Below the pieces are notes generated by a model, which saw only the letters and a program-made list of their open reading frames with translations, was not told where the DNA came from and did no database searches. From Daphnia pulex (taxonomy: Eukaryota > Arthropoda > Branchiopoda > Diplostraca > Daphniidae), in NCBI RefSeq assembly GCF_021134715.1, contig NC_060019.1, positions 12,476,001-12,540,000 on the forward strand: a DNA stretch of 64,000 nt, read 5' to 3'. Positions 1-64,000 of this stretch are shown here, piece by piece; position 1 is the stretch's first letter; each line of letters starts with the position of its first letter. A program made the translations under genes and the position numbers.

Positions 1-1650
1 TAGACTTGACTAGACTGAGAAGGTATATTGGTATCGCACGGAAAGGGTAAAGGAGCGGAAGGAAAAAAATGGAAGGAGTGTGACCACAGATCTAAATAAA
101 GAACTTTACGTTCTCTATATTGGACTTCCCCTCACTAGGTCATCACAAGAAAATCTGTTCCATTTTTTGTACTCCAAGACCTCAGTGAAATGTCCACCCA
201 AAGTTTTTTTTTGTAATTTTATTTTCAAATTAATGTGCGCGGAACGATTAAATCAAGCGTTGCTTTGCGTTAGCTATGTTCCCATTTCAAGTATAATTCT
301 AATCTTGTTGCGTACGAAAATGGAAAGTTGTTGAATGCCTAGCTATTAACTTGTGATTATATGAATAAAATTATAGCCTAATTTTTATTAATCGATCTTA
401 TAGTATCATCGCTGTGAATGACTATCTTGTGTGACAACATATGGGAAATTTTTTAAGACTAAAAAAACTTGCGCAGAACTCACGCAAGCAAGTTCATCAA
501 TGACTGATTGTTGTTAGACTTTTCTCATTTTTTCTCAGCCTCTTCCAAAAACGGCCTATATTTTGTAGGATGAAATTTAAAAACAGAACTGTTGCTAGAC
601 TGAAAATAGAAAGTTGACACACCCGCGGCAAAAAACTCTAGCATGTTCGACCTTTGCTGAGTCACACTACATAAATACATTTACACTATTAAATTAGTCA
701 CAATAATCAGAGCGCGTTCAGAATTTGTTGCTGCCGAACTGTAATGAAAAAAATTATTATTGCAGGGGAATAAGGTTTCCGGAATCCCGTAAATATACGA
801 AGGAATAAATACCCAAAAAGCAACATGCATACGAAAACAACAAACATCAAACTTCGTTTGTAAAAGTCTATTGGGTACATGCAAATAATCTGGAATGCTC
901 AAATATACGCAAATATATGGAAGATGAGTTCAATCCCCGAGTCAAGCCCTATGAAATGCTAGAAAATTTTGAAAAGGCGCACGCCAGTAAGGAGAATAAA
1001 TTAAGACTCTAAGCTTCTATTTAACGTATAATTTTGCTAAATCATAGATAGGCCAACAAAAAAATTTTATTTGTCATGAAAATCAAAAATTTCATTTTTC
1101 TTAAGTTAGCATCCCCCACCCCCCAAAAAAAATCGTCAGGCGCTAATGAAAAACATGCACAAAATTGAATGATTTTTTAAAATATAATTTTTGTTACATC
1201 TAATAACATACCTTAAGAAAATTAGAGATTGGTATGATACTGAACTATTTTTTACTCAATAACCATATTATTTTCTCTACAGCATACAGTCTACATTTAA
1301 ACATCGCCATTTCGCAAACAACCCTATCATAGGCATTTCTTTCAGTTTCGATAATTTAAGTTTCCCGCCGGACGTCAAATTCGGATTGGGAAAATTCGTC
1401 GTCATAGTTGATGGCCTTGATCTAATATATTGGCGCTTCCATCACACCTGTCACAAAACGATTCATAGCTCCACTGCAGATATACCTCATTATAGTGGTA
1501 CCTTGTTTTTCAGTTGTTTTTTAGTTTAAGATTTTTTCTTTGCAAGACAGTGCACATCTTGCACATCCCATCAACAGGACTTCTTAAAAAGGTAAACCAA
1601 TCTTACACAACTACTCCGTATAAAAATTGGAAACATTGTGTGTACAATTC
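1..1650. other. Gene-free AT-rich stretch
   Basis: I see no convincing coding exon, RNA gene or bounded repeat here. The sequence is AT-rich with short homopolymer runs and only short, composition-driven open frames. It may be intergenic DNA or an intron of a gene lying to the left. Confidence 0.5.
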
Positions 1651-1948
1651 TTGGAACAACTATGTGTGACATGAATAAATGTAAGACTGAACACCATTGA
1701 TGCTGCTTTTATCTAACCTTGAAATTAAAAGCACATGGTGAAGTCATTGATACGATCCTAACTTGTATAAGACATGACTTCATCAATCACTTCAAATTGA
1801 AAATTCTATGGTGTAAAAAAATTCTCAAAACAATTTTTTTTATGTATTAGCCTATAATAATTTCATCTCACGGCCACACGTTTTTTGTTGATTTTTCACG
1901 AGGTCTTTTTAAAATCAAAATTCTATTTTTTTCCTTCTTGTGTAGAAA

Positions 1949-2390
1949 ATGGCGGAAGCACAACATTTGGAAATGCAACATCAATTAGTAGTAGACGAAG
2001 AACAGGTAATAGCCCGATCATGGACAGGGGCAATTTGTAGGGGAACTTGGGGTAGAAATCCAGTTCCCGTGAGAATTATTTTGATCACCGACTGCCGTCA
2101 AAATGTCTTGACTCACTACTGAAAAGTATGCATCGCCTACATTTGTTCATGAACATGTTTTAAGGGTTTATGGGCATGTCATTTGTCCACAGCAAATTCA
2201 CAGGTACATATTATTCTTTATTATTTTCCATTAGAAAATAGTTTTACTTTGATTTGTTTTAAATAGGTACTTTGGAATTGAGCATTTTGATAGAACGCTG
2301 AGACAGCATTGCGAGCAGGCTTCAACCACTTCATTCACGGTGCAATCAATCCGGACAACTTTTTGATCTGTGTACCTAACGAAGCACAGA
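1949..2390 (+). pseudogene. Unrecognised gene fragment, left copy, frame-broken
   Basis: This copy starts MAEAQHLEMQHQLVVDEEQV and stays open to about 2120. There, one extra C relative to the right copy (CACTACTGAAAAG against CACTATGAAAAG) brings a TGA into frame. Beyond it lies an apparent intron: a donor at CACAG/GTACAT near 2203 and an acceptor at AAATAG/GTACTTTGG near 2267. A short open exon follows. I could not assign the protein family. It looks like a broken duplicate of an exon set; a functional parent is not in the window. Confidence 0.5.
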
Positions 2391-2712
2391 TCATTCTAAA
2401 GATCTCCGAATTTGGGCTGCGTAAATAAATAATTTTTTAAATTATATTTATTAATCAACTTAATATGTTTAACTCTTATTATTAGACGGGAATCACTGAA
2501 CTGCTGCCGAAAATCGAATTCGCTGTCTCAGATCCAATCAAAGTAAAACTATTTTTCAATGGAAAATGAGAAGAAAATAGTACCTGTGAATTTGCTATGG
2601 ACAAATGACTTGCCCATAAACAACTATAACTTCGTTAGGTACACAGATCAAAATGTTGTCCGGATTGATTGCACCGTGATTGAAGCGGATGAAGCCTGCT
2701 CGCAATGCTGTC

Positions 2713-2943
2713 TCAGCGCCCATAAACCCTTAAAACATTTTCATGAACAAATGTAGGCGATGCATACTTTTCATAGTGAGTCAAGACATTTTGACGGCAG
2801 TCGGTGATCAAAATAATTCTTACAGGAACCGGATTTCTACCCCAAGTTCCCCTACAAATTGCCCCTGTCCATGATCGGGCTATTACCTGTTCTTCGTCTA
2901 CTACTAATTGATGTTGCATTTCCAAATGTTGTGCTTCCGCCAT
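2713..2943 (-). pseudogene. Unrecognised gene fragment, right copy
   Basis: This is the reverse-strand copy of the fragment in the left arm. It keeps the reading frame open for 76 codons (MAEAQHLEMQ... to ...ENVLRVYGR) and then stops where the right arm is rearranged. The acceptor-like TTCTTGTGTAG just upstream of the ATG suggests this is really an internal or first coding exon of a spliced gene. No domain is recognisable. It could still be transcribed as part of a hairpin. Confidence 0.4.
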
Positions 2944-3232
2944 TTTCTACACAAGAAGGAAAAAAATAGAATTTAGATTTTAAAAAGACCTCGTGAAAAA
3001 TCAACAAAAAACGTGTGGCCGTGAGATGAAATTTATTATAATACATGTTACCATAGAATTTTCAATTTAAAGTGATTGATGAAGTCATGTCTTATAAAAG
3101 TTAGGATCGTATCAATGGCTTCACGCTTCACCATGCGCTTTTTTAAATTTCAAGGTTAGAAAAAGCAGCATCAATGGCGTTCAGTCTTACACTTATCTAA
3201 TGTCAGTATGTCACACATAGTTGGTCCAAATT

Positions 3233-3795
3233 ATACTATTTTTAAATATAGAGCCTATACACATCTATTTGATCGAATTGAAGATAGCTTACACAATTGT
3301 TCAAAAGGGTTCACTCTTTCTTTTCGTTCAATGGACCCATCAGCAGTGCCAGCATGATGATGAACCAAGTAATTTTTTTTCTAATTGGTTGCACGTACCA
3401 ATATTTCATGTTAAATGTAATAAATTGTAAACACAATTCAAAAAGAGGCTTTACTTTCTTAACTTGTGGCATTGCAAAGGATTCTTAGATTAAGATATCT
3501 CAAGTCGAAAACTCAAGTCGAAAAATGCGAATGTTCAACGAATTTTACTACAATAAATATGGGGGCGTCACTAAATCTCGGGGTTCTTGCTTAGCGGAAT
3601 GGACACGGGGTCACCATTTCCCCCGAGCATTATTGTAAAATGGTTTATTAATCAAAAAGAAATTGCCAACCCTGATCTGGTAAACAATAGAATTAAGAAT
3701 TTGTATTGAAAGGGAAATTCCGGATAAGGCAAAAAAATTGACAAGCGAACCCTATGAGCGACGTAGGACAGTTAACTGGGCCCAATTTAAATCCT
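3233..3795. other. Intergenic / exportin-6 3' flank
   Basis: No gene recognised. It contains the 3' untranslated and downstream region of the reverse-strand exportin-6 gene. Confidence 0.4.
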
Positions 3796-6700
3796 TCAAC
3801 ATTGGTAGAGGCTTGCGCTGGAAATGTTGGTTGAACGGAAACATCGGAGATCATTGGTAAGTCGATGGACGTTTTGCGTAAAAGAAGGAAGATCCTAATA
3901 ATAAAAAAAGGGAGTAAAACCGTAGAAGATACAAACGAAGAAAAATAGAAATAATTATGTGTCATGTTTTTACCGTATCATTGGTGAAGCTACTTTTTAA
4001 TGCAATTCTCTGATAGTCTTCAATCCCTTGGCAACTTAGAAGGTAATCTGGAAGGAGTTGCTGAAAGAAGGCTTCGAAATCAGGAGAAGCCATGGCATAA
4101 ATAGCTAATCCTATTTCCTCTCTCAGAAGCTCGTGCGATCCATTGGTTAGTACATTCAAAAGGGTACTTATAAACTGACTGGCAATTCCATCACGGAAAA
4201 CGGACTTTGCAAAAAAACACAAATACTCTATAAACAAGAGTAGCGAAAAGTCTTTGGCACAATATCGAACTTACTTTGTGGTACAATTTCCATTTTGATT
4301 GAAGATTATCGAGGGCCTCGAGATTTTGTTTAAAAATAGTAATATCCGGCATTAAGAACGACTGTCCGTAGGAAGTCATAATGGCGATAAACTGTGGTCG
4401 ATTATCCATTTGTTCGGCACGATCCAAATCTCGAGACCCGTATGTCATCAACACCGATCCTACAAATAAAGAAAAAATAAAAATCTATCCATTGCATTAG
4501 AAATTGTTTACCCTTAAAAAACGAACGCCAATGATGACGTAAAATCAAAGTCAGCAAATGGTAGAACGTTTCTTTTATATCAGGCGAGTTCACCTAGAAA
4601 TGACAAAAATGAGAAGAGTGATGGATAGTAAACAATACGTAAAGGCATATTTTTAGACCTGCAAGATACAAGGATGGATATGATCCAAACACAATGATAA
4701 GGTGTTAGGCAAAAAACGTTTGAACGTATTGCCTGGTTCTTGGATAACAATTTGTAAAATCCGCAAGAGCCTATATCCAAGCATAAATAACTAATTAACA
4801 TGCGGTTCAATATCCCTTCTAGTTTTATAAAAACTTGCTGTTCTACTGCTCGGATTCCATGAACGTTGTCGTGTTGCAGAATTTCTTGAATATTTTGTTG
4901 TTTAAATATTTCCAGGAAGGTTTGAACCGCTTTCTCAGCGCGCCCTATTCCAAGCTGACTTAACAAGCTATCGAATATGGCCACATACAACTGAAAGATG
5001 GCTTCAGTCACCTCTGAAAAAGGAAAGCAAAATTCTTAATCAGGTTAACGTCACACTACGCGGATAATAAATTCATACCTGAATCATGAATGTAGTACGA
5101 TAGCAGAATCAGAGTCGGTTCAATCCACGGACCAAGAACCGAGAACAAGGCCGCTTTTGAAGCAGTAGTTTCATCACGAACTAGGCCAGCCAAGTCGGCC
5201 AGCAAAGCCAGTGTGGATATCACAACAGATTTGCCTTGGACTAAAAAGGGCGTCAATGGTTCTCTTCCCAGTTCTTGCACTAATATTCGCGTGGCCTGGG
5301 TAGCGCGATCCAAGGTCAACTGAAGGCGTGATTGTCGCTCTTCCCAATGCTGTTCTTCGGTGGTGCAGTTACGCCAAGTCACAATGGCAGAACCCAAGAC
5401 GCAACGCATCAATTCTCGATGAATCTAAGCATAACACACCGTCCAGTTGACAAATTATAACATATATAATAACGAAAGTTGAAACAAACAGCTGGTGGTA
5501 GATAACTGATTTCGTAAACCGAATGGAACACTTCCATCCACGAAGGGCAAGTCCATAAATCCGCTGTGCGTATGACGTTGACGACAGACGAGAGTAATTG
5601 CAATCCTGCCTGATACACCTTTTCTCGATTATTCTCTTTCACACTTCCAGCAGTGGCCCTCATGTTACACCAGGATGGACTAAAAACGTCGATTGCAGAC
5701 GCAACAAGTGCGGAGACTAGTGAGTTCACTGGCTCTTTGGGACCATCACCGTGGGCCCACATGGATATCCAGTGACACCACGCCTGCAGAGATGACAAAA
5801 CGTGTGCATGTCTATTTAAAAAAATAAACGGTTACACAACGAATTTTTAATATTAAAACCGGTGGTCTATGCTCACACTAAAGATAACGTGGACTTGAGC
5901 TCATCCGCAGGAATGCCGACAAAATTTAAATTAGACACCACTGATCCGTAGGAGGCCAAATCAACAAGTTTTTGAACAAGTGATTTCCCTACTTCGAAGC
6001 TAGAGATGAAGATGTATTAATATCTTTTAATGTAATTATGAAGATTTATAGTAATTACTGAGTGCAATAATCAGGCCCAGTGTGCAGTTCAGAAAGACGT
6101 CCAACAAGTTGAATCAGCATGGCAAGATCTTTGAAGAGAACCAACATTTCTTTAAGCTGATCCTTTGACTCTATCCGAACGATGTTGTTATTTGTGGTAG
6201 AAAGAGACGTTAATGATAGATAAGCTGAAGTGCATCGCTGGAAAGGTTCGTTTAATAATGAAAGCGTCTGATTTCTGACTAACTCTCCCGCAGTAACGAA
6301 AATTTCAATAGACTGATGTTGTATTTTTTGGCGTTCAGTTTCCATCTGCAATTCATGTAAAAATAAATCGTAAATAAAACTAGACACTCTATGATTTATA
6401 ATCCTTGAGTATACATTGCCATCAATCGCTTCGTCATCTAGTTCTTCAAGTTGGGTGATGTTACTGGCAAAAAGCGTTTTGCGGAGTACGTGTTCACTAA
6501 GGGTTACCAATGAGTCTTGGTAACGTGAAGCTAAGGAATCTCCATTAAAAATGGGCTGGCTTCCGTTGATATTGCTTGATTGCTTCACATAGTTGAGAAA
6601 TACTTGCCAAGTGTCAAGGCACGATGCATAACGACCCCAGTCAGCTTGTTCGAATGTAAAGCTGAAGAAGAGGGAAAGGAACTGCGGGACGCTGAACTGT

Positions 6701-8264
6701 GGTAGAAGACGGCCTTCTAACCGTCTTAAGTGGTTTGATACCAACAGATGAACAAGTTCAACAAGCTTTTCAAGGAATCTAAAGAACAAAAAAAATGTGA
6801 TCAGTTATGAAGCATTGTTGTGACAGGGTTAGAACGAGCGTGACAAACTGAGCAAGTTCAGCTTAACTTACTGAGGACGTGGTTGCTGGGGTAAATGGAC
6901 ATTGTTCAAATTGTTGACAAAATGATGGAGAATAATGCAGCAATTATTGAAAAGAAGTACAACAAAGTTTTCGAATTCAGCCGGGACACAGTTCTTGTAA
7001 AGGATTTCATTTACTGTTCCCAAGGCAACAACTGGAACACTAAGTTCTGCTTTCAGTATTGGAAAATAAAATAGTAATAATAAAATAATATTCAAAGCAA
7101 AGAGTATGTATCCTTTTATACCGTTGGATGTGCTCATCATGGGTTGCAATTCTTCGGTCCCCATGCCGACAAAGCGAAAAATCAGCTCCATCAGTTGAGG
7201 AGTTACATGACTCGAGAGTGGAATCCACGTAAAAAAATGCGTCAGACATTGGAGGACAAGCCGGGCAACAGGTTCGGCTTCCGAGTTCAAAGATTGTGAA
7301 CTACTATTATTTCCCGTAGACAAGTTCTGATGATGTGGAGAAGAGCTTTCAGGAGGAAGAGGATTAGTAGGTGATGGAGGTGGTGTGCTTGTTATGGAAT
7401 GTGCCCGTTTTTCCCAGATAGATTGAAGCAGTCCTAACAAAAAATCGTGTTATGAATTCGTCAATCGTAGAGCTAACATGTTAATACCAGTTAGAATCGC
7501 CAATATCTGAGGTATAAGTTGTAAAAGTCTTTGCTTTAGCTCTGCTTTCCTGCTAGAAAGTAGACCATCCCTAGGTGTACCAAGCTCCTCTGATGTAGTC
7601 TGAAGGAATAGAAGTCCAAGTATGGTAGATGAACTACTAGAAGATGAAACTTGCATCAGGACATCACTAAAGAAATCTGGATACTTTTGGGGCCAATCAG
7701 ATCTTGCAATATGGACAACTAATTGAACAGCCTACAAAGTAACTATAGAAATAAAGTGGACATTTAACTAAACTCTTGTGGAAGATTTACCTTGTTACGA
7801 ATGAAATAAGGGGCAAACTGATGCTTTTCTAAGAGCCAGTGATATAGAGTTGTGCGCAATTCAACTTGTTCTCCATTGGATAATCCAGTCCATCCTTTAG
7901 TTATGACACCCTGTTTGATGGAAGAAGGGAAAAAAATATTTCATTCAATAATTAAGGTAGATATTGATTTTTTTATTTACTACCTCTAAAACAGTCAAGG
8001 AATACATGGCAGTCTGTGGATTCGTGGTTTGACTCAGAAAATAAAGTGCATCTTTCCAAGCTCCCTTCTGGCGACTAAAGTTATCCAGAGCCTGGTGAAT
8101 TTTTTCTATTTGCTCTTTGTTCGCATTTCCAGAAAAGAGTTCATTGACATATAGTTCCAGAGTAGCAAGGGAAGATGAACTTCCATCCTAAATAAATGAA
8201 TATTTATAAATTCAAATGTCAGTCTGTATTTCTTATGAGTATGTTAATCATTTAAACATACCAT
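3796..8264 (-). CDS. XPO6: Exportin-6 (nuclear export receptor for profilin-actin)
   Basis: This is a karyopherin-beta family export receptor which, in animals, carries profilin-actin out of the nucleus with RanGTP. I read about 15 coding exons on the reverse strand. The first contains only the ATG (8262-8264). The next are 7984-8187, 7791-7910 and 7488-7731. The last ends with TGA at 3796-3798. Family-diagnostic stretches appear in order: AWKDALYFLSQTTN, LQTTSEELGTPR, SITSTPPPSPT, the TQLEELDDEA block, an HHWRSFFKG block, MTSYGQSFLMPDI, LLREEIGLAIYAMAS and DLPSFTQNVHRLTNDLR just before the stop. Exon junctions checked keep frame. Length and block order match the animal family (about 1,100 residues, HEAT-like helices throughout). 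The C-terminal 15 or so residues diverge from vertebrate proteins. I am sure of the family; some internal boundaries (exon 5/6, and exons in 4.2-5.9 kb) are approximate. Confidence 0.93.
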
Positions 8265-8913
8265 TGCAGCAAAGATGAGTTTTTATAACCAATTAATAAC
8301 ATGTGCACAGTAACCAAATGATCACTGCATATTGCTTATTAAGCTAATTAAATTTTAAAACTTATCACAAAACATTATTCAGAAGCAAATGGGTTTCAAT
8401 CCTGTGGTCATATTTTACGATTAACGAGAGACTATTTAGTAAAACCGTCTCAACATTGCCATTTGTTTTTACTTTTGTTTTTGTATTTTATCTGACGTTC
8501 CGTCCGAGCCGAGTACCAAGGTTTATCAAGATTTAATTCAAGGTGTAATTAATTTACTCGACGGAAAAAATTTTCCAATTTAGTATTATAGGTAGTAAAT
8601 ATTTCTTTAATTTGTATGGGAAATCGAATTTTTTATTTAAAAAATTCACTTGTTTGAACGTTTCCCGCACAAGCTACCGCTACCTTAATTTAATTAATTA
8701 AAGGGGAAAAAGAAGCATATTTTCCAATTACTTAAATGTAACTTGAGTTGACACATTTATTTCTTTTAATTTTCTGTTTCATACCATTACCAACAGTAAG
8801 ACAAGTGTGATTAATAAACAGCATGAAGAAACCACTATGCAGACTAAGAATTTATGAAGAAAAACATCAAGTGATTTTTGTGAAATCAGATAATCTTGTA
8901 AGAGTATGTTGCA
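8265..8913. other. Intergenic spacer between exportin-6 and PCBD
   Basis: This is AT-rich sequence holding the exportin-6 5' region and, to its right, the PCBD 3' UTR. A reverse-strand AATAAA lies at 8756-8761, about 150 bp past the PCBD stop, and is a plausible polyadenylation signal. Nothing else is recognised. Confidence 0.45.
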
Positions 8914-9457
8914 TTAAGTTGATTTGACTTTTTCAATAAAATTGGCAAGTTTCACATCTCTTTGGCTAAGCCCATTAACATCATGTGTTGAAAGAGTAAT
9001 TTGGACTTTGTTATAAACATTAAACCACTCAGGATGATGGTCCATTTTTTCAGCTTGTAGTGCTACCTTTGACATAAACCCCCATGCCTATTTAGAGGAA
9101 GATTATTAAGAATCGATCAATATGAAGAACACAATGCAAGAACACAATTTTGTACATTTAAAACTTTACACACCTGATTGAAGTCTTGACAGACAAATTC
9201 TTTGTAAATAGCATCCCTGTTGCTAACCAAAGTCCAACCAGCATCATGTAATGGATTCAAAAATGTAGTTCTTTCTTCGTCAGTTAGTTTACTTGCTGCC
9301 TAAAACCAGGTTTTCCAATAAATGTTTTAAAATACAAGTTTGCAAAAAAAGCATACGAAGTTACCATTTTCTTTCCACGCTGAAACGTTAGCTGCCAGTT
9401 GATGAAAGGAAGAAACGGAACTGAAGTCTTCCTTACATTCAAGGCCAGAATACTCAT
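8914..9457 (-). CDS. PCBD: Pterin-4a-carbinolamine dehydratase (PCBD/DCoH family)
   Basis: The enzyme dehydrates 4a-hydroxytetrahydropterin to quinonoid dihydropterin, recycling the tetrahydrobiopterin cofactor of aromatic amino-acid hydroxylases. There are three coding exons: 9365-9457, 9174-9299 and 8914-9087. Every junction keeps frame and the sum is 130 residues. The core reads [12 protein letters not shown], then [20 protein letters not shown], then [20 protein letters not shown], with a late [14 protein letters not shown]. The paired histidines with proline (DHHPEW) and the later THD histidine are the family's catalytic residues. The first exon adds about 31 residues ([20 protein letters not shown]...) that are basic and hydrophobic without acidic residues. 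This resembles a mitochondrial presequence, or an alternative start; the protein could also start at the Met that ends exon 1. In animals the protein can double as an HNF1 dimerisation cofactor; nothing here tests that. Confidence 0.95.
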
Positions 9458-10954
9458 TTATGGCCTAGCTCCGAGCAAAGATTTAGTTTGGAATTTAAAT
9501 TTCAGACGTTTGTCTTTCGGGCCTGCAGGTAGCAATAACAAATAGCCATAGCTTACTGTATAGTTCAAGCCTGAAGCCTTCCTTTGACGCCCGCTTATTA
9601 ATTTGACGAACCTGCCGACTTTTTCTCAAGGTCGAATGAAATGTCAGCGCAACCTATTGATGGAAAATACTAGTTCTTAAACAAGCGCGCTGTTACACTC
9701 AAGCGGAAGTAGAAACAACCGGCTTTGGCATTTTGCGAAATAATTTTGCAAAATTGCGTTAGAATTGGAGAACGATTCTTTAGTTAATTTGTGTCAGTAC
9801 TAAAATTGATGTTTTATTCCTATAGAAAATCTATGCTACAGATCACACGCCGTTTCTTTGAATATTAAAAACATTAAGTAACCGTTACTACTTAATAATT
9901 TTTGTATATATATGTGTATATGCAAGAGCATGGCACTCGCCCAGCAGCAACATTAACAAGCACACAATTTTCAATTCGTCACTTAATAACGCAAAACGAA
10001 AAAGGGCATTTATCAAACTCTCGTACAATTGATGAGAATTGTTGAAATATTTTTGTGCACGCTCATATATAAGAACAAACCCCTCGGCTGCTGGTGAGAG
10101 ACGAGGGACATGGGGTAGTCTATCGGGGGAAAAAAAAAGAACAATAAACAAGGAGATGAAAGGAAACCAGTACTGCGGTTACATGACGGTAAAGCACCTT
10201 GCGTAGGAGGGACTCGTCGTAACAACTGAAATGGCCAAAATAGCTCAGACATTTTTGTATATAACCTTGAGCGCTGGATCGCTAACGAAAAACGGGAAAT
10301 GAAAAAAAAAAAAGTTCTTTTCTTTTTTCTTCAATAGTTTCAGCATGTGTTTTACAGGCATGGAGCGATGAGATAGAAGAGGCCGAGCGATTACGAATCA
10401 ACATTTTTAGATGACGATCGCACATAAAGGACTATGTAAAGTAAGCCCGAAATTTAACGTTTAACAAAATTAAAGAAAAAAAAAAAACCTAAAGAGCAGC
10501 CACCAGAGTTGATAGAATATGCCATTTCGATATAACAAAAAAAAAAAAAAAATGAAATTATATGAAGATGAAAGCCATGTCATTTTTTTTTTAGTCCTTT
10601 GGTCATTGAATCGCAATGCTGGATTCAAAGATTGCGTGCAGTATCGACAAAATCACTGGCCACAGGCAACAAAACATACACAAAAGACACTGAATCATCA
10701 GAATCGAACGAGGAGATTTGAAGGATTCGCTTGTCGTCTGCTTCCAGAGATTCCTTCGACACACACACACATCTCCGTCATAATATAACGGCCCGCTTAA
10801 AACGCTGGCCCTCGTCACCATTCTACACGGAGAATGGAAATTGGTTTTCCTTTTTTTTTTTGGGTGGTGGGTGGGGGGGTATTCGGAGGCCGTGGTATAG
10901 TAATTATTATTCATTGTCTAGCGAAGCAGCATGTTGAGGAATCGTTTACAGTCA
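9458..10954. other. Intergenic region and OATP 3' UTR
   Basis: The left part is the PCBD promoter region, and the right part must include the 3' UTR of the reverse-strand transporter. It contains A-runs, a poly-T/G stretch near 10850-10880 and a short CA repeat at 10760-10770. No gene recognised. Confidence 0.4.
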
Positions 10955-13900
10955 TCACAGAGTGCTTTCATATTGGACGGCCAGTGGCGCGGAGGGAGCC
11001 AACTGCTCCATTTCGACGCAGGGCGGAGCCTCGTCCTCAGGAAAAGTGATCTTGTCGGCTTTGTACCAAACGACCAGATCGACAAAGAAAGCGCAGAGCA
11101 TCAACGCTCCTGTCGTACCTTTTTGTAAAAATGGAACAATAATTTAATAAGTTTGATGAATGAAAAGAAGAAAACTATTATTTTCTTAGTTACCGTGAAA
11201 TGAGACTCGGAACGTTTTGGCATCGTAGAGCCAACAAGCTCCTTGCTCGCCGCATGTCTTTTCCCATACAAAACAAGCCGAATCGACCACAGCGCCGTAA
11301 ATAATCGGACACGGAACGTTGGCTTCAATCAAAATAGAATCAAAGATTTAAAACAAAAACAAAAAATAGTCACGAAAATAAAAATCCAATTTACCAAACA
11401 ATCCAATGGCGAATTGAATTAACCCGAGGGCCATCGCTTTGTCTTTGGCGTGAACGCATCTCAGAGTCAACAGCATTGAGCCCACCTCGCTCGTCGAATG
11501 GATCAAAACAAACAGCGAAAAGATCCCAATGTACCAGATGTAGTTGTTGCATTCGAGGTGGCAGTATCCCGAGGTGGCCGTTACGCCCGCATCGAGGCAT
11601 TCACAGTTGGAATACTGTATAGATTTCACAAAATGAAAATGAATTGGTGTCACACATTTTTTTTTTTTAAATCATCTACCGTAGTGTTTCCAATTTGGCT
11701 GCCGACTTGAGTGAGATTAGCGCAACCGGCGTGACAGGCTGAAAAGTAGGTCTCGCCTGTTGATGTGCAAATGGGTGCAAAGACGCTGGTATCACACTCG
11801 CATGTGCGGTTGCAAGGAAGTTTCACCGTCATCCCGCTGATCAAAGAAATTAATTAATTTCATTTTCATTTTTCAATTTGAACACGTCCTATTTTACCTG
11901 TCAGTCTGTTCCAGACCAGAAAAGTCGCTCATGGGGCAGCCCAGCAACATTAATAGGGCCATACCTATTAATGGGAAAGGCAACGTCAAAAAGCGAAGAA
12001 TAAAATTGAATCTAAACTGGCGAAAGAATTACCGATGGCGTACAAAAGAGCCGTCAAAGCAATCCAAGCAGCCACAAATTTGGGGCTGGGTTTTTTTAGA
12101 CGAATGAAAACCCCACTGAAGAAAATGCCAATGCCCATCACGCCTATACCACCAATACCTTAATGGAGAGGAAAAAACGGATTAAAAATCCAGTCAAACA
12201 AAGAAAAGGAAAAAACGAACCTGAGATCATATTGGCAGTGTGAGCGGCCATTCTGAATTGCGACTCGAGGTATTTGGGCAGAAAAGTGTAAAGGCCAGCC
12301 ACGGGGAGAATGTGAAGAACGCTACTAGCAGTTCGGAAGAGGAGGATGTCGTTCTTCAAGAGCCGCCGGATGGCTTTGGGGAAATCTTTCAAACTGGGAT
12401 TCTTGTTTCGCATGGCTGACGCCACTGTCTGTTCCGTTTTGGCTTGTGCCGGCAGCATTTTGCCATTGATCTGTTTGGGGCGATGGGCAGCCTGCCGGCC
12501 TTTCCTGGGCAATCGCCGTGGGAAAGCAAACATGGATAGTGAAGCCAGCAAAATAGTGGAAGCGACGAATATCATTCCTATATTTGACAGATAATTATTA
12601 GTACACACCTAAAAAGGTTGCACATCTTTTTCCGAAATTTCAAATGAACTTTACCAAGCCACCAGGCTCCGATCCAGCGAGGGTCTTTTGGTGTGACGTC
12701 AGGTTCGACTAGCGGGTCGACGTATATCGAAGTGCAGAGTGAGCCCAGGACAAAACCAAAGACGGGACCCAATATCTTGACGCCAATGTTGATAGCTAAA
12801 TAAACCACCGGTTTATTATACTAGGTGTGGTTTAAAAAAAAAAAAAAACAAAGAATGGTGTTAGGGAGTGGTTGGTACCGAAATAAGTAGGAGATTCACG
12901 GCCGGCAACGTTGTCATCCATGTATGGGATACCGAGGGTTTCGACAGCCGTTCGACCCATGCCAATACCTAAAAGGCTCAAGAAAAAGAAGGCCAGCACT
13001 ACAGTAGTCGTTCGTGAAATGGCTTGCTGTTCACTACTCTCTGTTAATGGCCGGAATAAAAAAAAAATGAAAAACCAATTTTAATTAAGACAAACAAATC
13101 TTCCCAGTTAATTGATGTTTTTTTTTTTTAAGATTTACTGGCACATTGCTCGTTGCGTTCGAGTTCAGAAATTTGCGGGCGCAAGCTGAGATTGGCGTTC
13201 TCCACCTGTCGGCAGATGAGATCCATTTCCAGTTGCTGCGGGCCCGGAACGACGGAAGAAGGATCCATCGTCGCCATAAGACCGAGACCACCGCCGTACA
13301 GATCCGGTGCCAGCATAGAAGACAGAGAAGAAGAGGATCCCGTGTTGGGTTTGGTCCTCCAAAAGAGAAAATGCGGCAGCGAGCACAGGGCGGCCGAAGC
13401 GCCAAACAGGACCATGCCCCAACCGATCCATTTAGGGCGATGTCCCTGGCCGCCGTAGTAAGTGAGAAGAAGGGCCCCACCAATCTGGCCCATTTCGGTG
13501 GCGCTCATGATGATGCCCGTCGTTTTCGACTGGATCTGAAAGAGCTTTTCGATCGTCGTCAGCACGCTGACGAAATACGTATAAAACATGCCCTGGAGAA
13601 CGCAGGCCAGGCAAAAGACGGCCAAGAACATTTGCTTGGACGCCAAGGGCTGGAGCCAGGCGGGCGAGAAACACGGGCCGAGACCGCAGAGCAGGGCCTC
13701 GTCTTCATCTTCTTCTTCGTCGTTGATGTCGGTGCGATGAGTGGCGTCACCGCCGCCGTTCAGTCGCTTGATGACCGGCTGATTGACAACGTCGGCTAGT
13801 CTCTGAGATTCTTCGCCTTTGGGGCTGTAGGAGGTGTTGTTGCTGGCATCCAGACCGTTTTGCCCGTCGAGCCGATCCGACTGAGTGGGCGCTAGTGGCC

Positions 13901-14035
13901 AATTCGGTCCGCCTCCGCCGCTGCTGGTCCCTTCGATGGATCGGTGACTAAGTAGAGCAGGATCCGAGTCATCAGAGGTTGGAAGTGGATCGAAGCGGGA
14001 AGACCCTCGTTTCACCATCGTCACAACAGGTTGAT
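10955..14035 (-). CDS. Organic anion transporter polypeptide (SLCO/OATP family), main coding exons
   Basis: This is a twelve-helix plasma-membrane carrier of the OATP/SLCO family, which exchanges large amphipathic anions (steroid conjugates, eicosanoids, xenobiotics). The large exon ends at 13139 and carries an in-frame ATG at 14018. It encodes an acidic, Ser-rich cytosolic N-terminus, then the first helices ([20 protein letters not shown]). Later exons give [20 protein letters not shown] and the family signature [11 protein letters not shown] around 12660-12690. A basic cytosolic loop follows (12400-12530). Next comes a Kazal-like cysteine-rich extracellular loop ([18 protein letters not shown]...CHAGC, 11700-11840), continuing as [10 protein letters not shown]. 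The last helices follow, and the protein ends ...VQYESTL with TGA at 10955-10957. Exon phases checked at four junctions are consistent. The substrate and the exact paralogue cannot be told from sequence; an insect-type OATP with Kazal loop is clear. The true start may lie in an upstream exon near 18.07 kb (separate entry). Confidence 0.92.
11650..11844 (-). other. Kazal-like extracellular loop exon of the OATP
   Basis: This exon encodes the cysteine-rich fifth extracellular loop typical of OATPs. The spaced cysteines CxxxCxCxxxxFxPxC, then YFSACHAGC, then the next exon's NCECL match the family pattern. Conserved cysteines there are needed for surface delivery in studied members. The exon ends at a donor after the GNT codons (about 11680). 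Confidence 0.85.
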
Positions 14036-17000
14036 CTGTGCACATCAAATTTAAAAAAAAAAAAACAAAAAAATGAAATTAGAAATTGAATCCAACTGGA
14101 AATGAATCGAACGGTGTCAAAGATAAATCGCGGCCAACCAAGCGGTTGCGTTCAATTCAATTTGTTTCGACGCAGTATAAATATCAACAAGTTTCATGAC
14201 CTAATAAATCTCTCTACGAAAAATGCGGAAGGGAAAACGAGACGATAGTCAAGGCTAGCTGATCCACGTGATCCGGCATTTCTTAAGGTCGGAGGAGGAA
14301 GAAAAATTAAAAAAAAAAGAAGAAGTTTTTTTTTTTTAATATTCGTAACCGTCTCTATATGTACAGTGAAAGAAAGCGCAGCCAAGGGTGAAGTTCCGGT
14401 GTCAGCCAGAGAGTCAATTCACTTTGGGCTGTTGGTTATGCACTTAACAAAAGAAGAATCCTCAATGGGCCAGCCCACCAAGCCTGGCAAAATTGAATTA
14501 CGTCCAAAAGATCCCCCCCAATACCAATCTGAGAGATGGCCGTCTCCATTTACATAGAATCTACGAGGGGCAAGAGCAAGGCCAATCATTCCCATCGAAT
14601 GGGAAACCAACCATAGTTCTGCAAGCAGTTCCAGTAGAGCCCCGGTTATTAAGACGGGAATCAAATGGCACATTGGAAACTTTAATTTTGTTTCTTTTGT
14701 TTTTTATTAAAAAAAGAAATCAATATAAAATGAGGAAGCAAGAAGAGAAAGAGACAGAAGAATTTAGGTCAAGGGTCATTGGACTTTGGTTGGGGAACGT
14801 CGGGCCGGAAAAGGAATTAATCAGCAAGAAATCGTGATGCACTGTACTACTTTGGGAGAGGAGAAGAACATTTTTTTTTTCTAATCTCCCTTCGGAGCAA
14901 CGGGTGAATTGAAATGTTTCTCGACTAAAAAAACATATCGAATGACGCTGCTGACTGTTTCCCTTCTACATCATTTGCGCTGTACATTACAAATGTCATA
15001 CCGAATCAAAGAAATCCCTTTCATAGCGGTCGAAATTCAACATGTAGTTTTTGCATGGTCGACACAAAGAGAAAATAAGCCAGCTAGTAGGTTATTTCAG
15101 AGACGGCCTGAGTGGCAAACACACACACACGGCGGGTGCTAATTCGGCCCGGTCCACCACCACCACTTTTGCCCATGTAGGAGATATAGAAACCTTGGCG
15201 CTTTCTTTCACAATTTTGGTCAGCTGTTGTTGCGCGCGGGGTCGGACATCGTCGGGTATTTTATATTTTGATGTGGAAAGTCTTTTTCACGCACCAAATA
15301 GCCCCTCGTGTCTCGAGTGATAAGTCTTGGCCTCGATTCTCTGTTCCGACAGCCGACACCGAACGGACGAAGACGAGTGCACTATACAACAAGCGCTGGT
15401 GGCCAGTTAAAACCAGACAAACGGAAAAGACAAGGTTACCCGAGATACAATCGTGCGGCAAAACATACTACAAGAAAAGGAAAAAAACCCAAAGTATTGT
15501 ACACACATGAATGTTTTGCCTACAACATCCCTGTATCATCATCAGCCTCTTAGTAATGGCCAGTTATCTCCGCTATTTTCTAGTTTTAACACAAAGGTAA
15601 GCGTGTGTGGTGGGCTGATGACATTTTTTCTTCCAGGCCAATGGGACGATTGTATCCCCCGTAAAACTCGTTAAACATCGGGGCCGAGCGGGCAATCAAG
15701 ACGGCCACATGTTGGGCTGAAGTTTACAATAACAAAAAAAAATTAACAAGGAGCTGCTGTACGGGCATTGACAAGAGTTTTGACCTTACAAAGCTGCCAG
15801 GGTAGAGCTAGGAGAAAAAGAGACCGCCGTCAGACGGGATCAATTATGTATACATGTTCGATGGTAGGAGCCTCTATTTTTCCTTGCTTCGTGAAAGGGG
15901 GAGTGGGCAATCTGGACTTGATGATTAGCCAGCGGGCGCTCTTGTTTGAACGAGTGGAAAAGGCAGTAGCAACAAGAGCGACAGCAGCAGCCATCGACCT
16001 TGGTTCGGAATGGATGAAAGGAGCCCAAAATCGGAAGGATCCGAAAAGAAAAAAAGATCCAACGTTTCCAAAACGAAATAGCTGGGAGAGAAGAGAGCGA
16101 ATACATACGTTGTTAAAGGTCATTTACTATTTGGTCGAGTGAAAGTCAAATAAGCCCATTCACATTGGGTGACGTGATCAAAAGCCCCCCATTGAATCAA
16201 CTAAACCGAAATCAAGAGTGAAAATTATCCGACACTAACCAGCCATTTTAAATTTTCGCACGGACCCACAACCACTAGACAAATTTTCAAACCCCTCTGA
16301 TCTAAAAGAGAGAAAGGGGATTCGCATTTATCCGCACCGGGAATCTTGATTCCGTTCGCCAGCCGGTATAACTCAACCGGCAGGTAGAATGAGGTCACAT
16401 AAGTCACCTGACGCAGACCCCATTTCTTTTCCTCCTCCTTGTGTGAAGGGAGAGACGACATCAAGATAAATTCCAACACGAACTGCTGCTGCTACTCCTC
16501 AACAAGTCGTTTTTCTCAACCAAAACACAAAACAAACAAAACGAGAAAACAGTATAACCCTCCCTATTTTTCTTCGATTGTCTCTTTCTTTTCTTGCTAA
16601 CACCCAAATAATAGCGTGACTGAACTTTCGTTTCTTCTCCCGGACACGGTGGTTTTCTTCTTTTCGCCTAACTTTTTAAAAAAAGAATCGCTAGCCAAAA
16701 GAGAAAGGATTTAAAGAAAACAAAAAAGAAGTTGTGTAGCATACCCTAAAGGGGGAAATCTGGTGAATAATAAAACCAAAACAAATCAACTCCTCCTTTG
16801 CACGACACGACACCCACGCACCCCCCTTAAAAAAACACACACACACACAAACGGAATCAGACAGGTGTGCGCGGAGGTGGTCCAATTTTCGGTCCAAGTG
16901 CCAGCCAAAGAGAAAAGCGGGACCGTAGAAACTACTAAGCTCCGGATATTTCTTCTTCTCAGATGGTCAAAACAACAACTTCATCTCACTAGTATAAGTT

Positions 17001-18055
17001 GCACATATGAAAAGAGTCTAACTGGGAAAGGAGTCTGCTGGGTCTCGACTCAACCTTCTGTACGCGACTCGAGAAGACTTTCGGTGGGCAGACGGATGGG
17101 ACTTGTGTGAATCGAAAAGGTGGCCTTCAAAGTCCTGTTATATGCCTGGCGGCAGCAGAAAGCAGGCATCATGCCAGCCCTCTTCCCTCCCAGACTGTGC
17201 ACGCAACTCCTCCCAAATGATGCCGCGTGAGCAACAGAAACACTGCGCCATGTCCCTCCCCAACACTCTCTCGGCGTTCGAAAAAATTCAAGCCGGGATA
17301 ATAAAGAACGGCCGACTCCTCCTCTTCCCGCGCAGACAATTTACATCTGTGGTTGCCGAATGAAAAAGAAAAAAAAAGCACGTAAGAAAATTTTTAAAAA
17401 CAAAACAAAACACACACCATGCGGATGAATCGATTGGCTAATCGGAAGCTTGGCTTCTCCGCCGGAGGAGGAATGACCCCTTTGCCTTTCTTCGGTGCGA
17501 GAATTGGCACGCGATGCTTAAATTGCCTTCGTCATATCCTTTAGGTTCTTACGTTCCCAACTGACCGATATATGCATCCGCATACTCCCCAGGACACTAT
17601 CTATTTCATTGATACATGTTCGCGACCTGCTTCTTTCCTACTGCGACCGGCAATCACCACAGCCCCCTAAAAGAAGGTTATTGGTGTGGTGGCCATTGTC
17701 GTTCAAACCCAAAATTAGATACGTGAAGAAATTAAGCCATGGCTAAACAACAAGACTGAAAAAAAGCAAAGCTATATTGTGTCATACCCTTGTAATATTG
17801 CAAGTGGGATTTGAGAGTGCTGTCGTAAACAACACATTCGAGTTTCCTCTTACTCTCAGGGACAGACCGAGAGAAAGAAAAAAGGGGTGAATGGAGTCAA
17901 GTGAACAGGTTTTCCTGTTGTTCAGCTTTCTCGCTGCCCACATTAAAATAGGAATGGGTTCCTAGTTTTACGACTGACTCAAGTAATAAGAGCAACCAGC
18001 ATCCAATTTGACCTAAACTTGATTGGTAACTGTCGTTTTTGTTTCAACTATTTAC
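14036..18055 (-). other. Probable long first intron of the OATP gene
   Basis: No exon recognised on either strand. The stretch is bounded on the reverse strand by a good acceptor (TTTGATGTGCACAG at 14036 onward) and a donor (ACAAG/GTAAATAG at 18055). It holds A/T runs and short CA repeats (15120, 16840). The remaining open frames here are short and look like chance. Confidence 0.4.
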
Positions 18056-18074
18056 CTTGTTGCTGCTGAATCAT
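18056..18074 (-). CDS. Candidate first coding exon of the OATP gene
   Basis: On the reverse strand, ATG ATT CAG CAG CAA CAA G is followed directly by the donor GTAAATAG. The overhanging G would join the AT at 14035 to make GAT, continuing in frame as DQPVVT into the MVKRG... start at 14018. That would give an N-terminus [17 protein letters not shown]. The fit is frame-perfect, but the exon is only 19 coding bases, so chance is possible. If wrong, translation starts at 14018. Confidence 0.35.
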
Positions 18075-18316
18075 TTTCTTTGAACTAACGGTTTCACTTT
18101 GGACAGTAGTGAGTGGGACCGGCAGAAGTACACAGAGGCAGCAGCAGCTGTGCTGGCGAAAAAGATTAGTACTGAAACAGGAAAAAGTTCTGGTGAGATT
18201 CCAGATGTTTGGATGGAAAGTGTAGAAGGCAACGAGAATTCCTTGAAAGATTGAACCATTTGCCAAAACGTATCACTGGTTGTCGCGGCGGCACAGCAGT
18301 TAAACAACTCAGCCAT
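18071..18316 (-). CDS. Small ORF overlapping the candidate OATP start (possible uORF)
   Basis: This open frame has 81 codons and begins MAELFNCCAAATTSDTFW. It contains one hydrophobic run (SVLIFFASTAAAASVYF) that could span a membrane. Its TGA overlaps the candidate OATP ATG as ATGA, an arrangement typical of translational coupling or reinitiation. I recognise no family. It could be a regulatory upstream ORF, a genuine micropeptide, or chance. Confidence 0.25.
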   Translation of the reverse strand: MAELFNCCAAATTSDTFWQMVQSFKEFSLPSTLSIQTSGISPELFPVSVLIFFASTAAAASVYFCRSHSLLSKVKPLVQRK

Positions 18317-19844
18317 AGCTCAATAACTCTTGAATATGTCTAGTTAAGCCATGACCCATTGGTCTACGAGCTAAAATGACTCGTAATAAGAGTCTAATAT
18401 GATCTGTGACGGATCAGTTTCTCAACTGCTTGCATACGTAAAGAAAAGGGTCAAAATAAAGAAACTATACTGATTATGCACGGTAGTTATAAACAGCAGA
18501 TGAAAAGCGCAACAACACAAAATTTTCTTGTCGCTACTGTATCAACTACTAACGAAACGAAAGTGATCAACATGTCAAAAAATATTAATGCCCGGCGGCT
18601 ACAGGTCATAGAGGCATGGAAATTGAAGCCTATTCTCACCCTGGAGAGAATTTGATTTTCAAAAAGGATATTTACATATTCTGATTGTGTGTCTTCTGTC
18701 TGATCGAGTTAAGTAACAAACAAATAAATCCTTTAGATAAATATAGTCAGTCAAGTGTGTAGATGGCGATGAAATGTATTGTGAAAGCAATCCAACCCAC
18801 ATAGAACCAATCGTAGTTGACCTTCGAAATTTTTACCATTTTAAAACAAATGGAATGCTTGTTGTTTCAGGCGATGATAAGAAAGGATAGATTTATAGTT
18901 TAGCCGATAAGATATTGAAGTTCACTCACCTCTGAATTAAAAAGCCAATGAACTCTTTTTTTTTTTAGTCCTTCATAGGCGACGGATGTGCGCCAATTCG
19001 CAGAATTAATTATTTAATGATGCATTCAAACGGGCCGTAATTTGCTTCTCTTCACAGTAAATTGCTGACTTGTGAAGTTAAACGTCCGGTAAGTAGCTAA
19101 ATCCAATTCGCATGAATATCTTTTTTCTCCAGACGATGACATGTGTGGCCCTTAAATGGTAATAACTCGGATGACGTGGTGATGTCAAGCACCAAGCAAA
19201 AACCAAGCACTTTATATTCAAATTGTTCTAAGAACTTGTTGCGACGATTGTAAATAACCAGACAGCAGCAGCGCAGTTTTATTGCGAGCACTTCTCTAGC
19301 CACGACCTCTGATAATGATAACGGTAAAATTCAAAAGCTAGTTTGTGTGATTATCGTATGCACAGATTTGAGGACAAATTCGAGAAAATAACTCGGTGGA
19401 ATATTAAGAACTCGCAAACAGTTTGGTCCTTATTTGCTGTGACGTGGGCGTGTGTTGAAAACCTTGAACTAGACCTCAGCAGCAGTCTTGTGGAGAATCA
19501 CGCCTACAGTCGGGAAATAGCAAACACAGCCGAGGTTTGGAATATAACGCACTCGGGCTAATAACTGGCATCATCCCAACTTTTATGTCTTGTAAGATAG
19601 AAGTGCCTGAAGTGGAGAGGAAACCGCGTCATCACAGATTTGATTTGACACCACCAGACCACCCAACAATCCATTGCATTTCCTCTCTGAAAAAGTGGCT
19701 ACTACTTGTATCGAATGCTAATAATTCAGGAAATACATCTAATTAATAGCGCTAAAGAAAAAAATACTCAAAATTTTCTTATTTAGACTTTGTAAATATG
19801 TGGCATTAGCTCTACTGTCTTTGCTCAAACATTTGTCTGTTTTG
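18317..19844. other. Intergenic region
   Basis: This is AT-rich sequence without a recognisable exon, RNA gene or bounded repeat. It probably includes the OATP promoter on the left. Confidence 0.4.
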
Positions 19845-21985
19845 TTATTGTAGGGCTGTCCCTAAACTGCGAAAGCGAAACGCGAAACGCGAAACGCCTA
19901 AAATGCGGAAAAGCTGTGCGAAACGGACCCAAAAGTTGGGACCCTGTTTCGCATTTTAGGCCTTGGGTCCGTACTAAAATGCGAAATCGGTGGGTGCGAA
20001 ACGTCAACAGAACGTCAACAGACGACGCCATTAACATACTTGCGTCACAAAAATCTACTCGTCAAGATAAAAACACCTTGCATTCGAGTTAGTTTATCCT
20101 AGTTTCTGTTTTGTATATAATTCGTTAAATTAAAAGGATATTACAGTTTTGTGTATTTACCTATTGTATTCATGATTTTGATTTGTGATTCACGTTATTT
20201 GCCATTCAATCACCGCAATACTTCTTAAACTTGGTATGTAATTTCGTGGGTTTTTGCAATCTTTGTTGATGATCTAATGGAGGGAATGGATTGAATTTGA
20301 CATAGTCAATTTATTGATTCCAAACTTAACTCATCTGATGTTTAAGATACTTTGTTTTTTCTAATATTTTTCTTCGCCCAACTAATTGATGCATTTTTTT
20401 TAGATAATTAAAGTCATGGGAGATGTCCACTTCATGAAACTCGCTTTGTCGTTTTGCTGAAGTAAGCTGTCTTTCTGCAAAGAAATAAATGAGAGTAAAG
20501 AAAAAACTTCCCAATGTGAGGTGACATGATGTTTCACCTGATACATTGTAACCTACATTCTCTGAGGTATTTTTTAGTTAAAATTATCATGCTGTCTGTA
20601 TGTTATTCTCATACTTGTCTGTTCTCATAGGTAATACATCTACTGTTTCTGAGGTGACGGAAGAATTATGCAAGTGTTTTCTTTTCTAATCGCTTTTCTT
20701 GTTCACAGCAATAATTTGTTATCCCTGTCATAGAAAACCTTGGTGGAATTCTGAGAGTGGTAATAGTTTCATAGCTCATGCTGCCCAAGTAATAGTGTGG
20801 AGCAGGTGTATCTGTGCTTTACTTTTGCTACAAGCGCTAGAAGATTGGCATCACAAATCAAATCTTTGTATTTTCAATCTACAATTCAGGTATCAAAGAA
20901 TCATTTTTATGTTTAAGGAAAGTTTCGGTTCTTGATTTTTCTTCTTCTGTGATGGCTAGGTGGATACAATATGTGTGCATGTGCGCATGGAAAGAACGCT
21001 CGTGTCGATGACTTTGTCAACGGGGGGAAAATGTTAAGCTTAATTTGCTCGATAATAGAATTTGTTTTAATCTTTTCTTCTTTTATTATCATTAGGTGGT
21101 GTAGGCTGATTTATTTTATACCTCGGTTGAATCACTCATCAGCCCGTCCCAAGACGCATAGCTGACTTTTGACTTCAATTTTTCATAATTTAAACCGAAA
21201 TAGTGTAGCGGCTGAAGAAATAAAATTTGATTGCTCCCCCCTTTCAATGTCTTAAATAAAATAATCCCACAGCGCCCAGCGGGGTACATTAACACATTGT
21301 TACGTCGTCGACGTTCTCTATGTCATTCGATCAATCTGTTTCTCTTAGCCGGAATTTCTCTCAACAGTTGTTCGCCGAGGAAAATCGGCTGACCAAGTCA
21401 AATGGAAAAAACTATCAGCCGATAGCAGCCCGGCGTCTAAATATATATAGCTATTCGATTGAAATTTATTGAAAATGCCACCCAGCTAAAACGTGCTGAA
21501 AGCTTCTTCCGCCTCTATTCCACAAAGACTTAATTGGAGATTTCTCATTCAAGAGCTCATCCGAGGGACCCCCGTGCTCTTGAAGAAACAAGAGTAATCG
21601 AGTCGACTAAATAAATTTAATTTGATAAGACTGTTTTCCCATGAAATACAAACATTTTATTTTCAAAACTCTAGCGAAAAGTAATATTCGTTAATATATA
21701 GTGTACACAGATTCATATCCATACATACATTCACATTACATATACTATGAGTCATGAAACATGGCGGCCTAAACGGGCCTCATCCGTCAATTTGCACTCT
21801 GGTGGGGAAAAGAAAACATTTTCGTTTCGCATTTTGAGGTTTCGCATTTTAGTATGCCCTCCGGCATTTGGTCCCGCGAAACGGTCCAAAAATTTTGGTC
21901 CGTTTCGCACAGCCTTTCCGCATTTTAGGCGTTTCGCGTTTCGCGTTTCGCTTTCGCAGTTTAGGGACGGACAGCCTTATTGTAG
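19845..21985. mobile_element. Non-autonomous DNA transposon with TIRs and 9-bp target duplication (hAT-like)
   Basis: The element spans 19854-21976 (2,123 bp) and is flanked by a perfect direct repeat TTATTGTAG (19845-19853 and 21977-21985). Its ends are inverted copies: GGCTGTCC, then CCTAAACTGCGAAAGCG, then reiterated GCGAAAC units and ATGCGGAAAAGCTGTGCGAA, about 130 bp at each end with interruptions. The inner end sequence repeats the motif GCATTTTAG/TTTCGC in both orientations. An 8-9 bp duplication is typical of hAT-superfamily insertions. The interior has only short ORFs and nothing resembling a transposase, so it should depend on a transposase from elsewhere. Its right end lies 78 bp before the FOXRED1 start codon. 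Confidence 0.85.
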
Positions 21986-22062
21986 TCTGCTAGTACGACT
22001 GATTCGTTTCTTTTCTGTCGGTCTTCCTGCCTCGATTTGATTATTTACTACACGTGAGAGAA

Positions 22063-24109
22063 ATGTTTAAGCGTGCAATAACCGGCGTCCAATTAAAGCC
22101 ATGGTTGAAGTCAAAATATCTTGTGCAAAGTTTATCTTTCCCAGTGAGATCTTTTTGCAATAGTCAGAAAAAATATTCAAACAAAGGAGACGAGTCAGAT
22201 AAACCTCTTTCTAATGTTGTTCCCGATTTTCAATCAGAACTTTTCGAAGAAACACGATGTCCACCATTAACTCAGCCCCTCAAACCTTTCCTACACCCTA
22301 TTAAAAGGTCATTCGATTATTTGGGCATCACTGGAAGGAATGATCCCCAAACACACAATAACCTTTATTTTCCACGCCATTGTGATATTGTTATTATTGG
22401 TGGTGGAATAATGGGTTGTTCTATTGCCTATTGGCTGAAGCAAAGAGGTCACGATAATGGATTGAGGGTTATTGTAGTTGAAAGAGATCCAAATTACACG
22501 AGAGCCTCCACTGTTTTGTCAGTTGGTGGTTTACGTCAGCAGTTCTCACTGCCAGAAAACATCCAAATGTCTCTGTTTGGAGCAGAGTTTTTGAGAAATG
22601 CTAAGAGATTGCTATCGGGTGAAAACTTGGAAGGTCCTGATGTACAGTTTCACCCCTATGGATATCTATTTCTGGCGACACAGAAAGGTGCTGATCAGCT
22701 AATGGAAAATCACAAACTTCAAACGTAATTTCCTAGATCAAGAGTTTCTTCCTTATGTGATTTCTCATAATTGGTCTCCTTTAAACATATATTTTTCTAG
22801 ATCTTTAGGAGCAAAAATAAAACTTTTTTCTCCTTACAAACTTAAAGAAAAATTTCCATGGATCAACACAGATGGTGTGGAATTAGCTTCCTTTGGACAA
22901 GAAAATGAAGGCTGGTACAGTAACAAATTTGATATTATTCCATGTATTCTTCACAATACTGTTAATATTCTTTAGGTTTGATCCATGGGCATTGCTAAAT
23001 GGGTTCAGGAATAAGGCAATAGAATTGGGGGTCGAATTTGTTAAGGTCAGTAGAAGTTCATTTCCACTTTTCGCGGCACAAAGTTAAGGTCTGTGTTTAT
23101 TAAGGCGGACACGGTGGGATTTGAAACAGAGGATACGCTTGTGCATTCCAAGCCTGGTGTCGGGGAGAGCTTTAATTACAACAAGCTTAAAAGAGTCCAC
23201 GTATGTAGAATTTGATATGAAGCATGTGCATTTCGCATCATAATTCAGTGTCAACTCAGGTTCGATTGACTAACGGAGAGGTTAGAACGATTGATTTTTC
23301 GTTATGCGTAATGGCAGCTGGTGCTCAATCTGGTGAAGTGAGTAAATTGGCTGGAATTGGAATAGGAACCGGCTTATTGCGTAAAGCTCTACCTGTTGAA
23401 CCCAGGTAAAATTAAAATCCGTCAATAAAACCCAAACCTCGAGTAATTTTCTTTATTAATCTACTTTGTTTTCATTTCTTTTTCATTTAGAAAGCGTTAT
23501 GTTTATTGCTTTCATGCACCAGACGGTCCAGGACTCGATTGCCCTCTTACAGTTGATACCACTGGTTCCTACTTCAGGTGAGTTATTGAATGCATTCATT
23601 TGATGGGCAATTATTGATAAGAAATTTCGATAGTATAGGCGTGAAGGTCTTGGAGGACATTACATAGCTGGAAAATCTCCTACTGCAAACGAAGAACCTG
23701 GAATTGCCAATTTAGATGTTGATTACACCTTTTTCGATCAGCAGGTGTGGCCAGAAATAGCGCAACGTGTTCCTGGATTTGAAAACATAAAGGTATTGAA
23801 CGACTGCGTCTCTTATTGATCTGTTTCTCCCAAAATATCAATTCCTTTTTTTAGCTCAAGAGTGCTTGGTCTGGTTATTATGATTACAATACCTTTGACC
23901 AAAACGCTGTAATCGGTTCTCATCCATATCATGGCAACCTTATGTTTGCAACTGGCTTCAGCGGTCACGGAATACAGCACGCCCCTGCTGTGGGAAAAGC
24001 TATTATGGAACTTGTTGTGGACGGAAGATTCATAGACATTGATTTAAAACGTTTTGGATTTGAAAGAATACTAACAAATCATCCTGTTTTTGAACAAAAT
24101 ATTGTATAA
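22063..24109 (+). CDS. FOXRED1: FAD-dependent oxidoreductase FOXRED1 (complex I assembly factor)
   Basis: This is a mitochondrial matrix DAO-fold flavoprotein needed for assembly of respiratory complex I. Eight coding exons (22063-22724, 22801-22914, 22976-23045, 23105-23200, 23260-23405, 23491-23577, 23639-23792, 23855-24109) join in frame at every junction. They give 527 residues, a little longer than the ~486 of the human protein. The N-terminus ([20 protein letters not shown]) is basic and hydroxylated, as for a mitochondrial presequence. The dinucleotide-binding glycine motif [15 protein letters not shown] lies near residue 110, followed by [13 protein letters not shown] and [10 protein letters not shown]. 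Later blocks are [53 protein letters not shown] and [19 protein letters not shown]. An upstream in-frame GTG is not needed; the ATG at 22063 is the natural start. The promoter must lie in or against the transposon end just upstream. Confidence 0.95.
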
Positions 24110-24119
24110 TAGTGAAAAT

Positions 24120-24125
24120 AATAAA
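24120..24125 (+). terminator. Polyadenylation signal of FOXRED1
   Basis: An AATAAA hexamer lies 11 bp after the FOXRED1 stop codon, within the 222-bp gap before the convergent IFT56 stop. Confidence 0.6.
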
Positions 24126-24331
24126 GTTTCAAGATTTCCCTTGATCCCTTCTTTTTAAAATAGGATGGCTAAAATAATAATAGTGAACAACTGCGACAGA
24201 CAATTTTGAAATGTGTATATTATCTTTTATAACTAACTTCACATTTGTTTGATACAGTGCACATTGAAAATTCAAAGTTCCGAGCTAAAGAAAAGAGATG
24301 GCCGGATATCGATATTTTTTTAATGAAATTG

Positions 24332-27300
24332 CTACATTTTCATACGATTTTCTTTTGCCCAGGTATTGATTACCCTCAATATGTGATCCATTTGGGGATC
24401 GGGGGATCCTCGCATCAAATTTACGACTTCACTTAACGCTTCTCTGCATGTAAGATTTTATTTTTTTGTTAATGATCCTTTTTTTTAACATAAATTTCTG
24501 AAATTTTAGTAGGGCACCTGTGTTCTCGACCCGCCAAAACCATTTGAAGTAAACCAACACATGCACCGCGTTTTGCTGCAGCGTGTTCCGGGTTTGGATC
24601 ATATTTATCCAGTACATCGAAGGCTTTCGAAGCGATGTAAAATTGTCCGGTACGGTAGCAATCATTAGCCAATAAATGGAGAATTCCTGAAGTTCAATAA
24701 GTCATTTTGTCGATGGTTTTTTTTTTTCATATTGATTCGCAGATTTTTTACTAACCCAAAGATTCTGCGGATGTCTCCATTCGAGAATATATTTCCCAGG
24801 CCTGCACAGCTTTGCGATTCATCACCACTAACAAATGCAAGGTATTCTTTTTGTAACTTAATCTGATAGTCCTCCAACGGTGTGGTGTAGCTATACTTAC
24901 AGCATCGTGTTAAACATTCAATATAATTGTATTCGCTGCGATATTTTGCGCTCTGAATAGTTACGAGTTCCTCTTCAGCTTCCTTGTAATGTCCTAATAT
25001 TGTTTGCACCTGCAAAAAGAAAGCTAATGGATCTCTGAAAACGTATAGCGTCGAAAGTAAAAGAACTAAAAACGAACCTGAGCTAGATTGAATTTGAAAG
25101 TATCGTCGTTACTCAGGTATGACTTGATGGAATTGAAATAAAGCAGTACGTCCTATTATATGCACATATCTGCTTTTGAATTATCCGCCCATAAATTAGT
25201 TTATTTTGTTGTCCATACCTCATACTGACGCTGCAAGAAAAACGCCGAAGCGACACACTGGCGTCCTGTTCAAATTAATTATTTGTTCAATTCATTACTT
25301 GGAAACTTTGTAATTAGCCAAGAAATTAATACGTCGATTAATTGTTTTGCTTTTTTTTTTTACCTGGAATTGTGTCGCATTCGCTCGAGCTACCTCCGAC
25401 GAGATGCAGATATTGAATGGCTGTATCCAAGTATTCTTTCTATGACAAGCAAAAAATGTAAAGCCAAGATCGCTTTTCCCCAAATTTCTGATTTTTACGT
25501 TATTAGTTTCTTGTCCAATTAGAGCATATACGATTCCCTTAAGAATGTATTCAGCTGGCAAACTGGGATTGACATCTTGCATTAAATCGAAGGCCTCTTT
25601 TGTTTCGTCCTTTCAGTGGGAAAAGTTTTTTAAAACATTTCACGATAAAAAAACAGACCCTTTAACAATTATGAGTGTTGCTTGTAAAATTTACTTGGCG
25701 CAGGTAGTAGATAATTAAGTTGAGTTTAGCTTCCGGAATCACACCGACCAACGGCGGCAACACTTGTAGCGCACCATCTCCATTTCGAAAGATGACGAGA
25801 TTGTGATTTAATAAATCTTTTCCGAATGGGCAATTGACTTGAGATTCCTTTGGTAATAATATAGGAATTTAATCAAAGCAGAGTTCGAGTAATTGAATTT
25901 TTTTTAAATTAACAATTACCAGTAGCGATCGAATTTCAATTTCGGCGCTACGGCCGTTGTAAAGGCGGTAAATGTTGCACGCTTTTAAATTAAGCGCAAT
26001 CAGTGAATCTGGGATCTTTTGCAGATACACCGACAGAACTTCTTGGGAAACGTCGTAGAAATCCAGTTTGTAGTAGCATAAAGCAATATCTGCGCACCAA
26101 TTATACAATTAGTATTTTGAAACAACTAATTTTGCATTAAAACTGAAAGTCAACGAAAAGTTTAGCTTTCGTTCACAATTTAATTTGTTTCAACTAGTGA
26201 CGGTTACTTTATCGATTTTTTGAATATTAAAACTGTTTGTATTACAGACGTGTAGCGCCATGAGTTCTTTGTTTTGTAAAACTAGTCGCTTGTAGATGTC
26301 AATTGCTTCTTGGTAGTGCGCGCGTAAATAATGAACAGCTGCCAAAGAAAGTTGGTCTTCAGCGACATCGCGCAATTGTCTGTGGAATTCCAACACGCTC
26401 ACTTCGTCATCACTTTTGTGTGCTAAATGGAACGAAAGTCTAACCTAATTTGGTAGCGCACAACAAGTAAATATTAGCTAGACAATGCATCAATTTTGAA
26501 TCAACTGTAAAGACTCGTTACTTGTAGAGGACATTTCGGTGCTTTCAGAACTAATTCGCGTGATTCTTGATACATTCCCAAGTAAAAATAGCAGCAAGCG
26601 GCGTAAAGCGAATTATTCATGGACTCGTACTGCAGAAGGGCTTGCTTATAGTTTCCCCGATGAAATTCGCAGTACACCAACCACAAGTCCGTATTCGGAT
26701 CAGTACTTCCATTTAACTTTTCGTACTTACATTAGAAGATTTGCGAGCAAACAATTAATTAAGGACTAACAAACACAGCAAAGAATTGTCCAAGCTACCT
26801 CTAAAAGAGTAATAGCTCCCTGGAAATCGCTACAAATCAAAATGTGCAAGATGAAAATAAACTGAGATGATTAACACATTATATTGGGGTCATGGACGTT
26901 CAGGCCCCGGCGTTCAGGCCCCGGCTTTCAGGCCCACTTTTTACGTGGGCCTGAACGTCCAGCTGTTGGGCCTGAACGTCCAAAATTTTAAATATTTATT
27001 TATCAGGACAATGGCGCTAGTAAGCCTTGCTATAAGCAAGTATTAATTTTAATTAGTATACTATTTCATATTTGATATTGCTTATGATAACAATAAATTT
27101 TGCTGTAACTTAAGCTAAAAAGAGAGTGCGACGATTAACGAAGCGCGAAGGGATCTCCTGATTCACCATACCGAATCAGATTCATGTCATTCATTTGAAT
27201 TTAATGTTTACTTTACTTTTGCTTTTTTAAAGTTTTAATTGATATTTCCTACGGGAACCTCGCAAACCGGAACGGGATGCCAGCATATATAAATTTTAAA

Positions 27301-27929
27301 AGTACGATTTGCCCCCATAAAACAAGTATGCTACCACCACCACTGTGTATAGTTGCTGTAAATACTGAAGCGGGAACTTTAAAAGTTTAAATCAACAAGC
27401 AGTTTTTTAATATATAAATCTATGGCTAATATTTAAATATTTGGCTGATAGCACCTTAGATAGAGAGAATAGATCCCCGATTAAATTTCACAGCGCCTCT
27501 AGCGGTACACCCAGCCGTAGAGAGGGCACCGGCACCCCCCCCATCATTCGCTGTATTACTATTATTATTCTGGACGTTCAGGCCCAATCTGGACGTTCAG
27601 GCCCAATCTGGACGTTCAGGCCCAGGGCCTGAAAGCCGGGGCCTGAACGCCGGGGCCTGAACGTCCTACATCCATTATATTGACAGGGAATTTTCTTTAC
27701 CGGTTCTCGATGAATTTGATAACGGAAGGCACTTCTTGAGGCGCCGAAGCCATTTTTTGAATCTTGGTTATTTCGCTTAAATTCACCATTGCCTGACTAT
27801 TGCTATTAATCACTGGTTTCGTTCGGGACAACAACTGGAAGAAAAATCACCAGCAGGAGTTTCATATTTTTGAAAGAAAAAAGTAAAGTACAATTGTCCG
27901 TAACATTTGATCTTTGTAATACTTACCAT
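24332..27929 (-). CDS. IFT56: Intraflagellar transport protein 56 (TTC26 / DYF-13)
   Basis: This is a TPR-rich subunit of the IFT-B complex that moves cargo, notably motility proteins, along cilia. The reverse-strand coding exons begin with a lone ATG (27927-27929), then 27701-27834 ([13 protein letters not shown]...), then an exon from 26829 ([10 protein letters not shown]). Later blocks are [152 protein letters not shown] and [17 protein letters not shown]. The last exon gives [10 protein letters not shown]...[12 protein letters not shown] with TAG at 24332-24334. Order and content match the animal family over its whole length, so the gene looks intact. The last donor (ACACAG/GTGCCC) is weak by consensus. 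Family identity is certain; a few middle boundaries are approximate. Confidence 0.94.
26877..27682. mobile_element. Foldback transposon with iterated 14-bp motif inside an IFT56 intron
   Basis: The element (26887-27672, 786 bp) is flanked by the direct repeat CATTATATTG (26877-26886 and 27673-27682). Each end is a cluster of the motif GGACGTTCAGGCCC and variants (GGCGTTCAGGCCC, GGCTTTCAGGCCC), present in both orientations within the same end. The two ends mirror each other. The interior is AT-rich and has no transposase-like ORF. The host intron is 26830-27700. Removing the element and one copy of the duplication leaves about 75 bp, a normal intron size here, so it appears to be a clean insertion. 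Confidence 0.82.
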
Positions 27930-28501
27930 TTTTCTTTTAAATTTTTTTTTATAGACGGTCAAAGTCTAGTACTAACCGGACACGTTTTTGTTGTGAGTGC
28001 GTTTAAACCAATAAGTTGAATAGCGGACGGGTAACCATAGCAACGGCGTGTAGGACAGAAAAAAAAACAATTAACACGCGCCATCTTTTGGGTAGATTCT
28101 CGTGAATTAATCAAATTGTCTAGTAATAAAACATTGGGAATTTTATTTAACAAAATCATTCATTTAATGTGAACTGAAATAAAACCCTTTTTTATGTTCT
28201 ATAATAAGTTAACTGAATCCAATATTCTGTAAATGATGACTAAAAGCATTTACCATTGTTACCTCCGATTTTACCATTGTAAAGCATTACCAGTGCTTGA
28301 AAATATACAATAATATTAAAATTTAGCGTTAAAATTTTGTTTTGACAAAAAATGACAAAATTATTCGTCCAAAGTAGTGAGACAAACAAATTTTTAAACC
28401 AGAAAATATTTTGGCCCGTAGAGGGCACGTAAGTAGCAAAATTCTGTCGATTCAACGAAGTGTCAACATCTGACAACGTCGCTGCCTTTACTAGTTCTCA
28501 G

Positions 28502-28530
28502 TCTTTTTCACGTTGAATTTCTTTGGAAAA
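28502..28530 (+). promoter_or_regulatory. RPL38 initiator (TCT/5'TOP-like) and 5' UTR exon
   Basis: The sequence CAGTCTTTTTCACG fits the polypyrimidine TCT initiator of metazoan ribosomal-protein genes and would give a transcript starting with a pyrimidine tract (5'TOP, translationally controlled by growth signalling). The short leader ends at AAAA/GTAAGT (28530/28531) and rejoins at an acceptor near 28684. Confidence 0.55.
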
Positions 28531-28730
28531 GTAAGTCGTTCTCGAGTTTCTTTCCATTTATTTTATCTCTCTTCATCCTTTCTTTGGTATATTTGTTTTT
28601 CGGTCTAATGGTTTCGTATTGCTCAGTGAAATTTTAGGATAATTTTCAAGTATCTTATTAACAGTTTAAATATTCTTTTAATAGGACGCAGGACTTGTCA
28701 TCAAGTCGTTTGATACCAACAACCTCCAAA

Positions 28731-29120
28731 ATGGTATGTTACCGGGCTATTTGCCTAAGTTTTATTAGAATAGCAATGGATTTCAGTTAACAATCGTGAG
28801 TCAAAAGTATATTTTAATGTTTGTTTTTTTTTTTTCAATATTTAGCCCAAACAAATCATGGAGATCAAAGACTTCCTGCTGAAGGCTCGCAGAAAGGATG
28901 CCAAGTCTGTCAAGATAAAGAAGAACGCCGAAAACACCAAATTCAAGGTCCGCTGCTCTCGATTTTTGTACACCTTGGTCATTACTGACAAAGAAAAGGC
29001 AGAGAAATTGAAGCAGTCTCTCCCTCCTGGTAAGCTAACCCTCTTCTAAATACATTTCTGCAGAATTAATGACAATTTTTTATCCTGCTTACAGGTCTGC
29101 AGGTGAAGGAACTGAAGTAA
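28731..29120 (+). CDS. RPL38: 60S ribosomal protein L38 (eL38)
   Basis: This is a structural protein of the large ribosomal subunit. There are three coding exons: the ATG alone (28731-28733, followed at once by the donor GTATGT), 28846-29029, and 29095-29120 ending in TAA. The product is 70 residues, exactly the usual length: it begins [20 protein letters not shown] and includes [20 protein letters not shown], then [19 protein letters not shown] and LQVKELK. The surrounding 5' leader is interrupted by an additional intron. It is divergent from IFT56 across about 570 bp that must hold both promoters. Confidence 0.98.
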
Positions 29121-29142
29121 TTCTCATGTTTGTTGAAAGTTC

Positions 29143-29148
29143 AATAAA
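29143..29148 (+). terminator. Polyadenylation signal of RPL38
   Basis: AATAAA lies 22 bp after the RPL38 stop codon, giving a very short 3' UTR as usual for ribosomal-protein genes. Confidence 0.65.
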
Positions 29149-29823
29149 TACGAGGTTGCTCACCACTATTTTGATGTGTTATTATTTTCTTTAACCCCGA
29201 CTTAGTTGTCTCTTAAACTCTCAACTACAGTTAATGTGCAAGCAACAGCTTGTATGTAGATGTTCTAGGTTATGTTTTATCTGTTATAATAGGTATTATG
29301 AGGACACTAATTATTGTAAAACATTTTTTCCTGATAAGGTTTAGTTTAATGTTGCTTACACTTTTAACTAGAAGCACATTTTACACAATGTGATGATGTT
29401 TTCATCACGATTCATATAAACAAATTGACACCAAACTTTACTATGCTAGTATTTAAAAATTTAACTTAGTCAGGAATGATGGGGAGGTTCAAAAGAAGCA
29501 TTTTAAGTGGAATTGCTGCAGGGAATTTACTTCATTCATAAAATGTTTCTGATCTTTAAATTTACTAAGTAAATGTTTTGTAGCTTGAAGTGCTGCATGG
29601 GGTTTTACTTATTACGGTTTTGCGCTACGTTTCTTTATATAAAATAATTTTCAATTTTAGATTGGAATTTTATTAGCAAGTGGACATTTTAAATTCTCAA
29701 GGTAAGTTGAACAAACTATAATTATGATGAATGAACATATCTATTGGGGCAAAACACAAACTCACGTGTATTGTTACTTTCGAGATAGGTCGATTCATTA
29801 TAAATCTTTATCATATGAATCCC
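29149..29823. other. Intergenic / TMCO1 3' UTR
   Basis: This is an AT-rich spacer between the convergent RPL38 and TMCO1 genes. The right part must contain the TMCO1 3' UTR. Nothing else is recognised. Confidence 0.4.
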
Positions 29824-30635
29824 TCACTTGAGTGATGGAGGTTGCTGTCCAAACAAACCTCCACTTTGTTTATTTGCTGCTCTAGAAGGGGCAAAGCCTA
29901 GAAGCTTTTGAATGTTCTGTCTTATAGACATGGTGCATCTAAATTTAAAATGGACAAAATGAGAATGTATCGTGATTAAATATTTTAAATACATACAAGA
30001 TGTAAAGGAAAATGAAACTACAATCAGTGTAGTCATCTCCAGATAGGTTTCTGTGTGAAAGTCCTTGCACCCATGAAATTGGAGTAAATGGTAACTTGGC
30101 AACAACTCTACCATCAAATCTGTACATAATTATATTTGTTAGAAAGAAGTAAAAAATAGAAACTAAGAAGTAAATTTTTAGATAGATTTGACTTACATTG
30201 AGTTGAACATGCCTAAAAGAGCTGTAAATGCAAAACCAATTGCTAGCATTGATTTCATCTTAACTAAAGATAAATCCCGATTGTTGTTTTTTAGTTTTTC
30301 CTCTTCTCTGTCTATTTTTTTCTTTAACCCCTTGTCCAAAGTATCAGAACATGTTTCTTTGATTTTTTCAACTGAAACAATTTACACATTAGTCTTACTG
30401 ATTTACTGACTATTGACAAATTGAAAAGTTACGTTTTTTGCTTTGTCTATCAATTTCCGCCTTCAACCTTTGGTATTTTTCTGTTTTGTACACTAGAAGC
30501 CAAGTAACACCTATGATAATGGAAACAATATTTGTGTTAATATATAGCATGAAAAACGCATAACAAATAAATACCTTCGCCCAAGAGAGCTGTGAAAACT
30601 GATATTCCTACAATTAAAAGCGTATCGGCCCACAT
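29824..30635 (-). CDS. TMCO1: Transmembrane and coiled-coil domains protein 1 (TMCO1)
   Basis: This is an ER membrane protein of the Oxa1/EMC3 superfamily. It acts in a translocon complex for multipass proteins and has been described as a calcium-load-activated channel. Five reverse-strand coding exons start with MWADTLLIVGISVFTALLGE. They continue through GVTWLLVYKTEKYQRLKAEI (first membrane segment and start of the coiled coil), a charged coiled coil (LKKKIDREEEKLKNNNRDL), and MKSMLAIGFAFTALLGMFNS (second segment). Then come FDGRVVAKLPFTPISWVQGL and CSFIFLYIL, and the tail CTMSIRQNIQKLLGFAPSR ends with TGA at 29824-29826. Length (~190 residues) and order match the very conserved animal protein. 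Confidence 0.96.
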
Positions 30636-33600
30636 TTTGATAGAAGTTACGAAATGAAAATTTTGGTTCTCTAGTTCTCAAGAACGATACGTTTCCAGAA
30701 CCTTATCCAGTCGTATTGTTAATTAGATTTCAGATTTGTCAGTTGTCAGATGCCGGCGTTAAGGTTCACAAAATGGATTAACTAGCAGTCGATGTTGTTC
30801 CACACGGAGTAAGCCATCTAGCGGATTTTGTACCGCACGAGGAGTAACAACCCCACTATACTGACAGCAGACAGTTAAAAATAAGGAATTCAATGGCATA
30901 AATTTGGGAGACCAATTATTTAGTCTAGAGAATTTGTTTGATATTATCTAGTAAGCTGTGATTATTGTTTTGCTGAAAATCTGTTTCAAAATCAACCCTC
31001 CAATCCATTTCCAGGTTCGTTTGTTTATTAGTTTATTATGTTTGCTTTTTTTGTTTCTTTTTATGGGTTTTCATAAAAAACCGACAAATGGGACGAAAAT
31101 GGAATGAAGAATGAGATGGCGTTCAACTTAGTAGCACGAGATATTCTACGCACATAGCCGAGTTTGTTTTTTTCCGGGCATGGTTACCGCGTGTTGTGCT
31201 TTACCGATCGACACACACACACACAGAGAGCAACTCTGGCTTATCTTTATAGCTTGTCTCTATGTAAGTTGAGTTGTTGTTCATTATCAGGCAACCCCAC
31301 ACTTGGCCGGAGGACAATCTAGATAGGAAATGATCCCGTTGCTGCAGTGACTTGTGTGTCATGGCGTAGTCAAGGGAATTATTCTTAACCAGACAAGCTG
31401 CGTGTACAGCAATGACATGTGGAGAGAGTACATCACTCTGTGAAAAATGAGGGATCATTGTGTTCAGAATCCACAAAAGAATTCCCCTACATATTCATCC
31501 AGTTTGGCGAAGCCCTAGTATTGTTTGTCACAGCCTATCTGTTGGCTGTAAAACCAAATCCCCACCCATCCACCCCCTCAGCACAAGTAATAAGTCGAAG
31601 AGTTTTTCTTTTCTTTTTTGCTGTATCTAGAAAATAAGTTTTGTTTTCCAACCCAAAAGAGGATATAGACCAACACATTTTTTCATTTCCTAGCCGACTG
31701 CTGGCGGGTCCACTTGACAGTTGTATCACATTTGATGCTTTCCTCTCAACTGGGGAGTAGCATCTCGTTACATTCGTACACACACACACAAGTCTAATGT
31801 AGCGACTCGGTGAGTCGAGCTCACAGTTCTCTATTCGGAATTGGGCCCCCTTCCAGTCCAGTCCACTCAATTCGCCTGCTCGCGTTGCACTTCAATTTAT
31901 ATGTATCGACCCTTGTGTCGAATCGTGCCATCGATCTCTCCCCATCCGTGACTAGACTCTCCCTGGCGATTTAATCAACTTCGTCATTTGGTATTGGTAG
32001 AATTGCCACAATGGCCCACACACTTATATGGCCGTGGCGTTGGTGGGGTGGGTGGGCGATCTCTCTGGCCGCTGTTCAAATATTGATTACTTATATCCCA
32101 TTTCCACTCCAGCGAAAACTAGTGTCCAGCAAATTGCATACGAGATGCGACCAATAAAATGGCCATGGAATTATTGACAGAAAGAAGGAAAAACTGCCAC
32201 TGCGTACTAGTCTCCAGATATAAATGTCGCATTCCTTGTTGACTTAACTGGAACACGATTGTTGTACTGTCCAACATACTTGGCTTAAATGTGACTCTGC
32301 GCGCGCACACACACTCACATCCGGCTTGATGGGTTGCCACTCATATTGTTGCCTCCTCAACTTTTGTATTTGGTGTCCAGCACTGTGTCCATCCAACGTA
32401 GCGACGATACGTATTTAAGTAAATGTGGCTTGTCTCGGCTGAATCAATCAAGCCATCATTTATCATTCAAAACTTGTCCGTTTCTTTTCGTAAATGACGG
32501 GCGGGTTGGAAAAGAATACAAGAGAGGAAATGGGCAAACATGCTGGTAAAGACATTGTCGTATTCCTGCTGCGTCGTTGAGGCCAGGAGCAGAAAGAGAG
32601 ATAGTGGGTCATCGGGATTGGGATCCCGACCGTTGCCAACGATCAATACCTTTCAGAGACCCCCCTCTTCTTCTTCTTCTTTCTCTACTAAAGGCTCACA
32701 CACACACACCCACAGAGACACACACTGGAGCGTGTCGATCAACGCCCTGTTGACGTTCCAACGTGAAGAATCATCGTCTCAACATTGTCGAGTTTGGCTC
32801 CAGTCTCTTTCAGACCGGGGGAGAGGTTTAATTGGCAATGATGATGATGCGAGGAGGCTGTTTTTCCTTTGTAGTTTGTCGGAATAATGAGAACCTTCTG
32901 GGCCAGAGAGTCGGGATCCTTTTTATTTTTTTAAAAACAAAAAAGCTCATTATTTTATACAACATAGTATATCCCGCGGAGTTTTTCCTTTTTGTCTAGG
33001 TGGGGAAGGAATATCATTGATTACCATCGATGTCGCCGTTCGTTGTTTGTTGATCCGCGTTTGTTTGTTTGTTTGTTTGATGGTGTGTTTGTTGTGATGG
33101 TGCGTGACCTCCTCCCTTGACAGGTTCTGGGGAGGGGGGGGGAGATAGTCGAAAGGAGGAGTGTAAGCCGGAGCTGAGGATTCCCGCTCGCTGTCGTGCG
33201 TCTCCCGACATTGGCTGTCTATGGCCCCCCCACGTCTCTGTGTGTGTGTGTGCCGGGCAAACTGGTGCGGCGGATGAAGAAGAATCAAAGACGACCAAGA
33301 CGGGAGCGGGAGAAGGAGGAGTAAGCTGCTGGAAGAGGGCGGGTGCAGGTGATGCGCAAGCGTTGTCCAGCAGCTCCCGCGGAAGTTGGCATTCTCGCAC
33401 GCTAGACGAATAAAATCCCCAAGGCGGATGTCAACATCGTACCTGTACTCTCCTGGAAGCCAACGTCGTCGGGCTGCCATTTTTTTTTTTCATTTCGGGA
33501 GCGCCCGATATTATTCGGCTCGTCTCATTTTATTTAAGTTGTTTCCCAGTTGTTCCCCTGCGAAACTCTGTCCGGCGGCCCACACATCACCACCCAGTCG

Positions 33601-34114
33601 TTCGGGACGGATAAAAAAAACACAGTTCCGCTGGAGCTACATTTATTGTTTCCGGCCGTGCCGAAAGGTATGATTGGCGTTGTGCGCCGGAAGGAAAAAA
33701 ATCTTGTTCCGTCCGTCGTTATTGTTTCGTTGATTCGGTTTTCTATTTTCTTTTCGGTTGTTGTTGTGCGTGAGGATTGGAAATCTGGCCGTTGTGATCC
33801 ATCGACGGATTTTTGGACACGGAATTCAGCTCTTATTCAATCAGTTGTTGTTGTTGTTGTTGTTGCAGCCGTTTTTTTAATATGTTGGGGGTTAATTTGT
33901 TTTTCGTTTCCCATTTTTGTGCTTTGATGTAGAGAGCGTGACAGCCGGATCGAATGGGTATTCCAAGTCGGCTGGAGGCGAGCGGAAGAACCGAGGTGTA
34001 AGGAGCCAGGAGGAGGCGACGGAGGTGTCGGCAAACGAGAGCGGTCGTCTCTCCATTGGTGGGGTGCCCAGCGCACAGCTCACACACACACAAAAGAGAT
34101 CGGCAGTCGTCAAC
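30636..34114. other. Upstream region of the OXR1/mustard gene
   Basis: No exon recognised. The region has several CA/GT runs (31208, 31780, 32300, 32700, 33240), a TTTG tandem array at 33061-33080 and TTG repeats at 33842-33865. An acceptor-like AG near 33931 just before an open stretch suggests that untranslated 5' exons of the OXR1 gene lie further left. A short ORF starting at 33954 in this stretch would act as an upstream ORF. Confidence 0.35.
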
Positions 34115-34200
34115 ATGACGTCATCCGATCATGGATTGACTGGACCTCAACGCCAACGATCCATCAAAGATAGACTCAAGGATGGCCTCTCTTCTTGGCA
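34115..34200 (+). CDS. Alternative first coding exon A of the OXR1 gene
   Basis: This exon encodes MTSSDHGLTGPQRQRSIKDR and ends SSWCA-less TGG CA before the donor GTAAGT, leaving phase 2. The first base of the common exon (G at 46187) completes CAG. It is short, basic and without domains. The frame is open further upstream, but 34115 is the first ATG in it. Confidence 0.6.
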
Positions 34201-37200
34201 GTAAGTCGACTACAATTCCTCGTCTCTTTTTGCGCCATTATTCTCCCGTCCTCCTCCTCCTCCTCTCTTCCACCATCTTGTCTATTGAAATGAAGACAAG
34301 TGAAATCATCTGCATTTCATCAAAAACTTGGGCCATATTGACGGGGGGGAGAGATGTGTGTGCGGTGATGTGCTGCTGCTTCATCCAGGCAACCCCCCAC
34401 CCCCCTCCTTGCCTCCTTGCCTCCTTCTCTCTGGAGGTATATACATAATATGCACGCCAGTGTGTTGCGCGCGTGCGGATTCGAATCGATACTCGTCGGA
34501 TAGAAATTCGACACACGCACAGCTGCAAGAGGAGAAAGATGATGACTAATGAAGATTATTCAAGAACATGTTTGTCTCTCCCCTCTTGTTCTTATTCTTC
34601 TTCTTCTTTCGGTGTGTTTGTGTGTCGTCGTCGGAAAAGAATTCCGCCCGTAGTTGGACATTTCTTCTTCTTTTATTCCGACCATCACTCGCTGTCGTGA
34701 AAGGAAAAAAGTTTTGTTTAATGGATTGGTTCTTTCTTAGGAGGAGGGGTTGTGTCCTCGTGAAATGCGATGGATTATCAACCGATAGGACGGAAAAGTA
34801 TTCCGCTTTTTATCGGATGGGTGCTGGGATGGAAGGAGGGGGATGGATGCTTCAATTGATTTCTTGTTTAAGGCAATTTTCAGAGCTCATACCTCCTTTC
34901 CGTTTTTTTTTTTTTTTTGGCTCGTATTTATTGAAGGCTAATCGGGTGTACACCAGTCGCACAGAGTATATAACTTCTTTATTTATTTTCGTAAAGAAGC
35001 TAACGCGCCGGAACTGGCACGTAGACGTCTGCTTGTTCGCTTCATCCATCAGCGCACGGCAAACCCAAGTTTTTCTCTCTTCCTTTCACATCCGCTTCTT
35101 CTTCTTCTTCCTCCGCCAACCGTTCCGTTTTTCTTCTTCTTCTCCTTGTAGACGAGAAAGAAGTTTTTTTTTTTATTTTGATTATTATTTTCACGTTCAG
35201 ATGGGGAAGCGGAGTAAGGTTGTTTTTTTTTCCTATCCAGCGTATAAGAGTTTAGTCCTGCCGGATCTTGCTTCTATTATTATTATTATTACGATTATTA
35301 TTATTATTATTATTTTTTTTTTCACAAATAGTTTTTGGCTTCCGTCGACATCTTTCTCGGATGTATCGATCGACTTGCATCCAATCTAGGCACAGCGTTT
35401 TTTTTTCTTGTTGTTGTTGTTGTTGTCGGAGGATCTTTCGCTCTCCTCTCAGCAGCTGATAGAGAGAGAGAGACTCAGCACACCTCGCCGGCCCCGTCAG
35501 ATGCAGTCAAGTTTTCCACGCTGTCGGCTAAATGGATGAGGGAAACTTTCCATTTTCTCTCTCACCCACGTCGTCGTCATCTTCTTCTTCTTTTTTTTCC
35601 TGTCAAGATTTTTAAGGATTCAAAACTTCCAGCCAAGATTTTTTTCTATAGAACCCCGACCCCCTTCTTCTTCTCCTTAGTACCAGTACGCACCAACTGG
35701 GGTTGTTGTGAGTAGTATTGAACTTGCCTTGTCGCCGGCGGTGGTAAGGAGAGCCCCGAATTTTCGCTGATGGCTCTTTAACCTCCACAGGCACTTCGTG
35801 TGTGAAATAGAAAAGGGATCGATGCGCTTGTGTGTGTGTGTTTGGGGCGGCCGCCTGCGGTTTCCCTAGTGCCAACGCTCGCTCTTAGTGCTTCGCCTAG
35901 TAGTAGGTACTTGTACGACGACTAACATGGATTCCCGTTTTCAAGTGTACACCACCAGTCTCAGCAAACGGGTGGGAGGTAGTCGCAGGCAAAGAGCTTT
36001 TTTGAGTTGCACCGACCGATTGATTGCTCCTGATGAGACACACACACGGTGGTTTCTTTTCGATTACATTTGGCTTTAACTCTGATTCTCGCACCGATAG
36101 CCCAACACTCGATAATGAGGAATCGTGTCTTATCTTGTTCTTCTTCTTCTTCTTCTTTTTTGTTCTCAAATTGAATCACACACACGCAACCGCATTCTAA
36201 AAATAACCTTTCCCATCGCCAAAAGGGGGATTTGCATAATGTCGAAGTTGATAATTTGGTGTGGTAGAATAGGGCCGAGACCAGGTCCCTGGCGCCGTTA
36301 TTTTTCCCTTTTTTTTTTTTAACGTGTACGCCACAGCAGACAACGTGAAAAACAGCAAAAAGAGAAAGTAGACTATGTTATATTATATAAATAAACTTGG
36401 CCTGACTGACTGAATCTGAAAGAAATAAATAAATAAAAAAGTGAACGCCGAGGATCGATCGATGCGCGTGGAAGTTGTGGCTAACGGGACCATATAAAAA
36501 AAAAGCCCAGCCAGAAAACGGGAGTGGGGGGGACCAATGTTAGTGAGCCATCAATAAATTCAGTATATACACGCTGGGATGCATTTGAATAGATCAAGTC
36601 TTAGTTTCCTATCCGCCGGAATGGGATCTTGCGGGTCATGAGAAGAGGAAAGGAAAAAGAAGAAAAAAAATGGCGTGCTCCGAGCTGCGTCTATATGCTA
36701 ATCATTTCGGGAGTCGGAAGGTATAAGAAGAAGAAAAAAAAAAGAAATAACAATCGGCTGGATGCACGCAAGTGTCCCAGCAGGATCGGCTCGACACACC
36801 TGCGTGTACATCTCGTTCCAGTGGTGGGTCCGGGAGTAGTACTATATAGAGCATCGTTTTGGATGGGTTATTATCAACTGCGTGATTTACACACGCCAAA
36901 TAAAAAAAAGTTGCGTCAATTTTGTGTTTTTTTTAGACATTGGACACTGGAGTGACGAAAAAAAATAATGTCCAATGTCGAAAGTTTCCATTTTGATCCG
37001 GGGCACACACAACGATGCAATGCCTAAAGCGATCTAGAAATATTGGATCTCGACAACTTGTTTCTTGTTTGAACGGTGGTGACGTGATGCGCCGTTGGCG
37101 CAATCGACCAAAAAACTCGACGTCACAAACAAAATAAAAATGAAAAATACAAAACCGGCCTTTTGGACCTTTCAGGCTCTCACAGTGTTGCCCTCAATTG

Positions 37201-40200
37201 CGTTATATTCCGCTCGCTCTCTCTTTCTCCCTTCGTTGGAAACACAAAACGAACGAAAAATGAGAGAGAGGGAGAGAGATAACGGTGGCCCCTGTGATGA
37301 AACAGCCGTTTTTACACGGCGATATCTCCGACTAGTCTTTCGACAATTGTTTCACTGAACGCTCCGTCTGTTTCTACGCTCTCTGCTGCTGGATATTTTG
37401 GTTTCGTTTTGATTTTGTTTCGGTATGGCTTCGAACGGCAGTTTCACCAAAACGCCCAAGAAGGACAAGTACCTGAAAATACCCAAAACGTTGAGGGAAG
37501 GATGGGCCGACGTGACCCGATCGACGCCGTCGTCGCCCGACAGTCGCAGGACGAGTCCATTTCGCACGGCCAACGAACTGAGTCGCTCCGTCAATTTCTT
37601 GCTCAACGTTCACGAGGTGGGCGTGGTGGACTCGCCGACCAGCGGCTCAGAGTCCGGATCGTCGCTGGATGGCCTGGACAAGGCTGGAGAGACTTGGGTC
37701 GCCGGCGGTGCCCGCAAATCCAGCTTACAGCCCGCACCCAAACCGATTACGCCGGAAGAAATGCCCCGCAGGTCTTCCACGAGTCGATTGTTTGAATCCG
37801 GAGGCTCCCGCCGCTCTCCGCACTCGAGCGTCGGCAACCTGCTGACGGCCGTTTTGGCCAAAACCCTGCGCAAAAAGTAAGCCAACAAAAACAACCCGAT
37901 GTAATGATTAAGTTAAACTGAATCATTTTGGATTTGATCAATTGATTATTTTTGTCCTCGGCCCGGCGAATTAAATGGAAAAAAGAAAAAACAACAAATG
38001 GAAGGAAAGAGCCCAGCTGGACGTCTTGACGAATTCACATCCAGCTGGCCGCTCTCCCACGGAGTAAAAAGAGAAACTGGCGTGAGCGGGAGAGGGAAAG
38101 GAGAGGGGTTAAGAACGGGCTCCGCAAAAAAAAAAAAACTCGACTCTTATTTTATTTTATTTTATTTTTCCATCCGCATTTGTTTTAAATGCTGTGCGAG
38201 AGACTGGAGAGCAGCAGCAAAACGACGTTGATTTATTGACGGTTTATTTATGGCCACTCGCAACTCTCCGGTTCAAGTGACCCGACGACGGATATCTCTC
38301 CTTTAAAGAGAGATATCTACCAACTTAATGATGGATATTCTGAAATCGGGAGCCAAAAGAGATTAGGAGCGATGCGAATCGAGGAGCTGGGGTGAAAAAG
38401 CAACTCGAAAAAGTAGAAACGCGAAAAGCGGGAAAGGGGGGGGGGAATCAATAATAGCAGTCTCAACCAGACGCCAGCAGATGAAGAAGAAGATTCGGTT
38501 GGTCGGAGGAGCAAAAGCTTCCGCCTCTCTCTCTATCTCTGTGTGTGTGTGCAAGAGTTTCTTCTTGTGTATCTCGTCGTCGGTTATTTTTCTCTCGTCT
38601 CTTCTGATTTGTTTGCTTGATCAATCGACGGAGAATTCTCATCAAGATCCCAGAAAGTTAGACGAGAGACTATCCGATGTAGTATATATTGCGTCTAGTC
38701 CTGGATTCTTTTCTCCCAGGGCTAAGTTTTTTCCCTTTTTTTCGTCTTCATTTCCTCTCGAGATGGAAGCCGATCCGTCCAGGAAAGGAAGGAAAACACT
38801 TTTTTGTGTGTGTGTCTTGTGCACACGCATCAAGACTTTCTACCTGTTTTTGTCTTCTTGCCCGGCCGACCAGCCCGGCAGTAAATGAACGATGATGTCA
38901 AAAACAAGCGGCGACTAAACTGGATCGGAAGGATCTTTTTCTTTTTTTAATCCGCCCGCTTATTCTTCTATTTTTCTTCTTCCTCTTTTGAATGTTGGAC
39001 AGGGGCCCAGGATAGAGAGTAGTAGAAGAAGAGTGAGATTTAATTAAGCCTCTTCTGCTGCAGCCCGTCGTAATGATCAGATTCTAATTGACAGCAGAGG
39101 GGCCTTTCTCTTTCTCTCGACAGTTGCCAAGGTAACGCGATGATGATTGTCGCCCCACCAAAACGGCGATTCAGATTTCAGTTTCGTGTGTCTCCACTTT
39201 CCCGCCGCTTTAATTGAAAGGGAAAATATATCCCGGCGGAATCGATCCCAGCGTCGTCAGGTGGGACGACAAATTGACGATAGGCGGCGCACAAAATCCC
39301 CAAAAAATGGGACGGGCCGATGGATTAAGGATTTTCCCGAAAATTCAAATGAAACAAAAATGAAATTTCAGTTTTCCCATCACCACAACAACAACAGCAG
39401 CAGCGAACGACGGGTTGGCGTAGTGACAAAATTTTTTTGCTCGTGACGTTCATGACGTATTCAAAAAGCGTCTTCGGCGAGGGGGGGGGGATCATCATCA
39501 CGGGATCGAGGATTTTCCCCTTACGACTCTCTTTATCTTGATTGGATGATTATTATACGAAAAAATCTCCCCCCTTTTTTCTTTCTTTTTTTCCTTTTCT
39601 TCTTCATTAGTGCGTCTTGTGAACACATTGTCGACGTCGTCATATGATTCAAAAAGTTGTACCATTTTTGTCGTGGGGATTAGACGTTCAATGTCCGGCC
39701 GGCCCCTGCGTCAGTCGGCCGTTTCTCGTCGTTCAAAAATCAAATCCAATTTAACCAGTGATTCCATCCATTCCCCCCCCATAGCCAAAGTTTTCTTCCT
39801 GAATTTGTTAACAATGTCCGGATAGATTCAAGAAGAAAAAGTTAACTTTGGTGCGTGACATAACAAATACGAGCAACTGTATGCAGAGCAGCTCGGAAGA
39901 CGAGCATTTATTGGTGGTCTCTGCCGGTGGCCGGAACGTTACCCCAAGTGAAGGAGGGTTGGGTAGGGGGAAATGGCGTCGACCGGAACCGGGACGATGA
40001 AACAACAACGGCGAAGGTTTTCGCTGCAAACGCCAGTCAATTTCATCAGCAAAATGGGCAGGAAGTTGAGCGTTGGCAACAACCAGCACCAACAACAGCC
40101 GAGTGCTGCTGCCTCCGCTCAGCTCTCTTTTCGCTCTTCATCCGTGCCCGGAAGTCTGAACCATTTGAGTGACCCCTACGCGGCGGTGGTGGTGGCGGCC

Positions 40201-43200
40201 GGCAAGAAAAAGGAGCGGGCCGGCTCCCGCAGCCGCTGGAGTAAATCCAATTCATTTTCCAGCGTCTGCGACAGCGAAGAGGAGCTCAATCGACAATTTG
40301 CCGATTTCGACACGTGTCTGAGCGGATTCGACGACGCTCCGGCCCGGCCCGTCCGCCAATCGCTGCCCGTTCCGACCATTCTCCTCCAGCCGGCCGACGA
40401 TGACGACGACTCTGATTTGGGCGAGAAGAAGCCGGGCGGCCGGCAGCGATCGCGATCCGAGACGCGATCGCCGTCGCATTTCTCGCGATTTCTCAAATTC
40501 AATCGGCGACGGACCAGTCCGACCAATCATTCGCCGACCTCGCCCGTCTCCCAGTCGCTGGAATTCCCCGTGCAATACGAGCGACGGGGCTCTTTCCAGT
40601 CGACGCTGGGCATCACGACGCCCATCCTCAAATGTTCACTGGAGCAACTGCCGGAAGGCGTTCAAGTTCACCACGCCACGCGAACTTGCAGCCCGTCGCC
40701 GGAACATTTCAACGGCCCGTCGCTTTCGCCGTCGGCCCTGCTCAACTACGAGCCGGACCGATTCCGATTCGACAGCAAGTCGACGGCCATCGTCCGCGAT
40801 CGCTCGGCTACTTTCTCCTCCACCGACGGGATGGATCGCCGGAATCCGTCGTTGGAACTTGTTCCGCGCGGCACGGTCCAGCGGGAGCGCAGCGTTTCCT
40901 TCTCGGCCACGCAGGCGGGCGGCGGGAGCAGTACATCCTCGTCGTCGAGTTCCCGCACTCCGCCGGATGATCGGATGACAAAGAAACGTCGTAGTTTGAG
41001 TCATCTTTTCTGGCCGCCGTCCGCCCTGTTTGGTCGCAGCAGGTAATCATCAGAAAAAAACGTCCGAGACGGGCAAAGAAGACCCAAACAATCAGAAATG
41101 CGCCGACACGTGCCTTTTGATTTTTTCCTGGCCAGCTAGAACCACCACCCCACCACCCCTTTTCTCTTTGACCTCATTGGCTGGGCCGCCGCCGCCACAC
41201 ACACAGCAAATCCGGGTCGCATTGGCTATGCCCGTCTCGTCCCGGCTGCTGGCCGCGAGACTGGACCTTTGGCCAGCGTTTGTGAATCACGTGATAACAG
41301 GTTCAAATTAGTGATTCGGGATGGGCTACGCCAAGACGCGACTCGTCTTCTTAATCTCTTTTCTTATTTAGTTTTTTGTCTTTCTCTTTTGATACGACGA
41401 GAACCCTCCCAAACCCAAAAATCTTTTTTGGGCCGTCTTTGTTTTTTTAATGATGGCCGGCACGTCGGGAAAAAAAAACACACAGGCCAAAATGGCCGAC
41501 AATGTTGACTTTTGCGCCCATTATTCGGCATCGCACACAAGTTTGTGAGCTGTAACTATATGTAAGAGAGATGTATATTATCGTACCGCGATAGATATGA
41601 TTGCGCGCAGGGAAATAATTATGAGCGCTCACATCAATAGACGCGCACGAAGATGCGCTCACCAAAGTTCCTCCTTTCTTTTTTCCCCGGCTAATGCCTT
41701 GTGGGGTCAAAGTGGCCCTGGCTGGAAGCTTCTTCTTCTTCTTCTTCTATATTTGATCCAGCTGCAGGCAGAGAGAGTGAACACACACACACATTCAGCC
41801 AGCCAGCCAGAGCTGCTGTTTCCGCCTTGAGGGCGTTATATAGCCTTGGCTAGCTAGCTCCGGCAAGCACTTTTGTCATTTTTCCCCTTTTTTATCTTCT
41901 TCTCTTTGTCAGCGCTTTTTATTTTTTCGTTCGTTCGTTCTCTTTGATGCAATCTCTACCAACATATCTGAACCGTCCATCACCTTGCCCCCCCTTTCTT
42001 CTTATACTCTACCACCCCCCAGTCGGGTCCAACACACACACAAGTGTGTCGCCCAGCCAATATCTTTTTTTATTTTATTTTTCAATTTTGTTTGGTGGGA
42101 TTTTCAGCGCTCTCAAAGCGAAAGGGAGTGTGTGTGTGTTGCTATCAAATTGAATTTGATCGTTTCGTGTTATGAAACCAATGAGGAAAAAGTTGCGACG
42201 AGTGATGGATCGTCGTCGTCGTCGTCGTCCCTTCGGTGGTAAACGACTTGCACAAAAAAAAAAGAAGAGGAGAAAATAAAGCCGAAAAGATTGTCAGATA
42301 GAAAATGGTTGTGATGGGTGTTTTGTTATCGATCCGGAGTGATCCGCGTGTGTGTGTGTCCAGGTTGCGCGCGCGCGCGCTGGGCTGGGCTGGGCGTGTG
42401 TCTCCTTTGGAATTGGCCGAAATTGTTGCCAGCGGAATACAATCGACAATCAATGGAGAGAGAATCTCCGTTCAAAAAAAGGAAAATAAAAAGTTTTGTA
42501 AAAAAGTAGAGAGAAAGAGAGAAAGGGAAAAAGAAAAGTAGGCCAAGGATTTAGGAGCCGTGGATTTACCACACTTGCTGAGCTACAGCTACTCACACAG
42601 CCTCCCAAAAGACTAGTCCGGCAGCCGGAGAATAAAAAGGACGTCTCTCTCTCTCTCTACAATCCAACGGGAAAAGAAGTAGAAAGAAGAAGAAGAGTGT
42701 ATCGTGACTGCGTGAGTGCTGGTAATTGCGCGACGACGGTCGTCGGGATGAGGACGGACGGGCGAAAAAAAAAAGAGCGGACAAGGCAATTCCATTTTCG
42801 TTTAAAGATGCTACCACACAGACACACACATGTGTGTGTGTGTGCAGTCGCTCGTTAGACCTGATCTCCTTTTGAAGACCCGACCAAACCCCCCCCCCCT
42901 CCCCCCTCCTGGCACAAAAGAACCGCATCACGCTCCCTCCTCCTCCATCGCTTTTTCTCGGTACCCTTAGCCCGGCCACCAACACCTGATCCGGATTAAT
43001 AATCAAAATGTGCGCTGTGGCTGGCTGGCGTCTATTCATTTGTTGCTCTCGAGGAAAACGAAGAAGTAGGAGCCTCGATTCATTTCCAAGCAGCAGAAGC
43101 TTCCATTTCTTTATTTGTTTTATTGTTTGCCGGCCCGGAGGAAATAACGCGTTTAATCCGGGCCGCGTCTTTTGAATGATTGTGTCTGTGACGCAGAGAG

Positions 43201-46200
43201 AAAGAGAAAAGGGATGAGATTTTTTGGGTGTGATTTATATTTCCATCTGAGCTGCCAAGTTTCTACCCACTGGAAGTGATTGAATCGCCAATCCAGTAGC
43301 ACCCCCCCCCCCCCCCCCAAATCGATACCCAATGACGAATGGGGTAACACTTTTGAAAAAAAAAAAAAAAGTTGATTTCGACACGAACCAAGGGAATCCT
43401 TATCAAAAGCTTTTTTGATACCGATATTATATCTAGAAATTGATTTGCTCTGATCCACCTGGACACGATCAACTTCCTTTTAATGGAAAAAAAAACTTCT
43501 TCCATTCGAGAGTAGTAGTAGTAATATCAAGTTATCAACCGTTTATTTGATGTCCACTACTGACTAGTTACTACCCCCTTGCAAAAGGTTTCTTTTTGAT
43601 AAGAGAGAAATGATTGGCCGGGCATCAGAAGGTTCTCCTTGTGTGTGTGTGTTGGGCTGGATGCTCTCGGATGGGCAGGCCGTTTTGTCTCTGGCATCGA
43701 TGTGAAAGCCATGCAGAAAAGGTCGGTCGATTCTGTCGCTCGGTTGCGGTCAGAGTGTCAGTGTGTTGCCAGCCGAAACCACCGCCACAAAAGACAAAAA
43801 AAAAAAAAGAAGAAGCTAGAGACTATCGATTGATCTTTGATGCGCCACACTGAGCTCAAATCAGGAGCCACAAAGATAACAGGAGCCAAAGACACTGTTC
43901 GTTGCAGAGGTCAAAGGTGGAACAACCCCCCCCGCCATTTCAGCTTCGCACAGTCTACACACACACACTCTCTTTACATTATTTTCTTTTTGATTCTTTG
44001 ACGTCCCCTTTTTCCTTCCGGTTTTCTTCTTTCTCATCCGTGTTGTGATTTGTCGTCGGCACGAAAAATCAGAAAAAAGAAAAAAGAAGAATTCAGTCAT
44101 GTCTCTCTTTTCAATCTCCTCTCAATAAAGACAAGTTTGCTCAGCCGGGCGTCACATGTTCTTCTTCCTATCGAGTTGGTCGACGACAAAATCTCTTCTC
44201 CCAAGAAAAGGGGGAGGGCGATGGAGGGGGGACAAAATTATTTCAAAGGAGACACGGAAGAAGAAGAAGAAGAAGAGAAAAGAAATCTCTTCGTAGTCTT
44301 TGGCCTACGATTTGCATGTGAAGACTTTCTTATTCAAAGGGAAATGACAAAATAAAAAAATAATAAAATTGATAAAGTCAAAAAGCCACCACACACATTT
44401 CCTCTCGCCTAGCTGACTTTTTCACTTTGTTTAGCCCAGCTACTACAGACTCTTTTGCATGTGTGTTTATACGTATACTGGGTCTGGTTGTCTCTCCAAA
44501 TAAGAGGTTGCCGTTCATTCTCAAGTCTTCTTCATCTTTCCCAACGAACAAAGTCACAAAATTCACGCAAGTTTTCGGGCCCAGGCCACCAAGTCTTGCG
44601 TAATAATAACGAGGCACGTCGTTATCATTTTTATTATTTAATTCATCGGGGCCTGATGACGGCAAATGGTTTTCAGAGTCGACGTCAGATGGCGTCTGCG
44701 ATGTTTGATTTGTTTTTGTGTGTTAGTCAGCCTATAGTCCTACTGCTGCTGCTGCATTTCGGTGGGTGGAGTTTTGTGTGTGTGTGCTCTCTTGTCTATT
44801 CGACTAGCTATTGGGAAAATCTTGGTGTGTGTGTGTGTGTGTGTGTGTGTGCGGATGCGTTGTGTTCCCGGAATAACAGGATTCCTCCAGCTCTTGCACT
44901 GCGAGTCGGGACGTCTTGGGCACAGACGTCAGTCAAACGAAGTTGCCATGGTCTGGCCCAGCCATCTCGTCTCGATTTGTTGAAAGAAGGAAAGAGAGAG
45001 AAAACCCAGGTCCGCCACTACACCTCTTCTATCTCGCACGATTGATTTCTACTGATTGCCCGTTGTTGTTGTCTGTTGTTGTTGTTGTTGTTGTTAGAGA
45101 GCGACGTCGATGATGGACGCGTTGGGACCTGGCTTCCAGGCCTTTCGCTTTCAATTCTGGTGAGACGGTCCCAATTAGTGAGTTTGAGGATTGGCGTGTG
45201 TGTCAGTGTGTGTGTGTGTGTTTGTGTCTCTGTGTGTGTGTAGATCTTGTTAGCTAAACAAAAGGACACACACAAGACTAAGAGAGATAGTATATAGCTC
45301 TTATTTAACCCCCTTTTAACCGACAATGTGTGTGCGTCGTGTGTTGCTCAAGTCCAACAACCTGGATTCGACTTGGTGAAGCTCACCAAATTGTTTTATG
45401 TCGAAAAATTCAAAACCAAAATTGAAATTTCTGATTCTCCAACAACGAAACCCCCATCGGTTGGAAAGGAATACAAAGTTTTGGCTCAAGAGTTGGTCGG
45501 CAGTGAATATAAGCGCGCGCGCGGTGCAGAGCCCGTCTTCCTTATCGATTTCTGGCCCGGCCAGAGAGAGAGAGAGAGGTCGTTACATGCCGTTCTTTCT
45601 TCTTCTACTAGGAGAAGGAGGGTTCTACCTTCTTCTTCTTCTTCTTTCTATATTTTTTTGGCTTTCATTTCTTCGTTCTTTATACCATAGATCTTTGACG
45701 TCTCAATAAGTTGGCCTCTCTGCTCGGAGCATCTTTTTTTTTGTGTTGCTCGCCCTCCCGGAAGTTTTTTGACAGAAGAAAATGAAGAAAAGAGGAAGGA
45801 ACTAGTAGGAGTCGTACATCTCGAGCATTGTCTTCTTCTTCTTCTACTCCCACTTGAAGTAAAAGAGAAAGAGAGAGATCAAGACTTGATGAAGATGAAC
45901 TGCGGGATGTCATGTTTGGACAGTCTGGCCAACAAAATCTTGACACTTTTGACATCTGGGAGCTCCCTCTTCTTTTAAGGATCCTCTGATGTTGTACCGA
46001 CTCTCTCTCTCTCTCTCGCTCTTTGTGTGTAATTCGATCAACGTCCACCATCTACTACGCCCCTTGAATATTCTTTTTCCTTATTATTTTTGGATGGTCA
46101 TGATTTGCTGTAATTATTAATTGTATAAATACTCAAAGTGGTTTTCTTTTTTTTTCTCTTTTTGTGCGGTTTGATTGATTATTCAGGACCAAGAGCCGGA

Positions 46201-49200
46201 GTGTGGATCAAAGTTTGGCGGCTGCTTTCGACGTGGATGTCATTGGCGGATTGAGTCGTTTAGCCGGATCGGCTTTGGGGAGTAGCACTGGTAAATATTA
46301 ACCAAAACAAAAAATAATTCAAATCCAATTTTGATTGTTGATTCCGGCCGAACGAATTGCATAGTTCCGATGAAACAGGAATGGCGGTTATGAAAGACAA
46401 ATGCCAATCATTTTTATCAATAGATTAGTCCCCATTGAAATCAAAGCTAGGAGCTTTTAGAGGAAAGTCACGTTCCATCCAGCACACACACACACACTCT
46501 TTTTGATTCAGGAGAGTTCATTGACCGACATGTGGCTGGCGCTCGTATAGAGTATAAATAGAATCAAAGTTGAAGGACCAATAGCAGTAAAAGGAGGAAG
46601 TCGTTTTGTGTTGACCAACATTTTGCTTTTTTTGGGGGGTGGATAACGACGACGACGACGGCCATCCGACAATGGATGTGTGTGTGTGTGTCCGCTCGAG
46701 GGAAATCTCGGTGATCCTATTGAAAGGATGAAAACACTCTTCTCGGAATCCGATCCATCCGCCGTCCGTTTCCCGATTTTCGGACCAGCTGGAGAGAGCG
46801 GGAGAGCGGGAGAGAGAGAGAAACTCGAGCGTGTTACCAATTGTTGGCGTCGACGACGTCGTTCATTGTCCTCTCCGGCCGGTCATTATCGTCTTGGTCC
46901 CGACTATATTCGACTATAAGTTAAGAGCCAAACAGTCGGGATTACTTTGACCTATTGTTCTTTAATGGCCTAATGGTTCAATAGAAGAGCTCGTCCGCTC
47001 CCCATCGCGCACACAAAAGACCAACGCGACTTGCGATTGCCATTTGGCATTTGCCAATGCACCGTTAAGCCACATGCTGGCTGCTGCTGGGTATCTTCTC
47101 CATTCGCTTCGCTTCGTTCTCTTTTTTCCTTTTTTCATGTGTACTGGGTTCACTTGTCAAATGTCCGTTTCCCCGTAAATCGATCATCGTGTGTTATGTA
47201 AGGCTCTGGTAGTAGTAGCCCCCAGGCATTGAGGGAAGCCAAAATAATTTTTTCCAGCTCAGACCAAAAAATCAATTCATTCCCCCCATTTGCTTGTTCC
47301 CTCTAGTCACTCGATAAGATGAAATCCCCAACGGCACCGTGCAGTTGTGTATTCACTGTTGTAGCGGGGGTCTTCCATCAACTGAGTCGCGTACGTGTAC
47401 GTAAAGATGTACGTAATGCAATTCGTCGCCGTAGGGAATGACGCGATTGAGATGAATGGGTCATTTGTCTTGTTTCGCTTGGTTTTTTTATTTTATTTCC
47501 CGGCTAGAGAGAGAGTATGGATTGTTATTTATGTGTCATGTTTTGTTTTGTTGTTGGTTTTTTTCACAGACAGCGGCGGAGGAGGAGGCCGTCCCGGTAG
47601 TCCGATCGGTGAGCGACGATCAAGCGGAAGCGGTGGCAGCAATAGCCGCCTAGCGGAGGACACGCTGGCGTATACGGTGCAGAGCAACGACACGCTGACC
47701 AGTTTGGCCGCCCGTTTCGACACGACGCCGTCGGAGCTGGTCGCCATCAACAAACTCCATTCGCGGCTGATTTTCCCTGGACAGGTGATTGATTTCATTT
47801 CGCCCCCCATCGGGACTTGGCGGGCAGAAGCCGTTGGGCTTTTTTTTTTTTAAAAGCCCAGGTCCATCGAATGAAATATGGCCAGGCATCAGACTGGGAA
47901 AGGAAATTGATGAATCAATCCAACAGAACACATCAATTGAAAAAAAAAAAAGTGTTAAAGAAGGAGAAGAAGAAGCGTTTGGACCGAATAGAGTGGGGAG
48001 GATTCTTTTTTTTTATTTTTATTTTTACGGGGGTTAGCGCAGCTAGGGAGTTGAGCAATAAAAGTCAAGCGTGATCAATGAACTTGAGTTAACAACTTGG
48101 GAATCCTCGAGCTCCTTCTTTCGATTAATTGCCACTTTAATAGATAGCCCAGGAGAAAGGAGAGAAAGCAGAAAAAAGATGATGATAGGGACTAGATCAA
48201 TCAAGTGGCGATTGGCTGTGTGTATCAGAGCAAAAAGAGATTCGTCCATTTCATTTCACGTGGCCTTGATTAACAACTCATTGTCATTTGTCATTTTCGG
48301 TTTTTTTATTTTGATGTAATCAATAGGTGCTGCTCGTTCCGCGCAAAGATGCCGACGCCAACCGAGGAGCTGGATTGGAGTCTGAAGGAGCCGGGACGTC
48401 GTCGTCGTCAGAGCCCGGTGAAGCCGGGACTGCTCTAGGGCCCCAAATGGCTTTGAATGTTTCCATCAGGTCGTCGTCAAGCAATAGCAATATCAACGAA
48501 GTCGGTCGCGACAGCAATGGCGGCTATTCGTCACCCACAGCCGAGCGCCCCATCGAGCACGGTACCAATACTACTCTCTCTTTCTCTCTCAAGTACCTTT
48601 TTACTACTACACCGCCACCTACCCCATTCTGTTGTCGGCTGGCCGTCACCACCACAGCCGCCTTTCATTGTCACTCGCTGTAAACGGCGTGAGACAACTG
48701 AAATTTGTTTCACAAACATTCCGGTTTTTCCCCGCTCTCACTCTGTGTGCGACAAAAGAGTTTAGTCCCTCCCATCTGCTCTGAATGTGATAAAATCGAT
48801 AGAAAGGAGTGGATCGAGAAGATAGATGCAGCTTGTGCAGACAAAGGCAGCAGAGACCCGACTAGTGCAAACGCAGTAGATCAGGAAATGAATCGAATAA
48901 ATGTTGACAAAAGCTTCAGGGCTTCTTTCAAGAGAAAAAAACACAACAACCTACGACGAAAGATGTTTTTCTTATTGTCTTTGTCGTCCGCCCAGTCGCT
49001 CGGCCGTTTGTGTTGCCCCCCCTTTTGGTTGTGTGTGTGTGTGTGTGTGTGTGAGTGAATCGATAATTTGAACAAAGTGTACTATTATGTATTTTTCAGC
49101 GTTTCTCGATAGTTTGCGACCTCCCGGATCGCCGAGGTTCAACAGGGCCGATTTGTCTTTCACCAACCAGGGGAGTGGTGCCGGGCAGAGCGGCTCGTCG

Positions 49201-52200
49201 GCCTCGGATTTCGCCAATATCGAACGAGAAATCAACAACGAAGAATTACTGACCAGCATGGACGTGGAGACGGAACGCATCAGGGATCGCAGCGCCTATG
49301 AGAAATTCCTGAAAATTCACGTCAGGCACATAACGGACGGCCAGGGAGTGGTGGCCGGCGTCCTGCTCGTCACGCCCAACACGGTCATGTTTGATCCCAA
49401 CGTGTCGGACACGCTGGTCATCGAGCACGGCGCTGAAGCGTACGGCGTCATTGCGCCCATGGAATTCGTCGTCAACGCGGCTCTCTATCCCGACATTGCT
49501 CACATGCGGCTGGCCGACTCCAAGGGCCAGCCCGACCAGCCCATCACCGATCCTATTTACTTCCCGACCAATTGCCCGTTGCACCGGAAGTACTCGATTC
49601 TCAAGGAGAAAGCCCACCTCAAGGGCAAACAGACGTCACCAGAAGAGGCCGTTGTTGATCTCGATCCAGCTGCCGGAATACTCGCTATAGCCGGTCAGTT
49701 GAGCCTCTAGTCTCGTATCTTTTCTCCTACAACTAAAAATGCCACAATTTTTCTCAGGTGACATTCAACGCCGGTGGAGTGAAGGAGAAGACACAAGGGA
49801 ATCATGTGAAAGCCAGGCGACAGCTCAAGAGGACGACGCTGCTGGTTCGTCAAAGACGTCCGATGCATCGCCATTGCCCGCCCCATCGCAAGAACCACCA
49901 ACACCCAAAGACAAAGAAACTAGGGCCAACTCGTTGACGGCCGAGAGTGTCGACGGAGCGGTCGTTACAGTCGTCTCCGAGCCTCTTTGTCCAATTATTC
50001 CTCCGCCATCCGTTGTTGAGGCCGCTCACCAGAGTGGCCATGTCATCCGACTCCACGTTAAAAGTCATTTGAATTTTTTTTTTTTTCTTTCGTGTCTCAA
50101 TCAAATTGTCATTTAACATTTTTTTTTCCCATTTTGACTTGTAGATGAACCTGTGGTTCCGTCGGCCGTTGCCGATGTGGCGGCTGGGCCGCCCGAAAAC
50201 GATTTAGTGGACAAGTCATCGCTCTCCAGTGATAATACCAAATTGACCAGTGGCATCCGCGTTGTCTCGTCCATGGACAAGACACCCAGTGGCGAACGTG
50301 AAGACGAGCTTTGCATCTCGGAAGAGCTCAACGTCACTGATGATGACGACAAAGGTGAAATTGACTTTTTGATGGCAAAAAGATCAAAAGATAGAAAGGT
50401 TTTCTTCTTATTATTGATCGATTATGTTGTCAACACAGACGAGGCGTTCCACTCTTCCACGGGCTCTGGTTATGAGCAGGCCATTAGCGAGGCTATGATT
50501 GATGAGTCCGAGTACCGGGCACGTCATTTCAGCGTTGGGACAACATCGTCCATGGGGCCCCATCAGAGTGGCGCCGCTCGGAGTCGAGCAATGCACTCGA
50601 GTTTCCATCGCCAGCCGCGTCATGCTTCCGGAGGCTCTGAGCCCATCCCGGCAAGTCGCCCTCAATCCAGCTCTCCGGCTCCTATTGCATCCTCGCCTGA
50701 AAGTAGAGGACAGCGAGTATGGCTCCTTTTTCTTTTATTATTATTTTTTTTTAAATTTAGGATCCCAGTTAGGAGCCAATTAACAATTAGCGAATTTCAC
50801 CCCCCCTGTAGATGCTGAAACGTTTGTCGTATCCGCTGGTGTGGATGGGTGAAAGTCTGACTGCCGATTCCAAAGAAAACAGTCCCGTCTTGCCCGCCGA
50901 TAAAGATCCTAATGCCGAGTCTGTGTTTTCTAAAGTCTTTTCCAGGTAAGGAGTGGCTACTTAATTCTCCTTAACTTTATTCACCTCGCTCAAAAGTCGT
51001 ACGTAAATTCCAACAAGTGACGTCGTGTCCGGTAATGTATTTTGAATTAGCCTCATTTGCATGATTGCACGGCTACATCGTATGGTTGGTTTATATTTTT
51101 TTGGCTTTTGGCTTATTTTTTCACCCATCTATTTATTGTGCATGATTGGATTTTTTAAAAATTATTTCGCGGGATTTCAATGGTTTTTATTTCATTTATT
51201 TTTTTATTCTGTTGCTTTTTTAAATCTTCTTCTGCTATCAAATCACACACACGCTTTTTTTTTGGCGATTGGCATGCTGCTGTATTATAGTAACCACCCA
51301 GATCATTCGGTGGAATTGAGCTGTGACAATTCGATGGTGAGCCAAACCACCCCCGAAGAGAGTTTGATGGTTCCCGACTTTTCCGAGTTTATCGTTCCGG
51401 ATCGATCCGGTATTCTGTTGGCCACGGCGGCCGCCATTGCCATTGGCACAATCGACGGGGCGAGGTACCGTGTCCATAACAACACCACCAACAAAACATC
51501 CCCCCTATCACAATAACTCACAACCCCCAAAGGGAAATTGGTCCACTTAACTCAAATTGTCTTATTAATAACCGAGCGATGAGAGATTATGCCATTTCGT
51601 TTCTTGATTTCTTTTGTTTTTTCCCCACCGCCATCGTCGGTTATTTGCAGGAGATTATCAACCGAGAACAGTTTGAAGCTGGACAGCCGTTTGGTGCCCA
51701 ATTTGTTCCGGGGCAAGGACCAAGGTCATCATCATCAACAGCAGCACCACCAACACCACCACCACAACAACCCAATTTCAAGCGGCCAACCACCGGCCGG
51801 TGCTCAACCCAAACTCGGTTACAGGAGCATGGTGTCGGTCGATGACGTGCCCGAATTATTTGCCTCGCTGGATAGTAAGTACTTTGACGATTTAGACTTT
51901 TTAATTCCCAAAGTAAGACAATTCAGCAAGGTTTATAATTATTGAACAGATATTAACGTGTCATGTATCACCGTGAATGTACATATCACGTCTTTTCGTT
52001 GAGCCATAAAGTGACTTTTTGACTGATTACGTCACCAACAAACAAGAGAAAGAAAGAAGCACTCTCGGTGTGCATGCCAAACCTGATCAAGATGTCAGTC
52101 TCTATAGTGATTTTATTTTGGTAGTCAAGTTCTTGGAAACAAGGAAAGAAAGAAACAAAACAAAACGACGATACTTCCGAGTAAAGAATTTCAATTCGGG

Positions 52201-55200
52201 CCTCTCTACCCGTTTTCTATTTATTTTATTTTTTTTTTCTTTTTCATTCATTGAATGTTGCCGAGTTGTTTTTGCCTTGCGCGAAGCAAAACTCATCCGT
52301 CTTTGAGGTGCACGGTTGATTAAATTGTCGTTGCCAGCCGTGATTCATCCGGAATCATCATAATAATAGTACAAGTACAAAACTGAATTCACGTGAAAGA
52401 TATCGGAAGAATCGCTCGATTAGTTGCTCTGAGATGCCAAAACTGGAATGTGATGACGATTGAAAGTTATTTTTTTTTCGTTTACCCCCAATCACACACA
52501 CGTTCATTTGTGTCATTGTCACACTAAACAAACACACACAATTCTCACTGCCAAGTGTTGTTAGACTGCACACGAAATCTATACGTTCATTGTTGCATTC
52601 GTTTATTAATACCCGCCCGTTCTCATCTTATACTCGAATTATCCAGACTGAAAAAAAAACAAAAACACATACTAGATTTCCAAAAACTTCCCCTTCGATG
52701 GACGATATACTCACTACCGGTTAATTTTATTCTGCATTATACAAATATTGTTTTATTTTCATTTGTATTTCACCCTTCTTGATATCTTTTGATTGTTCAA
52801 CGCAGTCCTTCGTTCGCCGTACTTCGAACTTAACTTTATCGGTAAGACACGTGAACAACAAATCAACCAACCCAATCAAAAAGATATTTTAAAAAGAAAA
52901 AGAATAATCTACAATCACATTTCTTCGTCGTTCTACGCCTTTATCTTTATCTTGTTTTTTTTAAATTATTATTTAATTGTTGCTGCCTTTTATTATTCAT
53001 AATCTTGCGACATGGTTGTTCCCACGTAAAAGGAGATTTACAACACAAAAAAAATGCCATAACCCAAAAGCCAACTCGCTCAACAGAAAAAAAGAAACAT
53101 TTGTGTTGCAGTAACAAGAATTTGGGTGTTCTAAACAGGAAAAGCTTGTTTCGTTTTGTTTGCCGTCCCTTCTTCGGTTCTTTTCTATACAACTTTCTGC
53201 ATCTTGTGACTGGCACGATCGAAAGAAATGTCTTGGCATGTGGACACGGCAATTGCTAAAAACCGGACAAGGACAATAAGAGTATAACGAGACTGGTATT
53301 TTAGATGCACGAAAAATTCGATTCCATTTTTTTTTGTGTGTGTGTTCCCTCTCACAACTTTCTCTCGCTTTATGAGAGTTGGCGATAAAAGTTAAATCAA
53401 ATGAGTGTTTATTTTAATTTTTTCGTATTTGACAGATTTTTTTTAAATTTTTAGACATTTTAAAAATAATTTTCTTATTCTTTGGAACGATAGAATTGAT
53501 TCCCAAGCCAGCGCAGCCGTGCGATGCCCCGCCACTCTACTTGCGACTGAGAATGGGAAAACCGCTGAACCGCAAGGGAGGCATGACCACGCCCATCATG
53601 TCGTACGGAAAGAAAAAGATGAAGCCCGAATACTGGTTCAGCATCCCCAGAGACAAGTATACAACACATATCAAAACCTAACGTCGCCACTATGCGTCAC
53701 GTGTGCCATCCGTCGTAACCTTCAACTGCAATTGAGGCGATCCAGAAGGGATTTGACGTTAGGGACTTTTTGGGAATGGACAAACACATTCCTCTGCACC
53801 AGATGATAATAATGGGACATTTTTGACTCATTCCAGCCTAGGATTTTCCCTCCTTTAGATGATACAAATGGCTTGTACGTTGTAGGAAATTGCGGCCTTG
53901 ATTTTTTTCGATTCGATTCACAGAGTTTTCCTCCATAGAATAAGATAGTGTGGGGGGGGGGGAACAATTCGACTCTAAGGAATTATGTTATTTTTGGTTG
54001 GTTTTTTTTAACCTCGGCACACGTGGATCAATTTGTTTTCAGTCAAAGGAGAAATTGTCAAATAATGATTTTGAAAAATAATTTTGTCTGAAAAAAAATT
54101 CCAGGGCGGACAGTTTGTGCCGATTCTTTTTGCTGTGGTCGCCGGATGTGTACGGAGAGCCGGGCGATGCCGACTCGGTGGCTAAACGAGGTTTCGAGCT
54201 CATCACGGAGGATCTCGAATGGGAGGAGCCGAGTCCCGTGCGAAGGACGAAACCCGTCAAGAAAGCCAAAGGCCAACTTGGCGGCAAGAGCAAGAGCGGC
54301 GATCACGATCAAGTCGGCGGCGAAGATGAGGACGATCCCCTCGGAGTCACGGCCGAGCTGGCCAAGGAATCTTGGGAGGTACAGTTTTTTTTTAACACAA
54401 CACACTTTTCAAGTCTTTTTCTTCCCAAACTCTTAACCGGTTCAAACAATTCCTTTTCTTCACTGTGTCTATCTTTTTCTCTCATATTTCTTTTGTCTCT
54501 CTTCTTCAAACGATCAACGTCGATCGGACTGTCGCTGGGGCGCAACAACAAAAAAAAACAAAACACGAAAATCATTGCCAATCGTTTTTTAAAAAATCAA
54601 AAACAAAAATAATAGCGTGCCAAAGCTCCCTATGTCCGCTTGTTCACCATTCTAAAGACGCAGGCAACGCTATTCGAGAGTGACCAGGATGAGGTGGGCA
54701 AAACCAAAGTTGTTCCGCATTCCGTGTTGTGTAGTCTATATATTTCTGTATATAGAGGCTGGCTGGCTAGTTGATTCTCACACGCCATATCTTTATTGCT
54801 AGTTGGTAGACAACACACATTTATTTTTTTTTTTAAATGGAATTCATTTCCACCACTGACCCCGTGCACACGCACTCCTCACACACACATTCACTCACAC
54901 GCGCCTACGCACACACACACGACGCACTTCAACGTGTTGTGTCTGGTTGACCTTGTTTCGGTTATTCACCTGTGCAGTCGTCAAGAGATTTTTGTTGATT
55001 TTGATGAATCATGACGTCGATTACTTTTTTGGCGTCGATATTTTTATTTATTATTTTCTTTTTTTCTAATCCCCAATTTACATGCGTAAATGTTTATTAT
55101 TTTGACACATTTGTGTGTGTATCTGTTAGTGTTGGTGTGTACGTGTTGTTTACGTTTCAAATCGCAATCTGTTTTTGGTTTGACGATAAAGAAAAAGGTG

Positions 55201-58200
55201 GTTGAAAGTTATTTTCGATACTACCAGCCCCCCTTTATTACGTTTTTTCCTCCTCCTGATTTTCTCAACCCACTATCTATCTATAGCGCCCTCTCTTTTT
55301 ATTTCTCTCTCCTAAGCTCCGCCCGTCAACCTCGATTCGATTTGGTCAGAAACAAAATTTTAAGGTGTGCCAGAGGAAGGGGCTACGAAAGAAAAAAAAA
55401 CAAAAAAAAGACGTCAGATAATCCGCGGTCTGAAAGGGAATTGAAATTCGAAATTGTTTTCAAAAAAACAAAAAACCATTTTGATGCGGTTCAAAATGAG
55501 CGGGTCGGTTTCGCCCACTTTTTCTGGTTGGGTCGGCGAGTTCTTTTCGACTCCACCCCGCGACACGCGCCGCTTAGTATATATATACACAATACCTAGT
55601 AGCCGACGTCTACACTTTGTCCCACTACCAAGTTGGAAGGAGCGACTCTCCTCTACTCTCCCATTTTTCCCGTGGCTATTGGAAAGCTTTGCTGGCCTTC
55701 TTCTTCTTCTTTCTCAGTCGTCGGCCCCCAGTCTTGGTTCGCTCTTCCGCCGAGTGCCATCATCTGCTGTTGCGTTTCATTTGAATTGAAATCGATTAAT
55801 TTTTCTCGTTAAACACTTGAGCAGCAGCAGCATTTCCAGATGCTTTTCGCCAGAAGAAGACTTAGCTCCACATCGCTTGTGGCCGCTTCTGTAGGCCCAT
55901 TTTCATTTTAAAATTCCGTCAGTCCGTCGCGTCTCTCTACTTTTTGTTGTAAACGTTTTTCTCGTTTTCTTACGTGTGTGTGTGTGTGTGTCAGTGTGCA
56001 GTTCAAACTTTCTGTTGTGTCCGACCAGGTGAAACAAGTTCGAAAAGCGGGTCTTTTGGTTTTTATTTTTCTTCTCGGAATCGACACTCGTTCCCGTTTA
56101 TGGACGAATTTTTGTGATAGTTTTATTCGTCGTACAGCTGCCCACGTGATGGACGAATGAAACAATTTCACGTCCTTCCCGTTGATTTGTGTGTCCTCAT
56201 TTAAAAAGAAGACAAAAAAATATTCTTGCTCATCCAGCTCATCCTGCTTGGCGTCGTTCGTTCACACAGCATTCGAGCATTGAATTTTTGTTTGTCTCGT
56301 CGTCTCCCTCCCGTCATTTTGCCTGATTGAAAACGGAAGATCTTTTTTAAAAAGAATTAAACGAGAGAGAATGGCTGAAACTTCCTCAGCAACCAAATTG
56401 TCCTTCCGGACTAAATCGAGTGGCCATCATTCCAAGAAATTCGTCTCATTTGTCCAATTCTGCAATCGAATCAAAAAGGTTGTGTCTCCTGAAATCTCTA
56501 TTTAGTTTCCTTCTTTGTCTCTCTTCCAACTTTTAATTTGAATTTGGTTACCTTTTTTCTTTAAATTCCCTTTTTCAACCAAAATTTACACAGAAATTTA
56601 GAGTGTGAGAGGGGGGGGGGGGAGAGAGAAAAAGAATTGAATGGCGTTTATCCGAAAGCGCGTGGACGACCTTGTCTTGATTTCTCTCGACAGAAATCCA
56701 AGGGAAGGGCTGTCATTTATTTCATTTGATGCATAACGTACCAAAATGCCCTACATATTACCTTTTAATGGTTTAATAAGGTTCTACAGTGTTGTCCTTG
56801 AGGCTCGAGCGCGGCGCATATCACTTTTGTTTTTATTTATTTCTTTAAGAAACAAATGTTTAACTTAACCGGTTATTTGCATACGCACACAAATTCCCAA
56901 AAGTCTTCTTCCGTCTAACCTTGTGGTATCACGTGAATCTTTGTGTTGCTGTCTCGTCTCGAATAGAACTTGACGACCACTTTGAGAGTCTCTCTCTCTC
57001 TATCGCAAATGGTTTCCTTATTTTTCATTTTCTACGACTAACCTTCTCCATTTCCTTATTTCGACTTTGGGATTAATCCCCGTCGTGTTATTTTTTCGTC
57101 CCGAAATTAAATTAACCCGGAATGTTTGTTGTTCGTATATATTATTGTTGTTAATTGTTATTGTCTGCTAATGTATTAGGTTGAGAGCTTTGTTCTTTCA
57201 GTTTCTATTTATGAATTCCTTTTCTTGCTTGTGACGTGTGCTGATCGAAATTTCTTTTTTATCTTTTTCTTCTTTTTGAATTTATGCCACGTCATAGATC
57301 GTTTCTCTGAACGAAGAAGTGCGCAGGGCGTTGTACGGCTCTGAACGTTTGAGCGCACTCGATCTGGACTCGTACCTGCCCGACTTGATTGGCCCCACCG
57401 AAGTGCTGACTGACGAATATCGCAAACAGCTGGCCAAACATTTGCCAGCTCGCGTCGAAGGTAACGTGTCCAACTCGTATGCAACGTAACAGCTTGCAAT
57501 AATTCGAGAGAGTGAATATTTTTAATTGGAACTTGACGTGCTTTGTGTGTGCGTTTGGCAGGTTACCCTTGGTCGCTGGTGTTTAGCACGTCTCAGAATG
57601 GATTCAGTCTCAACTCGCTGTATCGTAAAATGATCGGCATCGATAGTCCCATTCTGCTGGTGATAGAGGACACGCAGGGAAATGTGAGTTGCGCGCTTTT
57701 TATTATACGTGCGTGCCATACTGGCGAATCGAAATTGTTTTAATAATTGGATGCTTTTTTGGGGGGGATGAACAGGTTTTCGGCGCCATCACGTCGTGCG
57801 AAATTCGCGTCAGCGAATCATTTTACGGCACGGGCGAATCGCTCCTCTTCGTCATCAACCCCAAAATGCAAATTTATCCGTGGTCGGGCGACAACTCTTA
57901 TTTTATTCAAGGCAACAACGAAAGCTTGGCCATCGGAGCCGGAGAGTAAGCCAATCTCGCTATTTATTTCGTTAACTGCTCACGTACAGTCCAAAACCGA
58001 CAAACAAAAGGTTTCATTTTGAAAACTCAGATATGTGTTAATTCCGCTTTAATAATGCTGGAAAAATGTTGAAACCTTGAGCCGGTCAATGTCTCAAGTG
58101 TCTTACGCCATCGTAGTCACGTAATGAGGAAACGTATGTAGTCGACTTAGTTTATATTTCAGCCTTCAAATCTTTTGGAGAACATTTGACCAAAAAGGTT

Positions 58201-58458
58201 GACTTGTTTACCGCCACCTATTTCTAATATCGGATTAGCATACCTGTTTACGCTGTGTCTTGAATTTATGGCGATAATCTCACACGCGTTTCCTTATCGT
58301 CTTTTTCTTTGGATTTGAACAGTGGCCGTTTTGGATTGTGGTTGGACGGCGACCTGAACCAAGGGCGGACGCAGACGTGTAAAACATTCGGCAACGATCC
58401 GCTCAGTCCGGATGAAGACTTTTGGGTCAAGACGCTCGAGTGCTGGGCGTTCATGTGA
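34115..58458 (+). CDS. mtd: OXR1/mustard-type TLDc protein with LysM and GRAM-like domains (large gene, alternative starts)
   Basis: This is the orthologue of vertebrate OXR1/NCOA7 and fly mustard, proteins that protect against oxidative stress and bind the V-ATPase through TLDc. Common exons are 46187-46290, 47570-47784 (LysM: YTVQSNDTLTSLAARFDTTP), 48327-48561, 49100-49693 (GRAM-like: FLKIHVRHITDGQGVVAGVL), 49758-~50063, 50145-50354, 50439-50716, 50812-50945, 51291-51464, 51651-51874 (YRSMVSVDDVPELFASLD), 53494-53656, 54105-54378 (FFLLWSPDVYG), then TLDc exons 57298-57460, 57562-57683, 57776-57945 and 58323-58458 (TGA at the end). TLDc reads from RVEGYPWSLVFSTSQNGFSL to DEDFWVKTLECWAFM. Phases agree at every junction except the uncertain donor near 50.03-50.06 kb. 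With the 5' exons at 34.1, 37.4 or 40.0 kb the products would be about 1,195, 1,317 or 1,523 residues. Linker regions are Ser/Pro/acid-rich and probably disordered. Confidence 0.92.
35274..35313. repeat. ATT/TTA trinucleotide repeat
   Basis: Near-perfect TTA units are interrupted by one ACG, in the OXR1 intron after exon A. Confidence 0.8.
37425..37876 (+). CDS. Alternative first coding exon B of the OXR1 gene
   Basis: This exon encodes 150 residues starting MASNGSFTKTPKKDKYLKIP and ending ...LAKTLRKK across the junction. The donor AAAA/GTAAGC leaves phase 2, matching the common exon at 46187. The protein is Ser/Pro/Arg-rich with many SP/TP sites and no recognised domain. Its GC content is far above the surrounding introns, which supports real coding. 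CT repeats and pyrimidine-rich sequence precede it. Confidence 0.75.
39973..41042 (+). CDS. Alternative first coding exon C of the OXR1 gene
   Basis: This is an uninterrupted 356-codon exon starting MASTGTGTMKQQRRRFSLQT and ending SHLFWPPSALFGRSR, with donor AG/GTAATC in phase 2 as for exons A and B. It is GC-rich, Ser/Arg/Pro-rich and probably disordered. Repeated RSxS/SPT motifs look like kinase sites, and there is a basic C-terminal KKRRSLSHLF segment. An ATG further left (39927, other frame) gives a much shorter ORF. I find no recognised domain. Confidence 0.75.
43302..43318. repeat. Homopolymer run of 17 C
   Basis: An uninterrupted C17 tract lies in an OXR1 intron. Its length is likely unreliable in any assembly. 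Confidence 0.8.
44825..44850. repeat. GT microsatellite
   Basis: A perfect (GT)13 run lies in the long OXR1 intron. Similar runs occur at 49030-49053, 45200-45240 and 55976-55990. Confidence 0.85.
45063..45096. repeat. TTG trinucleotide repeat
   Basis: A nearly perfect TTG array lies in an OXR1 intron. Another is at 33842-33865, upstream of exon A. Confidence 0.75.
47570..47784 (+). other. LysM-domain exon of the OXR1 gene
   Basis: The exon opens with a Gly/Ser linker and then encodes a LysM module (AYTVQSNDTLTSLAARFDTT, then ELVAINKLHSRLIFPGQ). It finishes in the next exon as VLLVP. LysM is present in long OXR1/NCOA7/mustard isoforms. The domain is cytosolic or mitochondrial here, not a wall-binding module. 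Confidence 0.9.
49100..49693 (+). other. GRAM-like domain exon of the OXR1 gene
   Basis: The exon encodes the PH-GRAM-like module of OXR1/NCOA7: KFLKIHVRHITDGQGVVAGV, LLVTPNTVMFDPNVSDTLV, EHGAEAYGVIAPMEFVVNAA. Codon use is strongly GC-biased, unlike neighbouring introns. Confidence 0.88.
52806..52841 (+). CDS. Candidate 36-nt cassette microexon of the OXR1 gene
   Basis: The exon is bounded by a pyrimidine-rich acceptor (TTGTTCAACGCAG) and a strong donor (GTAAGA). It enters and leaves in phase 1, the same as its neighbours (51651-51874 and 53494-53656). Inclusion adds twelve residues (I LRSPYFELNFI) and changes the junction Lys to Glu, just after the VDDVPELFASLD motif. Without it the junction reads SLDKLIPKPA, as in the family. 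Confidence 0.5.
54616..54693 (+). CDS. Candidate 78-nt cassette exon of the OXR1 gene
   Basis: The exon is preceded by an AATAG acceptor and followed by GAG/GTGGGC. Both phases are 0 and the frame is open (RAKAPYVRLFTILKTQATLF...). Skipping it joins SWE to IVSLNEE, like the vertebrate SWEIITVEE. Inclusion adds 26 residues immediately before the TLDc region. It lacks a clear pyrimidine tract, so it is less certain than the constitutive exons. Confidence 0.4.
56371..56478 (+). CDS. Internal alternative first exon for a short TLDc-only isoform
   Basis: The exon encodes MAETSSATKLSFRTKSSGHH and on to NRIKK (36 codons, phase 0), ending AAG/GTTGTG. Joined to 57298 it yields a 232-residue protein consisting almost entirely of TLDc. 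This parallels the short vertebrate NCOA7-B and short fly mustard forms, which start from internal promoters. The donor is off-consensus (GTTGTG). Confidence 0.6.
57298..58458 (+). other. TLDc domain exons of the OXR1 gene
   Basis: Four exons encode the C-terminal TLDc domain. Landmarks are LAKHLPARVEGYPWSLVFST, LYRKMIGIDSPILLVIED, VFGAITSCEIRVSESFYGTG, ESLLFVINPKMQIYPWSGDN, SYFIQGNNESLAIGAG and GRFGLWLDGDLNQGRTQTCK. The end TLECWAFM carries an extra Met instead of the acidic or Gly ending common in the family. Confidence 0.93.
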
Positions 58459-61400
58459 AAGGGGCATTCATTTGGTTGTTGATTGTAACTCTTATAAAAT
58501 CTCTCTCTCTCTCTCTATATCTATATATCTATCTTTCTCTCACTCTTTCACACACACTCACACAGATATGCAGACACACACCACCATCCCCACGTATACA
58601 CGTCAGTGTAACACACACATACTCTACTCTTCAAACAATTCCCTTCCTCTCCCCCCCTCTACCTCCTCCTCCCCGCCCCATTTCTACCACCTCCCTCGAC
58701 CTGCATCAATTACCCTCTCGCGCCAAATTAAATATCGTAGCTATATATATTATATATTCTAACCAATAATGGAAATAAAAAGAATGAAACGAAAAAAAAA
58801 CAAACCCAAAAAAAAGGAGAAAAAAAAAGCACATCAAGATATTGATCTTGTATTGTTGTTCGCTAGTGAGGGTGGGATCGTTGCGATTCACTCTGTACGT
58901 CAATTTTTCAAAAACTGTGTGTGTGTTATATAAATATACAGCTCTAGATCAGAGCCGCATCGGCGCCCAACCTGCCCTGCCTGGTGTTTTTTTGTTTTGT
59001 TTTTTTCTGTACAGATCACATTACTACGTACACATCTCCTTCCCTCTTTTCCCTCCATCTCTTTTTCTCTCTTCTCCTCTTCGGTTAAATTGTCGTCGAC
59101 GGCCTGAAAAAAAACAAAAGTTTCCGTTTCAACGCAAATGAAAAACAAATCCCTACTCCCATCCTTCCAATGTTCGTTCAAACATGTCATTGTGTTGATT
59201 TACAAATCCCTTTGCCCATTAACATGATTTGAAGATAAAAGTTAAAAATAACAACTCAAAAGCAAACACGGGATCGACCCCAACCCGAAAAAAATAAAAA
59301 TCCTGCAGCCGAAAAAAAACCACAAATATTTGCAACCCCATCGAAAATAGTGTTGAACATTTTTTTTTTAAATCCTTTCTGTAATTCAGAAGAGAGTTAA
59401 GAGACGAGGAATTGAACGGTTGTTGTTGGTATAATGTTGATGTCATTTAATTGTTTGGTTGCGTATATACTATTCTCTTCTGTATAAGCAATACACACAC
59501 AACATGGCTTTCACAATCAAAACATTGAGATTTATTTTGAAAATGATGCAATGTGACACACGTGTTTATCATGAGAAATCTTTCTTTTGATTGGTGCCAC
59601 AGGACTGACAAAAATATAGATACGTAGTGTTGGCACGTTATAACTTATTGGGTCGTAGGAGAGAAAAAAAACTTTGTTATCCTCATTCGTGAACAAATCA
59701 AATCATATCTTTTTATGTCGATTGCCGAACATGGTCTATTTAACCTGAGATGATTGACAGCCATGTCAGCATGTATTAAGATAAAGATTATTTCTCTATC
59801 AAACCTGACACGGTCATACGGTTCCATTTGATCCAAGTGACGCATATCCTTAATCCCAATAATCTTTTAAAAAAACTATCTTTATGGATTCATTGACGTA
59901 CGTCCGATGTGTAGATTTTTATATCGTTCACGTGTTGAGTCCATGTGCCTGTTTAACATTTCAAATAACATTTTCAATATAAAATAGTTTCAACATAAAA
60001 CAGACCCAGTAAACCGTAGCGCATGTTGGTCTCGTTCGTCATTCACAATCGAACACTATCAAATGACGCAACGTATGTTCGTTAGCTGCAACGACGACTC
60101 CATTGTTTAAATAGGCGCGCCTAACCTCACACCTCTTCAATCCGGTGCTTCTGCACTTAAATGAACCGGTCAAAGACCAATTGCTGGTTTATTAAAAAAT
60201 ATATAGATTTCTCAATGCCCACACAAAATGTGCATCAAAGTTTCTTGGCAATTCAATGAGCGACCTATTTTCATGACTGGGGAAGCGACGATAATGCCCG
60301 ATGAAAGAGCGAATTCAACATTCAACACAAGATCACCGAATGTTTTGTGCTGCGCTTACTAATGATCTTTTTGAAAAGTTAATGCTAATACGGTAGCAGC
60401 TATCACTCCGAATCCGAGAAATTTTGAATGTCATGGGGCAATAAACGGAATTGAATATTGTAACAATCAGAGAAAAACGAAAATTTGTTACAATTATATT
60501 ATTAATGAGGACGAACCTTCAACTTTTAAAAAACCTGCGAGATATCGCGTAAGTAGCAGTTTGAATTTCTTATATCGAACGTTTATAATTCATCGCGAGT
60601 CATCTAGCGATAGCTAGAAAAAGCAAGATTCGGGCGCCCTTTAACACTGCGTAGCTGCTATAATGTGTACAAAAATATAGATACACAATTTAGTTGGATG
60701 AATACTTAACTGGCTATTGGTTGAATCGGGTTCAACTTTCGTCCAACCGTATGAGAGAACTAGAACTCAACATTACGCAGTAACGTTTTCAACAGAGTTG
60801 AAATGCTTGAGAAACAATTTGCACCAAAACTTCCATTGTTATTGAAATTGTGGCTTTAATTCAGTTGGATCTGTAAAGGGCTGATGGTATGAAGAGATTC
60901 AAGGGGGACATTTCAGGAGGGGGAACGATGAATAGCGATGATGATCCGTTGAAGTTTCAAGAACTGAACAGTTAGAAACTTAAAAAAAAATATGATATAA
61001 TACTCTTTGATAGTAATGCAATACAAAAATATTATTAAGGGTGGGGGATGTATGTACAAAGAAAGGCGGGAAAGATGAAATGAGGTAGGCCCACGTATTG
61101 GCCTTTAAAAAACCGCCTAGCTTTGTTGTTTAAAAAAGGATAATAATTACCACTATAAATTCGATAGTAACACTGTAAACGTGTCAAGTGGGTTTTGCTA
61201 CGAGATTCTAAGCGAAATAAAGAAAAAAGCGCATGTGATGACGACCACAGGGCGCGTCCAGCAACTGGGAAATGTTAACAAGCAATTTGGCAACGCTTTT
61301 TAGTCCAGCATATATCGTTGTCTGTCTCGGCTTCACCATTCGTGTGAAACAAAATTCTCTTTGATGCTGATCCTCGTGTACAAATTTTTTTCTATATTTA

Positions 61401-61620
61401 CGCTCTTTGTGAAATCGAAATGCCCGAATCATTTTAGTGCTAGATTTTTTCTATTTTAAATCCTTTATTTGATTAAGTTGTTTTTGCCCACCCGTGCTTG
61501 CGGAATATTTTCAAAATCGCATTTTAAAGGTCTGCCCTTGTTCCCAAAACACTACACACTATCAAGCCCTCGCCCATATCATTAAAAAGATTCTACTTTT
61601 ATTTTGATTGCACTTTTTGA
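58459..61620. other. OXR1 3' UTR and intergenic region before FBXW7
   Basis: The first kilobase contains CT, CA and A-rich tracts (58500-58830) typical of a 3' UTR, with AATAAA-like sites near 58772. From about 59.5 to 61.6 kb I see no exon, RNA gene or bounded repeat. Confidence 0.4.
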
Positions 61621-61758
61621 CTCGTAACGCCATTATAATTTTCGCTGCACTTTTCACTGGATTTTTATCGACGGTAAGTGTGAATCATTCTTGCTTTGTT
61701 TCATTATTGTTATAAAAAGAAACCTTTATTAACAACATTGAATCTTCTTTCTTGGCAG

Positions 61759-61825
61759 ATGAGATGACTAGTGTTTAATTGAGGATATGAGTTGTTGTCT
61801 AGGCAGCTGTGTTTTGGTTTCCTAG
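61759..61825 (+). promoter_or_regulatory. Cluster of three upstream ORFs in the FBXW7-locus leader
   Basis: After a leader intron (donor GTAAGT at about 61674, acceptor CTTGGCAG at 61758) the exon starts directly with ATG AGA TGA (61759-61767). ATG ACT AGT GTT TAA overlaps it (61764-61778), and a 12-codon ORF lies at 61787-61825. All end before the main ATG at 61888 and could damp its translation. Confidence 0.55.
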
Positions 61826-61887
61826 TAATAGCTCAGCTTCTCAATCTCTAGCTTACGTAGCAGTCAGAAACCCAGCAGAAATAATTT

Positions 61888-64000
61888 ATGCCAGCGTCCA
61901 GAGGACGGAGTAGTGGGAGGGGCATGGGCGACACTGCTAATGAAAGTCTAGCTCAGAGAAACCTGGTAGACATCAATGTGGCTACTGTTGAAGAGCTTTC
62001 CACCTTGGTTGGAGTTGGACGCAGCAGAGCTGAAGCCATTGTGGAAACCAGAAATGTAAGTTTAGGATTAACCCAACACCAGTGTGTTTTATATGGTTTT
62101 GACATGTGTTTTTCCTTTGTAGTCCCTTGGAGGATTTACATCCATCGAAGATCTAAGTCTGGCTCCAGGTGTGGGGACAAATTTGATTGAAGCCAATCGT
62201 CAGATACTAACAATATCAGTACCAGCTCAGTCGTCTCAGGTGAATGCAAGAAAAGCCAACACTCGGAGCAGGTAAATAGTGTTATACAATACTAAATTTA
62301 TACCCCCTTCTCATGGTTTTGCTATTAGTGTAGGTATATTTCTTTATTGTTACTCTTATCTAAGCCTTTGTTCTTTGGATTAGGCAAAAATGCGTCATTT
62401 GATTCTAAACATGTTTTGTTGTTGCCCTAGAAGCAGTGATAATACAAGCGCTCAACCGACTCCGAGCACCACACCAGTGATATCTAGTTCAAGTGATAAC
62501 GCGACAGAAGACCAGCAAAACGACAGTGGAAGTAGCAGCAGCAACGAATGGGGTGCTTGCCGTTTGAGGCAGCGCCGGTCAACAAGCAGAATAAATCCAC
62601 TGCCCGTTGGCAAATCGCCTTCGCTTCGACAGACTCGGAGCAACGATAGCATCATTCAATCGCCTCCTCCTCTCCCCACAACACCTACATCATCGACACC
62701 TACTGCTCCTGCCAACGACGCCAGCAATGTATCCGTTAAAGAGGAATCACCCACCTCGGAGAATGATGACGTCGCCAGACCAGGAGCTGTAAGTTTATCC
62801 AACACTTATTTGTTATTAAGAACATGAATTTAATTAAGGTGGTGTGTTGTAGACCAAGCGCAAGTCGGAGTCGACAGCTGAGATGGCAGCTGAAGTAGCC
62901 ACGGAGAAAAAAACATGTCGAAGGGGTGAAGGTGTTGATTCATCTTCCTCGTCAATCTACTGCCATGTTCACCGTAATCCGATTCCCTCGAAAGACAATC
63001 CTCCGCCAGGATTTTGCCAGTGGCTTCACACGTTCCAAGTATTTTTCGTCATTCTCTCAACCACTAACTCATTGCTAAGAAAAACCATTTGTTATCATTG
63101 CAGTACTGGTCGAACGCTGAGCGTTTATGTGCCATTGACCAACTGATAGAGCTGTGTGAACCCACTCAGGTCCGTCACATGATGGCTGTTATTGAACCAC
63201 AGTTCCAACGCGATTTCATATCGCTGCTGCCCAAAGAACTGGCTCTGTATGTTCTCAGTTTCCTCACGCCTCGCGACTTGACTCGCGCCGCACAAACCTG
63301 CCGTTGTTGGAGAGTCTTGGCTGAAGATAATCTCCTCTGGCGAGAAAAATGTCGTGAAGCGGGTATCGATGACGTTCGTGATACTCTAAATAAGCGACGT
63401 CTTCGCGGATCTTCCCACCACTCATCTCTCAGTTGTGGTCTTTCTTCCCCCACCGGATCTAGCCAAAACAATGCACCAATTATTACTCCGTCACCCTGGA
63501 AGGTGAATAGATCAATCTGGCTTAAACGTTAATAGGTTGCAAGATAATATTGATTCGTTGCATTTTCAGGCGACTTATATGCGTCACCGAAATATTGAGT
63601 TGAATTGGCGAGTGAGGCCGATCCCACAGCCAAGGGTATTGAAAGGTCATGACGATCACGTCATCACCTGCTTACAGTTTTGCGGAAACCGCATCGTTTC
63701 GGGATCGGATGACAACACGCTCAAAGTCTGGTCGGCTACTACGGGAAAGGTAATTCATTGGGCTTTCTGCCTAGACAGGACAAAGACTTTAAAAACGCGA
63801 AATGTCTTAAGAACAGACAACCATTTAATTGTCATTTCACTCAACAGTGCATGAGGACTCTGCAGGGACATACGGGAGGCGTTTGGTCCTCTCAAATGCA
63901 GGGAAATATTATAGTCAGCGGGAGTACAGACAGAACCTTAAAAGTCTGGAACGCTGAGTCTGGACAGTGTTTGCACACATTATACGGCCACACCTCCACT
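61888..64000 (+). CDS. FBXW7: F-box/WD-repeat protein FBXW7 (archipelago), 5' part, with in-frame N-terminal HhH exons
   Basis: This is the substrate receptor of an SCF ubiquitin ligase that recognises phosphodegrons (cyclin E, Myc, Notch). Exons are 61888-62055, 62123-62271, 62431-62788, 62853-63038, 63104-63502, 63570-63749 and 63848 to the window edge; all phases agree. Residues ~27-90 form a helix-hairpin-helix pair ([38 protein letters not shown]) not expected in FBXW7. A Ser/Pro-rich region follows. Then comes the family core: [20 protein letters not shown], the F-box [13 protein letters not shown] (~residue 330), [15 protein letters not shown], and WD40 repeats from [15 protein letters not shown] (~residue 439) through [18 protein letters not shown]. 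The gene is cut by the window end in the second WD repeat. An alternative start at 62390 would give [14 protein letters not shown] joined in frame to the same exon, omitting HhH. Reading through the exon-2 donor gives an immediate TAA (62273), so a separate ~106-residue HhH protein is also possible. Confidence 0.9.

Follow-up and report, generated by a model that had tools for sequence, protein, structure and literature searches.

In Daphnia pulex, a helix-hairpin-helix (HhH) module and the ligase subunit FBXW7 are predicted to be encoded in one frame by a single gene, with the module setting where the ligase works through a hold on DNA; we give this whole explanation, weighted towards the gene model, a probability of roughly 0.6. 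The gene runs off the end of the window, that is, the whole stretch of 64,000 nucleotides that was analysed (NC_060019.1, positions 12,476,001 to 12,540,000). Spliced by script from the window and the sequence downstream of it, the fused gene has 11 coding exons and an open frame of 775 residues, and the order of its predicted product is HhH module, serine-rich linker, F-box and WD40 repeats. It is very likely that a fused transcript exists. HhH-FBXW7 is a probable new N-terminal variant of FBXW7, in which the HhH exons would form either the main or an alternative 5' end.

Gene model and the junction between the HhH and FBXW7 exons

Gene coordinates are given in window numbering, and those past 64000 were read from the downstream stretch (Table 1). 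GT/AG dinucleotides were picked by eye as intron ends, and the open frame and the match to human FBXW7 served as checks on them. The stop codon of FBXW7 lies outside the window, at 65034-65036.

Table 1. Features of the predicted HhH-FBXW7 gene (window numbering)
Feature	Positions	Strand	Remarks
All coding exons	61888-62055, 62123-62271, 62431-62788, 62853-63038, 63104-63502, 63570-63749, 63848-64029, 64107-64332, 64404-64614, 64690-64794, 64873-65036	+	from splicing
I0, candidate 5'UTR intron	61674-61758	+	85 nt, GTAAGT...TTGGCAG, GC 0.28; splice consensus only
Candidate 5'UTR portion of exon	61759-61887	+	three short uORFs; in-frame TAA 61882-61884
E1, start codon and first HhH motif	61888-62055	+	168 nt, residues 1-56
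I1, splits the HhH module	62056-62122	+	67 nt, phase 0, after N56
E2, second HhH motif and linker	62123-62271	+	149 nt, residues 57-105 and two bases of codon 106
I2, between HhH and FBXW7 parts	62272-62430	+	159 nt, phase 2, GC 0.31; contains ATG 62390
E3, Ser/Thr/Pro-rich	62431-62788	+	residues ~107-225; tandem acceptors 62431/62434/62437
E4, KRK-rich segment up to WLHTFQ	62853-63038	+	residues 226-287; contains Met236
E5, pre-F-box segment and F-box	63104-63502	+	F-box-like residues 326-371
E6, linker and start of WD40	63570-63749	+	profile and structure matches
E7, WD40	63848-64000, continuing to 64029 outside the window	+	four more exons follow

The preliminary description had noted that a phase-2 donor, AG/GTAAAT, and an acceptor at 62431 restore the frame into the serine-rich N-terminus of FBXW7. 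This was borne out: the I2 donor CAG/GTAAAT at 62272 and the acceptor CCCTAG/A at 62431 restore the frame, and the spliced frame stays open over its full 775 residues. The acceptor is a tandem TAG-AAG-CAG (62428-62437), which allows exon starts at 62431, 62434 or 62437, one codon apart and all in frame. The donor, CAGGTAAAT, scores 10.07 with leave-one-out matrices from the introns of this gene, a value reached by 0.11% of the GTs in the window, and its 9-mer is identical to the donor of the FBXW7 intron I10. The TAA at 62273, the supposed stop of a separate HhH gene, falls inside this donor. A phase-2 exon that is followed by GTAA must show a TAA there if it is read through, and the stop of a separate HhH gene is therefore what a donor yields. 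The two strands of the window together hold 881 stop-to-stop ORFs of 40 codons or more. Scored with a donor matrix that left out I1 and I2, 52 of them have a donor of at least 5 within 6 nt of the stop, 15 have one of at least 7 and 3 one of at least 9; only the HhH ORF has a donor of its score at that distance.

Methionines of the fused protein occur at positions 1, 13, 236, 313 and later. E3 has none in frame, and Met236 in E4 is the first after the HhH exons. Translation must therefore start upstream of E3, whether in the HhH exons, at ATG 62390 in I2, or in an unrecognised exon. The composition of I2 (GC 0.31, or 0.30-0.31 over the gap between the two parts) compares with 0.28-0.37 in the other introns and 0.43-0.53 in the exons. 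No AATAAA or ATTAAA is found in 61601-62589, and thus none in I2; the first such signal downstream is an AATAAA in E3, at 62590, and it is followed only past the FBXW7 stop by an ATTAAA at 65170.

Two points weigh against the model. The acceptor at 62431 is weak, in that 30% of the AGs in the window score as high with a matrix drawn from only ten other introns; among the FBXW7 introns, I3, I6, I7 and I10 have acceptors in the same weak range (58%, 23%, 31% and 20% of AGs). Codon scores came to -0.037 (E1), -0.047 (E2) and -0.018 (E3) bits per codon; the null for the window has its median at -0.056 and its 95% point at 0.073. Since these values lie near the null median, codon usage gives no support for coding; the scores of E1 to E4 were all near the null, and the test did not discriminate. 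Nevertheless, the prediction of one gene rather than two is well supported by four sequence arguments, namely the donor on the stop, the methionine-less E3, the intron-like gap and the frame-keeping acceptors. These agree with the original proposal that the HhH module is in frame with FBXW7 as one gene. The competing model offered alongside it, in which an HhH gene of ~106 residues ends at the TAA at 62273 and FBXW7 begins at ATG 62390, fits less well.

At the 5' end, the in-frame TAA shortly upstream fixes the N-terminus at ATG 61888 unless another 5' exon is used. The context of this ATG is poor, with T at -3, and it is preceded by short uORFs that begin at ATGs 61759, 61764 and 61787 (61759-61823). 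These uORFs and the weak ATG may hold down translation of the mRNA; alternatively, Met13, with G at both -3 and +4, may serve as the start codon. ATG 62390 in I2, a possible alternative start, has A at -3 and a frame that opens into E3; 62390-62431 has a low codon score (-0.27 bits per codon, n=12). If an internal promoter exists, one could speculate that the cysteine cluster following this ATG forms a lipid-modified alternative N-terminus.

Other splicing patterns were considered and set aside. Single first exons in 57000-62788 with a donor score of 7.5 or more and a length of 20 codons or more came to two donor/phase combinations, both of which use the E1 donor at 62056. Splicing of E1 straight to E4 is in frame, but leaves only half a module, and a donor at 62240 in E2 scores 8.45 but ends in a different phase (counted by hand).

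In the neighbourhood of the gene, no RNA families were found at gathering scores in 57000-64000. Upstream ORFs on the same strand occupy 47386-54609, the first of which carries a LysM domain (47386-47850, 8.9e-13); we take this region to read like OXR1/mustard. Four further ORFs scanned there gave nothing above the Pfam cut-off. Downstream of FBXW7 (L017, 3700-4950), repeats give the impression of being ankyrin-like and are followed by kinase-like sequence, apparently on the other strand.

Domains of the predicted protein and their relatives in the genome

Residues 25-85 match the Pfam profile HHH_3 (E 1.1e-14, 54.7 bits against a cut-off of 27, model positions 4-64 of 65), and residues 25-87 match NCBIfam TIGR00426, the ComEA HhH repeat region (59.8 bits against a cut-off of 53.1, model positions 6-69 of 69). 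Two GVG hairpins are found at residues 42-44 and 72-74 (counted by hand). Exons 61888-62055 and 62123-62271 had been described as encoding a tandem HhH with two GVG hairpins, and both the coordinates and the two profile matches agree; the module predicted from E1 and E2 is a complete (HhH)2 of the ComEA/EEPD1 type. Ten solved chains were listed for the module up to an E of 10. Human EEPD1 ranks first among them (9yi2, E 1.3e-16), and the list also has two chains of "ComE operon protein 1" (8dfk, 3.7e-10; 8dss, 1.3e-6). The module is 42% and 33% identical to the first and second HhH pairs of human EEPD1, 39% and 40% identical to two ComEA chains, and 37% and 31% identical to the first and second pairs of the EEPD1 of this genome; over ~60 residues these identities are too close to decide on an origin such as bacterial transfer. 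I1, of phase 0, sits two alignment columns from a phase-0 intron in the second HhH pair of the genome's EEPD1, the positions not being identical. The splice sites of I1 are good, with a donor score reached by 0.44% of GTs and an acceptor score reached by 0.14% of AGs.

The lysines K164, K193, K197 and K199 of Bacillus subtilis ComEA correspond to Arg47, Asn76, Ala80 and Arg82 here, two of the four being basic, according to a hand count on the alignment to the solved chains with an inferred numbering offset. By this count the basic position of ComEA is retained in the first hairpin (Arg47) and absent from the second (Asn76).

Further along the protein, residues 226-775 match human FBXW7 chains (best 7t1y, E 1e-247). 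The WD40 propeller is complete, as seen in an ungapped block of 362 residues (query 189-550 against 7t1y 96-457, 708.6 bits). The F-box-like domain is recognised by Pfam at 3.3e-15, and its block aligns with 7t1y from TQVRHMM onward (121.4 bits). The segment before the F-box presumably resembles the human D (dimerisation) domain; the matches to human chains begin only at TQV.

Genome searches took in the whole assembly (133,188,837 bases, 13 contigs). A query of 244 residues from the FBXW7 core gave 39 matches, the five best of which all lie in this gene. The best match outside it is to WD40 only (contig C5, 52.7 bits), the F-box part has a few weak matches elsewhere on C3, C5 and C8 (31-43% identity, 24.7-31.5 bits), and no second FBXW7 was found genome-wide with this core query. 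The HHH_3 profile search found five stretches at four loci, all above the cut-off, and the present gene is one of the four. The EEPD1 locus on C12 has two HhH pairs, of which the first shares 65% identity with human EEPD1, and the sequence following them looks, to our eye, DNase I-like. In this EEPD1 (L018, reverse complement of ~4880-6200) the first HhH pair lies in one exon and the second is split by a phase-0 intron. The locus on C9 (2.7e-17) is presumably SRBD1/Tex-like, and that on C6, which adjoins kinesin-like sequence, is taken to be KIF22-like. A genome-wide search for the HhH protein of E1 and E2 found no second copy, its three matches being these two exons and EEPD1.

More distant collections were also searched. 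In the viral collection, the 106-residue HhH query gave 19 pattern matches and the 244-residue FBXW7-core query gave 2, while the first 377 residues of the fused protein gave 57 in the prokaryotic genome collection; none was a confirmed relative. Misses in the viral and prokaryotic collections carry no information on arthropods.

A possible DNA tether and competing readings

Mammalian FBXW7 isoforms are described as sharing a common core and differing in their N-termini, with locations in the nucleoplasm, cytoplasm or nucleolus (PMC6081812; PMC8573206), in agreement with the statement in the preliminary description that these N-termini set localisation. The HhH exons would likewise set where the ligase works. 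The HhH module would grip the backbone of DNA of any sequence, and dimerisation of FBXW7, as reported for the human protein (PMC8573206; PMC9294282), would pair two such modules. SCF-FBXW7 would in this way stay close to its phosphorylated substrates, whether on chromatin or where DNA is damaged or being replicated. We infer DNA tethering from the homology to EEPD1 and ComEA and from the known role of FBXW7 at DNA breaks. In accounts of the human protein, FBXW7 is drawn to double-strand breaks via PAR and ATM and ubiquitylates XRCC4 there (PMC8573206; PMC9294282). The HhH domains of EEPD1 have been called DNA-binding and RuvA-related (PMC4684289), and a model of the ComEA pair on DNA has it bind mostly through the backbone, K164 of the B. 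subtilis protein being described as central (PMC9747964). Given the fusion, a DNA or chromatin tether is somewhat favoured as the role of the HhH module; a fused transcript and such a tether jointly stand just short of even odds. More tentatively, an FBXW7 ortholog with a built-in DNA-binding head may allow phosphodegron proteins on DNA to be ubiquitylated in place, without recruitment through PAR or ATM. Human examples of such proteins are Myc, cyclin E and repair factors. Should the FBXW7 of this genome form dimers like its human counterpart, there would be two DNA clamps per dimer.

The main rival, a role for the HhH module in docking protein, is rather unlikely given the fusion. The full reading of this kind, in which the fusion is real and the module binds protein, so as to dock a partner or substrate class or to modulate SCF assembly, is slightly less probable again. 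Pasteurella ComE1 is reported to bind fibronectin as well as DNA via the same two HhH motifs (PMC2601033), and by the hand count the second hairpin has N76 in place of the basic residue at ComEA K193. However, EEPD1 and ComEA, the closest relatives in sequence, are described as DNA-binding (PMC4684289; PMC9747964), and Arg47 keeps the basic position of K164.

Readings that deny the usual joining of the two parts fare worse, although the odds given to the several readings are not mutually exclusive in the strict sense. It is improbable that the locus has two outputs, with FBXW7 mRNA arising mostly from I2 and translated from ATG 62390, an HhH protein of ~106 residues ending at the TAA at 62273 through intron retention or premature polyadenylation at the AATAAA at 62590, and the fused mRNA rare or absent. 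The open frame and A at -3 of ATG 62390 are in keeping with such an arrangement, and the AATAAA in E3 could serve a short HhH transcript that reads through. Against it, only 114 nt of intron-like GC content separate the HhH TAA from ATG 62390, the HhH stop coincides with the high-scoring I2 donor, the gap has no AATAAA or ATTAAA, and the first codons from ATG 62390 score poorly. It is very improbable that the HhH exons are left over from an EEPD1-like gene, decayed or not expressed, and lie upstream of FBXW7 by chance with coincidental splice sites. Although the module resembles the first HhH pair of EEPD1 in this genome and in man, and codon usage gives no positive sign of coding in E1 and E2, both exons are open, both hairpins are intact, the Pfam score is twice the cut-off and the I1 sites are good; EEPD1 itself is present on C12.

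Relation to known proteins and significance of the predicted fusion

Several known proteins come close to the predicted product. The F-box and WD40 domains are shared with FBXW7 alpha, beta and gamma; the isoform descriptions in the two sources cited for mammals name no HhH domain (PMC6081812; PMC8573206), in contrast to the HhH N-terminus predicted here. EEPD1 has an N-terminal ComEA-like HhH pair like this module, but in its published description a DNase I-like domain accompanies two HhH domains (PMC4684289), whereas here one pair is placed on an F-box and WD40. Among the 25 of 38 Pfam matches listed for the fused protein, which continues to the F-box and WD40, none was to the EEP family. 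ComEA likewise has an (HhH)2 with both hairpins, but it is described as a bacterial DNA-uptake protein and is without F-box or WD40 (PMC9747964). FBH1 is an F-box protein with a DNA-acting domain of its own, and its ligase is reported to target RAD51 and to alter the chromatin level of RAD51 (PMC10707325). The DNA-acting domain of FBH1 is a helicase, not HhH, so the resemblance is one of outline only. The open-licence PMC literature yielded no account of an HhH-FBXW7 or HhH-F-box protein, in line with the earlier remark that no HhH-FBXW7 protein was known. A database entry with this architecture may well exist unremarked.

FBXW7 is a much-studied tumour-suppressor ligase whose recruitment to chromatin, ascribed in man to PAR binding via WD40 and to ATM phosphorylation, is not fully settled (PMC8573206; PMC9294282). 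The predicted fusion would be a natural experiment, in which loss of two small exons could reveal which substrates or damage responses depend on a direct hold on DNA. If common to many arthropods, it would be an old and overlooked feature; if confined to this lineage, it would point to recent exon shuffling. Modules of this kind usually hold DNA, and the one predicted here could anchor a tumour suppressor directly to chromatin.
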